Below, in pieces: positions 1-45,119 of a DNA stretch of 45,119 nucleotides. Origin of the DNA: a virus. Each line of letters starts with the position of its first letter. Position 1 is the first letter of the stretch. The notes below the pieces were generated by a model. That model did no database searches, was not told the DNA's origin, and worked only from the letters and a program-made list of their open reading frames with translations. Where the stretch lies: positions 1 to 45,119 of the IMG/VR virus record IMGVR_UViG_3300025151_000071. One strand, written 5' to 3'. Position numbers and translations under genes: made by a program.

Positions 1-384
1 GTTACTTGGATTACAGGAAACTCAGATGGTGGCGTGGCTATTGGTGGTATTGAACAACGAGGTGCTACTGTTTCTGCAACATCAACTGCTGATGCTGGTT
101 ATATCACACTATTAGAAGTGCCTTATGCAGATTACAAAGCAATTAAGGCATCTGTTCATATTACAGATTCAACAAACAACGAAGTTCAAACTATGGATGT
201 TATGGCGCATTATGACGGTTCAGCCGCTAACTATACTTCTTATGGTATTATCTTTGATGGTGCTGCCGCAATAGGTTCTATCGAAGCAGATTTAAACGGC
301 TCTAATCTAAGACTTAGATTCAAGAATGAACAAGGGGGAACTGCGACTCTTGCCGGAAGCATACACGCAGTATTACACGCATGA
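1..384 (+). CDS. Virion structural protein, C-terminal part (5' truncated)
   Basis: The reading frame is open from base 1, so the start lies outside the window; the GTG at 34 is only the first in-window start codon. The visible 127 residues are rich in Ala, Gly, Ser and Thr, with alternating hydrophobic residues that suggest beta strands. The stretch around VMAHYDGSAANYTSYGI, followed by a Gly/Ala-rich strand region, resembles C-terminal domains of structural or tail proteins of marine tailed phages. It sits directly upstream of other virion-type genes in the same direction, with a GAGGTGATT ribosome binding site for the next gene overlapping its end. A structural role is likely; the exact position in the particle is unknown. 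Confidence 0.6.
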   Translation, partial: VTWITGNSDGGVAIGGIEQRGATVSATSTADAGYITLLEVPYADYKAIKASVHITDSTNNEVQTMDVMAHYDGSAANYTSYGIIFDGAAAIGSIEADLNGSNLRLRFKNEQGGTATLAGSIHAVLHA

Positions 385-395
385 GGTGATTAAGT

Positions 396-1151
396 ATGGG
401 TAGACAACCGTTTAGAAGAAGAAAATCAGATAACACCATAGATGATGGAACAGGTGGTGGCGGAAACACAACAGGTATGCCTCTTGTTGGCGACCAAACT
501 AACAATTATACTCAATATTATCTTATGCACAATTTACATTCAAATACTAATCAAGGCATTAATGTTACGGCATCTAATAGTTGGTTTTACAATGGTTACA
601 CAATATTTTTCAAGTGGGTAGTACCAAAAACAGGCACTTTGGATGGCTTGTATGTTGGTATAAGTTCTGCTAATAGCAATACAAACTTAGCATTAAGAGC
701 GGGTTTATATGATTTAGATTCTGATGCTGAAATTAATGAATTGCAATACTATGTAGATATTGATTTAAGTGGTGCTTCAAGTGCTACACTTTTGGGTTCA
801 ACTGCATGGAAAGACAAAGATGGTAATTCTATATCCGCACCGACTGTAACGAGGGGAGATGAATACTTTTGTGGTTGGGTTCAAACACAGGCTACACCTA
901 ATATCTTTGAACCCCAAATATGGAATCATACTTGTGATATTAACTTGATGAGCGGTACGGGCCAACTTTTTACATGGGGAAACCCAAGTCATATGTATCG
1001 TATGACTCATTCTTATTGGACTTACTCTTTACCTAAAACATTCAGCACTAGCGATGATACAAGTGCAGGTCAAGCGAACAGACTTTGGTTAGGCACAGGA
1101 ATGACTACTATTAGCAAGAATCCAAACATAAGGGCTAAAATTACGGATTGA
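396..1151 (+). CDS. Putative virion/tail structural protein
   Basis: 251 residues. The start is supported by GAGGTGATTAAGT just upstream. A short basic N-terminus (QPFRRRKSD) is followed by a Gly/Thr-rich linker and then a roughly 200-residue region of Asn-, Thr- and aromatic-rich beta-strand character, typical of jelly-roll-like receptor-binding or decoration proteins. No catalytic motif is seen. Its neighbours are another structural-type protein and a tail assembly chaperone-like protein, so a tail or tail-tip component is the best guess. Specific family not recognised. Confidence 0.5.
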   Translation: MGRQPFRRRKSDNTIDDGTGGGGNTTGMPLVGDQTNNYTQYYLMHNLHSNTNQGINVTASNSWFYNGYTIFFKWVVPKTGTLDGLYVGISSANSNTNLALRAGLYDLDSDAEINELQYYVDIDLSGASSATLLGSTAWKDKDGNSISAPTVTRGDEYFCGWVQTQATPNIFEPQIWNHTCDINLMSGTGQLFTWGNPSHMYRMTHSYWTYSLPKTFSTSDDTSAGQANRLWLGTGMTTISKNPNIRAKITD

Positions 1152-1444
1152 TGAATATGTGGAAAACTACGGAAATAGATGAAGATGGAAATATATCAGA
1201 AGAAACAAGAAACTGTTCTTGGGAAGAAATTAGAAACCTGAGAGATGGCTTATTAGCGACTACTGATATGTATATGTGGCCTGATAGATTTGATTTATTA
1301 ACAGAAACACAACAGAATGAATTACTTGCATATAGACAAGCCTTGCGCGATTTACCCGAAACAGGATATGATGTGGATGATGCAGAAACGGAAGGTGCAA
1401 ACAATACATTACTTAATATGCCTACTCAGCCGGATTGGTTATGA
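1151..1444 (+). CDS. Tail assembly chaperone-like protein
   Basis: About 97 residues. The ATG at 1151 overlaps the previous stop as TGATG and is preferred over an upstream in-frame TTG. The core reads IRNLRDGLLATTD, then a Trp-containing loop, then YRQALRDLPETGYD. This matches the tail assembly chaperone / tail-fibre assembly pattern (LRxxLLxxTD...YRQALRDLP) seen in many tailed phages (Phage_tail_APC type). Such proteins help fold or attach tail fibres and are usually encoded just after the fibre gene, as here. The acidic C-terminus ends in QPDWL. Assignment rests on motif recognition alone. Confidence 0.72.
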   Translation: MNMWKTTEIDEDGNISEETRNCSWEEIRNLRDGLLATTDMYMWPDRFDLLTETQQNELLAYRQALRDLPETGYDVDDAETEGANNTLLNMPTQPDWL

Positions 1445-1495
1445 TAAAAATTATTAAACAAACTTGATGTGGAAGAAAATAGAAACGGTGATTGA

Positions 1496-1792
1496 ATGGC
1501 TCTAGAATTAGATTATGAACATGATTTAGGATTTACAATGAATGGAATCTATGCTAAAATAGAAAGACTTTCTCTTGAAAATAAAAACAATGATGAAGAC
1601 ATTTCAGTTGATTATACTGTTAAGTTTTACAAAACCGAAACTGCAAGACAAGAAGGAGAACACCCTTTTGGTGGAAAATCTTTTACAATGCCTCTAAATG
1701 TTTCTAATGGTAAAACCCAATATAACTTAGTCAGACAATGTTACCTTCATCTTAAAGAACAAGAAGGTTTTACTAACTCAATTGATAGTTAG
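1496..1792 (+). CDS. Small protein of the structural module, unknown function
   Basis: 98 residues; the ATG follows GGTGATTGA. The protein alternates charged and hydrophobic residues and looks like a small alpha/beta protein (YTVKFYKTET, then GGKSFTMPLNV). Two Cys/His-free halves and no membrane segment. It is the last gene of the rightward structural block and overlaps the 3' end of a convergent leftward gene by four bases. A virion-associated or tail role is inferred from position only. Confidence 0.5.
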   Translation: MALELDYEHDLGFTMNGIYAKIERLSLENKNNDEDISVDYTVKFYKTETARQEGEHPFGGKSFTMPLNVSNGKTQYNLVRQCYLHLKEQEGFTNSIDS

Positions 1793-1932
1793 ACTTTAGC
1801 CATTTGATAAAGAGCATAGCAACCTGCATATGTTCCCATAATAGCAACAAATCCTATTATAATATACACAGGTAAAAAGGACGAATCTATTTGGCCGTCT
1901 AAAACTTTTGAAATTGCGCTTACGTCAATCAA
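1789..1932 (-). CDS. Single-span membrane microprotein
   Basis: 47 residues when started from TTG (1932-1930), which has GAGGGGTG six bases upstream; an in-frame GTG lies three codons further up but has no ribosome binding site. A short polar N-terminus precedes one clear membrane segment, about residues 20-42 (LPVYIIIGFVAIMGTYAGCY), and a short QMAKV tail. It is the last gene of the long minus-strand arm and converges on the structural block. Function unknown; small membrane proteins in this position can be lysis-associated, but nothing here proves it. Confidence 0.55.
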   Translation of the reverse strand: MIDVSAISKVLDGQIDSSFLPVYIIIGFVAIMGTYAGCYALYQMAKV

Positions 1933-1944
1933 TCTTCCCACCCC

Positions 1945-2094
1945 TCAAATATTGTGTCTAAGCATTTAATCATCATGTTACAGGTAGAGGTCGGTCGGGT
2001 CATATAATAGTGTAAAAAAAACACCTAGTTTATTATTGTTATTTTACTAAAAGTTATACTATAACGATTAGAAATATACATTGGTGGCGAAACC
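1945..2094. other. Non-coding gap at the end of the minus-strand arm
   Basis: No credible ORF. It contains an A/T-rich stretch and a short GTGT-A7-ACAC dyad near 2010-2024. The minus strand carries TATTATATG-like sequence (about 2003-2012) that could be a TATA box for the 47-residue membrane microprotein. Nothing else is recognised. Confidence 0.4.
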
Positions 2095-2143
2095 AAAAAA
2101 AAAGCGAAGTGGCCGAGCAAAATTAATTACTCGACCACAACGC
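2095..2143 (-). terminator. Hairpin plus T9 terminator
   Basis: On the minus strand, GCGTTGTGGTCGAG (2143-2130) pairs with CTCGGCCACTTCGC (2117-2104), with one G-T pair and a two-base internal mismatch, followed at once by nine T residues (2103-2095). The left arm overlaps the last codons of the zinc microprotein at 2123-2260. This is the likely transcription end for most of the leftward arm. Confidence 0.65.
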
Positions 2144-2260
2144 TTTACATTCTCTACATTTCCATATGTAGAGTCTTTCGTCAGAACCGACAACCTTTCC
2201 TAAAATTCGTATAGGAATGGTCTGTTGATTACAAACTTTACATATTTCAGCGAGGCCCAT
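2123..2260 (-). CDS. Zinc-ribbon microprotein (45 aa)
   Basis: A 45-residue protein with two CxxC knuckles: C7-K-V-C10 near the start and C35-R-E-C38 near the end, separated by a strand-rich linker (IPIRILGKVVG). This is a minimal zinc ribbon. The start ATG follows AGGAAATAG and lies inside the end of the next-upstream membrane microprotein gene (14-base overlap). Its 3' end is built into a terminator hairpin. A nucleic-acid or protein-binding role is typical of such folds, but the target is unknown. Confidence 0.62.
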   Translation of the reverse strand: MGLAEICKVCNQQTIPIRILGKVVGSDERLYIWKCRECKALWSSN

Positions 2261-2411
2261 TTCTATTTCCTGTTTGTTCTTCTACAATCAACTTTTCCAT
2301 GTAGTCTTCAATTGTTCCATCACCGTATCGGGTTGAACCGAAAGCGGCGAAAAACAATAAAGAAATAATCAGGATAAAAATAAACCATCCAATCCATTCA
2401 AACGGCGACAT
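2247..2411 (-). CDS. Single-span membrane microprotein (54 aa)
   Basis: 54 residues. Residues 4-24 form a strongly hydrophobic segment (FEWIGWFIFILIISLLFFAA), followed by an acidic, soluble tail of about 30 residues (DGTIEDYMEKLIVEE). The start ATG overlaps the stop of the exonuclease gene as TAATG, with GGAGGT upstream, so the two are translationally coupled. N-out/C-in or the reverse cannot be decided. Function unknown. Confidence 0.62.
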   Translation of the reverse strand: MSPFEWIGWFIFILIISLLFFAAFGSTRYGDGTIEDYMEKLIVEEQTGNRNGPR

Positions 2412-3010
2412 TACCAATTTACCTCCAACTCTAGTTGTTCTTCATTCTGCATGGAAAAGCCTTTGATTAATTTATTTTGCCTTCCATGAGTCCATAAATC
2501 ATACACTAATTGGCAATCTGATAAACAATATTCTGCAACTTTAGTGTATTCTCCTGCTTTCCAAACTAAGGGTGCTTCTTCACTAGTCATTAGTTTATCA
2601 GAACCTAGTGTATGTTGAACCAAGTTAGATAAAGAATATCTTTCACCGAATTCTTTAGTTAAGTAATGGCTCGTATCAATGTATGATTTATTATCAAGAT
2701 ACTTGCCTATACAATAAATATCTAACGCATTTTTCAATACAGGTAAATCAAACGCTACAATATTGTGTCCCAATAGTTTACCACCTTTTTCAAAGTGGTC
2801 ATCTAAATCAAACTTTAGTTCTGAAATAGGTTTTACTGTAACATTACTTTTTGATATTGAATCATCTACTTGCTTATCTATGTAAATAGTTCCTTTGTCT
2901 CCATCCCATGTACAGACAGTAGATACAAGAAACATATGGGTATTACCCCAACCGCCTATTTCATGGGCGTAGTTTTTTGTTTCTAAGTCTATGGCTAGAA
3001 CATCAGACAT
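2411..3010 (-). CDS. DEDDy 3'-5' exonuclease
   Basis: 199 residues, one RNase H-fold exonuclease domain. Motif Exo I is AIDLET with D8-x-E10; Exo II is GHNIVAFDLP with D88; Exo III is Y161-C-L-S-D165, the Tyr variant that defines the DEDDy subgroup. These acidic residues bind the two catalytic metals that cleave 3' nucleotides. The length equals a stand-alone exonuclease domain (DnaQ/PolB-exo-like). AGGTGA precedes the ATG. The polymerase at 8934-10655 has its own proofreading domain, so this enzyme probably serves repair, recombination or nucleotide recycling. Fold and activity are well supported; the substrate is not. Confidence 0.85.
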   Translation of the reverse strand: MSDVLAIDLETKNYAHEIGGWGNTHMFLVSTVCTWDGDKGTIYIDKQVDDSISKSNVTVKPISELKFDLDDHFEKGGKLLGHNIVAFDLPVLKNALDIYCIGKYLDNKSYIDTSHYLTKEFGERYSLSNLVQHTLGSDKLMTSEEAPLVWKAGEYTKVAEYCLSDCQLVYDLWTHGRQNKLIKGFSMQNEEQLELEVNW

Positions 3011-3018
3011 TTTTTCAC

Positions 3019-3114
3019 CTAACCAAACGTAGCAATACCTAACATGGCTAACAATATAGTAACGGGTAGAATGATTGTAAGTTGAATTATTCCTTTCAAC
3101 AAATCAATAATCAT
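3019..3114 (-). CDS. Membrane micropeptide (31 aa)
   Basis: 31 residues, almost all hydrophobic (LLKGIIQLTIILPVTILLAM), forming one membrane span. The ATG overlaps the upstream stop as TGATG and the gene fills the gap before the exonuclease gene, whose AGGTGA site lies at its end. Coding is supported by this gap-filling, coupled arrangement rather than by similarity. Function unknown. Confidence 0.5.
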   Translation of the reverse strand: MIIDLLKGIIQLTIILPVTILLAMLGIATFG

Positions 3115-3359
3115 CACTCATCACCATCTGCTGCGCCCCAAAGTTTAGCAATTTTACTTTGTTCTGCTTTCTTTGGGTCAGGAACATCTTTGTAGGTAGT
3201 TTTTCTTAACCATGCTACTAAATGTTCTCCGCCACCAACGGTAATCATTCCAACTAAACCCCATCCGTCTTTGCCGTATGTGTTTAGTGATTCATTAATC
3301 ACCTTTGGGCCATCACTTGTTTTGTACACCACGTAATCGTGTTCATATGTTTCCTTCAT
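3114..3359 (-). CDS. DUF4177-like small protein
   Basis: 81 residues from the ATG at 3359, which has GTGAT upstream; a GTG three codons earlier is less likely. The pattern YEHDYVVYKTSDG, LNTYGKDGWGLVGM, then a final strand (HLVAWLRK) matches the DUF4177 type, in which a conserved 'LNxxGxxGWxLV' turn links strands of a small alpha/beta domain. Biochemical function of that family is unknown. Placed between a helicase-type ATPase and a membrane micropeptide, coupled to both. Confidence 0.55.
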   Translation of the reverse strand: MKETYEHDYVVYKTSDGPKVINESLNTYGKDGWGLVGMITVGGGEHLVAWLRKTTYKDVPDPKKAEQSKIAKLWGAADGDE

Positions 3360-3364
3360 TTTTA

Positions 3365-4810
3365 TCACTTCTTCCTCAAATATGTTTTTCTTCCGATTTT
3401 CTTTTCATCGAATGTGTTTTCTAAAATATCATTATACCAACGATAAATTGTTGCTTGTCCCTTCTTTGTCTTCTTTCTAACTGCTTCCATGAGAACTGTT
3501 TTATTTACCCACTCATCATTTGCGCTTAGAGAATCATAAACTTCTATGAATGAATTTATTTCTTTCTTGTCTGCTAAAGACTGTGCCTTCACCTTCAAGG
3601 CCGTATCTAGCCACGACACAAGCGATTTATAGCATTGCCGTATCATAGAAGAAGCCTGTCTAACGTGTCTTTCTGTAACAATAAAACGTTTAGATGTATC
3701 TGTAATACTAGGTGCTTCTGCTATACAACATAATACAGATAGTCTAACCATCATTGCGTTCATTCTAGTAATGAAGTTACCCGCTATCTCAAAAACTTCG
3801 GTTCTACTATCAGATACGAAGTTTCTCATTTTGTAAGATTCGTTTAGTAAGGCATCGTTAAACGCTGAACCAAATCTAATTGTTTCTAATGCGTTTTCTC
3901 CATTTGCAACAAAGTGTTCATGTAGAGTATCATAAATAATTAAGAAATTACTTGCAAAGTTATTGATAGGCATATTTCTTTCTTTGATTGTTCCAACTTC
4001 TAACAGAATTGCTTCTCTTAATTCATCCTGAACTTCTTGTGGTATTTCTGCAATGTAGATTAAACAACGTTGCATTACTCCCTTTTCTGCAATAATATTA
4101 GTAAGTTGTTTTGGTATGTATGTTGTACCAAACAAAGAACGTCTACAAAGACATTCCAATATTTCACCATCTTTCAACCGCTTACTTATTTTCCAATTTT
4201 CACCATGTAAAGAATTCATAAATGTATTCATATACATGATAACATTCTCTTTGTGTTGAGATTGCTTGAATACACCTGAGTATTCAAACTCATCATATGC
4301 TGCTAAACCATCTCCTTCTAATGCTCCTTTGATTGGAACGAGAACTCTTTCTCTAGATGTTCTACCGTCTTCATCTTCAACCATTACATCTTCTTCTTTG
4401 AATGAACCAATTAACGCTGCATCGGTTGTATCTTTAACATCAAAGATATCAAATTCAGTTCCATGCTTTTCATTTATCATCTTAAATGAAAGATTTGCTA
4501 CAGGGCCAAAGAAATCATACAATGTTGTTTTTCCTGTTCCTGATGTTTGCATCCATAAGAATTGGATTCTAGTATCATCTATTCTTCTACCACTAGGAAT
4601 AGCAACCATATCTTTACATAATTGCCCTAGTAATACGAAAAAGGATATTGTTGCAGGAACTTCATTATATTTTGAAACATCAGTTGCACTCTTTACATAT
4701 CTTTCAACTACTTTAGGTAGTGAATTTTTATTCACGATGTTTGTTTCTGTTTGTTCTGATAATCCTTCATAATACAGTCTTTCTAATTCATCTTCAATTT
4801 CTATACTCAT
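3365..4810 (-). CDS. P-loop ATPase, probable replicative helicase
   Basis: 481 residues. Walker A is TSGTGKTT at residues 89-96 and a Walker B-like YDEFEY lies at 172-177; an Arg-rich FGTTYIP region and VMQRCLIYIAEIP follow, as in DUF3987-type / SF3-like ATPases that accompany AEP primases. The C-terminal 70 residues look like a winged helix (NKTVLMEAVRKK...IYRWYNDIL). With primase, polymerase, clamp and ligase nearby, unwinding of the virus replication fork is the likely role. An MCM- or DnaB-type helicase is not seen elsewhere in the window. The SF1 helicase at 30630 is UvrD-like and less suited to the fork. Confidence 0.65.
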   Translation of the reverse strand: MSIEIEDELERLYYEGLSEQTETNIVNKNSLPKVVERYVKSATDVSKYNEVPATISFFVLLGQLCKDMVAIPSGRRIDDTRIQFLWMQTSGTGKTTLYDFFGPVANLSFKMINEKHGTEFDIFDVKDTTDAALIGSFKEEDVMVEDEDGRTSRERVLVPIKGALEGDGLAAYDEFEYSGVFKQSQHKENVIMYMNTFMNSLHGENWKISKRLKDGEILECLCRRSLFGTTYIPKQLTNIIAEKGVMQRCLIYIAEIPQEVQDELREAILLEVGTIKERNMPINNFASNFLIIYDTLHEHFVANGENALETIRFGSAFNDALLNESYKMRNFVSDSRTEVFEIAGNFITRMNAMMVRLSVLCCIAEAPSITDTSKRFIVTERHVRQASSMIRQCYKSLVSWLDTALKVKAQSLADKKEINSFIEVYDSLSANDEWVNKTVLMEAVRKKTKKGQATIYRWYNDILENTFDEKKIGRKTYLRKK

Positions 4811-4812
4811 TA

Positions 4813-5508
4813 TTATACCTCAATTTTTTCTTCTGAATTTAAAACCTCAATTAATCTTGAGGCTAAAGTTTTTCCAAATCCTTTGATTTCACTAATTTCA
4901 TCTACGGTTGCTTCACCTATTTCCATTAGAGAACCAAATTTTTTGATTAGGGATTTTGCTTTCTTTTCGCTAATTCCCTTGATTCCCATAAGCACATCTA
5001 TTCGTAAATCGTCTGTGCTTATCTTTTTCTTAATCATACGTGGAACATATACGTTTCTATCAATAGGCTGCATCTTTGCTACAACTGCAATCATTCTTGC
5101 TGCGGTTTTCGCATCATTAACCCATAAAATAGAAGCGTCTAGGTCTAGAATTATTCTACCTATTGCTCCATCAAATTTACGTTTTAACATAGTCCATTGG
5201 GTTTTAATCGGCCCACCAAACTTAGCGTGTTCTTTGTAACGATTGAAAGCATCAGAAAAAGTACCATAAAGAATCACAACATTATTTTGAAATTCTCTAT
5301 CCATATTATCTAATTGATTCCATAATCGCTTATTCATTATTGATTGAAGAAAATCAAAAGTAGATTTTGCTTCAAAACAAACATCGTTGAAAATATAGTC
5401 TCCAACTTCTAACCATTGTTTTTCATGTTGAATGTTTAAGGAATTACATTCTTCAATAACAAAATCTGTTAATTCTGAATGTTCTCTACTATCTATTACT
5501 AGTTTCAT
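4813..5508 (-). CDS. XPF/ERCC4-type structure-specific nuclease
   Basis: 231 residues. The N-terminal ERCC4 nuclease shows IDSRE (D6, E9), GDY (36-38) and F-E46-A-K48-x3-D52, corresponding to the GDXnERKX3D signature with Ala in place of the Arg. The C-terminal part has tandem helix-hairpin-helix motifs (LMGIKGISEKKAKSLIKKFG and EIKGFGKTLASRLI), which bind DNA backbone. This is the domain order of archaeal XPF and of the Hef nuclease part, enzymes that cut flaps, forks and junctions. The start codon overlaps the stop of the upstream zinc microprotein (ATGA). Likely role: processing of replication or recombination intermediates before packaging. Confidence 0.85.
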   Translation of the reverse strand: MKLVIDSREHSELTDFVIEECNSLNIQHEKQWLEVGDYIFNDVCFEAKSTFDFLQSIMNKRLWNQLDNMDREFQNNVVILYGTFSDAFNRYKEHAKFGGPIKTQWTMLKRKFDGAIGRIILDLDASILWVNDAKTAARMIAVVAKMQPIDRNVYVPRMIKKKISTDDLRIDVLMGIKGISEKKAKSLIKKFGSLMEIGEATVDEISEIKGFGKTLASRLIEVLNSEEKIEV

Positions 5509-5600
5509 TCCCTACACCCGTTACAACAACCAAGTGATATATTCCACTTGTATTGTTTTGAATTACAAGTATTACATCTCACATAAAGTGGTTCACTCAT
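5505..5600 (-). CDS. Zinc-ribbon microprotein (31 aa)
   Basis: 31 residues with C9-N-T-C12 and a second knuckle C26-x2-C29 (preceded by C25), the minimal pattern of a zinc ribbon. The ATG overlaps the primase stop and the TGA overlaps the XPF-nuclease start, both as four-base ATGA junctions, and GGAGGT lies upstream. The tight coupling to two replication genes supports real translation. Target unknown. Confidence 0.62.
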   Translation of the reverse strand: MSEPLYVRCNTCNSKQYKWNISLGCCNGCRE

Positions 5601-6607
5601 TCAACATACCTCCAACATTTACCTACACAGTACCCGTTTGGTATTAAAACCCCTTTACAACTAGGAGCATTATAACCCTTGAAAACAATACCTTCAACAT
5701 ATCGTTGTGTTGTAGATTTGTCCCAATCTAACCAAACATCTTCTTTAGAGGAAATAAGTTCCAACTCATTCATAATAATCTCAACAATTTCTCGATTCTT
5801 TTCATTCGATAATTCTCTTTCACCTAAACTTAACAAATCTCTAAACCATTGTATGAGATATACTCTAGCATAGTGGCTAGGATTTTCAACATATATTGCA
5901 TGATTTAGGCATGGTATCAAAGGTAATCTACCAACAGATTCAGGTATATCAATTTCAATCTCAGAAATTTCAATAGGGACTACTTTAGGCCATTGAACTA
6001 ATTTAGTTCCAATGGTGGTTTTTTCCACAACTCTTGAAGATTTTGCTAGATTTAGAATATGTTCTAAAGGTTGTTTTAAATCTTCTAATTCAAGTGGAAT
6101 ACAGAAGTATGGTTTTCCATTTTCATCTGAACTACTCAAGTTTATCGAATTAGGAATCCTACGTAGTCTATTAGTCTGAATACCTGTCCTATCCAATGTA
6201 TCAAAGTGAGAAAACGTTTCGGTATAATACTGCTGAATGCTTCTGATATCATTGGCTATCTCCCCATACACAAACAGATGAAATCCTTTCCCACTAAAAT
6301 ACATTTTAAACATTACATCGTCTTTACGTAAAAAGTCTACAACGTCTTTCAAATCTTGGTACGCCAACTCTAATGGTTCATTGTGTGCATCAAAATCTAA
6401 AAACGCTCTATCCAAAATAACGGTTTTGTCGTTTTTTGAATTATCGAAGTATTCAGCAAAATCATAAACAGTCGTATAACAATTCATAATTCCGTTGTAA
6501 AGATTAATCCATTCTATGAACTCATTCTTCGACTTCACTATCTTCCTTTTCATTTGGGGGGCTTTCCGTATATGGCTCCCCGCCCAAACTTCTCTCGGCA
6601 TTTTCAT
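5597..6607 (-). CDS. Archaeo-eukaryotic primase, PriS catalytic domain fused to PriL-like Fe-S domain
   Basis: 336 residues. The N-terminal AEP core has D71-F-D73 (metal binding), S105-G-K-G-F-H110 (the sxH motif) and a third acidic site near LDR (D139), followed by the RLRRIPNSIN strand. The C-terminal third carries four cysteines, C233, C317, C327 and C331, in a context (APSCKGVL...GYC...CW) typical of the 4Fe-4S domain of the large primase subunit. Catalysis and the initiation domain are therefore in one chain. The first ATG has GAGGTGA upstream, and the PREVWAG segment looks primase-like, so the 86-base overlap with the upstream gene is probably real. Role: RNA primers for virus DNA synthesis. 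Confidence 0.82.
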   Translation of the reverse strand: MKMPREVWAGSHIRKAPQMKRKIVKSKNEFIEWINLYNGIMNCYTTVYDFAEYFDNSKNDKTVILDRAFLDFDAHNEPLELAYQDLKDVVDFLRKDDVMFKMYFSGKGFHLFVYGEIANDIRSIQQYYTETFSHFDTLDRTGIQTNRLRRIPNSINLSSSDENGKPYFCIPLELEDLKQPLEHILNLAKSSRVVEKTTIGTKLVQWPKVVPIEISEIEIDIPESVGRLPLIPCLNHAIYVENPSHYARVYLIQWFRDLLSLGERELSNEKNREIVEIIMNELELISSKEDVWLDWDKSTTQRYVEGIVFKGYNAPSCKGVLIPNGYCVGKCWRYVE

Positions 6608-6896
6608 TTTTATTCACCTCATTAAATTGCACTTTTGCAGTTGCTAATTCTTGTTTTACTATTTCTGCTATTCTAACTTTCAATTGTTCCATTACCGTAG
6701 TCATGTATAATTGACCAAAAGGAACTCTAGTTTCAGAAAATACTTGTGTATTCCAAATCATTTCTATCTTTTCAGTAGTTGGCATTTTGTTGTATATTGT
6801 ATCGGCTAAAGAATTGATTGTATCATTTACATTTGCTAATTCAGTAAAAGACCAAACCTTTTGATTAAGTTCTTGTTTGACTAATTTATCTATCAT
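6522..6896 (-). CDS. Unknown protein upstream of primase
   Basis: 124 residues, mostly helical (QELNQKVWSFTELANVNDTINSL...) with a disordered, Glu/Pro-rich C-terminal tail (EPYTESPPNEKEDSEVEE) that runs over the start of the primase gene in another frame. AAGGAGG precedes the ATG, inside the upstream basic micropeptide. No recognised motif. The coupling to primase suggests a replication accessory role, which is inference. Confidence 0.6.
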   Translation of the reverse strand: MIDKLVKQELNQKVWSFTELANVNDTINSLADTIYNKMPTTEKIEMIWNTQVFSETRVPFGQLYMTTVMEQLKVRIAEIVKQELATAKVQFNEVNKNENAERSLGGEPYTESPPNEKEDSEVEE

Positions 6897-6955
6897 TTCT
6901 TTTTCCTCCTTTTCTTATAATCTTCTTTTGCCTTACGGTAATCTTTCCATTTCAT
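6893..6955 (-). CDS. Basic micropeptide (20 aa)
   Basis: Twenty residues, half of them Lys or Arg (MKWKDYRKAKEDYKKRRKKK). It begins with ATGA over the stop of the Cas4-like nuclease and ends with ATGA over the next gene, filling the gap exactly, and it contains that gene's AAGGAGG site. It may be a true peptide or simply a translational coupler. Confidence 0.35.
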   Translation of the reverse strand: MKWKDYRKAKEDYKKRRKKK

Positions 6956-7845
6956 ATCCAACTCTCCGCATCAGCCGCTTCACAAATACCAAAGAAACTA
7001 CAATTTGCACAAGTTTTGTAAAAATACTTAGTTTCAAATTGTTCATTTTCATATGCGTGTAGCAGTTTAGCAATTCCTTTCATTACAGAATTGATACTAC
7101 TTTTCTTTGCGTCTTCAACATATATATGATTAGAATCAGGATAATACCAACCCCAATGAGAAATAGGTATTTCAGGGTCAAGACCCATTTCTACTAATTT
7201 TTCATCAGGTGTATTCTCAAACAATATTTTGTAAAAGGCCATTTCCTTTCTCATCATTGTCTTTTTCCAATCTTTCCATGCTCCGGTCTTAAGTTCAAGA
7301 GGGACATAAATATCGCCATCTTTGAACATTCTATCAATAATACCTTGTAGATGAACCTTGTAATCCCTAGTTAAAGGATAATCAGGGTGTGTATCTGCTG
7401 CAATAGTTATTTCTGCGTCTAATAAAATCTCATTGATTACAGGTAAGAAGTCTTCTAATGTTCCTTCTTCCTTAGCCTCTTGAAATCTATTCGCTTCAAA
7501 GATAGACATAGTTTGATACATATCTGTATAATCATCAATAGGATAAAGGCTCAAACAATAATCAACTAATTCACTATGAGAAAGATTCTCCGCTTTCTTA
7601 ATATCAAAAGTATTGAAGAAATCTTCTCTAGCATTGTGTATTACTGTTCCTTTATACATTGCTTCTGATGTATCAATAGGCATTTTCAATATGTATTGAA
7701 ATTCGTATCTTTTAGGACACCATTGATATGAACCAAAAGAAGACTTTGATATCTTCAATATAGGTTCTTTTTCGTCATCGTATTTTTCAGGCAACCATTG
7801 GTATGTATATTCTCTCCATTCATTTTCTAATTCCATTATTATCAT
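6952..7845 (-). CDS. Cas4/RecB-family nuclease with Fe-S cysteines
   Basis: About 297 residues from the ATG at 7845, which overlaps the upstream stop as ATGA; earlier in-frame ATGs lie inside the upstream gene. The PD-(D/E)XK core is visible as GTVIHNA (His motif), the strand with LQGIIDRMF (D) and VPLELKTGAWKDW (E-x-K). A Cys in SYQWCPKRYEF pairs with a C-terminal cluster, CANCSFFGIC, giving the four cysteines of the 4Fe-4S site found in Cas4 and AddB-like nucleases (PDDEXK_1 type). There are no cas1/cas2 genes or repeats, so this is a replication/recombination or end-processing nuclease, not a CRISPR component. Confidence 0.8.
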   Translation of the reverse strand: MIIMELENEWREYTYQWLPEKYDDEKEPILKISKSSFGSYQWCPKRYEFQYILKMPIDTSEAMYKGTVIHNAREDFFNTFDIKKAENLSHSELVDYCLSLYPIDDYTDMYQTMSIFEANRFQEAKEEGTLEDFLPVINEILLDAEITIAADTHPDYPLTRDYKVHLQGIIDRMFKDGDIYVPLELKTGAWKDWKKTMMRKEMAFYKILFENTPDEKLVEMGLDPEIPISHWGWYYPDSNHIYVEDAKKSSINSVMKGIAKLLHAYENEQFETKYFYKTCANCSFFGICEAADAESWI

Positions 7846-7967
7846 ATCCATTTTTCTAAATTTTCTAAAGTACATTCTTTGCATAACTGATGGTGAATAC
7901 CCTCAATTAATAATGTGGAATTTATTTTTGATTTCTTTCCACACAAAGAACATACCCTTCTACTCAC
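7842..7967 (-). CDS. Zinc-ribbon microprotein (41 aa)
   Basis: 41 residues starting at GTG with GAGGTGGATGA just upstream. C6-S-L-C9 and C29-K-E-C32 form two zinc knuckles separated by 19 residues that include a His pair (GIHHQL). The GTG overlaps the upstream stop (GTGA) and the stop overlaps the nuclease start (ATGA). Likely a small adaptor; target unknown. Confidence 0.58.
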   Translation of the reverse strand: MSRRVCSLCGKKSKINSTLLIEGIHHQLCKECTLENLEKWI

Positions 7968-8059
7968 TCATCCACCTCTTTTTTAGAGCAAAGCCGACAA
8001 AAGTTTTCCCCTACAACTCTAGGATGAGAGATTGGGTTACTACAATCCCTCAAAACCAC
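7964..8059 (-). CDS. Probable zinc microprotein (31 aa)
   Basis: 31 residues from a GTG at 8059, with AAGGAG nine bases upstream inside the polymerase gene. It has one Cys followed by His (DCSNPISH) and a C21-R-L-C24 knuckle, so one zinc ion could be bound by three Cys and one His. It overlaps the end of the polymerase gene by ten bases and is coupled to the next zinc microprotein by GTGA. Short and without known relatives, so moderately certain. Confidence 0.45.
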   Translation of the reverse strand: MVLRDCSNPISHPRVVGENFCRLCSKKEVDE

Positions 8060-8937
8060 TCCATCAGACTCCTTTGGTTTTGGTCGTGTTTTATTTGTGA
8101 TATCTTCCACCCCATTGCTCTAAAAATTGGTTCTGCTTTTTTCACAACAGATTCCGCATAGTGTTCCCAATCAGGAGTATAGTTTTTCATCTCATCAACG
8201 GTTAAACCGGAGACGTAAGATGGGAAAACCATTACCTGTTTAGTAGGGTGAAGATACTGTGTTATTTTTGTATTTTGCGTATTATTACTCACTCTCATAA
8301 ACAAATATGAGTCGGAAATATCTAAGTCATCAACATATTTACGATACAGAACTCCTTCTATTCCTTCTCTAACTGATGCTCTTTTACCTTCTAAAGTTCG
8401 TAAATCCATAGTGCTACAACAAGGTTGCTTCATTAAATTAAAGGTAGTTGAAATAGAAGAACAAGTTTTACATTTAACTGAAAACCTTTCAGGTTTGTAT
8501 CTGGTTCTTTTTAGAACATCTTCAATATCAATTTGACCATGTTTGACTGAGTTGTATTTATCTCTAAGATAATCTACGATTTCTTCTTCTGATTTATTCT
8601 CAGCCCACATTGTTAGTGTTTTGATTTGAACTTCTTTGGCAAGATTAGTTTCTGAGATTCTTTTTGCGGTAAAGCCCGTCATAACGAATTCATCTTCATC
8701 AAGATATTCTCCATCTTTCCATGTAATCAAACCTGCATTTCTATTCTTTGTTGTTCCTACTCCTAAAGTTTTGAAGTATTTCTCAAACTCAAGAGTTACA
8801 GGGTGTTCTTCTAAACCTAAGATATTAGGGAAAATCTTTCTAACTTCTTTGTTAAGATGTTCAACTGTTTCTTTGGCTTTTTCAATAGAATCAATTTCAA
8901 CATAGATAGAATCTGTATGACCATATACTACTTTCAT
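8050..8937 (-). CDS. polB: DNA polymerase family B, C-terminal fragment (motif C, thumb)
   Basis: 295 residues. It begins four residues before polymerase motif C: VVYGHTDSIYV, where the family normally has YGDTDS. The palm continues with the KKxY-like region (LGVGTTKNRNAGLITW) and then a helical thumb. An unusual insert has C-x2-C and a later Cys pair (KCKTC...QPCC), a possible zinc knuckle. Together with the gene just upstream it makes one complete family B polymerase; the two genes are joined by a four-base ATGA overlap. It lacks motifs A and B and cannot work alone. The first Asp of motif C is His, which is rare, while the second Asp, the essential metal ligand, is kept. Confidence 0.85.
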   Translation of the reverse strand: MKVVYGHTDSIYVEIDSIEKAKETVEHLNKEVRKIFPNILGLEEHPVTLEFEKYFKTLGVGTTKNRNAGLITWKDGEYLDEDEFVMTGFTAKRISETNLAKEVQIKTLTMWAENKSEEEIVDYLRDKYNSVKHGQIDIEDVLKRTRYKPERFSVKCKTCSSISTTFNLMKQPCCSTMDLRTLEGKRASVREGIEGVLYRKYVDDLDISDSYLFMRVSNNTQNTKITQYLHPTKQVMVFPSYVSGLTVDEMKNYTPDWEHYAESVVKKAEPIFRAMGWKISQIKHDQNQRSLMEWF

Positions 8938-10655
8938 TCTAATTCCCTCACTATAAACGCCGCTTCTCTAATTGCTTCTCTAGCACTAGCAGTTATACTA
9001 GCGGCTAAATCTACATCAGCCCAACCAAATCCCTGATATGCAATGATACCGTAGAATGAAGCCATTAATCTTTTAACGGCTAATTGGTTATTGTTCCACT
9101 TATTGTATTCAGATTTATCAGAAGCATTCTTCATGTTTCTTTTGTATTCATTACGAAGTTCCTTTAATTCTAAAACTGCTCTAGGAAGTAATCCTAATTC
9201 ATCTGTTTTGTAATATAACATATGGGTTTTAGATACTTCTGAGAAATCTTTTGGTGTTAGAATATTAACTGCAAATTCAGTTGGTTCAGCAGATTTAGTT
9301 TCCCAAGAAATATTGCGAGCAATCATCATTGAAGGATATAGACCCGCAAAATCAAATGCAGCAACCCCAAGATGAAGACCATTTGTGTTTTCACTTAATG
9401 GGTCATATACCATTGCACCTTCATAATCTACTCTTTCTTCTTTAGAACCTGTTGGTGCTTTCCATGAAGCATTACGCATAAAGTAAATACTAGCCATATT
9501 ACTCGCATAGAAGCAAGCATCAAAAGGTGCTTTTAGAAGCCGTTGTAGAGACAATACTGCATCGGTAGTGAAGTTTTCCTCATCTATCTTTACAAGCAGT
9601 TCTACGTCCTTCTGAGCATACTCTAGGTATCTTACTGTATCTTCTAACCAACCCTTAGCAAAGAATTCATTCTTATCAGGGAATTTTTCGCTCACTAGTT
9701 TCTTTTGCCCTAGTAAAGTTTCAGCAACATAGTCTAAAGCCAATGAAGGTAATGTTCCTCTTTGAGCATCATTCCATTGTCTTTCAAAAACGTGTTCTAA
9801 GGCTAAACATATTCTACCTTTTATCGGTTGATAGATGGGTGAATAATTTTGTACCTTCTTACTCATTTTTGGTTTGTTTTTCCAATATACTCCTGATACT
9901 TCATTGAAAGGTGATAGCCTTCTAGCGTCAATACCATTGAATACCATTCGTTCAATTAACTTAGGTAAATCGAACTTCCATCCAAACCACGAAATTAGCA
10001 TATCAGGATTCATTTCTTCTACCTTTTCTAGAAAGGCACTAAGCATTTCTTTTTCACTACCAAAGATACGCATACCCTCATTAGAATAACTCATTACAGG
10101 TTGAGAATCAGGAAACCAAACATAAGTTGTATATTTTCCAATCTCTTCTGTTTCATAATCAGGGTTAAACATATCCATTGGGTCTTCGGGATTTAATTTT
10201 ATTCCAAAATTATCATACACAACAATACAAGTAATTGCTCCTTCATAGTCATGGTCATCAGATACCCATTCCATATCCCAAAACCATTTACGCATTTCAT
10301 ATTCAGGCATTTCTTTGATTTCATCAACTGCGTATCTGTAATGATACCTTACATCTGCTTCATATGTTTCACCAAAAGTTGCTTGTAATTTTCTAGCATA
10401 CTTAGGATTATTCGGTCGCCACATTACTTTGACTAATTCTTGACCTTGAAGATTATGATAATCTCCTTCTTCGTATGTAAGATTGACTTGCAACTTTCCT
10501 AAATTATCCTTAATGTGAGCAGTAAGCGGTAAGTTGTTTTTCTTCTTTACAAAGAAGTAAGGCCGAAATTCATTATGACTTATTTCGTTATAAATCACAT
10601 TATTATTTTCACGCCAACTTAATCCTATACCATTTTCTGTTTCACAGATTATCAT
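8934..10655 (-). CDS. polB: DNA polymerase family B, N-terminal fragment (exonuclease, motifs A and B)
   Basis: 573 residues. The 3'-5' exonuclease domain has Exo I FWDMEW (D-x-E), Exo II in SWFGWKFDLPKL and Exo III YAQKD (Y-x3-D). Polymerase motif A is DFAGLYPSM and motif B is KRLMASFYGI. The protein stops at ...VRELE, right where motif C would follow. The next gene supplies motif C, so the active enzyme should be a heterodimer. The proofreading residues are intact. It lies between the PCNA gene and the other polymerase part, and should be the main replicase of the virus. Confidence 0.9.
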   Translation of the reverse strand: MIICETENGIGLSWRENNNVIYNEISHNEFRPYFFVKKKNNLPLTAHIKDNLGKLQVNLTYEEGDYHNLQGQELVKVMWRPNNPKYARKLQATFGETYEADVRYHYRYAVDEIKEMPEYEMRKWFWDMEWVSDDHDYEGAITCIVVYDNFGIKLNPEDPMDMFNPDYETEEIGKYTTYVWFPDSQPVMSYSNEGMRIFGSEKEMLSAFLEKVEEMNPDMLISWFGWKFDLPKLIERMVFNGIDARRLSPFNEVSGVYWKNKPKMSKKVQNYSPIYQPIKGRICLALEHVFERQWNDAQRGTLPSLALDYVAETLLGQKKLVSEKFPDKNEFFAKGWLEDTVRYLEYAQKDVELLVKIDEENFTTDAVLSLQRLLKAPFDACFYASNMASIYFMRNASWKAPTGSKEERVDYEGAMVYDPLSENTNGLHLGVAAFDFAGLYPSMMIARNISWETKSAEPTEFAVNILTPKDFSEVSKTHMLYYKTDELGLLPRAVLELKELRNEYKRNMKNASDKSEYNKWNNNQLAVKRLMASFYGIIAYQGFGWADVDLAASITASAREAIREAAFIVRELE

Positions 10656-10656
10656 T

Positions 10657-11457
10657 TCAATTCACCGAAATATGTGGGGCTTTCAAAATAAACCTATCAT
10701 TCTGAACAAAGAATAAAGGAAATTCATCTTTCAATTGTATGAATACTGCATCATCTGTTCTAGAAAAGAACTTATTCACTTGACCTGTAAACGATACAGT
10801 AGCAGGTTCTCCCTTAACTTGAACATCAGATGTTAAATTAACTGAACAAAATTCTGTAGCATTATTATGAATACTACTAGAAAGAATTATTTCACCATCA
10901 GGATGAATATCAATTTTGTAAAGAGAACTTCCGATTGCATCACATGATTTGATAGCACTATCTAAGGTATCAGGACTAATATGAATCATTGCTTCTAATG
11001 TAGTATTACTAAATTCAATAAATTCTGCGTCATTAACATCAACAGTTGAATCAAGATTAATATTCATTAAATATTCATTAAATGAAATTAGTCTTGCAAT
11101 CATGGCTTCTGTAGGGTGATTCAAAGTTTTACCATATTTGAAGGTAGATTTACCATCAGATAAAGTAATGAAATCATCAACCGTAATTGTAATATCTTCT
11201 TCCATATTTTTGATGTAGTTCAACATCTTACTAATGGAAGATACAAACATAACATCATTTGTTGATTGACCTGCAATAGAAATACAACAACCTGTTGCAG
11301 CATCGGCATTGTAGATATCTACAACACCGTTGCCACAAACAAAGGTTGCGTAATCACTAATTTCATATTTTTTGCTAGTTGAACTAACAAAGTATTTTCC
11401 TGAAAGTTTGATGTCTGTTAATGCTTCTGATAAAATCTTTTTAGATATTCTAATCAT
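10657..11457 (-). CDS. PCNA-like DNA sliding clamp
   Basis: 266 residues, the usual length of a PCNA subunit. Two similar halves are joined by a linker near the middle. The C-terminal strand LKDEFPLFFVQNDRFILKAP corresponds to the conserved 'PL...y.laP' end of PCNA. The sequence is diverged, so the call rests on length, the C-terminal motif and context: it is one base-pair gap from the polymerase gene, and an RFC small subunit is encoded nearby. The trimeric ring would tether the polymerase and other factors to DNA. Overlaps the RecA-like gene by ATGA. Confidence 0.8.
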   Translation of the reverse strand: MIRISKKILSEALTDIKLSGKYFVSSTSKKYEISDYATFVCGNGVVDIYNADAATGCCISIAGQSTNDVMFVSSISKMLNYIKNMEEDITITVDDFITLSDGKSTFKYGKTLNHPTEAMIARLISFNEYLMNINLDSTVDVNDAEFIEFSNTTLEAMIHISPDTLDSAIKSCDAIGSSLYKIDIHPDGEIILSSSIHNNATEFCSVNLTSDVQVKGEPATVSFTGQVNKFFSRTDDAVFIQLKDEFPLFFVQNDRFILKAPHISVN

Positions 11458-12350
11458 ATATTTCCTTCCCTTAATTCAGGGATTCCATACCAAGCATTCT
11501 TTCCATTTGTTGAAAAGATAACCCATTCTCTACCTACTAGGTCAGAATTGGTTTTACTCGCTTGTAACTCAGCAATATACTTAGTGTCTTTACCCTGTTT
11601 TATTTTATTAATATGTATCATTTGTATGAATTTAGCGGGTGTTGATTTGTGCCAATCAGGAACTTCTCCGATTGGAACAGGATTAACAATATCACCATAA
11701 ACAGATTTCATATGTGTTATCAAAAATCTATCTGCTTTCAATGCACAAAAAGTATCTAGTAGTCTGTTGTAGATATTGTTTCTAATCTTCCAATCAAGAG
11801 GTTTAACCATAATAGAATCTGTATCTAGAACGATACTACCATCTCTCTTGCTGCTCTTTACAAGGTGTTCTCTAAGAACATCTCCTGAGCCTTCATAGAC
11901 CTTATCTACACCATCGAGAACAACTGCCTTAACATTGCCATTCTCAATATCTTCTTTTACTAAATCACAAAATGCGTGTGCGGATTCAAAGGTTTCTTGC
12001 CAATTGGTAGTTCCATCAGAATTCATTTCTACAGGATTGAAAATAATAATATTTTCATCTCTATCATGTGCTGAATCCCATGTAGGTTCTGCCCCATTGT
12101 CGAAATCGAGAACATAAATTTTCATTCCCTTTTCTTTTTCTTCGTCAGTTCTACAGTCTAATGCTAGACCTGTTTTACCTACCTTCGGATTTCCGGTAAT
12201 AGAACAAAGTAAAAATGCTCTATCACGCTTTTGCCTTTCACTAATTTGAGAAAGAATTTTCTTCTTCATCAAATCATATTTGTTTTCGGTTATTTCTTTT
12301 TCACTTACTGCTTCATTGTTTTGTTTTTCTTTCATTTCTTTCCAAGACAT
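11454..12350 (-). CDS. RecA/RadA-like ATPase with MSWK N-terminal tag
   Basis: About 298 residues from the ATG at 12350, preceded by GGTGATAAAT; six codons upstream there is another ATG without a site. Walker A is GNPKVGKT (about 53-60) and Walker B KAVVLDGVD. A DTDS-containing loop, a THMKSVYGD segment and a C-terminal SKTNSDLVGR strand resemble the compact RecA-fold ATPases of phages (Sak4/AAA_24 type) that drive strand annealing or exchange. It begins MSWKEMKEK, close to the tag found on many proteins in 37194-44702. Likely recombination or replication restart. Confidence 0.75.
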   Translation of the reverse strand: MSWKEMKEKQNNEAVSEKEITENKYDLMKKKILSQISERQKRDRAFLLCSITGNPKVGKTGLALDCRTDEEKEKGMKIYVLDFDNGAEPTWDSAHDRDENIIIFNPVEMNSDGTTNWQETFESAHAFCDLVKEDIENGNVKAVVLDGVDKVYEGSGDVLREHLVKSSKRDGSIVLDTDSIMVKPLDWKIRNNIYNRLLDTFCALKADRFLITHMKSVYGDIVNPVPIGEVPDWHKSTPAKFIQMIHINKIKQGKDTKYIAELQASKTNSDLVGREWVIFSTNGKNAWYGIPELREGNI

Positions 12351-12624
12351 ATTTATCACCATTTTCATTTTCTATAATTTCAAAATGTTCCATCTCATAT
12401 GTTGAGTTTAGTATTTCTTCAAGTCCAAGTTCCGATACAATTAATCTAATTTCTTTAGAATTCTTGAAATGGAACTTTAGCCAATATTCTCCGGTTTCAA
12501 TGTTTTTTCTCCAAGTTAGAAAACTAGGTTCTTTTAACTTGAAGGCAAAACTTGAACCCCAAATAATACCATTTGAAATCAAGTAACTACTGAGAGTTCC
12601 GTTTGGGTTTGTCTGATAACTCAT
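12313..12624 (-). CDS. Unknown protein, 103 aa
   Basis: 103 residues, no recognised family. A strand-rich region with many aromatics (WGSSFAFKLKEPSFLTW, EYWLKFHF) could be an OB- or PH-like beta fold; the last 30 residues are charged and run over the start of the RecA-like gene (38-base overlap). It lies between the SSB-like gene and the RecA-like gene, so a replication accessory role is plausible but unproven. Confidence 0.55.
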   Translation of the reverse strand: MSYQTNPNGTLSSYLISNGIIWGSSFAFKLKEPSFLTWRKNIETGEYWLKFHFKNSKEIRLIVSELGLEEILNSTYEMEHFEIIENENGDKYVLERNERKTKQ

Positions 12625-12633
12625 TCAAATTCC

Positions 12634-13962
12634 TCAGTCAAAGAACCAATCAGAAGTTTCTTCTTCTACAAAGTCAATCTTTTCAGGACTTCCACCTCTA
12701 GCATCTAGAACGAAAATACCATTCACGTTAATTGTAGGAGATTGTAGATTACCCATATCATCAGTTGATTGTGATGTTCTACCGACTATGATTACATTAG
12801 AACCGATACCAAAATCAATATCTACGTGTTCAGGAATCCAACAAGTAGTTCCACTCCAACCATCACTCTCAAAGTCGAAATCAGTATTCAAATCATCTAG
12901 TGTTAGAATACGGTTGCCGTTCTTTGTAGGAGTCATGTTGATTGCGGTAACATTACCATCTGTGAAGACGAATCTATCAGGGTAAATCTTACTAGATACT
13001 TGACTATGATATCTATCTAAATCAACTAACGGAGAGTAATTATCTACAGACAATTCCATTATTTCATCTTGAATAACATATGATGAAGTATCAACGTATT
13101 CTTCATCTTCGGTATTCAAGTCTGCATTATACACTAGAGATTCTAAAGTTGTGTTAGTTCCACCGTGAATCTTTGTATCATCGTTTGAATTTACAATACA
13201 TAAGAAGTGTACGAATTGGAAAGTCTTTGGTGCAAAGTATTTACTTGAAATACCCTTGTAGTTAAAGAAATACTTACCCTTCTTTCCATCTACTTCACCA
13301 ATGAAAACTCCACCACGCCTGTATTCTTCTTTAGGTAGTGGCTTACCGAAGTTAGCATTAGGATTAGTACCATACATTCTAACTGAATCTAGAGGAACAA
13401 TGTAATGTCCTGAATCAATTTCAACATGATTGTTTGGTAGTTCTTTCATTATCTTGTTAGATTCTACACTATCTTTCATCATTCTACCTTCAAATGTCCC
13501 ATCAGGTAGACTTCTGAATATTGCAACTTTTCCTAGAGTGAAAGTCATATCTGCATCTCTACGATATTCGTTTACTATTCTATCTCGTTGCATAGCCATC
13601 ATGTCTCTAGCATCTTCTAGAGAGATAAAGTAACCAACGGCTTTCTTGAATAAGCCACTACTACTTTCTCTTACTGTTCCATTCTTCTGTGCGTTTCTTA
13701 CGCTGCTGAAATATTGTCTCCAAAGACCTCTCGCTAAAAGAGCGTCTTGCTCAGGGTTTACGTTATTCTGAGAACAAATCTCATCAAACTTAGCCTGAGC
13801 ATCTTCAAGGCTCATTTCTAATATTTCCGCCGCTTTCTTTATTTCTTCTGTTATTTCATTTTGCATTTTATCGCTTCCATTTTTTTCTTTGGTTTCCTTT
13901 AAGCCATTTGCCCTATCATCCAAGAAGCCAAAACCTTTGGAGTCATGTTCCCACTTCTCCAT
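12634..13962 (-). CDS. Putative single-stranded DNA-binding protein (RPA/SSB-like)
   Basis: Up to 442 residues. A helical N-terminal section is followed by beta-rich domains; GSNVIIVGRTSQS...VNGIFVLDARG looks like OB-fold strands. The protein ends in an acidic tail with aromatic tip, EEETSDWFFD, like the partner-binding tails of SSB, T4 gp32 and T7 gp2.5. It lies between the clamp loader and recombinase genes, where an SSB would be expected and none else is visible. The first ATG overlaps the RFC gene by 64 bases; an ATG at 13866 (MQNEITEE) gives a 33-base gap and may be the true start. Family membership is an inference. Confidence 0.55.
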   Translation of the reverse strand: MEKWEHDSKGFGFLDDRANGLKETKEKNGSDKMQNEITEEIKKAAEILEMSLEDAQAKFDEICSQNNVNPEQDALLARGLWRQYFSSVRNAQKNGTVRESSSGLFKKAVGYFISLEDARDMMAMQRDRIVNEYRRDADMTFTLGKVAIFRSLPDGTFEGRMMKDSVESNKIMKELPNNHVEIDSGHYIVPLDSVRMYGTNPNANFGKPLPKEEYRRGGVFIGEVDGKKGKYFFNYKGISSKYFAPKTFQFVHFLCIVNSNDDTKIHGGTNTTLESLVYNADLNTEDEEYVDTSSYVIQDEIMELSVDNYSPLVDLDRYHSQVSSKIYPDRFVFTDGNVTAINMTPTKNGNRILTLDDLNTDFDFESDGWSGTTCWIPEHVDIDFGIGSNVIIVGRTSQSTDDMGNLQSPTINVNGIFVLDARGGSPEKIDFVEEETSDWFFD

Positions 13963-14810
13963 TCTGCTTCTCCAATAATTCTCAAAAACTTAAATTTTTG
14001 AGTATGGGAAATATCTGTTTTACTAACTGTGTCGTGTAATCCAACACAAATAGTTTTCATATCGTATGAATCGTAAATCAAATTATGCACCTTCTCTAAA
14101 GCATTGTGATGTTTATTTTCTATTAGTAATTCTATTATTTCAGTAAAGGGTTTCAAATTCTTGTTGATTTGATTTTCAAGTGAGGACTTACTAAAACACG
14201 CAGCCTGTAGTTCAGTAAGCCCTCGTCTCATGTCTCCATGTAATGACTCTATGAACATTTCCAATTCTTCATCGGAATACTTATTCATTTGTTCTGAAAT
14301 GAGAACATTACGCATCACTTCAAGCATAGCATCTGCATCTAATCTTTTGAATTGATAGTTAGCACATCTCGATTGAAGTGGATGAATGATTCTGAATCTT
14401 TCATTACAGGTAATGATGAATCTACAGTTTGACGAATAACGCTCCATGATTCTCTTTAGAGCATTCTGAGCATCCTTAGTCATACCATCCATCTCATCAA
14501 GTAAGATAATCTTGAAAGGAACATCACCTACTTTCGATGTAGAGGCAATGTCCTTTATTTGGTTTCTAACTGTTTCCAACTTTCTATCATCAGACGCATT
14601 GATTTCTGTAAAATTCATTCTGAAATCTTCACCTAACATTTCTTTTGCTAAAGCAGTAGCAGCAGCAGTTTTTCCTACTCCTGCTATTCCGAATAACAAA
14701 ACATTAGGCATATCTTTTTGGATAATCCAAGATTGTGCATCTAATGTAAAACTAGGTTGTCCTATTATGTCGTTTACTTTTTGTGGTCTATATTTTTCAG
14801 TCCATAGCAT
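13899..14810 (-). CDS. Replication factor C small subunit (clamp loader ATPase)
   Basis: 303 residues, AAA+ ATPase. It starts MLWTEKYRPQ, the hallmark of RFC subunits. Walker A is GIAGVGKTA (41-49), Walker B LLDEMD (103-108, usually LDEAD), and the arginine-finger SRC motif is S147-R-C149 in HPLQSRCANYQF. The C-terminal part is helical, as in the collar domain. It would load the PCNA-like clamp on primed DNA. RFC normally pairs with a large or second subunit; the gene just downstream at 14812-15666 in gene order is the best candidate partner. Confidence 0.92.
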   Translation of the reverse strand: MLWTEKYRPQKVNDIIGQPSFTLDAQSWIIQKDMPNVLLFGIAGVGKTAAATALAKEMLGEDFRMNFTEINASDDRKLETVRNQIKDIASTSKVGDVPFKIILLDEMDGMTKDAQNALKRIMERYSSNCRFIITCNERFRIIHPLQSRCANYQFKRLDADAMLEVMRNVLISEQMNKYSDEELEMFIESLHGDMRRGLTELQAACFSKSSLENQINKNLKPFTEIIELLIENKHHNALEKVHNLIYDSYDMKTICVGLHDTVSKTDISHTQKFKFLRIIGEAEWRSGNMTPKVLASWMIGQMA

Positions 14811-14811
14811 T

Positions 14812-15666
14812 TTAATTCATCCATTTTTCTAAAGTTTGTATTGGTATTATTGGGTCTGTTTTCCTTTTCCGCTTTTTCTCTCCCAATTTTAGAAGGCGGT
14901 TTTCTGTGTTATCAACTCTCGATTGAACATATTTTCTAAATTGTTCATCTTGAATTAAGTCATCAAAGAGATGTGGTGGAAAACCAATTCTCTTTGCTAT
15001 CTTTGGTTTGATAGAATATGATTTTCTAGTAGGCATTTGCATTTTTCTATGTAATCTACCTTCGTGTGCGTAGGCTAACAATTCGTAAAAGTACGTAGCA
15101 TTCCACCTACGCTTTACAGAATAATCTACGAATGCTAATTTGTTGGGGTGTAGATTAGGTACTAACCAACTCAATATCTGAACATCGGGTGGTTTAGTTA
15201 GTAGAAGCATTTGAGATACGTCTTCTCTATCAGCATTCTTTAGATATTCACGCACCATTGAAAAGGTATCAATATCATAGTTTCTAGGCTCTTGAGAACG
15301 TGGGGCTATAGATTGTATATCTTCGGCCATTGTTCGCTTTGTGCAGCGTTTTAGAGTGCATAAAGACATGATAGATTTAGGCACGTCCTTTTGATTATCA
15401 GAAAGGAGAACCGTTTGACCTCTATATTCAAGCATGGCCCTTCTAATAATATCAGTTTTAGGTTTGTAATTGACTTCATCAATCACTAATCCCAAAGTAT
15501 CATCGAGACTAAAATTATCTAATTCTTCTATTTCATTAGCATAAAAGAATATATGATTTTCAGAAACAAATTCTAGTGCCTTTGTTTTCTTTTCTGTGTC
15601 TGTTTTTCCTACTATTATTATTGGTTTATTTTGTATGTGTTTTTTTGTTGTTTTTATTAGGCTCAT
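14812..15666 (-). CDS. Degenerate AAA-like protein, possible clamp-loader partner
   Basis: 284 residues. A weak P-loop-like stretch, IIIVGKTDTEKKTKAL (about 16-31), and a Walker B-like LGLVIDEVNY are followed by LLSDNQ, which sits where sensor 1 would be. It ends with a basic, disordered region (GEKKRKRKTD) and a short IIPIQTLEKWMN tail that could act as a PIP-like clamp-binding peptide. It lies one base from the RFC small subunit gene. This suggests an inactive AAA subunit analogous to the RFC large subunit or bacterial delta, but similarity is weak. Confidence 0.45.
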   Translation of the reverse strand: MSLIKTTKKHIQNKPIIIVGKTDTEKKTKALEFVSENHIFFYANEIEELDNFSLDDTLGLVIDEVNYKPKTDIIRRAMLEYRGQTVLLSDNQKDVPKSIMSLCTLKRCTKRTMAEDIQSIAPRSQEPRNYDIDTFSMVREYLKNADREDVSQMLLLTKPPDVQILSWLVPNLHPNKLAFVDYSVKRRWNATYFYELLAYAHEGRLHRKMQMPTRKSYSIKPKIAKRIGFPPHLFDDLIQDEQFRKYVQSRVDNTENRLLKLGEKKRKRKTDPIIPIQTLEKWMN

Positions 15667-15949
15667 TTTCGACCCTCACTTCTAATATATCATCGTATTT
15701 TGCTCCACAACTACAACTAATTTTCATTATGAACCATTTCAAATTGTTTTCATTATATGTTCCTGCTTCGTAGCCAAATGTTGCACCACCACATTCTCTA
15801 CAACCTAAAAATAATCTATTGACTGTATAATGTTCTATGATTTCATCATCTGTGGCTTCTTCTTTTGGCTCGCCCATCATTACAGATAATTTACAAATGT
15901 TGCATAGTCCTTTTTCAACTTCATTTAGATTACATCTAGAACAAAGCAT
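15626..15949 (-). CDS. Zinc-ribbon protein with three Cys pairs
   Basis: 107 residues. C3-S-R-C6 and C16-N-I-C19 form the first ribbon; CRECGG and then C-S-C form a second site in the middle. The C-terminus is basic (NKNNKKTHTK) and overlaps the start of the AAA-like gene by 41 bases. Probably a nucleic-acid-binding or adaptor protein. TGATG joins it to the gene upstream. Confidence 0.62.
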   Translation of the reverse strand: MLCSRCNLNEVEKGLCNICKLSVMMGEPKEEATDDEIIEHYTVNRLFLGCRECGGATFGYEAGTYNENNLKWFIMKISCSCGAKYDDILEVRVENEPNKNNKKTHTK

Positions 15950-16347
15950 CAGACCAACTCTTTGATTCTTAGAATATCTTCAAACCCTTCAAGAGATAGA
16001 TGTTTTCCATTATACACAATAGAAAATATTCTCATAAAATCATCCCATTCTACATTTGAATTATCTAACTTAGGTGGTAAAATATCTAAGACCTTTCCAA
16101 TTTCTGAGTTTTTTGTTATTTTCAGTATTGGTTTAGGGCGTGTTTTACTTTCACGTTCTTTCAACGTAGATGTTATTCCGTGTTGCAAAAGTGTTCTTTG
16201 TAATGAAAGTAAAAAGTTCTCATTACCTCTAAATGAAATCTTTAGCCTAACCCTATAACCGATACTACTAGCATCGTTCTTAGTGATATTACACTCAGGT
16301 TTAGGACATGAGATTAGTATTCCTTGAAGCATCTCCTTGCTGAACAT
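15949..16347 (-). CDS. Possible LAGLIDADG-like domain protein
   Basis: 132 residues. The segment IGYRVRLKISFRGNENFL, then LLSLQRTLLQHGI and KPILKITKNSEIGKVLDILP, follows the beta-beta-alpha order of a single LAGLIDADG homing-nuclease unit ('lxG...i..d.....l.i......ll..iq..l...gi'). The catalytic acidic residue expected in the first helix is not evident (QGILISCPK), so nuclease activity is doubtful. It is not inside an intein or intron in this window. Could equally be an unrelated alpha/beta protein. Confidence 0.4.
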   Translation of the reverse strand: MFSKEMLQGILISCPKPECNITKNDASSIGYRVRLKISFRGNENFLLSLQRTLLQHGITSTLKERESKTRPKPILKITKNSEIGKVLDILPPKLDNSNVEWDDFMRIFSIVYNGKHLSLEGFEDILRIKELV

Positions 16348-16379
16348 TGTAACGACTGAACAATTTTTGGCTTAAAATA

Positions 16380-16637
16380 TTACTCTACATCACCTGTGTA
16401 TTCGGGGTGATTCTTAGGTAAATATTTTCTACGGCTTTCCATTTTGTTTTTGAAAGTATCACCGATATTCAACGCTGCTTTATGGAAGCGTTTCTCGGCT
16501 ACTTTATCTCCTTCGGGAACTCCCTTCTCTTTGATTTCTCTTAGAGTTACAGAAAACTGCCTATCAGGATTATAACCACATTCGGAGATTGCTTTTATGA
16601 TTTCAAATTCTGCGTGTTTTACGCTACCAAATCTCAT
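16380..16637 (-). CDS. Unknown protein, 85 aa
   Basis: 85 residues, charged and largely helical; MRFGSVKHAEFEIIKAI suggests a small DNA- or protein-binding helix bundle, and the C-terminal half is basic (KNKMESRRKYLPKNHPEY). Overlaps the two-span membrane protein gene by four bases (ATGA). No recognised family. Confidence 0.55.
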   Translation of the reverse strand: MRFGSVKHAEFEIIKAISECGYNPDRQFSVTLREIKEKGVPEGDKVAEKRFHKAALNIGDTFKNKMESRRKYLPKNHPEYTGDVE

Positions 16638-16903
16638 TTCTTATTCACCCTTTTCTTTGCAATTTTACGCGTTGTTCTTACCTTTGTTAAGTATATCATT
16701 TCACTAATAATACCGGAAACACAAAGGAATATAAAAAACGCAGATATTATTTGACCGTTTTGAAATAAAAGTTCTAAATTAGAATCTGTAGTTTGTCTGA
16801 GTTCTAATTTAGTTGCATTGAATAATGCTAATCCCGAAATAAAAAGACCTATTCCATAGATAAAGGTTCTAGTAAATATATTAAATTTGAATTTATTACT
16901 CAT
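16634..16903 (-). CDS. Two-span membrane protein
   Basis: 89 residues from the ATG at 16903, which overlaps the upstream stop as ATGA; an earlier in-frame ATG lies inside the upstream gene. Two hydrophobic segments (about FIYGIGLFISGLAL and IISAFFIFLCVSGIISEMIY) are joined by a polar loop, and the tail is strongly basic (RKIAKKRVNKK), so both ends are probably cytoplasmic. Size and topology are holin-like, but no lysis gene is beside it, so that is only a possibility. Confidence 0.55.
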   Translation of the reverse strand: MSNKFKFNIFTRTFIYGIGLFISGLALFNATKLELRQTTDSNLELLFQNGQIISAFFIFLCVSGIISEMIYLTKVRTTRKIAKKRVNKK

Positions 16904-16989
16904 CTCATCACTACCCATTTACAACAAGTATCTGCGTTAGGTGTTCTGACTCTAAGGTTTAGAGATTTACCACAAACTTCACAATTCAT
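16900..16989 (-). CDS. Zinc-binding microprotein (29 aa)
   Basis: 29 residues with C3-E-V-C6 and a second Cys pair, C22-C23, in ADTCCKW. Both ends are ATGA overlaps with neighbouring genes, and GGAGATGG lies upstream. Its stop defines the start of the two-span membrane protein. Short, but the chained junctions and Cys pattern support it. Confidence 0.48.
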   Translation of the reverse strand: MNCEVCGKSLNLRVRTPNADTCCKWVVMR

Positions 16990-17096
16990 CTAGCCATCTC
17001 CTTTTTTAGTCTTAAACATCTAGCACAAGTTGTAGTCCTTTCTGACCTAACGTGATTAACTAATTTTTTACAAGTATTACATTTGTATTTTCTCAT
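16986..17096 (-). CDS. Zinc-ribbon microprotein (36 aa)
   Basis: 36 residues with two clean knuckles, C6-N-T-C9 and C24-A-R-C27, separated by 14 residues, and a highly basic body (11 Lys/Arg). The ATG overlaps the ligase stop (TAATG) and the stop overlaps the next microprotein (ATGA). A nucleic-acid-binding ribbon coupled to DNA ligase is a reasonable guess. Confidence 0.58.
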   Translation of the reverse strand: MRKYKCNTCKKLVNHVRSERTTTCARCLRLKKEMAR

Positions 17097-18616
17097 TATA
17101 TCATTTCCTTTACATCTTCTAATGTGTTACAATCTGTCGGGTATTTATCATCTCTAATTCTGATAAATCTTGGAAATCTTAACCCGTATGTTCCATCTTT
17201 ATTTTGTGTTACTAAATCTGCCTCAACTTCTACTACTATTCTAGGAAGAACATAAAAGACCTCTTTAGCATATTTATCCACAATTTTTCTCAATTCATTT
17301 GTTAAAAAGAATAATTGCATTTCAGTAAAGCCTAATCCGACTTTACCTATTTCCGTATATCCATTATCACTTACAACTGAAATACCAAAACTACTCATCA
17401 CTTGAGAGTTTTTACCTGTACCATATTCAGCAGAAGTGATTACTACATCTAGATTAATTCTAGTTGGTTTGTGTTTTAGAATAGAATTTGTCCTGCCTGA
17501 TTTATACTCGCTATCTAAATCCTTAATCATAATACCTTCATAACCACCTGATATTGCGTAATTATACGCAGTATCAATATCATTACTCAAAAACTCAGTA
17601 ATATATTCCTCATCAAAGTTATCTTTGAGAATGTTTATTCTTTCACGGTATGATTTTTCAAGACACGATTCCCCATTGAAAGATATTACATCGAATATAA
17701 TTAATTTAACAGGACAATCTCTAATCGCCTTTTCCTTATCCTTTGAATGAACTCTTGTTCCTAACTTAGAATGAGGGGCAGGATTTCCTTGAATATCTAC
17801 AGGATAGATTTCAGTATCAATAATAAAACTACCATTCCAATCAACTTCCTCGACAATATCAGTAAATTGTTCTGTAACAATCTTACCTTTACGGTTGAAA
17901 ACAGTCATATCTCCGTTATCATTTCTATGTAATTGATACCTATTTCCATCATACTTGATATCAACTGTATAGTTTTCGGGAAGATTATTGTTCAATTTCT
18001 TAGCCAAAGACGGCTTAATGAATGTGCAATAATCTAATTTCATTGGTGGGATTTTACCTGATTCCAAATAAGTAACAATACTTTTCAACGAATTGTATCT
18101 TGAAAACTTTACAATATCATGTTGAGGATAGTACAAATTCAACGCCTTGATTAATGTTGATTCGAGTATTCCGTTATTGGGTGTTCTAGTCCAATAACGA
18201 ATAAACCATTTCATTTCTAATCCTGAAAGTTCACTAAAAAACGAATCAAACTTATCAAATGATGATGAGTCTAACTTTGAACAAACCACATTCAACATTT
18301 GATAAAATTGTTTTATCGTATAATTAGAATAGTCTGAACCATCACCTACAAATTTCCATACGCCTTGTCCTAAATCTCCATCCCATATTTCCTGACTAGT
18401 AATTATTTCATCATCAAATACGTTGAGAGATTTAGCAATCCATTCTACTGCTCTTTTAGAACCAATATTGTTTGGTGGATAGTCTAGACTGAGAATAGAA
18501 ATCAAACTAGCCTTATCTTCTGTGCTAGTTAATAGAGAACCTAATCTCTTTATTTTCTCAGTTGGTGTTCGGTATTCTATTGATTCACAAAACCTAACAA
18601 AACTACTCAAATTCAT
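17096..18616 (-). CDS. lig: ATP-dependent DNA ligase
   Basis: 506 residues from the ATG at 18616 (an upstream TTG is in frame inside the previous gene). The nucleotidyltransferase core shows the adenylated Lys in DIKYDGNR (motif I), DTEIYPVD (motif III), EGIMIKDL (motif IV) and LKHKPTR (motif V). An N-terminal helical domain of about 200 residues precedes it and an OB-fold with final RFPRFIRIRDDK follows, the layout of archaeal/eukaryotic ligase I. It would seal Okazaki fragments and works with the PCNA-like clamp. Confidence 0.9.
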   Translation of the reverse strand: MNLSSFVRFCESIEYRTPTEKIKRLGSLLTSTEDKASLISILSLDYPPNNIGSKRAVEWIAKSLNVFDDEIITSQEIWDGDLGQGVWKFVGDGSDYSNYTIKQFYQMLNVVCSKLDSSSFDKFDSFFSELSGLEMKWFIRYWTRTPNNGILESTLIKALNLYYPQHDIVKFSRYNSLKSIVTYLESGKIPPMKLDYCTFIKPSLAKKLNNNLPENYTVDIKYDGNRYQLHRNDNGDMTVFNRKGKIVTEQFTDIVEEVDWNGSFIIDTEIYPVDIQGNPAPHSKLGTRVHSKDKEKAIRDCPVKLIIFDVISFNGESCLEKSYRERINILKDNFDEEYITEFLSNDIDTAYNYAISGGYEGIMIKDLDSEYKSGRTNSILKHKPTRINLDVVITSAEYGTGKNSQVMSSFGISVVSDNGYTEIGKVGLGFTEMQLFFLTNELRKIVDKYAKEVFYVLPRIVVEVEADLVTQNKDGTYGLRFPRFIRIRDDKYPTDCNTLEDVKEMI

Positions 18617-18818
18617 GGTTTCCACCAAAGATAGTATCTAGAGAATCATAGAGAATCTTTGCTTCTTCCATGTTTACTCTAACTCCTTTCTTAGTTGGAT
18701 TTCCGTTTGAGTTCCAACGGATATCTACAACATCTATTTTCCAATAGTTTCCTATTTTTACTATTAATTCTTCATTTGCGTTTCTTGGTATTCTTACTAA
18801 TATTCTTTCATTCTCCAT
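18603..18818 (-). CDS. PC4-like ssDNA-binding/transcription cofactor
   Basis: 71 residues from the ATG at 18818. The strands RILVRIPRN, LIVKIGNYWKIDVVDIRW and the turn NPTKKGVRVNMEEAKILYDSL match the PC4 (p15/Sub1) domain, in which a curved beta sheet plus a C-terminal helix binds single-stranded DNA as a dimer; 'DIR...PTKKG' is its signature. In an archaeal virus it could help transcription by host RNA polymerase or protect ssDNA. Short overlaps tie it to the genes on both sides. Confidence 0.68.
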   Translation of the reverse strand: MENERILVRIPRNANEELIVKIGNYWKIDVVDIRWNSNGNPTKKGVRVNMEEAKILYDSLDTIFGGNHEFE

Positions 18819-19221
18819 GCCAACCATTCCTAAAACTCTTGTAGTCTTTTAGTGATTTAAAGTATCTAGGCGATTCCCATTTGTCTACTCTATTTGCTAC
18901 CCAAATAACTCCACCTAAACTACTAATTTTTACAATTTCATATTCTTTTTCATCAACCTGAATCATGTCTTCTGTTTGAACATCGGGTACTAAACCATAG
19001 TGCCTTGATAATTCACTTGCAACAGAAGGCATATTTTCTGCAACATATTTGATAATCAACCCTCTTTGAATTGGTATCTTTGCGTCTACTGTGATTTTTA
19101 TGTTGCCTGTAAAATCACAACCCTTACAACCATTACTATTCTTTTTCTCATCTGTACAAATGGGACAAGGTACTTCTGCGGGTAATGGTGCAGGAAAATT
19201 AATCGTTACCGCTTGTTTCAT
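18808..19221 (-). CDS. Zinc-cluster protein, unknown function
   Basis: 137 residues from the ATG at 19221, which overlaps the lipoprotein stop as ATGA. The N-terminal part has CPIC, then GCKGCDFTG, a DnaJ-like zinc pattern (CxxC...CxxCxxxG), followed by strands IKITVDAKIPIQRG. The C-terminal half includes YEIVKISSLGGVIWVANRVD and looks like a small beta domain. The arrangement resembles phage proteins of unknown role that carry a DnaJ-type zinc finger. Confidence 0.6.
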   Translation of the reverse strand: MKQAVTINFPAPLPAEVPCPICTDEKKNSNGCKGCDFTGNIKITVDAKIPIQRGLIIKYVAENMPSVASELSRHYGLVPDVQTEDMIQVDEKEYEIVKISSLGGVIWVANRVDKWESPRYFKSLKDYKSFRNGWHGE

Positions 19222-19949
19222 TCTAAACACTCTTGGCCTGTTAGTAATCTATACTCGACAGTATATTCAATAGTAATATCAAAATCAAAATCGGGTATAT
19301 CTAACATGACTAAGCCCATAGATGGTGCATGGCCTGAATCAAACCTATGAAAATCAGAATCGGTAAAAGTTAAACTAACATTGTGTGGTGTGGAAACTAA
19401 TGAATACGAACCACTTTCAATTGTAATGTTTGTGTCTAAAACAATATCATCTGAAAGATGAATCTCTCTAGTCATTAACGCTGATGTATCAACACTAGTA
19501 TCATTGTTGTATGTATGTACATGAGAAGTCCAACTAGTAGATAGTTCTAGTGCGTATTCTGCTGAGATATCATACGTTTCGTTTGATGATGTATTCAACA
19601 GTTCATAGGTATAGACCGTAAAGTTTTCAGTTTTTGAAGTGGAATCATCCACGTATAGATATCCACCCACACTATCAAAGGTAAGATTGTTGAAAATAAC
19701 ACTATTATTTATCACTTCAAAACTCAAATGTGTGGCCGTATATGTAAAAGAACGTAGTTCCAACCATTTTGTTTCATTTCCTATACTAATAGGAGAATAT
19801 GTGTCGTTCTCTAATAAAACAATAGTTCCTGATTCGGTTTCCCAATCAGGGTCGGTACAATCGTCAAAGAAATCTACAGGGTCAGGAATTGAATCTGTGC
19901 ATCCTGCTAACATAGTTGTTACTAATAATAATGCTATCATTTTTTTCAT
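19218..19949 (-). CDS. Secreted lipoprotein
   Basis: 243 residues from the ATG at 19949, which follows AAAGGTGATTTA. The N-terminus MKKMIALLLVTTMLAGC is a lipoprotein signal: two Lys, a hydrophobic core, and lipobox L-A-G-C17. The mature part is Ser/Thr/Asp-rich, beta-strand rich and has many N-x-S/T sequons, as expected for an exported, possibly N-glycosylated surface protein. It should be anchored outside the infected cell's membrane. Possible roles are superinfection exclusion or virion release; none is shown by sequence. Flanked by cytosolic-type genes. Confidence 0.72.
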   Translation of the reverse strand: MKKMIALLLVTTMLAGCTDSIPDPVDFFDDCTDPDWETESGTIVLLENDTYSPISIGNETKWLELRSFTYTATHLSFEVINNSVIFNNLTFDSVGGYLYVDDSTSKTENFTVYTYELLNTSSNETYDISAEYALELSTSWTSHVHTYNNDTSVDTSALMTREIHLSDDIVLDTNITIESGSYSLVSTPHNVSLTFTDSDFHRFDSGHAPSMGLVMLDIPDFDFDITIEYTVEYRLLTGQECLE

Positions 19950-19953
19950 TAAA

Positions 19954-20208
19954 TCACCTTTTATTAAATTGGAAATCTGCAATGTCTCCTAGTGCTAGTT
20001 GTTCTCTATCTGCAATGAATTGTGCAGTATCAACAATCATTTTGTGCAACCTAAGCACATCACCTGTTATTCTTAAACTTTGGTCTAAATCATTTCTAAT
20101 GTATTCTAGTTCTGTTTTCAGGGAAGCATTCTCACTAATTAATTCCGAAACTGATTCGGTAAGAGATTCTAATTCTTCTTTCATTTTTTTAATTTCATCA
20201 AAGTGCAT
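19954..20208 (-). CDS. Coiled-coil protein, 84 aa
   Basis: Heptad pattern from about residue 5 to 50 (MKEELESLTESVSELISENASLKTEL), then a short helical end (MIVDTAQFIADREQLALGD). Likely forms a dimer or higher helical bundle. It ends just before the lipoprotein ribosome binding site. No family recognised. Confidence 0.58.
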   Translation of the reverse strand: MHFDEIKKMKEELESLTESVSELISENASLKTELEYIRNDLDQSLRITGDVLRLHKMIVDTAQFIADREQLALGDIADFQFNKR

Positions 20209-20214
20209 TATTAA

Positions 20215-20331
20215 TCACCACTTACTTCCAACATTTTTCTTTTCAGCGTATGCTAACTTCCTTCTTTCGGCTTTACGCTCAGTCTTTCCTTTTCTTCTTG
20301 AGATTCTTGCTGCTTTGCTTTTACTAATCAT
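20215..20331 (-). CDS. Basic microprotein (38 aa)
   Basis: 38 residues with about 16 Lys/Arg (KAARISRRKGKTERKAERRK), likely a nucleic-acid-binding helix. The ATG overlaps the stop of the JAMM protease gene (ATGA), with GTGAAGAAGA upstream. Its stop region carries GGTGATTAATA, which serves the next gene. Real coding is likely from coupling; function unknown. Confidence 0.5.
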   Translation of the reverse strand: MISKSKAARISRRKGKTERKAERRKLAYAEKKNVGSKW

Positions 20332-20852
20332 TCTTCTTCACCATCCAAAATATCTTCTGCTACATTTACCCATTCAGGCTTTGCAGGTTGTTCATAGAAT
20401 CCCAAATAACACTTCTTTGAAAGCCCATCATCACAACGATATGCTAAGTATTCTCTATCACCTAATACTATTGCAGACTCCATCAAAGTTTTCCATGTGT
20501 TAATTGTAGACCAATCAGTTCCACTAAAATACGCACTACCAAATGGGTGTGTATGAATCCAACACTTGTAAGGTAATTGCATTCCGTCTAATCCATCTTC
20601 TTGATTTTCAAAGGAAACAAAAGAAGGTGTTCCTACACTAATATACAAGTCATCTTTAGCATCAATCAAAACTTGAATTTCTCTAGGTTTATCGAAAGCC
20701 TCAGTTGATTGCTTCCAAATCTCATCCAAAAATAATTCTGTGATATTACAAGGAAAAACAAATCCTTGCATTAATCCTTTGACCCTATCAAAAGACTCCT
20801 GTATCTTTTCTTTCCAATCTTCATTCTTTATTTCTAATTCTTCAATATTCAT
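20328..20852 (-). CDS. JAMM/MPN metalloprotease (deubiquitinase-like)
   Basis: 174 residues. The JAMM motif is complete: H100-T-H102-P-x6-S110-x2-D113, i.e. H-x-H-x7-S-x2-D, the zinc site of Rpn11/AMSH and prokaryotic JAB peptidases. These enzymes cut after a C-terminal Gly-Gly of ubiquitin-like proteins, either to mature them or remove them from targets. An E1-like protein (21562-22170) and a small Ubl-like protein ending GGY (26732-26932) are in the same transcription unit. A cytosolic Ubl-processing protease is therefore the best reading. The Glu that completes catalysis is expected in the helix or strand before the motif and was not fixed by eye. Confidence 0.8.
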   Translation of the reverse strand: MNIEELEIKNEDWKEKIQESFDRVKGLMQGFVFPCNITELFLDEIWKQSTEAFDKPREIQVLIDAKDDLYISVGTPSFVSFENQEDGLDGMQLPYKCWIHTHPFGSAYFSGTDWSTINTWKTLMESAIVLGDREYLAYRCDDGLSKKCYLGFYEQPAKPEWVNVAEDILDGEEE

Positions 20853-20853
20853 A

Positions 20854-21126
20854 TTATAACATTCCTGTATCTTTTAACAGGAGGAAAACAACACCAACAC
20901 TAGTTATGCCGAGTAATAACATAACTAAACTTGATTTGCTATCTTCTTTTTCGGGATAGGGTATTCCTGTTAGATGACCCCACTTATACAAAACAGAACC
21001 CGCAGTTCTGTTATATCCCATTTTGTTCATTCTTTCTGATACTTCTTCGGGTGTATATCCCCTATTAACAAGCATCATTAACGCTTTTTCTTCTTTGTCT
21101 GACCATAATTTACTCATATCATACAC
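20854..21126 (-). CDS. Myb/SANT-like domain protein with C-terminal membrane anchor
   Basis: 90 residues. LWSDKEEKALMMLVNRGYTPEEVSERM, then YNRTAGSVLYKW, follows the spacing of a Myb/SANT or regulatory-protein HTH domain ('W...Ee..L..L...g.s..eIa..l...R....v...'). Residues 66-84 (SLVMLLLGITSVGVVFLLL) form one membrane span near the C-terminus, so the DNA-binding part would face the cytosol. A tail-anchored DNA-binding protein could tether DNA to the membrane or be a membrane-bound regulator. Overlaps its upstream neighbour. Confidence 0.55.
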   Translation of the reverse strand: MYDMSKLWSDKEEKALMMLVNRGYTPEEVSERMNKMGYNRTAGSVLYKWGHLTGIPYPEKEDSKSSLVMLLLGITSVGVVFLLLKDTGML

Positions 21127-21367
21127 CGCCTACACTATCTAAGTATAAATCCATACTGTTTTCAAATTCGTGAAACGCTTTATGTCCTGCGATAAAACCA
21201 CCTGCATGACGTTTAGTTCCTAGAAATTTTTCACCACAAGCAGGACAAGAAACTTCTACGATTTCCGCTTGAGGATAATAACCATCTGTACAAATTACAT
21301 TAATTATTTCTCCTAAGTCGCCTTCATCTAAATCCTCAATATTCGATTGATGGTTTTCTTCACTCAT
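21119..21367 (-). CDS. C2H2-type zinc finger protein
   Basis: 82 residues from the ATG at 21367. An acidic N-terminal half precedes C-P-A-C-G-E-K-F, 12 residues, then H-x4-H (GHKAFHEF), a single C2H2 finger. The protein ends DSVGGV. The terminal Gly-Gly is notable because a Gly-Gly-processing JAMM protease is encoded two genes away, but the fold is not ubiquitin-like, so this may be chance. Likely DNA- or protein-binding. Confidence 0.6.
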   Translation of the reverse strand: MSEENHQSNIEDLDEGDLGEIINVICTDGYYPQAEIVEVSCPACGEKFLGTKRHAGGFIAGHKAFHEFENSMDLYLDSVGGV

Positions 21368-21368
21368 A

Positions 21369-21434
21369 TCAAACTTCAACCCCTAGCCGTAAAGACTTGA
21401 TATTTAATTTGTATGAATAAATTATACCATTCAT
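21369..21434 (-). CDS. Possible 21-residue micropeptide
   Basis: A 21-codon frame that begins ATGA over the stop of the upstream membrane microprotein and ends two bases before the zinc finger gene. The peptide is basic and mildly hydrophobic (IIYSYKLNIKSLRLGVEV). It may be no more than a leader or coupler. Confidence 0.25.
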   Translation of the reverse strand: MNGIIYSYKLNIKSLRLGVEV

Positions 21435-21562
21435 ATCAAAAACCCAATGAGAAGACCAACGTTCAAGACTAAAGATACTCCTAGCAAACCTGCTAGTCTA
21501 GCGTATTTAGCATACAATTCTTCATATTCTTTCAGTTCACTATTGTTCATGTATCTACCCAT
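21431..21562 (-). CDS. Single-span membrane microprotein (43 aa)
   Basis: 43 residues: a charged N-terminal helix (NNSELKEYEELYAKYARL) then one membrane span (AGLLGVSLVLNVGLLIGFLI) that ends the protein. The ATG overlaps the E1-like gene's stop as TAATG. Position between the E1-like protein, the tail-anchored Myb-like protein and the JAMM protease may link the system to the membrane. Confidence 0.55.
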   Translation of the reverse strand: MGRYMNNSELKEYEELYAKYARLAGLLGVSLVLNVGLLIGFLI

Positions 21563-22170
21563 TATATATTCACCACCTTGTATTCTGCAACGTCATCATT
21601 ATTTACAAACCAACGTTGAATCCATTGTGCGCCCATAGCAGCAATAACCATGTGCATTGTATTGATTTGTTTTCCTGTACCGTTCCAATCACTTGCTTGG
21701 CAAGAAAAACTACCATCTTCACCGTTCAATGCTTCTGTTAGCATATTTTCTTCTGCTTTGTAAGAAAACAATGCTGCATTTCGCCCTTGTGAGCGCAAAT
21801 CTAGCCACTTAACCTTAGCAGCGTTACCAAAGCCTAGTTTGTAGACTAAACGCCTTGTAGCAAGGTTATCTACACAACACACAATCAAGTCAAAATTCTT
21901 TGAAAGTTGGCTTTCGACTAATACATCAAAGGGTTCAGAATTTACACTTCGATATTTATCGGCTAAACAATCACTTTTGTTTCTACCAACATCATCAGGA
22001 CTGTAATTCTGATATCCTAGATTCTTACTTTCTACAACATCTGAATCATAGATTGTAATATCATACAACATTCTTTTTCCACGTTCATATTCATTTGTGT
22101 TTATTCTTGAGAGGAAATCAACCAAATAACTGCCGATTCCCCCTGCTCCTATTATCATTATATTTCTCAT
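21562..22170 (-). CDS. E1/ThiF-like Ubl-activating enzyme
   Basis: 202 residues with a Rossmann-type adenylation domain: G8-A-G-G-I-G-S14 nucleotide loop, Y41-D-S-D44 acidic pair, N50-L-G-Y-Q54, D60-V-G-R-N-K65 and CCVDN (D101), all in the order seen in ThiF/MoeB/E1. In classical E1s the fourth element is N-x-x-R-Q; here the Arg is Tyr. No C-x2-C zinc site is present; C157 in SFSCQASDW is a possible thioester Cys. Such enzymes adenylate the C-terminal Gly of a ThiS/MoaD/ubiquitin-like protein. A GGY-ending candidate and a JAMM protease are in the same operon. No thiamine or molybdopterin genes are seen. Short for the family. Confidence 0.82.
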   Translation of the reverse strand: MRNIMIIGAGGIGSYLVDFLSRINTNEYERGKRMLYDITIYDSDVVESKNLGYQNYSPDDVGRNKSDCLADKYRSVNSEPFDVLVESQLSKNFDLIVCCVDNLATRRLVYKLGFGNAAKVKWLDLRSQGRNAALFSYKAEENMLTEALNGEDGSFSCQASDWNGTGKQINTMHMVIAAMGAQWIQRWFVNNDDVAEYKVVNI

Positions 22171-23048
22171 ACAAATTCCTCTATTTTCATTTTTCTTGCA
22201 TCTCTTTTTTCATATCCCCATGTTTCTACCAACCTATCAGTTGCAGTTCTGATAGATACCTCAGTTGTAGGATAGACTCTTACTATCCCTCGCTGAGTTA
22301 CTTCTTCGTTACCTGTTAGTTCTGAGCAAAGCCAAACACTAGCAGCGATATCAGTTTTAGACATATTTCTGTCTAATGCTTGATATTTTTGATTAACAAT
22401 GTTTACAAAGTTAATACATTGTTCTCTAAAATTACTATCTTTTACATTAAGTAAATCTAAGATAGTTGCAGTTTCTTTGAATACATCAATATTAGAAAAC
22501 ACAAATGATTTTCTAAAGTGTTTTGCACATATTCTAGAAACTCTAACTATGTATTTCATACTTACATCAGTTAGTTTTACGTGTTGTTTGAGACTACAAA
22601 CAATTTCTAAATCTTTAATAAAATAATATGTAATACCTGCTGCCCTTCTTTCTATAGAATAGCCTTGAAGTAATCTAAGATTATCTAATCTCATATACAT
22701 ATTTATGCAGACTTCTCTTTGGCTTTTACTGATTTCATATTCCGATAAAAACATATTAATCAGCGTCTTTGCTTGTTTTTGTGATGAAGTAACTCCCGCA
22801 CCTCTAATTTGATTCATTCTAAAGTTATGTCTTCTACTAGTAGTAGTAGAGTCCGTAGACCAAATGTGTGAACCTAAATATCCATTATCAGGTTGTAAAT
22901 TACTTTGGCCTAAATCATCAAAGAGAATTCTTTTAGTTTCTTCAAATGGGTTGGTCAATATAACTAAACCACATGAATCACAAACCGTTTCACCTAATCT
23001 TTCATCGAAAGAGAATTCATTACCTGAACATTCGGAACATTTATTCAA
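22167..23048 (-). CDS. tfb: Transcription initiation factor B (TFB/TFIIB)
   Basis: 293 residues. The N-terminal zinc ribbon has C4-x2-C7...C23-D-S-C26. It is followed by a B-finger/linker (SHIWSTDSTTTSRRHNFR) and two cyclin-like repeats (AKTLINMFLSEYEISKS...IYYF and TDIAASVWLCSELTG...EVSIRTATDRL). TFB bridges TBP-bound TATA DNA and RNA polymerase in archaea. A virus-encoded TFB would let the virus choose its own promoters; the spaced ACCATATGGT/TATA elements at 33429-36234 are natural targets. It overlaps the E1-like gene (ATGA) and the gene upstream. No TBP is seen here. Confidence 0.9.
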   Translation of the reverse strand: MNKCSECSGNEFSFDERLGETVCDSCGLVILTNPFEETKRILFDDLGQSNLQPDNGYLGSHIWSTDSTTTSRRHNFRMNQIRGAGVTSSQKQAKTLINMFLSEYEISKSQREVCINMYMRLDNLRLLQGYSIERRAAGITYYFIKDLEIVCSLKQHVKLTDVSMKYIVRVSRICAKHFRKSFVFSNIDVFKETATILDLLNVKDSNFREQCINFVNIVNQKYQALDRNMSKTDIAASVWLCSELTGNEEVTQRGIVRVYPTTEVSIRTATDRLVETWGYEKRDARKMKIEEFV

Positions 23049-24375
23049 TGTCCCACCTCATTTCACCGTTCAAATAAGATTCATCTATTCTATATGAAGG
23101 ACTTACAGTTGCGTTCTGAATATGTTCTTTCAATGTATAAACCATATATTCTATACCTGTATTATCATTTAATAGAATTAATGCTCTACTAGCCAATTGG
23201 TCGCCGACACTTGAACCCTGCACGACTGTATCAATACAAATACTTGCCGTCATATAATCCATAGGATATTCTTCAAATGGATATTTTTCTTCAAAATCGT
23301 GTGCGAGTTCGTCAATTTCTTGTTCTGTTAACATTCTATGGACTGCTACAGATTGATGTTGTCCTTTAGTAGAAGTGAATATGTTTCCATCTTCGGTATC
23401 ATTAACATGGTCATATTCTGCTTGTCTCAGAACCACCCAATCACTTAATTCACCCCTAACATACAGTCCGTATGTAGGCATATTGGGAATTTTAATTGGA
23501 TAGAGTCGGTCATTTTGTTTACACAAATCAATAACTAATTGTTTTGCTCTTTCCTGTACCAAATTTTCTGTTCTATTTTGTTTCAACCATTCAACCATTA
23601 ATTGCCGTTGAGCAGAAGTTGGTTCTTCGCCGAATAATTGCTCCCATAACTTTGGAGGGGAAATAAGACTCCATTTCTTAGACTTGGCTTTATTAAATCT
23701 AAAACAATCTATGAACGTATTCAAATCTTTAACTGATATTTCAGCCCACACGTTAGATGATATTTCCAATGCTAATTTGTTCTTAGAAATTCTTCTTGTG
23801 TTTATTTTACACTCCACTTTATGTCCTTCTGAATAGAAATGATAAGGTGTTCTATTTTCTAGAGCATACAAAACATTCGGTGGATAGTTTAGTAGATTGT
23901 CTACATAATCATTCATTTTTTTAGCAGAACGTGTATGTTCTGAATACAACAAAACTTTTGCTATTATTTTAAAGAAGTCGTTCTTTTTAACCGATGTAGA
24001 ATTTATGGAATATCTTGGGTCTTTCATAAGAATGAGGTTACACCTTCCATCTTTATACTTGAAACCGATTTTAGCAAAAAAACCGTCATCTAATTCTTGA
24101 TTATAGTAAGGACTTCTTTTACTGTGCGTTTTCAGTAAACTACGTTGTAAATGTTCTGCTAATATTTCTTCTAAGTAATTATATCCCACACTTCCATTTC
24201 TAAGTCCTATCTCAGATATATTCCAAATATATTCCCCTCTATTATTTAGGTTATTTTTCAAACGCCTACTATTAGAATATCTAGTTGCACTAATTATATT
24301 CCTACCCGTAGTTTTGAATAGGAAACTCATTCTATGATGAGTATGGTTGTCTGATAAATTTAATTTTATTTTCAT
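23041..24375 (-). CDS. Large unknown protein in the E1/TFB cluster
   Basis: About 444 residues from the ATG at 24375 (an earlier in-frame ATG lies deeper in the upstream gene). Basic N-terminal half (MSFLFKTTGRNIISATRYSNSRR), and a more acidic, structured C-terminal half with LYPIKIPNMPTYGLYVRGELSDWVVLRQAEYDH. A helix-rich end follows (HRMLTEQEIDELAHDFEEKYP). No P-loop, nuclease or zinc motif is obvious. Overlaps TFB by eight bases. Because it sits between the E1-like protein/TFB pair and the RNR, it might be a partner of either, but nothing in the sequence decides. Confidence 0.6.
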   Translation of the reverse strand: MKIKLNLSDNHTHHRMSFLFKTTGRNIISATRYSNSRRLKNNLNNRGEYIWNISEIGLRNGSVGYNYLEEILAEHLQRSLLKTHSKRSPYYNQELDDGFFAKIGFKYKDGRCNLILMKDPRYSINSTSVKKNDFFKIIAKVLLYSEHTRSAKKMNDYVDNLLNYPPNVLYALENRTPYHFYSEGHKVECKINTRRISKNKLALEISSNVWAEISVKDLNTFIDCFRFNKAKSKKWSLISPPKLWEQLFGEEPTSAQRQLMVEWLKQNRTENLVQERAKQLVIDLCKQNDRLYPIKIPNMPTYGLYVRGELSDWVVLRQAEYDHVNDTEDGNIFTSTKGQHQSVAVHRMLTEQEIDELAHDFEEKYPFEEYPMDYMTASICIDTVVQGSSVGDQLASRALILLNDNTGIEYMVYTLKEHIQNATVSPSYRIDESYLNGEMRWDIE

Positions 24376-24724
24376 ATTCTTCACTTTCTCCATTTTTATA
24401 ATAATAATTTCTACGTTGTATTAGGTTACGTAGACCCCTTCTTTTTTTATTTACATCATCGTGATATCTTTCGTCTCCTTTAGGAACGTTAGCAAACACA
24501 AGGTCTAACGCAACCCCTTTAGACAATAGATTAATCCCTTCATCTGCGCTATATCTTTTACGATATACGCTTTCACATATTCTATCTATAAGATGTTGTG
24601 AATGGCGTTGGCTATAGTTACTATAAACTTCTTTAATAGTAGATTCAGGGATGTTTTGTGTCTGAAAAATCAGAAACTCATGTATTATGTGAAATTCCTC
24701 AGATTTCACACGCTCCGCCTGCAC
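24332..24724 (-). CDS. Unknown protein, about 130 aa
   Basis: Basic, helical protein (SNYSQRHSQHLIDRICESVYRKRY; NKKRRGLRNLIQRRNYYYK). The start is uncertain: the GTG at 24724 has GGGAGAG seven bases upstream, within the end of the RNR gene, while an in-frame TTG six bases earlier is poorly placed. The C-terminus runs over the start of the next gene by about 44 bases. No recognised family. Confidence 0.5.
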   Translation of the reverse strand: MQAERVKSEEFHIIHEFLIFQTQNIPESTIKEVYSNYSQRHSQHLIDRICESVYRKRYSADEGINLLSKGVALDLVFANVPKGDERYHDDVNKKRRGLRNLIQRRNYYYKNGESEEYENKIKFIRQPYSS

Positions 24725-26567
24725 AAGCAATCTCTCCCTGTAGTGTTGTATTATCAGTCAGTTCTACTATCTTAGTTAAATCTATTTCCTTTAACAAAGG
24801 AAGTAGTTTTTTGTAATCTTCTTTTGATATTTCTTCAAAGGGTGCTTGAGCATATAATCCGCCGTCATAAGGTAAAACAGATAGACCATTGTAGATATCT
24901 CTATTGTCCCAAAGCCATCTTCCGACCATATCCCATTCACCATCTTTTACATTTATTGTTGCAGACACATTATGAGTGTTAAATCCTTTAACATGACCCT
25001 TCTTTACCCACGATTGGCTAAATAATTTTACCCTTTCTAGCATTTCTAAGGTAGATTCTTCTCTTGTTATCGCTCCTTTAGGCGATTTCTGTGGAATAGA
25101 GATAACTGCTTGATTTCCTCCCATAACACAATCTTCTACTAAGTCAGGTAAGTTAGTTTTGAGATATTCATAGATAGGTTCAGATTTCAAAACTCTAATT
25201 CTTCTGATGTAGTATTCTGAATGCCAAGAGTGTATTCCTGATGAAGTTCCTAGCACTAAACTAGTAGTTCCCGCAGGTTTTACACAAGTTGTGCGAGCAG
25301 CAGAATTTATTCCTAATCTATTGGCCCACAAGTGGTTTGTACCAACAACAACATTAGACATTTCTTTTAGTTCTGATTCAGACCACTCTTTACTAGCAAT
25401 ACCCGTCATTGATACACCAATGAGTGCATCTTTTTCTGTGGTCATTTTCCAAATAGGTCTTAGATAATGAAAATCTGTGTATGATGCCTGTAATGTTCCT
25501 AAAATAGTAGCAGCAGATACTCTACCCTTCAAATCTTCATGTGATTCAATGTTTGAAGCATTGATTTCAGTAAGATTGCAAAACTGATAAGGTCTAAGAG
25601 CAATCTCACAACAAGGATTAGTTCCCCAATCAATATCGTTAGTTAGATAAAAGGCAGGTTCTCCTGTGCCTGATTCAGCAATATTATTCCAAATATTATG
25701 GAATGCTTCTTTCTTAGAATCATCTTTTTCTAAATCATTTCTAAGGAAAACTGCTGAGTTATTCGCTCTCATCCTTTGAGGATTCTCATTCCAAAATTCA
25801 CCATCTTTACAATGAAGCATTAATTCATCATCAGGACTAAACAAAGAAATCATTGCTGCTCTACGAATACCACCTGCTAATACTGCATCAGCAATATAAC
25901 ACATGATATCGTGGCATTGTAACGATGTTAATTGTTTATTATCACTTGCAACTGATTGTAAAATCGCTTCAATATTATTGATACAATCTTCTAACACTTT
26001 TGGATTTGGTGAGCGACCACCACTAGTTTTCAAAAGAGAACCTTCGGGTCTGATATCTCTATAATCGAATTTTAATCTATTTCCTCCAATAACATAGGAA
26101 TTTATCAATTCGTAAATCGCATCAGCCCATCCTTCAATTGAATCCTGAATTTTATATCTCACTTTGATATATGAACGCTCTTTAAGAAAAGGTAATTTGT
26201 TTATGTGATGTTTTTGAACAGAATAACCAACTCCTGTTCCACCTAATAACAAAAACATTGCTTCTGAAAAAGAACGTATAGAATCAATTGGCATATATGC
26301 ACAATTGTACACTCTATTAGGAGATAAATCAATTGCTTTACCTGCAAATTGCATAGAGCGCATTGATGGTAGGACTTTCTTTGGTAGCACATAATTGATA
26401 TAAACATCTGATATTTCTTGTCTAAATTCAGGGAATTTTTCTATGTGCATCTGCATATTTCTTGATACGATTTCAGGCCAAGTTTCTCTACGTTGCTTGT
26501 TTGAATCGTATTTTGAGTATTTCATATAAGTTGTAATGTCTGATAGTATTTCTTGTTGTATTTCCAT
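24699..26567 (-). CDS. nrdJ: Adenosylcobalamin-dependent (class II) ribonucleotide reductase
   Basis: 622 residues from the ATG at 26567, preceded by GGTGATTAAC; the frame is open further up but through a structured leader. Recognisable RNR signatures are RVYNCAYMPID (first redox Cys), LLLGGTGVGYSVQ, NPCCEIALRPYQFCNL with the N-x-C-x-E active site, VKPAGTTSLVLGT and the C-terminal thiol pair C-A-G-G-A-C-E-I. Single-chain layout is like the monomeric B12-dependent triphosphate reductase; no R2 or activase gene is present. It makes deoxynucleotides for virus DNA synthesis and implies B12 supply in the host's habitat. Confidence 0.85.
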   Translation of the reverse strand: MEIQQEILSDITTYMKYSKYDSNKQRRETWPEIVSRNMQMHIEKFPEFRQEISDVYINYVLPKKVLPSMRSMQFAGKAIDLSPNRVYNCAYMPIDSIRSFSEAMFLLLGGTGVGYSVQKHHINKLPFLKERSYIKVRYKIQDSIEGWADAIYELINSYVIGGNRLKFDYRDIRPEGSLLKTSGGRSPNPKVLEDCINNIEAILQSVASDNKQLTSLQCHDIMCYIADAVLAGGIRRAAMISLFSPDDELMLHCKDGEFWNENPQRMRANNSAVFLRNDLEKDDSKKEAFHNIWNNIAESGTGEPAFYLTNDIDWGTNPCCEIALRPYQFCNLTEINASNIESHEDLKGRVSAATILGTLQASYTDFHYLRPIWKMTTEKDALIGVSMTGIASKEWSESELKEMSNVVVGTNHLWANRLGINSAARTTCVKPAGTTSLVLGTSSGIHSWHSEYYIRRIRVLKSEPIYEYLKTNLPDLVEDCVMGGNQAVISIPQKSPKGAITREESTLEMLERVKLFSQSWVKKGHVKGFNTHNVSATINVKDGEWDMVGRWLWDNRDIYNGLSVLPYDGGLYAQAPFEEISKEDYKKLLPLLKEIDLTKIVELTDNTTLQGEIACAGGACEI

Positions 26568-26571
26568 GTTA

Positions 26572-26731
26572 ATCACCGAAAGAAGTGGGCCTCTCACCCA
26601 CCCGCCGAATATTTCCCTCCGGTGGGATTTGCTACACGCTAGAGTAAGCATATAGTGATAAGGGCGATAGATAAAATAGGGGTTAATTCATCTATCGCTT
26701 TACGTATTTCCGATAGGATTGTTTGTGGAGT
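26572..26731 (-). promoter_or_regulatory. Structured leader upstream of the RNR gene
   Basis: 160 bases with no convincing gene. A 9-bp perfect stem GCGATAGAT/ATCTATCGC (26664-26672 with 26690-26698) is followed toward the RNR by a G+C-rich patch. There CCCACC (26597-26602) can pair either with GGTGGG (26621-26626) or with GTGGG (26585-26589), so two hairpins exclude each other. The second lies beside the GGTGAT site of the RNR gene. This looks like a control element, but no known riboswitch core, including cobalamin, is recognised. The RNR frame stays open through it, so an N-terminal extension cannot be fully excluded. Confidence 0.45.
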
Positions 26732-26932
26732 TCAATATCCACCGACAACTGCCGGAACTAGGTTTACGGATTCTACTGAATCCCACTCAACCGATGTAAT
26801 GTTTTCTCTTGAAGTAAAAGCACCATCAACGAAAACCCAATGTGTCGGGTGGTCGTTAATTTGGTCAATTACTTCACTTTCTGTTACAGTCAGTTGCGTG
26901 TGTCCTGTTTCGTTCAATATATTCAATATCAT
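26732..26932 (-). CDS. ThiS/MoaD/SAMP-like ubiquitin-like protein with GGY tail
   Basis: 66 residues, the same length as many ThiS proteins. Predicted order is beta (MILNIL), beta (HTQLTV), helix (ESEVIDQIND), beta (HWVFVDGAF), the SRENI turn and a final strand SVESVNLVPAVVGGY. The 'V-V-D/N-G-x-x-x-x-R-E' turn and the 'V-x-L-x-P-x-V-x-G-G' end are the hallmarks of MoaD/ThiS/SAMP beta-grasp proteins. G64-G65 would be the activated end; Y66 must be removed first, a job suited to the JAMM protease at 20328. AGGTGA precedes the ATG. Sulfur carrier or protein modifier cannot be told apart here. Confidence 0.68.
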   Translation of the reverse strand: MILNILNETGHTQLTVTESEVIDQINDHPTHWVFVDGAFTSRENITSVEWDSVESVNLVPAVVGGY

Positions 26933-26934
26933 TT

Positions 26935-27204
26935 TTATTCACCTGTTTCTTCTTGTTGGTTTTCCAATCTAGACATTTTAGATTTCTCTAGTCTAGTAGA
27001 CAGAACGTTGATTGTTGTTTCATAATGAGACAACATAGCATTAACACTATTCAGTTCTGCTTGGAGTTGGTTTGCGATTGCTATAAGTTGGTTTGCTTGA
27101 TTAACCAAATTAGCATTCTGCTCAAGGACTTCATCAAAAGTCCTCGTTTCCGTTTCTAGGTCTTCTACAATTTCTTCAATTTCTTCATCATTTTCTTTTG
27201 CCAT
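26935..27204 (-). CDS. Coiled-coil protein, 89 aa
   Basis: Start ATG at 27204 follows GGGTGAGTAAA and lies just beyond the stop of the upstream gene. Acidic N-terminus, then long heptads rich in Asn, Gln and Leu (LVNQANQLIAIANQLQAEL...LSTRLEKSKM). Predicted to be almost one continuous coiled coil. It ends in EETGE, whose codons provide the ribosome binding site for the Ubl-like gene. Function unknown. Confidence 0.6.
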   Translation of the reverse strand: MAKENDEEIEEIVEDLETETRTFDEVLEQNANLVNQANQLIAIANQLQAELNSVNAMLSHYETTINVLSTRLEKSKMSRLENQQEETGE

Positions 27205-27205
27205 T

Positions 27206-28261
27206 TTACTCACCCGTAATATGTCTCCTGTGTCTTTCAATCTCAGCAGGAGTTAGTATTTCAAAAAGTTTTTGCACTTGTTTTTCAGATAGAGGCTTTG
27301 CCTCGATGATTTGTCTCTTGATAGTTGTAAGAAAACCATGTTCCCATCCTCTAACTAGATTAGTATCAAAAATTGGTAAATCAAAGTATTCACAATTCTT
27401 CAAAAACGTGTAATTGCGAGCCACTTCTGAATTCCATTCTTTGAATCCATCTTTTCTAGCCAAAGATAATTGTTCAAATCTTCTTTCTAACATTTTATCT
27501 TCAAGTTTGAATTTATCTACATAATTATTCAATCTCATTATGAAAATACCTATGTCCTCAAGAAGTCTATCATTAGGAAATCCTCTTGTGTGAATTTGAG
27601 CCTTTGGATTATCGGGATGATTCCATCTCCAAACAATAGAAGCCATTTGATATTCAGGAGAGAATTTTTCTCCTTTACTTGATTTACGAATTCTAGTAAT
27701 GGGGCGCACAAGTTCTAGCGTATCATCGTAATATGTTTTACCTGTATGATTAACATTAATTCTCAAATCCATATCCTTAATCCTGTTGAAATCTTCTTCA
27801 AATTCTTCACCATGTTCTTCCCACCAAGCATCACGAATCAAAGATTTAACCATCTGTTGTTTCCATTCTTCGATATCTTTTTCTGTAATAGTGTTGATAT
27901 CAACTCCTTCGTTTTCACTAAGATGACGTAACACCATCCAATTATTAACACAACTTGAACCGACAATTTCTCTAGTATTGTTTAGTGTGTTTTCAATTTC
28001 AAAGTGATAAACAATAGGATGACCACATAAGCACTTGTTAGGATGACCTGATGGATGATTCAAGATGTATTGATTTCGTGATTGAAAACCATTTCTTTGA
28101 ATTGCTTGTCTCCAAACCTTTCCGGTTACTCTCCATTCTTTCTTTGCTTCTTCATAATCATCTGCAACAGATAAATTAAGTAATTTATCAGTTAATCTAG
28201 GATAATTACCAAAAACAAACTCATCTAAATCATCATATTCTGCTTCAAAATCAGTCATCAT
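27206..28261 (-). CDS. Treble-clef zinc finger protein, 351 aa
   Basis: Start is at the ATGATG around 28261, overlapping the previous stop. Residues about 65-105 have K-C-L-C-G-H...YHFEIEN...G-S-S-C, a treble-clef-like zinc site (CxCG, then GxxC) common in phage proteins of unknown role. A helical region with W residues follows (WKQQMVKSLIRDAWWEEHGEEF), then a C-terminal helical domain ending LTPAEIERHRRH. Perhaps DNA- or RNA-binding. Confidence 0.6.
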   Translation of the reverse strand: MMTDFEAEYDDLDEFVFGNYPRLTDKLLNLSVADDYEEAKKEWRVTGKVWRQAIQRNGFQSRNQYILNHPSGHPNKCLCGHPIVYHFEIENTLNNTREIVGSSCVNNWMVLRHLSENEGVDINTITEKDIEEWKQQMVKSLIRDAWWEEHGEEFEEDFNRIKDMDLRINVNHTGKTYYDDTLELVRPITRIRKSSKGEKFSPEYQMASIVWRWNHPDNPKAQIHTRGFPNDRLLEDIGIFIMRLNNYVDKFKLEDKMLERRFEQLSLARKDGFKEWNSEVARNYTFLKNCEYFDLPIFDTNLVRGWEHGFLTTIKRQIIEAKPLSEKQVQKLFEILTPAEIERHRRHITGE

Positions 28262-28484
28262 TATCCATCCTTTCAAACGCCCGTTGTTCAGCAAGATGAC
28301 CTTGTAACAATTCATTCAATTTACCATGTAGTGCTTCGGCGCAACCTGCAATGAGATTACGATTTAGACACAACCAAATCTTATGTTTGTTATTAAGAAC
28401 AACCTTCGGGCTATCATTTTCATCCATTGTAATTACAATAGGAGGCATTTCTTCTTCATCAATCAACCTAAATTCTACATCCAT
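28251..28484 (-). CDS. Unknown protein, 77 aa
   Basis: Starts at the ATG overlapping the upstream stop as TGATG. Beta-rich acidic N-terminal half (VEFRLIDEEEMPPIVITMDEND) and a helical C-terminal half (LIAGCAEALHGKLNELLQGHL). No recognised motif. Confidence 0.52.
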   Translation of the reverse strand: MDVEFRLIDEEEMPPIVITMDENDSPKVVLNNKHKIWLCLNRNLIAGCAEALHGKLNELLQGHLAEQRAFERMDNDD

Positions 28485-28678
28485 CAACGAAACCTCCTAC
28501 ACATTTCACGCATTGCTTGTCTTCTGTTTAGACCATTTTGTAAGTTGAGAGTATCTGCTCTATCCTTACAATTTTCTAAACTCAGATATATTTCACCTGT
28601 GTCTCTTATTCTTCCATTTTCTTCAATGTAATTTAATATGTATTTTCCTTTCATATTTCCAAACCAATATATTTTCAT
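28484..28678 (-). CDS. Unknown protein, 64 aa
   Basis: Small strand-then-helix protein (KYILNYIEENGRIRDTGEIYLS; C-terminal RRQAMREMCRRFR, very basic). GGAAGGAATA precedes the ATG. No family recognised. Confidence 0.5.
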   Translation of the reverse strand: MKIYWFGNMKGKYILNYIEENGRIRDTGEIYLSLENCKDRADTLNLQNGLNRRQAMREMCRRFR

Positions 28679-28680
28679 TT

Positions 28681-28869
28681 TTATTCCTTCCTTTTCATAA
28701 AATCTATGTATTCATGCGTAATTCCATCCATTACCGCAGCAATGGTTGTAATTGCGTCTTCTAAAATTGCCTTCTTAATAACATCATTAATTTCAGGCAT
28801 TTCGTTGTAAGCATCCACCATTCCGTTGAAATGTTTTTGCATTCTCATCAAAGGTGTTTCGCTTTTCAT
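28681..28869 (-). CDS. Unknown helical protein, 62 aa
   Basis: Mostly helical (MQKHFNGMVDAYNEMPEINDVIKKAILEDAITTIAAVM). The ATG overlaps the stop of the upstream gene as ATGA. No recognised motif. Confidence 0.5.
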   Translation of the reverse strand: MKSETPLMRMQKHFNGMVDAYNEMPEINDVIKKAILEDAITTIAAVMDGITHEYIDFMKRKE

Positions 28870-29273
28870 ATCTTATCCATCTCCATGTTTCCATCTTCGT
28901 CTATTGTTACAAAAGTCATAGATGGTGGTTTCCAAAGAGACAAATCTTTTGCTAATTCCATAACATTAGGAGGGCAAGTTGTTGATTCACCCTCATCATT
29001 GAATCCCATTAACAGAACATCTCCGTGAATAGGATTATCCAATAATGTTCTCAATGTTAATCCGTTTGTATTAGTTTCTGAGACTAATACTGCTATTCCT
29101 GCGTTGATAGGTAATTCTAGAATTCTAGCCGAATCATTTCCCCATACATCGAAGTTTTTACCTCGATAAACAATTTCGATATTGCCATCAACGGCTCTTT
29201 GCATATCTGTATAATCTCTAACGACAAAGGATTCAACTTTCCCGTTTGTTTTAATTACAATTCCTGCTTTCAT
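28866..29273 (-). CDS. DUF3846-like protein
   Basis: 135 residues. N-terminal strands KAGIVIKTNGKVESFVV, then YTDMQRAVDGNIEIV, and later GDVLLMGFNDEGE followed by CPPNVMELA match the DUF3846 pattern ('l..mq..VgG.iE.v', '...G.vll.g.d.eG..'), a family common on plasmids and phages with unknown activity. Coupled by ATGA to the genes on both sides. Confidence 0.6.
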   Translation of the reverse strand: MKAGIVIKTNGKVESFVVRDYTDMQRAVDGNIEIVYRGKNFDVWGNDSARILELPINAGIAVLVSETNTNGLTLRTLLDNPIHGDVLLMGFNDEGESTTCPPNVMELAKDLSLWKPPSMTFVTIDEDGNMEMDKI

Positions 29274-29413
29274 TCTTCCTCACCAATTCCATGCAATTCA
29301 AAGAATGATAATTCAGCAATGCACAAACATTCCTCAATTTCCCATTCTCCACTTGTATTCTGAACTGCTTTTTGTCCTGTATCATTACAATCATTACAAT
29401 TTTTTTCATCCAT
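29270..29413 (-). CDS. Zinc-binding microprotein (47 aa)
   Basis: 47 residues with C6-N-D-C9 and a C29-L-C31 pair, plus a C-terminal His (ELHGIG). Strongly acidic (about 11 Glu/Asp), unlike the basic ribbons elsewhere. GGAGGAAA precedes the ATG; the stop overlaps the next start (ATGA). Confidence 0.52.
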   Translation of the reverse strand: MDEKNCNDCNDTGQKAVQNTSGEWEIEECLCIAELSFFELHGIGEEE

Positions 29414-29569
29414 TTAAATTTCCTCCACCGAATCTAATGCTAAAGTAATATCATAAACTTTATCACAATGATAACAGATAACGCTATTTATCAACAAACA
29501 ACCTTCTTCATAACTTCCGTTTGATATGTTTGCTGTAATTAATTCATCTATATGTTCACATCTGCTCAT
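29414..29569 (-). CDS. Zinc-binding microprotein (51 aa)
   Basis: 51 residues: C4-E-H-x...C24, then C32-Y-H-C35, enough for one zinc ion. It starts inside the end of the upstream zinc protein gene (14-base overlap) and its last codons contain the GGAGGAAA site of the next gene, a strong sign that the frame is used. Function unknown. Confidence 0.52.
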   Translation of the reverse strand: MSRCEHIDELITANISNGSYEEGCLLINSVICYHCDKVYDITLALDSVEEI

Positions 29570-29843
29570 TTTGTAAAGCCTCCATTATCATTTCAGCAGT
29601 AACTATTTCATTTTCTTCGATTAATTTGTATCGAATATTACGTTCTCTTAGAAAAGAACTACCAATTCTAACTGCTTGTTGGATATCTGTTATTCCCATT
29701 CTTGCAGGAATAACAATCATACAATCACAAGCATCACAACATCTACCTTTGAATGGAGCAGCGTTATTTCCTTCGCTCCAATAGACCTTTCCATTGTAAT
29801 CCTTTCTTTGTTCAATTTCTTTATCACATAAACTACATTTCAT
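29556..29843 (-). CDS. Zinc finger protein with CxxC/CCxxC
   Basis: 95 residues. C3-S-L-C6 and a later CCDACDC define the zinc site. The spacing with Y-W-S-E-G-N-N-A-x-P-x-x-G-R-C-C resembles a small phage family ('CxxC...YW.GNNA.P...GrCC..CN..vV..R'). The C-terminal half is helical. Overlaps the next genes on both sides. Confidence 0.6.
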   Translation of the reverse strand: MKCSLCDKEIEQRKDYNGKVYWSEGNNAAPFKGRCCDACDCMIVIPARMGITDIQQAVRIGSSFLRERNIRYKLIEENEIVTAEMIMEALQNEQM

Positions 29844-30124
29844 TGTGATGCCTCATTTTTTTCCAATTGTCTTTCTTTATGTAAGATACCAAGCATACGA
29901 TTACCGTAGATAGTATCTCTAATATGTAGGTTGGGTTTACTGATTTGTACCCAATCATGGTAGAAAATATACCATCTTCCTGTATGATAATTTCCTTCTA
30001 CCATATCAAGACTACAACTTCTACACAAATACAATTTTTCATTTTTCATAACCCAAAACGCATCTTCACGTTGTGGTTGTCCTAATTGTTCACATCTTAT
30101 ACAGTTGTGTTCAAAATCATTCAT
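29840..30124 (-). CDS. Zinc finger protein, 94 aa
   Basis: C8-I-R-C11 and C34-R-S-C37 form the zinc site; a W/Y-rich strand region follows (GRWYIFYHDWVQI). Helical basic tail. ATGA overlaps with neighbours. Probably an adaptor or nucleic-acid-binding protein. Confidence 0.58.
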   Translation of the reverse strand: MNDFEHNCIRCEQLGQPQREDAFWVMKNEKLYLCRSCSLDMVEGNYHTGRWYIFYHDWVQISKPNLHIRDTIYGNRMLGILHKERQLEKNEASQ

Positions 30125-30633
30125 TGTTCTATCTCCTTTTTAGGCCACCAATCAGGCTCTTGAGTTTTCCAATCCGCAATGTGGGATTTGTCGTGTATGT
30201 AATACGCACGATACTTCTCAATTACTGAAAAACCATCAAAACCTTCAAGTTTTCTACAGTTCATATCTTCTGAGATAGCAACTGCGAATTCAGTCAAACC
30301 AATATCAGGTAGTAAATCTAACACATCTGAAAGTTGATATGCGTATTTTTCAAGTACCCATTCAACCTTGTGTCTTTTACCATAACGGCGTGTGTATTCA
30401 AAACACAACTCGTAAGCATGGTTGATTAACCATTGATAATTTTGACGTGATTCTCTAGCCCAAATAGTACAGGGGTGATTTAGCATCACCGGATAATACG
30501 GTGAGTCAATACCTAAATGCTCCATGATTGTAAAAATCATTTGTGCGCTTTCAGTTGGCATCTTAACTACGTGCTTATTATTCATCATTTCTGCACATTC
30601 TTTGGGGTTTTCACTCAATACGAAGATATTCAT
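30121..30633 (-). CDS. Conserved phage-type protein (NKHVVKM/NHPC family)
   Basis: 170 residues. The pattern MNIFVLSENPKECAEMMNNK, HVVKMPTESAQM, NHPCTIWARES, NYQWLINHAYEL and EYTRRYGKRHK is that of a protein family widespread in marine phages and viruses and sometimes labelled a pyrimidine-dimer glycosylase, although the classical DenV signature is not obvious. The conserved His, Cys, Arg and Trp clusters suggest an enzyme. Overlaps the SF1 helicase gene by ATGA. Function is not settled. Confidence 0.6.
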   Translation of the reverse strand: MNIFVLSENPKECAEMMNNKHVVKMPTESAQMIFTIMEHLGIDSPYYPVMLNHPCTIWARESRQNYQWLINHAYELCFEYTRRYGKRHKVEWVLEKYAYQLSDVLDLLPDIGLTEFAVAISEDMNCRKLEGFDGFSVIEKYRAYYIHDKSHIADWKTQEPDWWPKKEIEQ

Positions 30634-32075
30634 CCTATTCGCTTCCCTACATAATTTAGATTCTTTTTTGCTCTTGTAATTGCTACGTAACAGATATTTC
30701 TTTCCTGTTCTCTATCTGCTGCTGACTTTGCCATTGGATGAGGCATCTTTTCAGGAGACAAAATCCAAACATTATCAGCCTCTAATCCCTTAGCCTTGTG
30801 AACTGTTGAAAAGATAACAGAATTCTTTTCCTTATCTCCAAAGATAGTTTTGATATTCTTAATAAGACCACCAACAGTTAGAGTATTTCTAGACATGAGA
30901 TGTATAATACACTCATACTTATCTTTCAAACTTTGAACCTGTCTGTCCTTTTCTGCATTGGTTAGTGCAACAATTAGATTCTCTACGTATTCTTCAAGTA
31001 GAGGCTTGAACATATGAAGTTCCATATCCATATCTTTTGTTATCTTCTTGACTAATGCTTCAAGACTAACTCCGATATCTCTACCTAGAACCTTTGCAGG
31101 AACACCTGATGCAATTAATCTAAAACATTCTCCGACCAATGGAGCATTGACTCTACAAAGAACCAAATCTCCGAGTTCAGGAGTAAAGGCTGCATGAACA
31201 TTTACTGCACCATCAATTGCATCATCAGGACAATTGTAATTCTCTTGAAATCTTTGAGCATCTGCAACTACAGTTTTAGGACACCTGAAAGTAGTGGAGA
31301 GAGTTAGCCTCTCGATAATTCTCTTGGAATCTTTAGCCATCATCTTCTGTAACATGATATCCATGCTATTTGAATCAGCACCTCTAAACCCGTAAATTGC
31401 TTGGTTTGGGTCGCCAACAATAACTAATCTTCCACCATTGCAAGTTCTCAAAACTAATTCTCTTTGAGCCTCATTGAAATCTTGAGCCTCATCAACAAAC
31501 ACATTATCGTAATGTTGCATTGGCATATTGTGAATTAGCGGTAGCCAAATCATATCATCAAAGTCTAGAATAGATACATCAGTTGAATTATTGTAGATTG
31601 TTTTCATTGCTTGAAGTGCATCATTGAAATCACGAATACCATCAAACTCGATATCATATTCATCAACTAGAGCATTGATTTGTTCTCTATCATCCCAATC
31701 AGATAGCGAACCCTTTAGCAAACTAATCAACTTACACAATTGGTTTGTAGACTTGTAGTTCTTACCTAGCACATTATTCACAATGTTTCGTGTCTTTCTA
31801 TTATCAACTTTGGCTCTACGATTTTGGGCTTTTACTGCCTTCAATCCTAGAGCATGGAATGTTTTTGCCTCACAATCATGTGGCAACTTCTTATCCAATT
31901 CTGTTGCTATAGATTTGTTGAAAGCAAGAAACATCTTACTTCCTGAGCATCTATTTGCTCCTTCGACAATCGTATATGTTTTGCCTGTTCCTGCACCTGC
32001 ATAAACAATTACGTGCTTGTCTGTGTTTTCAATTACGTTCCAAATTTTTTCTTGTTCATTTGTATTTTTAAACAT
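30630..32075 (-). CDS. SF1 UvrD/Rep-like DNA helicase
   Basis: 481 residues from the ATG at 32075, preceded by GGAGGTGAAAAAT. Motif I is AGAGTGKT (26-33), motif II VFVDEAQDF, motif III VGDPNQAIYGFRGA, motif IV LSTTFRCP, motif V STVHKAKGLEADNVW and motif VI ICYVAITRAKKNL, the full set of a UvrD-type helicase, though the protein is compact. These move 3'-5' on ssDNA in repair, recombination or replication. It is the first gene of the minus-strand arm, so it would be expressed first from a promoter in the 1.4-kb divergent region. Confidence 0.9.
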   Translation of the reverse strand: MFKNTNEQEKIWNVIENTDKHVIVYAGAGTGKTYTIVEGANRCSGSKMFLAFNKSIATELDKKLPHDCEAKTFHALGLKAVKAQNRRAKVDNRKTRNIVNNVLGKNYKSTNQLCKLISLLKGSLSDWDDREQINALVDEYDIEFDGIRDFNDALQAMKTIYNNSTDVSILDFDDMIWLPLIHNMPMQHYDNVFVDEAQDFNEAQRELVLRTCNGGRLVIVGDPNQAIYGFRGADSNSMDIMLQKMMAKDSKRIIERLTLSTTFRCPKTVVADAQRFQENYNCPDDAIDGAVNVHAAFTPELGDLVLCRVNAPLVGECFRLIASGVPAKVLGRDIGVSLEALVKKITKDMDMELHMFKPLLEEYVENLIVALTNAEKDRQVQSLKDKYECIIHLMSRNTLTVGGLIKNIKTIFGDKEKNSVIFSTVHKAKGLEADNVWILSPEKMPHPMAKSAADREQERNICYVAITRAKKNLNYVGKRIG

Positions 32076-33428
<1,353 letters not shown>

Positions 33429-33466
33429 ACCATATGGTATGGTGCTTTGATGAATACCTTATAGGG
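33429..33466 (+). promoter_or_regulatory. Operator/promoter repeat, copy 1
   Basis: Palindrome ACCATATGGT (33429-33438), TGCTTTG (33443-33449), then TACCTTATAG beginning at 33455. TACC starts exactly 17 bases after the palindrome, as in copies 2 and 3. The CTTATAG part fits an archaeal TATA box; a start about 25 bases downstream falls before the ATG at 33509. The left arm CAAAGCA is degenerate here. Confidence 0.65.
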
Positions 33467-33508
33467 GAAAAACGCTCTTTTAGATTGTTAGGGCGGGGAA
33501 GTCTTAAC

Positions 33509-33982
33509 ATGGAGTTGAAAAATATGGCAATAGTCGAAAATTACAAATCAGAGTTTGTTCCAACAGTTGAGGCCGTGCTCGAAAACGAAAACTTTACTCC
33601 TGTAAAGGCGTATCATCCGGATGTAATCCGCGATACAATCCAAATGGGACTAGATGACGAAAAGCAGCAAACTAAAGCAGTTGCAATGATTAAAACAATC
33701 ATCAACGAGCATTACGCTGACTTGGGCGTTTTCCGCCGAAGGTCTGCTTCAGTTGAATTGGCTGGTGAATATCTTGAGACATTCAATAACATTGCAAGCG
33801 CGGTTAATTCCGGTCTTGATTCTCTTGATTCTACTGATGAAGCACATATGCTTGATGCAGTTAAGCCAAAGAAATCCGCAATAAACCCGAACCCACGATA
33901 TGCTTCAGCAACTGAAGCGGTTGAGGCTAAGGTTCTCCGTGCAGTCCGAGCGCATCTAATTAAGATGCAGGAGTCTGCCTGA
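33509..33982 (+). CDS. Unknown protein, 157 aa
   Basis: Start ATG 33509 (MELKNMAIVENY), or the ATG at 33524, for which GGAG of the first codons would be the ribosome binding site. Codons further upstream overlap the promoter and are unlikely to be used. The protein is helical and acidic in the middle, with a basic segment (GVFRRRSASVELAGEY) and a C-terminal helix (VEAKVLRAVRAHLIKM). G+C content is higher than in its neighbours. First gene of the rightward arm, under copy 1 of the operator repeat, so probably early. No family recognised. Confidence 0.6.
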   Translation: MELKNMAIVENYKSEFVPTVEAVLENENFTPVKAYHPDVIRDTIQMGLDDEKQQTKAVAMIKTIINEHYADLGVFRRRSASVELAGEYLETFNNIASAVNSGLDSLDSTDEAHMLDAVKPKKSAINPNPRYASATEAVEAKVLRAVRAHLIKMQESA

Positions 33983-34014
33983 TTATCGTAAAACTTCCCC
34001 GCCTGAAACACCTT

Positions 34015-34037
34015 AATCTCATTAATTTTGAGATTTT
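34015..34037 (+). terminator. Hairpin terminator
   Basis: AATCTCA (34015-34021) pairs perfectly with TGAGATT (34029-34035) across a 7-base loop, followed by TT and GGGGTTTTGGGG. It closes the 33509 gene just before operator copy 2. Confidence 0.55.
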
Positions 34038-34056
34038 GGGGTTTTGGGGTAATCAA

Positions 34057-34106
34057 CAAAGCAGTACAACCATATGGTGTGAATGCTTTGGGAATACCTG
34101 ATAAGT
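34057..34106 (+). promoter_or_regulatory. Operator/promoter repeat, copy 2 (best dyad)
   Basis: Perfectly symmetrical: CAAAGCA (34057-34063), 5 bases, ACCATATGGT (34069-34078), 5 bases, TGCTTTG (34084-34090). TACCTGATAAG starts 17 bases after the palindrome and provides a TATA-like box. A start site about 25 bases on would coincide with the ATG at 34127, suggesting leaderless mRNA. Confidence 0.7.
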
Positions 34107-34126
34107 AGAAAATGGAGTTTATTGAT

Positions 34127-34366
34127 ATGACTCAACAAGTCCCGCCCCAAATACCAAAAATTGAAAGTGAATATCCTTACAAAGTTGTTCTAGGTCAAAT
34201 GAAACAAGGTTCAGACTTAGTTTGGAGTGTTAAAGAAGTGCGAGTTTTTGCAGATGACCCGACAGTAGTTATTCAAGAATCTGTTCGCATTGCTTCAATA
34301 CTTGCAAACATTCTTCAACAAGCCGATGAAATTCCTATTGATAAATCAAGGACGCTGAAAATATGA
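34127..34366 (+). CDS. Unknown protein, 79 aa
   Basis: Chosen start ATG 34127 (MTQQVPPQ), which lies about where transcription from operator copy 2 should begin; the ATG at 34112 would sit only a few bases from the TATA-like box. Strands YKVVLGQMKQ, VWSVKEVRVFAD and a final helix (SVRIASILANILQQADE) suggest a small alpha/beta domain. Ends in ATGA overlap with the next gene. Confidence 0.6.
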   Translation: MTQQVPPQIPKIESEYPYKVVLGQMKQGSDLVWSVKEVRVFADDPTVVIQESVRIASILANILQQADEIPIDKSRTLKI

Positions 34367-34617
34367 CGGAGACGAATTGTGTTTTCATGTGTGATAATGA
34401 GAAAGATAATCCTGATTTTCCATGTGATATTCATTTATATGAAAATGTTCAACAACAAACTGAGATTACTCCTATTAAAACAGAAGATTCCTTTGAGTTA
34501 GAACATGGTTTTTCTCATTATTTAGATTCAGAAATTATTCGTTATTATTGTAATAATTGTAATACTGAATTTACTTATGATGAAGTGCTAGAAATGATAG
34601 GAGAGGAAGAAGAATGA
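34363..34617 (+). CDS. Small protein with one CxxC knuckle
   Basis: 84 residues. Contains YYCNNCNTEFTYDEV, a rubredoxin-like knuckle, and earlier single cysteines (C6, C10, C21) that might complete a zinc site. Acidic C-terminus (IGEEEE) over the next start (ATGA). Function unknown. Confidence 0.58.
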   Translation: MTETNCVFMCDNEKDNPDFPCDIHLYENVQQQTEITPIKTEDSFELEHGFSHYLDSEIIRYYCNNCNTEFTYDEVLEMIGEEEE

Positions 34618-34796
34618 CCTTTAGAAATATATTTCAAACTAGACATTATTTCTTTTTCGTTCATCTAATTCTTTTATTGAAATTAAGTAAGTCTCAAATA
34701 AGTAAAATGAAATCTGAATTAAGTAAATGGAATAACAATTTTGATTCAGATAAATGGGATGAAGCAATTCAGAACATTTCAGAATTACATGATTAG
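34614..34796 (+). CDS. Small protein with hydrophobic N-terminal segment
   Basis: 60 residues: a hydrophobic stretch near the start (YFFFVHLILLLKL), then a soluble helix (MKSELSKWNNNFDSDKWDEAIQNI). Coupled to the upstream gene by ATGA. Could be a membrane-anchored peptide; no family recognised. Confidence 0.45.
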   Translation: MTFRNIFQTRHYFFFVHLILLLKLSKSQISKMKSELSKWNNNFDSDKWDEAIQNISELHD

Positions 34797-35023
34797 ATTC
34801 ATACGCCCTTTTGCGTAAAACAGCGAATGGAAAGACGGAGTATCAACAGTAAGCACCAAAAAGAAGGTTGATTCTAGATACGATACCTTTGAGGTCTTCG
34901 TTTAACGCTCCCGATTTCCATTATAATAAATTAATTTCCTAATTAGTGGTTTTGTTAGTTTCCACTATGTTTTTGTTGGGTAGGACACAAAAAACTAACA
35001 AAATTAACTTTTGAGGTATTCTT
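34797..35023. other. Non-coding stretch between 34796 and operator copy 3
   Basis: About 230 bases without a gene. The motif GCCCTTTTGC at 34805 recurs inverted at about 35709. A terminator lies at 34944-34974. The rest (34815-34920) is unexplained and of higher G+C than its flanks, so a small RNA is possible but not supported by any known fold. Confidence 0.3.
34944..34974 (+). terminator. Hairpin plus T-run terminator
   Basis: TAGTGG (34944-34949) pairs with CCACTA (34962-34967), then TGTTTTTG. A typical intrinsic-type stop ahead of operator copy 3. Confidence 0.55.
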
Positions 35024-35071
35024 CAAAGCAGATACTACCATATGGTAAGGTGCTTTCGTTATTACCTTATA
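35024..35071 (+). promoter_or_regulatory. Operator/promoter repeat, copy 3
   Basis: CAAAGCA (35024-35030), ACCATATGGT (35037-35046, flanked by T and A to give a 12-bp palindrome), TGCTTT (35051-35056) and TACCTTATATAG from 35063, again 17 bases after the palindrome. The TATA-like box is the best of the set, and the ATG at 35095 lies about 25 bases downstream of it, fitting a near-leaderless mRNA. Confidence 0.7.
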
Positions 35072-35094
35072 TAGAGTAAGGTTATTTTAAGGGT

Positions 35095-35670
35095 ATGTTC
35101 AACTCAGTCGTTGATATTCAAGCCCTACCACCTGAAGAAATAACCCTAAATCATTTTCTTGAAGATTTAGAGAATATTGAGGAATTCTCCAATTCTAGAG
35201 AGTTATTCCACAGTAGAGCATATCACCCCGAAGGTGATGGTTCTCTATTTGCTCACATGGTTGAAGTGTTCAATACATGGGTTCAAGATTCTCTTAGAAG
35301 TCTACTAGGTTATTATGGTATATTGTTCCATGATATCGGAAAGCAGGAATGTGCTGAGTGGAAAGGTGATGATAAGGGATTTCATTCTTTTATCAAGCAT
35401 GAATCCGTAGGTGTTCGCATATTTATGGAGAAATATTCGGATATGAATCCATTTGTTTCTGATAATAAAGAACATATTGCTTGGATTATTGCTCAACATA
35501 CTAACTTTTGGAATGTTAAGAAGCATGGAAAGAGTTTGGCTATTGCTACTCATCCTAGATTTCATACATTGGTTGAAGTTTGCAAGGCTGATAAAATGGG
35601 TTTCAAGGATGATGAATTAGTGGATAGATATTCTCATTTCAAGGAAATTGCTCTTTTGGAGGCTGCCTGA
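35095..35670 (+). CDS. HD-domain phosphohydrolase
   Basis: 191 residues. H54 (LFAHMVEV), H79-D80 (ILFHDIGKQE), H102 (IKHESVG), H135 (IIAQHT) and a C-terminal Asp (CKADKMGF) form the H...HD...H...H...D metal site of HD hydrolases. Related enzymes cleave nucleotides such as dNTPs, (p)ppGpp or cyclic nucleotides, or act on 2'-3' cyclic ends. In viruses they may adjust nucleotide pools or remove host signalling nucleotides. Single gene behind operator copy 3, so it is separately controlled. Substrate unknown. Confidence 0.8.
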   Translation: MFNSVVDIQALPPEEITLNHFLEDLENIEEFSNSRELFHSRAYHPEGDGSLFAHMVEVFNTWVQDSLRSLLGYYGILFHDIGKQECAEWKGDDKGFHSFIKHESVGVRIFMEKYSDMNPFVSDNKEHIAWIIAQHTNFWNVKKHGKSLAIATHPRFHTLVEVCKADKMGFKDDELVDRYSHFKEIALLEAA

Positions 35671-35686
35671 AATGGGGAGGCAAACA

Positions 35687-35767
35687 ATGATGCGAGTATT
35701 ATCCCGATATGCAAAAGGGCGCAGAAGTTGGAGTGTTCCTCTTATGCCATCTACAAGGAGGTTTTGA
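35687..35767 (+). CDS. Basic micropeptide (26 aa)
   Basis: GGGGAGG lies six bases before the ATGATG start. 26 residues, seven Arg/Lys (RYAKGRRSW...STRRF). Its last codons (AGGAGG) form the ribosome binding site of the next gene, so it may act partly as a coupler. Function unknown. Confidence 0.42.
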   Translation: MMRVLSRYAKGRRSWSVPLMPSTRRF

Positions 35768-35770
35768 GAT

Positions 35771-36115
35771 ATGACTCAAGAAGCAGTTAGAAAGGAAGAT
35801 TTGCCCGAAACAGAATTGAACGAATGGGGTTTTCCGAATGAAGATTGGAAACACATTGGAAACGGCATTTTTGAAAGAAGGCCGGAGAAGAAAGTTGAAC
35901 AAACTAAACCTATACTTTCTTTTAATGGAGTCCGAATGAATCAAGAAGATTTTCTTGAAAACATGCGAAAGGTGGCTTATGTTTCGCTGACTGATGAACA
36001 TCTTGCAGATAGCCCATGCGAAATATGTGGTGATAGAGATTATGATGATTCAGCGGGAGATGTATGTTTTTCTTGCTATCTTGAAGATATATTAGAAAAG
36101 TCAAAGCAGGTCTGA
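35771..36115 (+). CDS. Zinc-binding protein, 114 aa
   Basis: AAGGAGG upstream gives a strong start. An N-terminal acidic, Trp-containing part (WGFPNEDWKHIGNGIFERR) is followed by a zinc site at the C-terminus: C-E-I-C-G-D-R...V-C-F-S-C-Y. No known family. Followed by a terminator. Confidence 0.58.
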   Translation: MTQEAVRKEDLPETELNEWGFPNEDWKHIGNGIFERRPEKKVEQTKPILSFNGVRMNQEDFLENMRKVAYVSLTDEHLADSPCEICGDRDYDDSAGDVCFSCYLEDILEKSKQV

Positions 36116-36125
36116 AGATTAGGGG

Positions 36126-36146
36126 GGGTAAAACCCTTCTTTTCTT
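36126..36146 (+). terminator. Short hairpin with T-rich tail
   Basis: GGGT-AAA-ACCC (36126-36136) followed by TTCTTTTCTTT. Small stem, but well placed after the 35771 gene. Confidence 0.4.
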
Positions 36147-36160
36147 TGGGGTATTCTAAC

Positions 36161-36234
36161 AAAGTCTGATACCATATGGTTGTTACGAATGTTAAACATA
36201 AATCGTGGGGTGGTTTCTCCCACCATATGCTTTG
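36161..36234 (+). promoter_or_regulatory. Operator repeat, copy 4, and inverted half copy
   Basis: ACCATATGGT (36171-36180) preceded by AACAAAGTCTGAT, without a TATA box at the usual 17-base distance. A second, partial copy, ACCATATGCTTTG (36222-36234), faces it so that CAAAG and CTTTG mark the outer ends. This copy may bind the regulator without serving as a promoter. Confidence 0.5.
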
Positions 36235-36280
36235 TTGTTCAAATTTTTTTTAATTTTTTTTAATTTTTTTAATTTTTTTA
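36209..36280 (+). terminator. Hairpin followed by tandem T-tract repeat
   Basis: GGTGG (36209-36213) pairs with CCACC (36220-36224) and is followed by four tandem units of AATTTTTTT (36242-36280). Archaeal RNA polymerase stops at T tracts, so this is a strong barrier between the regulatory block and the downstream module. Confidence 0.6.
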
Positions 36281-36561
36281 AGTCTTAGTAAGAATTATTT
36301 GGCGTTTAATCCTGCGGAGATTAAAAAAAAGCACCCCTAATAGAATAAAACCGCTAAAAAACACTAATTTTAAAATTTCGGCGCACTACAGATACATTGG
36401 TTGGCAAATAATTAATGGCATAGTGTCCGTAAGAAATAAAATAATAAAACACGCTAAAAGAATAACTTTTATTCTGGTTATAGGATTAACTTAAAAAAAA
36501 TAATTTCGCAAGTGCCAAAAAAATTCCACCACATTTTTTGAAAAAGAAAGGAGTAATATAT
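36281..36561. other. Non-coding stretch before the late module
   Basis: About 280 bases, very A/T-rich, with several poly-A runs. Nothing recognisable apart from AAAGGAG for the next gene at its end. A promoter for the rightward module could lie here but no clear TATA box with the operator repeat was found. Confidence 0.35.
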
Positions 36562-36669
36562 TTGACCTTTAGATTTGATATCTGTAAAACCTGCCAATGG
36601 GTAATGCAAGTTGAAGAAAGTAAAAATGGTGATTTTTGTATCGTATGTGGGACATATACTACGAGTTAA
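36562..36669 (+). CDS. Zinc-ribbon microprotein (35 aa)
   Basis: TTG start with AAAGGAG eight bases upstream. C8-K-T-C11 and C26-I-V-C29 (followed by G) make a textbook zinc ribbon in 35 residues. It stands alone between the terminator and the acetyltransferase-like gene. Function unknown. Confidence 0.6.
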   Translation: MTFRFDICKTCQWVMQVEESKNGDFCIVCGTYTTS

Positions 36670-36733
36670 ACTAGGTGTAGTTTGAGTAAAAATTAGGATT
36701 AGATAAATAGTAAGAAAAATCTCTCTTAGTCAG

Positions 36734-37192
36734 ATGTTATTGTCCGATAGTTGGATTTGGGGTTTAATTGATGAACCTCATATGTCCGAATTATGGGGTG
36801 ATGATTACAAAAGTGCTATTTCCAAAGGTTATCCAAAGTTAGTAGTTGAAAATATGTCCATGATTGCTAAAGTAATAGACGGAGATGTAGTTGCTCATAC
36901 TTCTTTTACTGATATGGGTGATTGGTACTTTATTGGAAATAATTATGTGAAGCGAAATTTTAGAAATCGTGGAATTTTGCGTGAAATGGTAGAAAGAAGG
37001 AATAAAATTATTGGAGATATACCTAAGATTGCAATTCTAAGACCTATTGAAAATACTGATTTGTTAAAGTTGAGGAATTTCATAAAGACTTTAGGTTATA
37101 TTCCTGTCCGAAATTACAAAGACGTAATGGACGTTATGTCCGAAGGCGAATATTTTGAGATTCAAAATTGTGAAGTGTGGAGATTTGATTGA
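36734..37192 (+). CDS. GNAT-like N-acetyltransferase
   Basis: 152 residues. MIAKVIDGDVVAHTSF and WYFIGNNYVKRNFRNRGILREM give the GNAT core, with R-N-R-G-I in the place of the Q/RxxGxG/A acetyl-CoA loop; IAILRP, then LRNFIKTLGYIPVRNYKDV fits the last strands and the typical 'F...GF' end. An acetyl-CoA transfer enzyme acting on a small molecule or protein is likely; substrate unknown. The N-terminus is short for the family. First sizeable gene of the rightward module. Confidence 0.62.
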   Translation: MLLSDSWIWGLIDEPHMSELWGDDYKSAISKGYPKLVVENMSMIAKVIDGDVVAHTSFTDMGDWYFIGNNYVKRNFRNRGILREMVERRNKIIGDIPKIAILRPIENTDLLKLRNFIKTLGYIPVRNYKDVMDVMSEGEYFEIQNCEVWRFD

Positions 37193-37193
37193 A

Positions 37194-37547
37194 ATGAGTT
37201 GGGAAGATATAATTAAAAAACGAGAATTGGCTTATTTTAAACGAGCACAAAAATATCTAGAAAGTGTAGAGAAAAATATAGACACCGCAATGTCTCTTTT
37301 AAAAGAAGAAAATGGTGGATGGAAAAGGAACAGAAACGAATTAATGTATCTTCTTGATAATACGTACATAATCCGAGATTTTGAAAACGAATTAGATATG
37401 CTACTAAACCTAATAAAAAAGGTTGAGGATAAAGCCACTCAGTTAGGAAAGATGCCGGAAAGGGATGAATTTGATTTTGTACTAGAAAACGAACGTGCAG
37501 AAACAGAAAGTGGATATTATGACCCACGAAACATTGGTATGCAGTAG
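37194..37547 (+). CDS. MSW-tag protein, unknown function (117 aa)
   Basis: Start ATG 37194 (MSWEDIIKK), one base after the previous stop; the frame is open upstream but the shared tag marks the start. After the tag come long charged helices (RAQKYLESVEKNIDTAMSLL; ENELDMLLNLIKKVEDK), likely a helical bundle. No family recognised. First of the tagged series. Confidence 0.62.
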   Translation: MSWEDIIKKRELAYFKRAQKYLESVEKNIDTAMSLLKEENGGWKRNRNELMYLLDNTYIIRDFENELDMLLNLIKKVEDKATQLGKMPERDEFDFVLENERAETESGYYDPRNIGMQ

Positions 37548-37555
37548 TGATTGAA

Positions 37556-37867
37556 ATGAGTTGGAAAGATATAATTAAAACTGATAGATTAAACAAAGCC
37601 CTATCACCCGAAGGTTATAGGCTTTTGGCAAATGAATTAGTTGATGATTTTGCAGAAGAAGTTGGTCGTCTTCCTCATGCTCTTATTACCGAAAAGTCTT
37701 ATTTATTAGAGTTAAAAAGCACACGATATCCAGAAAATATTCCAAAATACATAAAACATTATGCTAGATTGTTAGACGGACATAGGAATAAAATACCAGA
37801 AAAATTTCATTTAGAACTTGATACCCTTATTAAAAACTTAAATGGAATAGCGGGGTTTTTAGAATGA
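37556..37867 (+). CDS. MSW-tag protein, unknown function (103 aa)
   Basis: Start ATG 37556 (MSWKDIIKT), with GTGATTGAA just upstream. The body is helical (YRLLANELVDDFAEEVGRL; HLELDTLIKNLNGIAGFL). The upstream leader and tag match the previous gene almost base for base, but the bodies are unrelated. Ends with ATGA over the next gene. Confidence 0.62.
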   Translation: MSWKDIIKTDRLNKALSPEGYRLLANELVDDFAEEVGRLPHALITEKSYLLELKSTRYPENIPKYIKHYARLLDGHRNKIPEKFHLELDTLIKNLNGIAGFLE

Positions 37868-38232
37868 GTTGGGAAGATATACTCAAAAAAACCCCTAGAA
37901 CGGAAACTGCGAAATTACCTAATCTTTATCCGAAGTCTAAGGAAGATGAGGATAGATTAACACGTATAGTAATAGGTGATAAAAAACCTGAAAAAAAGCG
38001 AGAACGAATGAGTGTTCTACATGATAGTAAATATTCTCATTTAGCAACTAAAATTATGGAGGAAATTGAAAAAGAAGGTGGTGCTTTAGGTATGAAAAAT
38101 CTAGAGCAATTTGCTTCTCCTACTGCTAGTGGTATGAAAAGAATAAAAGAAATTCTTAGTATGTTAGAAGATGAAGGTAAAATATTCAGACATGAAGATG
38201 GCGATATCTATACCCATGAACCAAAGAAGTGA
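37864..38232 (+). CDS. MSW-tag protein with winged-helix-like end (122 aa)
   Basis: Tag MSWEDILKK, then a basic linker (GDKKPEKKRERMS). The C-terminal 70 residues, SHLATKIMEEIEKEGGAL, then MKRIKEILSMLEDEGKIFRHEDGDIYTH, have the helix-helix-strand-strand layout of a winged helix, so it may bind DNA. ATGA overlap upstream. Confidence 0.62.
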   Translation: MSWEDILKKTPRTETAKLPNLYPKSKEDEDRLTRIVIGDKKPEKKRERMSVLHDSKYSHLATKIMEEIEKEGGALGMKNLEQFASPTASGMKRIKEILSMLEDEGKIFRHEDGDIYTHEPKK

Positions 38233-38237
38233 TTAAA

Positions 38238-38570
38238 ATGACTTGGTTTAACATAGTCAAAGCAAAAAGCATTTCCAAATGGGCGAAACAACTCATTGAC
38301 TATGTTATGTCTGATGGAAAAGAACGTACTATTACAGAAGTTATAAGAGATATGAAAGTAAAAGGGCAGGAAAATTCACATTTTTCACAAAGTTTTAAGA
38401 GTAGATTTATTCCAACTACACAAGAGATTATTGCTTATCTTGGTAGTAATAAAGATTATGAATCTAGAATAGTTGATTCTAGAACAGGAAAGGAATTGAA
38501 AAGGAAAGCACGACCTTATCATGTGAAAAAATATCGTGCAATATATGATAACAGGAGAGATTCGGAATGA
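38238..38570 (+). CDS. MSW-type protein (MTWFNIVKA), unknown function (110 aa)
   Basis: Start ATG 38238 after GTGATTAAA; an in-frame GTG at 38229 is part of the ribosome binding site. Variant tag M-T-W-F-N-I-V-K. The body looks like a small winged-helix domain (ELITDYV-like first helix: AKQLIDYVMSDGKERTITEV), and is basic at the end (KRKARPYHVKKYR). Possibly DNA-binding. Confidence 0.58.
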   Translation: MTWFNIVKAKSISKWAKQLIDYVMSDGKERTITEVIRDMKVKGQENSHFSQSFKSRFIPTTQEIIAYLGSNKDYESRIVDSRTGKELKRKARPYHVKKYRAIYDNRRDSE

Positions 38571-39313
38571 GTTGGAAAGGTATTTTGAAAGAAAGCCCTG
38601 ATTATGACCCGCCTATGACTGATAAACAGATAGGATATCTAGTTGAAGGTTGGGTTAAGTTTTTCTTATGGACACGTGAAAATAAATGGAATGAGTATAT
38701 GGGATTTGGTTTTAATGCCGGAGAAAAAATAGATTATTTACCCGAAGAACAACAAGACCCAAATAACCCTAATTTCATAGGTAATTCAGATGGAATAAAT
38801 ATCCCTTATTCTTATACTAGAGAAGAAATATTACAACAAATAAAAAGCGGTGAAAAATTTACCGCACAAGAATTTTACGATTATGCGGGTGATGGGGCTT
38901 TTTACGATAATGCGTTAGATTTTTCTGTTACTGATGTTAAAGACGTTAAACTACCTAAAAAAGAATATCCTCAAAATGATAGTGCGTGGTTTGAAATTCT
39001 GTCTGATTATGTGAGAGAATTAGCAAAAGTTGGTAAAACAACTTCTATTATTGATAAGTATTTTACAGAAGACATAGAAAGTACATATCATCCTAAACTC
39101 AAAGAAAAGATGAATATTAAGAAAATGAGTTGGAAAAACGTAATCAAATCAAAAGAAGAACCTGTTCACATTAATTTTCTTAGTGAGGATAAACTAATGG
39201 CTTGGGTAAATGGGCGTGGCCCATACACAGTAAGGTCTATCTATGCTAATTTGAAGAAAAATGGAACATTTGAAGATAGAAGGGAATTTCTTGATGGTAA
39301 AAGGCTTAGGTGA
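38567..39313 (+). CDS. Fusion of two MSW-tag modules (248 aa)
   Basis: Begins MSWKGILKE; a second copy, MSWKNVIKS, occurs in the same frame at codon 187 (base 39125). The first module is acidic and aromatic-rich (DGAFYDNALDFSVTDV); the second, 62 residues, has HINFLSEDKLMAWVNGRGPYTVRSIYANL. The internal copy shows either a gene fusion or a second internal start; GAATATTAAGAAA before it is not a strong ribosome site. No known family. Confidence 0.6.
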   Translation: MSWKGILKESPDYDPPMTDKQIGYLVEGWVKFFLWTRENKWNEYMGFGFNAGEKIDYLPEEQQDPNNPNFIGNSDGINIPYSYTREEILQQIKSGEKFTAQEFYDYAGDGAFYDNALDFSVTDVKDVKLPKKEYPQNDSAWFEILSDYVRELAKVGKTTSIIDKYFTEDIESTYHPKLKEKMNIKKMSWKNVIKSKEEPVHINFLSEDKLMAWVNGRGPYTVRSIYANLKKNGTFEDRREFLDGKRLR

Positions 39314-39318
39314 TTAAA

Positions 39319-39558
39319 ATGAGTTGGGAAAATATTCTAAAAAACCAATTTCAAGAAATTGATAATTTTATACTAGAAATGAAAAAAATTAATCTTGTAG
39401 CAGAAAATACATATAGAAATTTTGATAATGAATCCTATAGAAAATTTCAGACTACGGATTCATTAGAAATGAAAGATTTATCAACCTCTATTATAGATAT
39501 GGGAAATGCCATAGTAGCGTTAGAAAAAATGAGAAATAAACAAGAGGAATTACGATGA
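39319..39558 (+). CDS. MSW-tag protein, helical (79 aa)
   Basis: Start ATG 39319 (MSWENILKN) follows AGGTGATTAAA, the clearest ribosome site of this series. The rest is helical (FILEMKKINLVAENTYRNF; IVALEKMRNKQEEL). No recognised family. Overlaps the next gene by ATGA. Confidence 0.6.
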   Translation: MSWENILKNQFQEIDNFILEMKKINLVAENTYRNFDNESYRKFQTTDSLEMKDLSTSIIDMGNAIVALEKMRNKQEELR

Positions 39559-40058
39559 GTTGGGAAAATATACTAAAAAATAGCGTTACACCTATTGATA
39601 ATTCGTTGAAATGGAAGGTAGAAATAGACGATACGCTATCCATTAGTATTGATGGTCAAGGAATTTATGAAGCAACGCCTTCTTTTGATAAATTTGAAAT
39701 CAATATGAGTGCTAGAATGGAAAAGGATGGATATTTAGTAGGTTTAGTAGATGAGATTCTTTGTAAAAATCTAAGTTTTGAATATCTGAAAGAAATGACG
39801 GATGAAGCAGACTACAATACAATGAAAATTGGCGATTTAACAATACCTGCGGATAAGATTACAATAGATTTGTATGATGGAGAAGAACGCGATACAGATG
39901 GTAATGAGTTTGCTACAAAAATAATAGTTAAAGATATTGATTTAGAGTTAAAATATGATAGGTCAATGGAAAGCAGACTAGGCGAACAAGATTTTTTCTC
40001 ATCAGCAACTAAGCCAAAGATGGAAATTGTTAGGTGTGTAGTTTATTTAGAATTTTGA
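39555..40058 (+). CDS. MSW-tag protein, beta-rich (167 aa)
   Basis: Tag MSWENILKN, identical to the gene before. The body is beta-rich and acidic (KWKVEIDDTLSISIDGQGIY, ATKIIVKDIDLELKYDRS), ending in a strand (EIVRCVVYLEF). It could be a virion component. No family recognised. Confidence 0.6.
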   Translation: MSWENILKNSVTPIDNSLKWKVEIDDTLSISIDGQGIYEATPSFDKFEINMSARMEKDGYLVGLVDEILCKNLSFEYLKEMTDEADYNTMKIGDLTIPADKITIDLYDGEERDTDGNEFATKIIVKDIDLELKYDRSMESRLGEQDFFSSATKPKMEIVRCVVYLEF

Positions 40059-40067
40059 GTGAGTTCT

Positions 40068-40253
40068 ATGAATTGGTTTAACGTTGTAAAAAAAGATACT
40101 CAGGAAAAACTACCGGAGGAATTAACCGCCGGAGCAACAGTTAGCCCTTATAAGGCAAAAGATTGGTTTAAGAAAAAACCTAAAAAAACTAAACCTGCTG
40201 ATAATACCGCAGGTACAACTCAGACTACGTTGGATTTGGGGGAAAAGAAATGA
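40068..40253 (+). CDS. MSW-type small basic protein (MNWFNVVKK)
   Basis: 61 residues from the ATG at 40068, preceded by GAGTGAGTTCT. Tag M-N-W-F-N-V-V-K; then a Lys/Pro-rich disordered body (KDWFKKKPKKTKPADN). Overlaps the next gene by ATGA. Function unknown. Confidence 0.58.
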   Translation: MNWFNVVKKDTQEKLPEELTAGATVSPYKAKDWFKKKPKKTKPADNTAGTTQTTLDLGEKK

Positions 40254-40768
40254 GTTGGTTTGATATTCTAAAGACTCGTCTTTTTGACGAACATGGAAAT
40301 GAATGGGAAGATATGGAAGATACTCATCTCATGGATGGAAAAAGAATGAGTGGTAAGTCTCACTCCTTTGAGAGTAAGAGATTATACCCCATAGAAGATT
40401 TAACAAAGAGAACTCAAAGAAAAATAAAAATGCGTGATAGAATCAAAGAAAGAGATGCACGTGATAAAGAGATTCAAAAAAAAGATAAGTTTGCTAGGGC
40501 AAAAGCAAAAATGAAAGAAGAAGGGCTAGATGGATTCAACAAACCTAAAGCAGATAAAAATCATTCCACAAAATCTCACAAAGTTATGGCTAAAGATGGA
40601 GATAAAACTAAATTTATTCGCTTTGGTCAAAAAGGTGCAGATACAGTAACCGAAAAGAACCCTACTCCGGCTAGGAAAAAGAAAAGAGCAGCATTTAAGG
40701 CTCGTCATGCTAAGAATATTGATGATAAATTTTCTGGTGCTTATTGGGCTGATAAAGTGAAGTGGTAA
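40250..40768 (+). CDS. MSW-tag protein with DUF6321-like basic C-terminus (172 aa)
   Basis: Tag MSWFDILKT, an acidic segment, a charged helix rich in Lys/Arg/Asp, and a C-terminal domain with SHKVMAKDGDKTKFIRFGQK, KKKRAAFKARHAKNI and GAYWADKVKW. The last part matches the DUF6321 family of marine phages, small basic proteins of unknown role found near structural genes. Its basic nature would suit DNA- or scaffold-binding in the head. Confidence 0.68.
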   Translation: MSWFDILKTRLFDEHGNEWEDMEDTHLMDGKRMSGKSHSFESKRLYPIEDLTKRTQRKIKMRDRIKERDARDKEIQKKDKFARAKAKMKEEGLDGFNKPKADKNHSTKSHKVMAKDGDKTKFIRFGQKGADTVTEKNPTPARKKKRAAFKARHAKNIDDKFSGAYWADKVKW

Positions 40769-40769
40769 T

Positions 40770-40982
40770 ATGACTTCCGAAGATGAAGAATCTCTCCGAC
40801 AAAAACTTGCAATGGGTATTGAAATTGTAACTAAATTAATACAAGAAGAACTTGAAGAAATTGCAGGATATGTGCGTAGAGAAGAATTGACTAAAGCCGT
40901 AGATGCGTTGTTTAATCTCGTAAAAGAATTAAACGATATTAACCAATTACAATGGCAAAGGTCGCTAAAAGATTTAACCTGA
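40770..40982 (+). CDS. Helical protein, 70 aa
   Basis: Start ATG directly follows the previous stop. Acidic coiled-coil-like protein (LAMGIEIVTKLIQEELEEIAGYV; AVDALFNLVKELNDIN). No MSW tag. No recognised family. Confidence 0.55.
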   Translation: MTSEDEESLRQKLAMGIEIVTKLIQEELEEIAGYVRREELTKAVDALFNLVKELNDINQLQWQRSLKDLT

Positions 40983-41029
40983 GTTTTCAAGAATGTTTAT
41001 CTGATAATTAACGTTGGGGTGTGGCGAAG

Positions 41030-41200
41030 TTGAGTGATTCACAAGCAGACTCTTGGTTTAATATCTTGAGAATGGCGGGTGCAGTTACCACAACTTCTTC
41101 GCCAAATTTATTCAATAATCGTTCAATTCGGGGGAAAAAACGTGGTAAAAGAAAAAAGTACCGAAAAGAAAAGCCCTACGAAATTTTCAGGCGGCGGTAA
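41030..41200 (+). CDS. Small basic protein with internal SWFNIL motif (56 aa)
   Basis: TTG start with GGGGTGTGGCGAAG upstream. Residues 8-14 (SWFNILR) are a version of the MSW tag, here seven residues inside. The C-terminus is strongly basic (GKKRGKRKKYRKEK). It overlaps the next gene by 59 bases in another frame. Supported by the tag and by codon continuity; function unknown. Confidence 0.5.
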   Translation: MSDSQADSWFNILRMAGAVTTTSSPNLFNNRSIRGKKRGKRKKYRKEKPYEIFRRR

Positions 41201-42230
41201 TTCGGGAACTCTTGAAGAAGACCCTAGTAAATTTTACAGGGCTTGGAAGAATGCTACAACAAATTTCAAAAATTTAGGCACTACTAGTGTAAGCAATTTA
41301 TTTGAAGCAGTTTCCAATCATGGTAAAATTGGTAGGGAATCTCATCAGGGTAGAGATAAGGGTAAAAGAACAAGCGGTTCTGCGGGTGAAATAATAACAG
41401 AATTAGAGGGGATGTTTACTAATACTTTAGATATTGATGATATTCAGATGTTAGAAAGGCGTATCAAATACCTAGAAAGAATAGAAAAAGAGGATAACCC
41501 AAGAGATATTCCTTTCAAGGCTGTTTCTGATTATTCTCCAAGAACAGGAAAGGTTAGAGAAAAAGAAACTGTGTATGGTCATTATTTGACTCCAAAGTAT
41601 CGTGAATATAGACAAGAAGTAAAGGAACAAAATTTACCTGAAATCCCTTCTTCTTGGTATAATAAATCAAAAGGAAAAGCAAAGCCTCCAATGTGGCAAG
41701 CACTTTTTGGTAAAGGAAATAACGAATTGAAAACAGAAGGTCTTTTGATTGTACTGAAAAAAACAGTATTGGCGATTGAACAGGGTATCAATTTGGATAA
41801 AGATAAACCAATTAAGATTACTGATAGAAAAAGAGTTAGAGGAACAAGTGCGGGTGTTGCTCTCTATAATGAAGTTCCTAGATTTAAAAAATTCATTGAT
41901 ACTGTTGTAAAACAGGCTAATTCCGGTTCGGGTTATTTATCTAGAACAGGTGGGTTAGGTTTAGTAGCCGCATTAAGAGATATTTCTGATGTGAAAATGA
42001 TAGCCGAAGATACAAAAGATTCTGAGTTAGTTAAGGTAGTAATGGAACGTGGGAATATGATTCCAATGAATATAAAATCGTTTTATGTTATTATGAGCAG
42101 AAGACAAATGTTGAATGCTTGTATTCATGCAGGATTAGACAAAAAGAAATTCGCTGCTACTATTGAATCTTTCAAGAAGGCAGAAGAAGTTGAGATAGAA
42201 AATTGGGAACAGTTATTGAAGGTGGCGTAA
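41142..42230 (+). CDS. Unknown protein, 362 aa
   Basis: Start uncertain: GTG at 41142 (VVKEKSTEKK) has CGGGGGAAA upstream; the frame is open further up. A Lys/Ser/Gly-rich disordered N-terminus is followed by helices (EIITELEGMF; IDDIQMLERRIKYLERIE), a KAVSDYSPRTGKV segment, and a C-terminal helical domain (RGTSAGVALYNEVPRFKKF; RQMLNACIHAGL). No catalytic motif. Size and position suit a portal-accessory, scaffold or packaged internal protein, but this is a guess. Confidence 0.55.
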   Translation: MVKEKSTEKKSPTKFSGGGNSGTLEEDPSKFYRAWKNATTNFKNLGTTSVSNLFEAVSNHGKIGRESHQGRDKGKRTSGSAGEIITELEGMFTNTLDIDDIQMLERRIKYLERIEKEDNPRDIPFKAVSDYSPRTGKVREKETVYGHYLTPKYREYRQEVKEQNLPEIPSSWYNKSKGKAKPPMWQALFGKGNNELKTEGLLIVLKKTVLAIEQGINLDKDKPIKITDRKRVRGTSAGVALYNEVPRFKKFIDTVVKQANSGSGYLSRTGGLGLVAALRDISDVKMIAEDTKDSELVKVVMERGNMIPMNIKSFYVIMSRRQMLNACIHAGLDKKKFAATIESFKKAEEVEIENWEQLLKVA

Positions 42231-42308
42231 ATGTGTGTAATAGATGAAATAGATGAGATGAACCATTCGGGATTTTGCCCTTATTGTTACGGATGTAGAA
42301 AAGAATGA
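42231..42308 (+). CDS. Cys-rich micropeptide (25 aa)
   Basis: 25 residues starting one base after the previous stop and ending in ATGA overlap with the next gene. F-C-P-Y-C-Y-G-C-R near the end offers three closely spaced cysteines plus C2 for a metal site. Function unknown. Confidence 0.42.
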   Translation: MCVIDEIDEMNHSGFCPYCYGCRKE

Positions 42309-42961
42309 TTACTCGTAAAAGATGTGTTTTGTGTAATCACGAAAGACGTGAAGACATAGAGCGAATGCTAGAAGATATGTCTCTTTCACCTGATGAGGTT
42401 GATAGAGAATATAATTGGCCTAGCGGAACTACATCTAAACATCAGCGTAATCATATGACCGGATATTCAAAGTCATCGAATCCTAGATGTGTGATTTGTA
42501 CTAGTGAAGGGCGTTCAGAATTAGAAGTTAGATTACATGAAGGTAGTGTTACTCCTGATGATGTTGCAAATTTACTAGGTTGTAGTAAAAACCAAGTGGT
42601 TATTCATATGAAAGACCACTTACAACCATTGGTTCAAAAGTCTGCTGCGAATTTAATTGCAGTAAAAGAAGTAGATGAGATAGAATTGTTGAGTAATAAC
42701 ATTGGTAGATTGGAAACTAAGATTGATGCGTTGTTTGATGTTGATGCTTTAGACCCAAAATACATTGATTCTTTGACGAAGTTAGCAAAAGAAGTTAGAG
42801 AGTCGCTAAAATATTTAATGGAGTTTAAAGGTAAACTTGTGCATAAGCGACAAGATACAATTATTGTTCATCAGATGCAGGTTATCAAAGAAGTTCTAGC
42901 ACAGAATCATCCTGATGTTTGGCTAGATGTTAGAAAACAAATGGAGGATAAATTACAATGA
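42305..42961 (+). CDS. Tandem zinc-finger/HTH protein, possible terminase small subunit
   Basis: 218 residues. Two repeats: R-C-V-L-C-x...HQRNHM (residues 6-50) and R-C-V-I-C-x...HMKDHL (61-108), each with CxxC and a HxxxH-type pair, and between them a helix-turn-helix-like SPDEVDREYNW / TPDDVANLLGCS. A helical region (ELLSNNIGRLETKIDALFDV) and C-terminal helices follow. DNA binding by the two fingers with a helical oligomerisation part resembles small terminase subunits that recognise virus DNA; no large terminase is in this window to confirm. Confidence 0.58.
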   Translation: MITRKRCVLCNHERREDIERMLEDMSLSPDEVDREYNWPSGTTSKHQRNHMTGYSKSSNPRCVICTSEGRSELEVRLHEGSVTPDDVANLLGCSKNQVVIHMKDHLQPLVQKSAANLIAVKEVDEIELLSNNIGRLETKIDALFDVDALDPKYIDSLTKLAKEVRESLKYLMEFKGKLVHKRQDTIIVHQMQVIKEVLAQNHPDVWLDVRKQMEDKLQ

Positions 42962-43140
42962 GTTGGAAAGCCATAATTAAACGCAAAAAAGAATTAGGCA
43001 CTATTGAACATGGTGTTCAAGAAGATAATTACCGTTGTCAATTGTGTGGTTATGAAAGTAATAATCAAGAAGATTTTGCTAATCACGATTGCACTCCTGA
43101 TTTGTTAAGAGACATGGATTTTCAATTAGATAATAGGTAG
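42958..43140 (+). CDS. MSW-tag zinc finger protein (60 aa)
   Basis: Tag MSWKAIIKR, then a single finger Y-R-C-Q-L-C-G-Y-E...F-A-N-H-D-C, CxxC plus H and C. Overlaps the previous gene (ATGA). Shows the tag can precede a metal-binding domain as well as helical or beta domains. Confidence 0.62.
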   Translation: MSWKAIIKRKKELGTIEHGVQEDNYRCQLCGYESNNQEDFANHDCTPDLLRDMDFQLDNR

Positions 43141-43151
43141 GAGAGATTACA

Positions 43152-44702
43152 ATGAGTTGGGAAACTATTCTAAAGGCTTCAAAAGATGAAGTAATTATGA
43201 GTATTTTGTATGCTCCTGATGAAGTGATGGAGGAATACAAAGACGATATGAATAGTTTTACAACACAAGTAGGTAAAATAAGTCGAAATCTTGAAGATGG
43301 AAAAGTTCCTGCTCTTGTAACTCAGAATGAAAAAGTAGAAGAATTTACTGCGAAAGTAAAAGAAATTCAAGAGTTATTAAAAAAGCGTAGAACTCAAAAA
43401 TTAGAATCCGGTAGAAGTGATAAATTTAGAAAACTCATTGATAGATATGTTGGCATAACAGAACCGAAAGAAGGTGAAGATGTTAATGAATTTTTAGAAG
43501 TAGTGGAAAATATAAGTGCTTCATCTTTAGATAGAATAGCAACTACAATTCAAAGAATTTTAGCAGAAAAAAACTACTACGATGCCGTCAAAGATAAAGC
43601 AATAGAAGACGATGTAGCATTTTACAAGGTAAGTGAAGGTGCTACTGTAACCTTTGATAAACAAATTTCAGATTCATTAGGTATAGAATTTGAAGAAGAA
43701 GGAGATAAGTTTGTGTATAAATTACCTGAAACTCTAACCCATAAACAGGCTCAAAGGTTGTTATCTAAAAGTAGTCAAGGTGTTTTAGATGGTGAAGTTG
43801 AGCGAACTAATCTAGCATATATTCTACGAGCAGATAAAGTAAAAGGTGGCGGAAGTGTCGGTGAAGACCCTTCAAGAAAAAGAGTTGCAGAAGATTTTAC
43901 TGATGAAAGAGCCATAGGTTATCTAGAATTTATTGCTAAATATGCTAAGAGTAAAAGAAACTTCAATATATTTTTACCTAGTAAGTCTTCTGTTACTGCT
44001 ACTAATATGGATTTAATTTATGATGGAATTAAACCAATGCCGGAATTGTTAGAATTGTTAAGAAACGATTCTTTTGATGTGAAGTCTTATTCAGGAAAGG
44101 CTTCTTTTGATGTGAGTAATTTAGTATTCAATGAATTGATGGCAGCGAAAGATAAAGAAGAAAAAACTAGATTTATTAGAGGTGATTATTATGATATTTT
44201 GATTCCGTTATTTGAAAAGGACATGGTTACTTTAGAAGATTTTAGACGTGTTTTAGATACAGACCAAAACAAATTAGTGGATGACCTACTTGAAAGAAAG
44301 CAAAAAGGAATTGCATACGCATCCGGCAAAGCAACAAAAAACCCAATTGATGAGTTTTTCAAAGGTTTAGAAGAAAATTCTTCATGGTTTAAGTATTATC
44401 AAACTCTTAATAAAAATATTTTAGATATTAGCGGATTAATGATGGCTCTTGTAGAAATAGAAGAATATTTTATGACTTCAAAAGAATTAAAAAATCTGAT
44501 TGGAGAATACATCAAATCCGAAAACCCGACATCTGAAATGAGAAATGAAATATTAGACTATGCTAAATCAAATTATTCTAAAATAAGAGAATCTTATCTT
44601 GACGCATTGAAAGATAAGATGGCCGATGTTGCAAATTCTTCAATAAAAGGTGCAGGTATGAAAGCACAACCTATTGATTACATATCAGGGAGAGTGGATT
44701 AA
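43152..44702 (+). CDS. Large MSW-tag protein (516 aa), unknown function
   Basis: GGAGAGATTACA precedes ATG. Tag MSWETILKA, then helices (EEYKDDMNSFTTQVGKI; KVKEIQELLKKRR), a region of mixed strands (EGATVTFDKQISDSLGIEF), and a long acidic helical C-terminal half (YYDILIPLFEKDMVTLEDF). No known motif. It is the largest tagged protein, so it might be the main partner, for example a scaffold or a prohead core protein. Ends TAATG over the next gene. Confidence 0.6.
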   Translation: MSWETILKASKDEVIMSILYAPDEVMEEYKDDMNSFTTQVGKISRNLEDGKVPALVTQNEKVEEFTAKVKEIQELLKKRRTQKLESGRSDKFRKLIDRYVGITEPKEGEDVNEFLEVVENISASSLDRIATTIQRILAEKNYYDAVKDKAIEDDVAFYKVSEGATVTFDKQISDSLGIEFEEEGDKFVYKLPETLTHKQAQRLLSKSSQGVLDGEVERTNLAYILRADKVKGGGSVGEDPSRKRVAEDFTDERAIGYLEFIAKYAKSKRNFNIFLPSKSSVTATNMDLIYDGIKPMPELLELLRNDSFDVKSYSGKASFDVSNLVFNELMAAKDKEEKTRFIRGDYYDILIPLFEKDMVTLEDFRRVLDTDQNKLVDDLLERKQKGIAYASGKATKNPIDEFFKGLEENSSWFKYYQTLNKNILDISGLMMALVEIEEYFMTSKELKNLIGEYIKSENPTSEMRNEILDYAKSNYSKIRESYLDALKDKMADVANSSIKGAGMKAQPIDYISGRVD

Positions 44703-45119
44703 TGGCAACAGTACAAGAATTTGAACAGTTTATGACTGATTTAGAATCTTTCAAAGATTCATTAGCCGAGCCGGATATGGAAGGGCCGGAAAGAGAATTT
44801 TATATTGAAGACGAATACTTTGATTTTATTAAATCCGTTAAAGGAAATCTAGTTACATTACTATCAACTTTTATTACTAAAAATAAAAATAAATTTGAAG
44901 GTAAAGAATTACAAGAAATCCTTGATACCTATGCAGGATTAAAAGATTTAGAAATGGATGATAAAATTATGGATATAGTTTCATCTAGTTCTACAATTGA
45001 AGATGTTAATTTGGATTCTGTAATCAATTCTGTTTTTACTATAAAGGGTAGAAATACTGTTAAAAATTTGAATATGCAAACTATTCTTGATGGGACATAT
45101 GATTTAGTAGATATTAGAC
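44702..45119 (+). CDS. Unknown acidic helical protein (3' truncated)
   Basis: ATG overlaps the previous stop as TAATG. 139 codons are visible and the frame is open at the end of the window, so the protein continues. Acidic, helical, Leu/Ile-rich (FEQFMTDLESFKDSLAE; LQEILDTYAGLKDLE). It lacks the MSW tag. Composition is like the C-terminal half of the preceding protein. Function unknown. Confidence 0.6.
   Translation, partial: MATVQEFEQFMTDLESFKDSLAEPDMEGPEREFYIEDEYFDFIKSVKGNLVTLLSTFITKNKNKFEGKELQEILDTYAGLKDLEMDDKIMDIVSSSSTIEDVNLDSVINSVFTIKGRNTVKNLNMQTILDGTYDLVDIR

Follow-up and report, generated by a model that had tools for sequence, protein, structure and literature searches.

A putative virus-encoded ubiquitin-like conjugation module in the core of magrovirus-like genomes

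Bacterial ubiquitin-like cassettes have so far been read as defence systems (Bil, CBASS) or as plasmid functions. In the PRTRC plasmid cassette, which is the type 6d operon of Iyer et al. 2006 (PMC1779556), the parts are a ubiquitin-like modifier (Ubl; PRTRC-C), an E2 (PRTRC-B), a JAB protease (PRTRC-A), an E1 (PRTRC-ThiF) and the alpha-helical PRTRC-F. A Ubl, an E1, an E2 and a JAB protein in one operon are a known bacterial arrangement (type 6d of PMC1779556; plasmid loci), which supports a conjugation reading of the viral locus described here. Here a matching set is conserved, and almost universally present, in an abundant group of lytic viruses that infect ocean archaea, and it probably constitutes a virus-encoded, reversible ubiquitin-like conjugation system at the core of magrovirus-like genomes, in which a JAMM protease would perform both processing and reversal.

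The window, by which is meant the whole stretch of 45,119 nucleotides analysed (IMG/VR virus record IMGVR_UViG_3300025151_000071), shows the features of Magrovirales (a split family-B polymerase, an ATP-dependent ligase, an SF1 helicase, TFB, two divergent gene arms and low G+C), an assignment made by comparing these features with what the ICTV describes for Aoguangviridae (PMC10768690). The host of magrovirus-like viruses is probably a marine Poseidoniales archaeon. The original prediction placed genes for a Ubl, an E1-like activator and a JAMM protease in this genome, and all three reading frames are present where it put them, all on the minus strand. It also listed an unknown 444-residue protein in the same cluster; this protein is indeed there, but it has 450 residues when counted from the first ATG, 444 if a later ATG is taken, and is a fixed member of the module, not a bystander. 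The predicted linkage of the E1 and JAMM genes to the Ubl gene holds in relatives: the order Ubl, 450-aa protein, TFB, E1 and JAMM is identical and on one strand in 152 of 152 loci holding all five, these loci overlapping one another and containing 91 distinct versions of the four-gene set. The TFB homologue (22167-23048, minus strand; Pfam Zn_Ribbon_TF 1.4e-7, TFB model 5e-14), located between the 450-aa protein and E1, is linked in nearly all loci and is absent from the divergent locus L215. A B12-dependent ribonucleotide reductase (RNR; 24699-26651, minus; TIGR02505 1.8e-75, phrog_367 4e-128) lies between the Ubl and 450-aa genes and is thought to be a neighbour of the module, not part of the pathway. 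Between E1 and JAMM, in the window as in about half of the relatives, sits an 86-aa protein (21119-21379, minus) whose single zinc finger, CPxCGxxF...H-x3-H, is recognised in the alignment, and a 90-aa Myb/SANT-like protein whose C-terminal stretch is hydrophobic (20854-21126, minus; Pfam Myb_DNA-bind_4 E=2e-4, below cut-off) adjoins JAMM here and in some relatives. Helicase, ligase and polymerase genes are neighbours as well. Weak matches to DWNN (E=0.15, on the protein at 27206-28315) and, in the PADLOC search, to PDC-S64/S58 and GajA were dismissed; sigma-70 promoter-like sites in the window are at chance level, a sigma-70 scan being ill-suited to archaea.

The Ubl, E1, JAMM and 450-aa set belongs, as a module, to the core of magrovirus-like viruses and is not an accessory trait, because long contigs that were chosen by their DNA polymerase only (n=13) and cover the region carry E1, JAMM and the 450-aa protein: the three are present in 12 of the 13, and the remaining contig ends before the module region. 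A scan of GTDB genomes for the Ubl matched three contigs only, all in one bacterial MAG, which we read as misbinned virus since several of these contigs carry further module genes, and INPHARED contained no close relative of the Ubl or of the 450-aa protein. Median dN/dS is about 0.10 for the Ubl, 0.10 for E1, 0.08 for JAMM and 0.14 for the 450-aa protein, and by these estimates all four genes are under purifying selection. These properties bear on the alternative that the module acts mainly against host SAMP or Bil/CBASS-like tagging, the JAMM stripping host tags while the viral Ubl and E1 interfere, by competition or poisoning, with the host pathway. Hosts are known to defend themselves by attaching ubiquitin-like tags to phage parts (Hor et al. 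2024, as cited in passages of PMC12660748), and in passages of the same source archaeal Borg elements carry many deSAMPylases, and one a SAMP, as a possible answer to host tagging in the view of its authors. However, removal would not need a complete set that brings its own Ubl and E1, is always linked and evolves slowly, and genes related to defence tend to be patchy and to evolve fast whereas this module is core, so that counter-defence as the main role is considered unlikely. It is nevertheless compatible with conjugation, and the two are not exclusive because the conjugation chemistry is the same in both. A part in virion assembly, resembling that of the lambda tail proteins TAPI and TAPK, appears very improbable: Ubl-like TAPI and JAB-bearing TAPK do occur together in lambdoid phages, but the lambda cluster as described lacks an E1 (PMC1779556), and the viral module sits amid replication and transcription genes with no tail or virion family match in or beside it.

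The Ubl gene (26732-26932, minus strand) encodes 66 residues ending V62-V63-G64-G65-Y66, the Gly-Gly codons lying at 26738-26743 and the Tyr66 codon at 26735-26737; direct codon reading thus confirms that the Gly-Gly is masked by one residue, as had been proposed. The anticipated beta-grasp fold is predicted by AF2 (pLDDT 88.4; element order E-E-H-E-E-H-E), and the top matches of this model in a Foldseek search of the PDB are ubiquitin (prob 0.99, E about 0.006, a modest value as expected for 66 residues), with MoaD also among the matches. By sequence, nothing credible was found in the PDB, and the window Ubl had no match in Pfam, NCBIfam or PHROGs. The Gly-Gly end is conserved in 83 of 83 distinct relatives and masked in 78 of them by one to three variable residues (tail range 0-3 residues, sequence variable). 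On its modelled fold and C-terminal Gly-Gly the protein is a putative ubiquitin-like beta-grasp modifier. The ThiS/MoaD/SAMP hallmarks first assigned to it do not mark the closest kinship, the best match of the E1 being the PRTRC E1. Lysines number 0-2 per Ubl across relatives and are absent from the window copy, and the formation of Ubl chains is therefore unlikely.

The E1-like enzyme (202 aa; 21562-22170, minus strand) is by sequence a member of the E1/ThiF superfamily fold. Its adenylation signatures, noted in the original prediction, are recognised by Pfam ThiF (E=1.3e-18, over the cut-off), and the motif G8-x-G10-G11-x-G13, D42/D44, N50, K65, D101 and the candidate catalytic C157 (codon 21700-21702) are each conserved in 106 of 106 sequences. 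The window E1 scores 65.6 bits with PRTRC_ThiF, the best NCBIfam model, 41.5 with ThiF and 28.8 with UbaA, the archaeal SAMP E1, values that lie below the cut-offs of PRTRC_ThiF (144.75 bits) and of the UbaA model NF047750 (450 bits); with PRTRC_ThiF scoring higher, it is not placed among UbaA-type E1s of the archaeal SAMP system. The PRTRC_ThiF model is matched by all 32 E1 members scanned, and hhalign pairs the viral E1 with PRTRC ThiF at 99.4% (E=1.2e-21) in an alignment that spans the Cys region. At the position of the ATP-contacting Arg73 of MoeB (NxxRQ; numbering of PMC12355090), 102 of 106 viral E1s have Tyr, whereas PRTRC E1s have Arg. R106, R126 and R130 are invariant in the viral enzymes, and the ATP-contacting arginine may be supplied from elsewhere in the protein, or activity may be altered.

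MccB and PaaA, both ThiF folds, are among the PDB matches of the E1, but the GG-ended Ubl and the JAMM are always encoded alongside it, which makes MccB-like adenylation of a small molecule or peptide, or another non-Ubl use of the ThiF enzyme, an extremely remote prospect. A different proposal is that the Ubl is a sulfur carrier whose thiocarboxylate would supply sulfur to tRNA thiolation or to a cofactor, the JAMM serving only as maturing protease, as for ThiS, MoaD and CysO/Mec+. This would agree with a ThiF-like E1, with the weak matches of Pfam ThiS to 5 of 14 Ubl members (best E 8e-4) and with the dual roles that archaeal Ubls often have, according to passages of PMC2948915 and PMC5349211. 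However, the window proteins searched against family libraries include no sulfurtransferase, rhodanese, tRNA-thiolation, thiamine, molybdopterin or cysteine-synthase gene, in line with the earlier remark that thiamine, molybdopterin and cysteine biosynthesis genes do not accompany the module. Moreover, the E1 has C98, C99 and C157 but no CxxC zinc pairs, the family-library search revealed no rhodanese domain in its 202 residues, and sulfur-carrier models score under PRTRC_ThiF for the window E1.

The 174-residue protein at 20328-20852 (minus strand), which ends in an acidic EEE tail, carries at 20514-20555 the complete motif reported for it, H100-T-H102-PFGSAYF-S110-GT-D113 (H-x-H-x7-S-x2-D). 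With the upstream Glu (E58) this motif identifies it, at the sequence level, as a JAMM/MPN+ metalloprotease, and E58, H100, H102, S110 and D113 are each invariant (110/110). The window protein falls below the cut-off of Pfam Prok-JAB (E=0.002); 32 of 32 relatives scanned match. In the PDB the JAMM profile matches an AMSH-like protease and an archaeal Rpn11-like protein, in line with a kinship to deubiquitinases. Its WD40 matches were rejected: no single matching stretch is significant, and together they reflect a repeat matched by chance.

The 450-aa protein (23041-24393, minus strand), a candidate E2-like transfer enzyme, is present in all intact modules. Its sole invariant cysteine, C386 (107/107; codon 23236-23238), lies in an E2-like GPICIDN motif (x-x-I-C-I-D), and the AF2 model of the C-terminal third, of moderate confidence in that region, shows a helix, four strands, a Cys loop and a helix. 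Alignment with E2 profiles by hhalign is weak (p=0.017-0.2) and places Cys on Cys. Sequence searches of Pfam, PHROGs, NCBIfam, PADLOC and the PDB found nothing, profile comparison with PRTRC-B, PRTRC-F, Cap2-type E2 and crAss-phage proteins was not significant, and BFVD holds three unnamed viral homologues. Foldseek against the PDB gave no significant match for the model, with a few weak RWD-containing chains amid noise; RWD is a catalytically dead E2 fold. The protein is thus a possible E2-like enzyme that is not filed as an E2, membership not being proved by the sequence and fold searches. That such a protein, combining an invariant Cys with E2-like topology, always accompanies the module further argues against the sulfur-carrier proposal, which we regard as quite unlikely.

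In the conjugation pathway proposed here, the JAMM would first trim the one- to three-residue tail of the Ubl to expose Gly65, a need suggested by the invariant Gly-Gly standing behind a variable tail. The E1 would then adenylate Gly65 with ATP and hold it on C157 as a thioester; this step is suggested by the conserved nucleotide site and by the invariant Cys, which falls in the region where PRTRC E1s have their own conserved Cys. The odds are about even that the 450-aa protein would then receive the Ubl on C386, acting as an E2-like enzyme or as one that combines transfer with target binding. The Ubl would next be attached to target proteins, mostly singly because it has almost no lysines, and finally be removed and recycled by the JAMM; no E3 was identified. 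As a guess, the Ubl would most likely be attached to information-processing proteins of host or virus that are made or encountered early in infection, given that the module genes sit with those for TFB, RNR, helicase, ligase and polymerase. A bolder version, to which we give somewhat less than an even chance, has a complete Ubl-E1-E2-deubiquitinase cascade as magrovirus core, the 450-aa family forming a new E2 lineage that is highly divergent and joined to an N-terminal region for target binding, and host transcription or replication proteins being tagged in lytic infection of marine archaea. The existence of a virus-encoded Ubl, E1 and JAMM system, as originally predicted, is upheld by predicted fold, catalytic-site conservation, purifying selection and absolute linkage; among the functions then considered, tagging fits best and sulfur supply least.

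The module suggests that host or viral proteins are labelled during infection. If it conjugates, a prokaryotic virus would here supply a complete modifier pathway of its own, offering a route to asking how magroviruses take over unculturable cells and bearing on the spread of E1-E2-Ubl systems among bacteria, archaea, plasmids and viruses. The parts are all small and soluble-looking, and can be tested as purified proteins without host or virus culture. No description of a Ubl/E1/JAMM module was found in the magrovirus literature searched, which covered the key papers incompletely.

Among other mobile elements, crAss-like phages and Burkholderia phage BgVeeders33, both bacterial tailed phages, also encode E1 and JAB side by side, and the crAss-like E1 matches the viral E1 profile (E=3.5e-22), but their cassettes have other partner proteins and no matching Ubl was found there; that of BgVeeders33 is a near-complete PRTRC (Prok-E2_D 2e-39). 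Borgs are archaeal mobile elements with JAMM deSAMPylases and, in Lilac Borg, a SAMP; in passages of PMC12660748, however, the E1 is in the host genome, the JAMM copies are many and divergent, and a fixed four-gene module is not described. Bil (BilABCD) and CBASS Cap2/Cap3 likewise combine a Ubl or tag, E1, E2 and JAB in one operon, with the tag processed by the JAB (PMC11354881), but their genes serve host defence, BilA contains a pair of Ubl domains and Cap2 is an E1-E2 fusion; PADLOC E1-E2 models match the viral E1 partially, via the nucleotide site. The haloarchaeal SAMP system (SAMP1/2, UbaA, HvJAMM1/2) shares an archaeal setting, a beta-grasp GG modifier, a small E1 without a separate Cys domain and a JAMM desampylase (PMC4895103). 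It differs in consisting of host genes and having no need for an E2 (PMC11354881), and the viral E1 is matched better by PRTRC_ThiF than by UbaA; the viral GG is usually masked. PRTRC resembles the module in its set of parts and their location on one strand, in having JAB and E1 as separate proteins, in a small Ubl of similar length and in an E1 that aligns with the viral one along its length, the Cys region included. On the other hand, PRTRC-C and the viral Ubl do not align and end differently, in G-x-K-G and V-G-G-x respectively; PRTRC-B (PF14460) has no significant match to the 450-aa protein; hhalign against PRTRC parts was not significant for the viral Ubl, 450-aa protein or JAMM; and PRTRC-B, -C, -E, -F and ParB had no Pfam or NCBIfam match in the viral module, which lacks PRTRC E, F and ParB and has TFB and RNR interleaved. 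PRTRC is carried by bacterial plasmids and the present module by an archaeal virus; while not filed as PRTRC, the module would, by analogy, work like it.

The original prediction, a trio of ubiquitin-like modifier (Ubl), E1-like activator and JAMM protease, was confirmed in that all three open reading frames are present at their coordinates, on the minus strand throughout. We regard this virus-encoded, conserved ubiquitin-like module as real, and the main additions made here are its core status in these viruses and a fourth, cysteine-bearing member. The window (45,119 bases, G+C 31-37%) consists of two divergent arms and encodes a family-B polymerase split at the palm domain, an ATP-dependent ligase, a UvrD-like helicase, a PD-(D/E)XK nuclease, a TFB (22167-23048) and a B12-dependent RNR. 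Compared by features rather than by phylogeny, the window agrees with the ICTV account of magroviruses, the viruses of marine Poseidoniales archaea (PMC10768690; PMC12999244), and we infer such archaea to be the host.

Gene linkage was assessed by scanning IMG/VR with Ubl, E1, JAMM and 450-aa protein queries. A single-sequence Ubl query produced 38 confirmed loci, and alignment-based scans produced 302 E1 and 178 450-aa stretches, with 80 loci kept for each. The order Ubl>450-aa>TFB>E1>JAMM on one strand holds in 152/152 loci containing all five genes (some of these loci overlap), so that the predicted linkage stands; without counting TFB, the four-gene set occurs in 153 loci representing 91 distinct sequence sets. 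To avoid selecting by the module itself, 13 contigs of 55-99 kb were chosen by a polymerase search. E1, JAMM and the 450-aa protein are single-copy in 12 of them, and the Ubl is present in 11. The contig lacking only the Ubl stops ~1.3 kb past the 450-aa gene, short of the expected Ubl position, and the module-less contig breaks off 3.6 kb from its polymerase, in the direction in which the module is expected. Because the gaps fall at contig ends, the module counts as core in every contig that spans the region. Purifying selection acts on each of the four genes, with median dN/dS values of 0.08-0.14.

Several observations accompany these loci. One 450-aa gene match (G159:C1:62330-63538) is interrupted by a single in-frame TAA, which probably reflects misassembly, the end of a frame or a damaged gene copy. 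Three contigs from the bacterial MAG 'Altibacter sp.' EAC109 (L213, L214 and L215) encode either the module or just the Ubl and are probably magrovirus contigs binned into the wrong organism. Between the E1 and JAMM genes, about half of the relatives encode an 86-aa protein (21119-21379) with a single, very strongly conserved zinc finger (CPxCGEEFLGTKRHAGGFIAGH-x3-H), which could bind targets or the modifier. Directly upstream of the Ubl, nearly all relatives encode a 369-aa protein (27206-28315) that has a zinc-ligand-like motif (CLCGHPI...VGSSCVNNW) and no family match.

The Ubl (26732-26932, minus strand, 66 residues) ends in VVGGY when read directly from the DNA, as predicted, and its Gly-Gly is invariant across 83 distinct sequences. 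Its AlphaFold2 model, built from a 14-sequence alignment, has a mean pLDDT of 88, with values <50 confined to the final three residues, and the element order strand-strand-helix-strand-strand-helix-strand. Ubiquitin is the top solved-structure match (Foldseek; probability 0.99, E ~0.006), followed at lower rank by NEDD8, SUMO and MoaD-type proteins. By sequence, 5/14 relatives match ThiS weakly, but the window copy has no match in the Pfam, NCBIfam or PHROGs libraries. The Gly-Gly is followed by no residue in 5/83 sequences and by 1-3 residues of very varied type in 78/83; such an invariant Gly-Gly with a variable tail behind it is what cutting off the tail would predict. Lysines number 0-2 per sequence, chiefly K2, and ubiquitin-like chains via internal lysines would therefore be unlikely.

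The E1 (21562-22170, minus strand) is a ThiF-fold protein (Pfam 1.3e-18), in line with its predicted assignment, and residues G8, G10, G11, G13, D42, D44, N50, Q54, K65, D101 and C157, including those of the nucleotide site, are each conserved in 106/106 members. Its best NCBIfam model is the E1 of PRTRC, a bacterial plasmid cassette (65.6 bits, under the family's strict cut-off), ahead of ThiF (41.5 bits) and UbaA, the E1 of the archaeal SAMP system (28.8 bits), and this model was matched by 32/32 viral E1s scanned. Profile comparison with 12 PRTRC E1s gave a probability of 99.4% across 175 columns, spanning the cysteine region (viral SFSCQ, PRTRC PSCS). Tyrosine replaces the NxxRQ arginine in 102/106 viral E1s, a position that would be R73 of MoeB, an ATP contact (numbering from PMC12355090). 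This is a real departure, and E1 activity is not to be assumed.

The predicted JAMM protease (20328-20852, minus strand) does contain the complete motif, with E58, H100, H102, S110 and D113 each in 110/110 proteins. Prok-JAB was matched by 32/32 members scanned, and in the PDB the profile picks up deubiquitinases of the AMSH-like type as well as a Rpn11-like protein from an archaeon. An acidic EEE/GEE C-terminal tail occurs on 97/110 of these proteins.

The fourth member (23041-24393, minus strand) is the protein originally noted as a 444-residue unknown of the cluster; it is clustered as described, and its length is 450 aa. It is present in every intact module, even the most divergent one, L215, which has no TFB. 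C386 is its sole invariant cysteine (107/107), within G-P-I-C-I-D-N in most relatives and T-A-S-I-C-I-D-T in the window copy. The AlphaFold2 model (pLDDT 76, lower around C386) contains a helix (275-293), four strands (297-301, 308-313, 318-323 and 349-354), the C386 loop and a helix (396-408), and in this modelled region of lower pLDDT the predicted order is that of an E2 (transfer enzyme) domain; in short-loop relatives the spacing to the cysteine is E2-like too. Profile comparison weakly aligned C386 with the E2 catalytic cysteine (p=0.017, the best of 12 comparisons, against a set of three human E2s); larger E2 sets weakened the statistic but retained the Cys-on-Cys alignment. Pfam, PDB sequence and Foldseek searches gave no support for E2 identity. 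The chances that this protein is an E2 are roughly even, and it is not classed as one.

From the observed parts, conservation, linkage and selection, a sequence of reaction steps can be inferred. JAMM would trim the tail from the Ubl, the E1 would adenylate Gly65 and load the Ubl onto C157, and the Ubl would then pass to C386 or straight to targets, which would receive single tags that JAMM could take off again. As the module sits among replication and transcription genes, with TFB inside the cluster, a first guess is that the targets are host or viral information-processing proteins. In Haloferax, tagging of one TATA-binding protein by SAMP leads to its proteasomal turnover (PMC4895103), an analogy showing that such control is possible in archaea while saying nothing direct about the window virus.

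E1/JAB cassettes also occur in bacterial phages. The crAss-like phages cr106_1 (L302:1976-6405) and bajarodcaudo virus 1 (L305:2358-6421) encode an E1 adjoining a Prok-JAB metalloprotease, a ~250-aa protein and a ~434-aa protein whose HSH...PC-T-G stretch is reminiscent of an E2 active site and which has homologues in 45 phage records, cultured crAss001 among them. The tailed-phage record of Burkholderia phage BgVeeders33 (L304:662-4199) holds a near-complete PRTRC cassette of an alpha-helical protein, Prok-E2_D (2e-39), JAB (5e-19) and E1. In Xanthomonas phage PhiXhv-12 (L303:2241-5615), the gene immediately ahead of ThiF/E1 encodes an 892-aa protein with a Cys-rich tail and an IHPH...GSLCLGSF stretch like the E2 active-site motif; whole-protein profile comparison with E2s gave no significant match.

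ThiF, ubiquitin or JAB genes are unmentioned in the magrovirus literature covered, including PMC10768690 and PMC12999244; Philosof 2017, Prabhu 2025 and Zhou 2023 fall outside this coverage, and a prior ThiF-like annotation of single genes is therefore possible. Bacterial operons combining Ubl, E1, E2 and JAB (type 6d) have been described (Iyer et al., 2006; PMC1779556). The 'Ppro' of that study fits Pelobacter propionicus, a plasmid of which carries PRTRC genes, and type 6d would then be the PRTRC cassette. Among archaeal elements, Borgs are reported to encode deSAMPylases, plus a SAMP in one case (PMC12660748). In contrast to the SAMP, Bil and Cap2 systems, which are encoded by the host, the present module is encoded by a virus.
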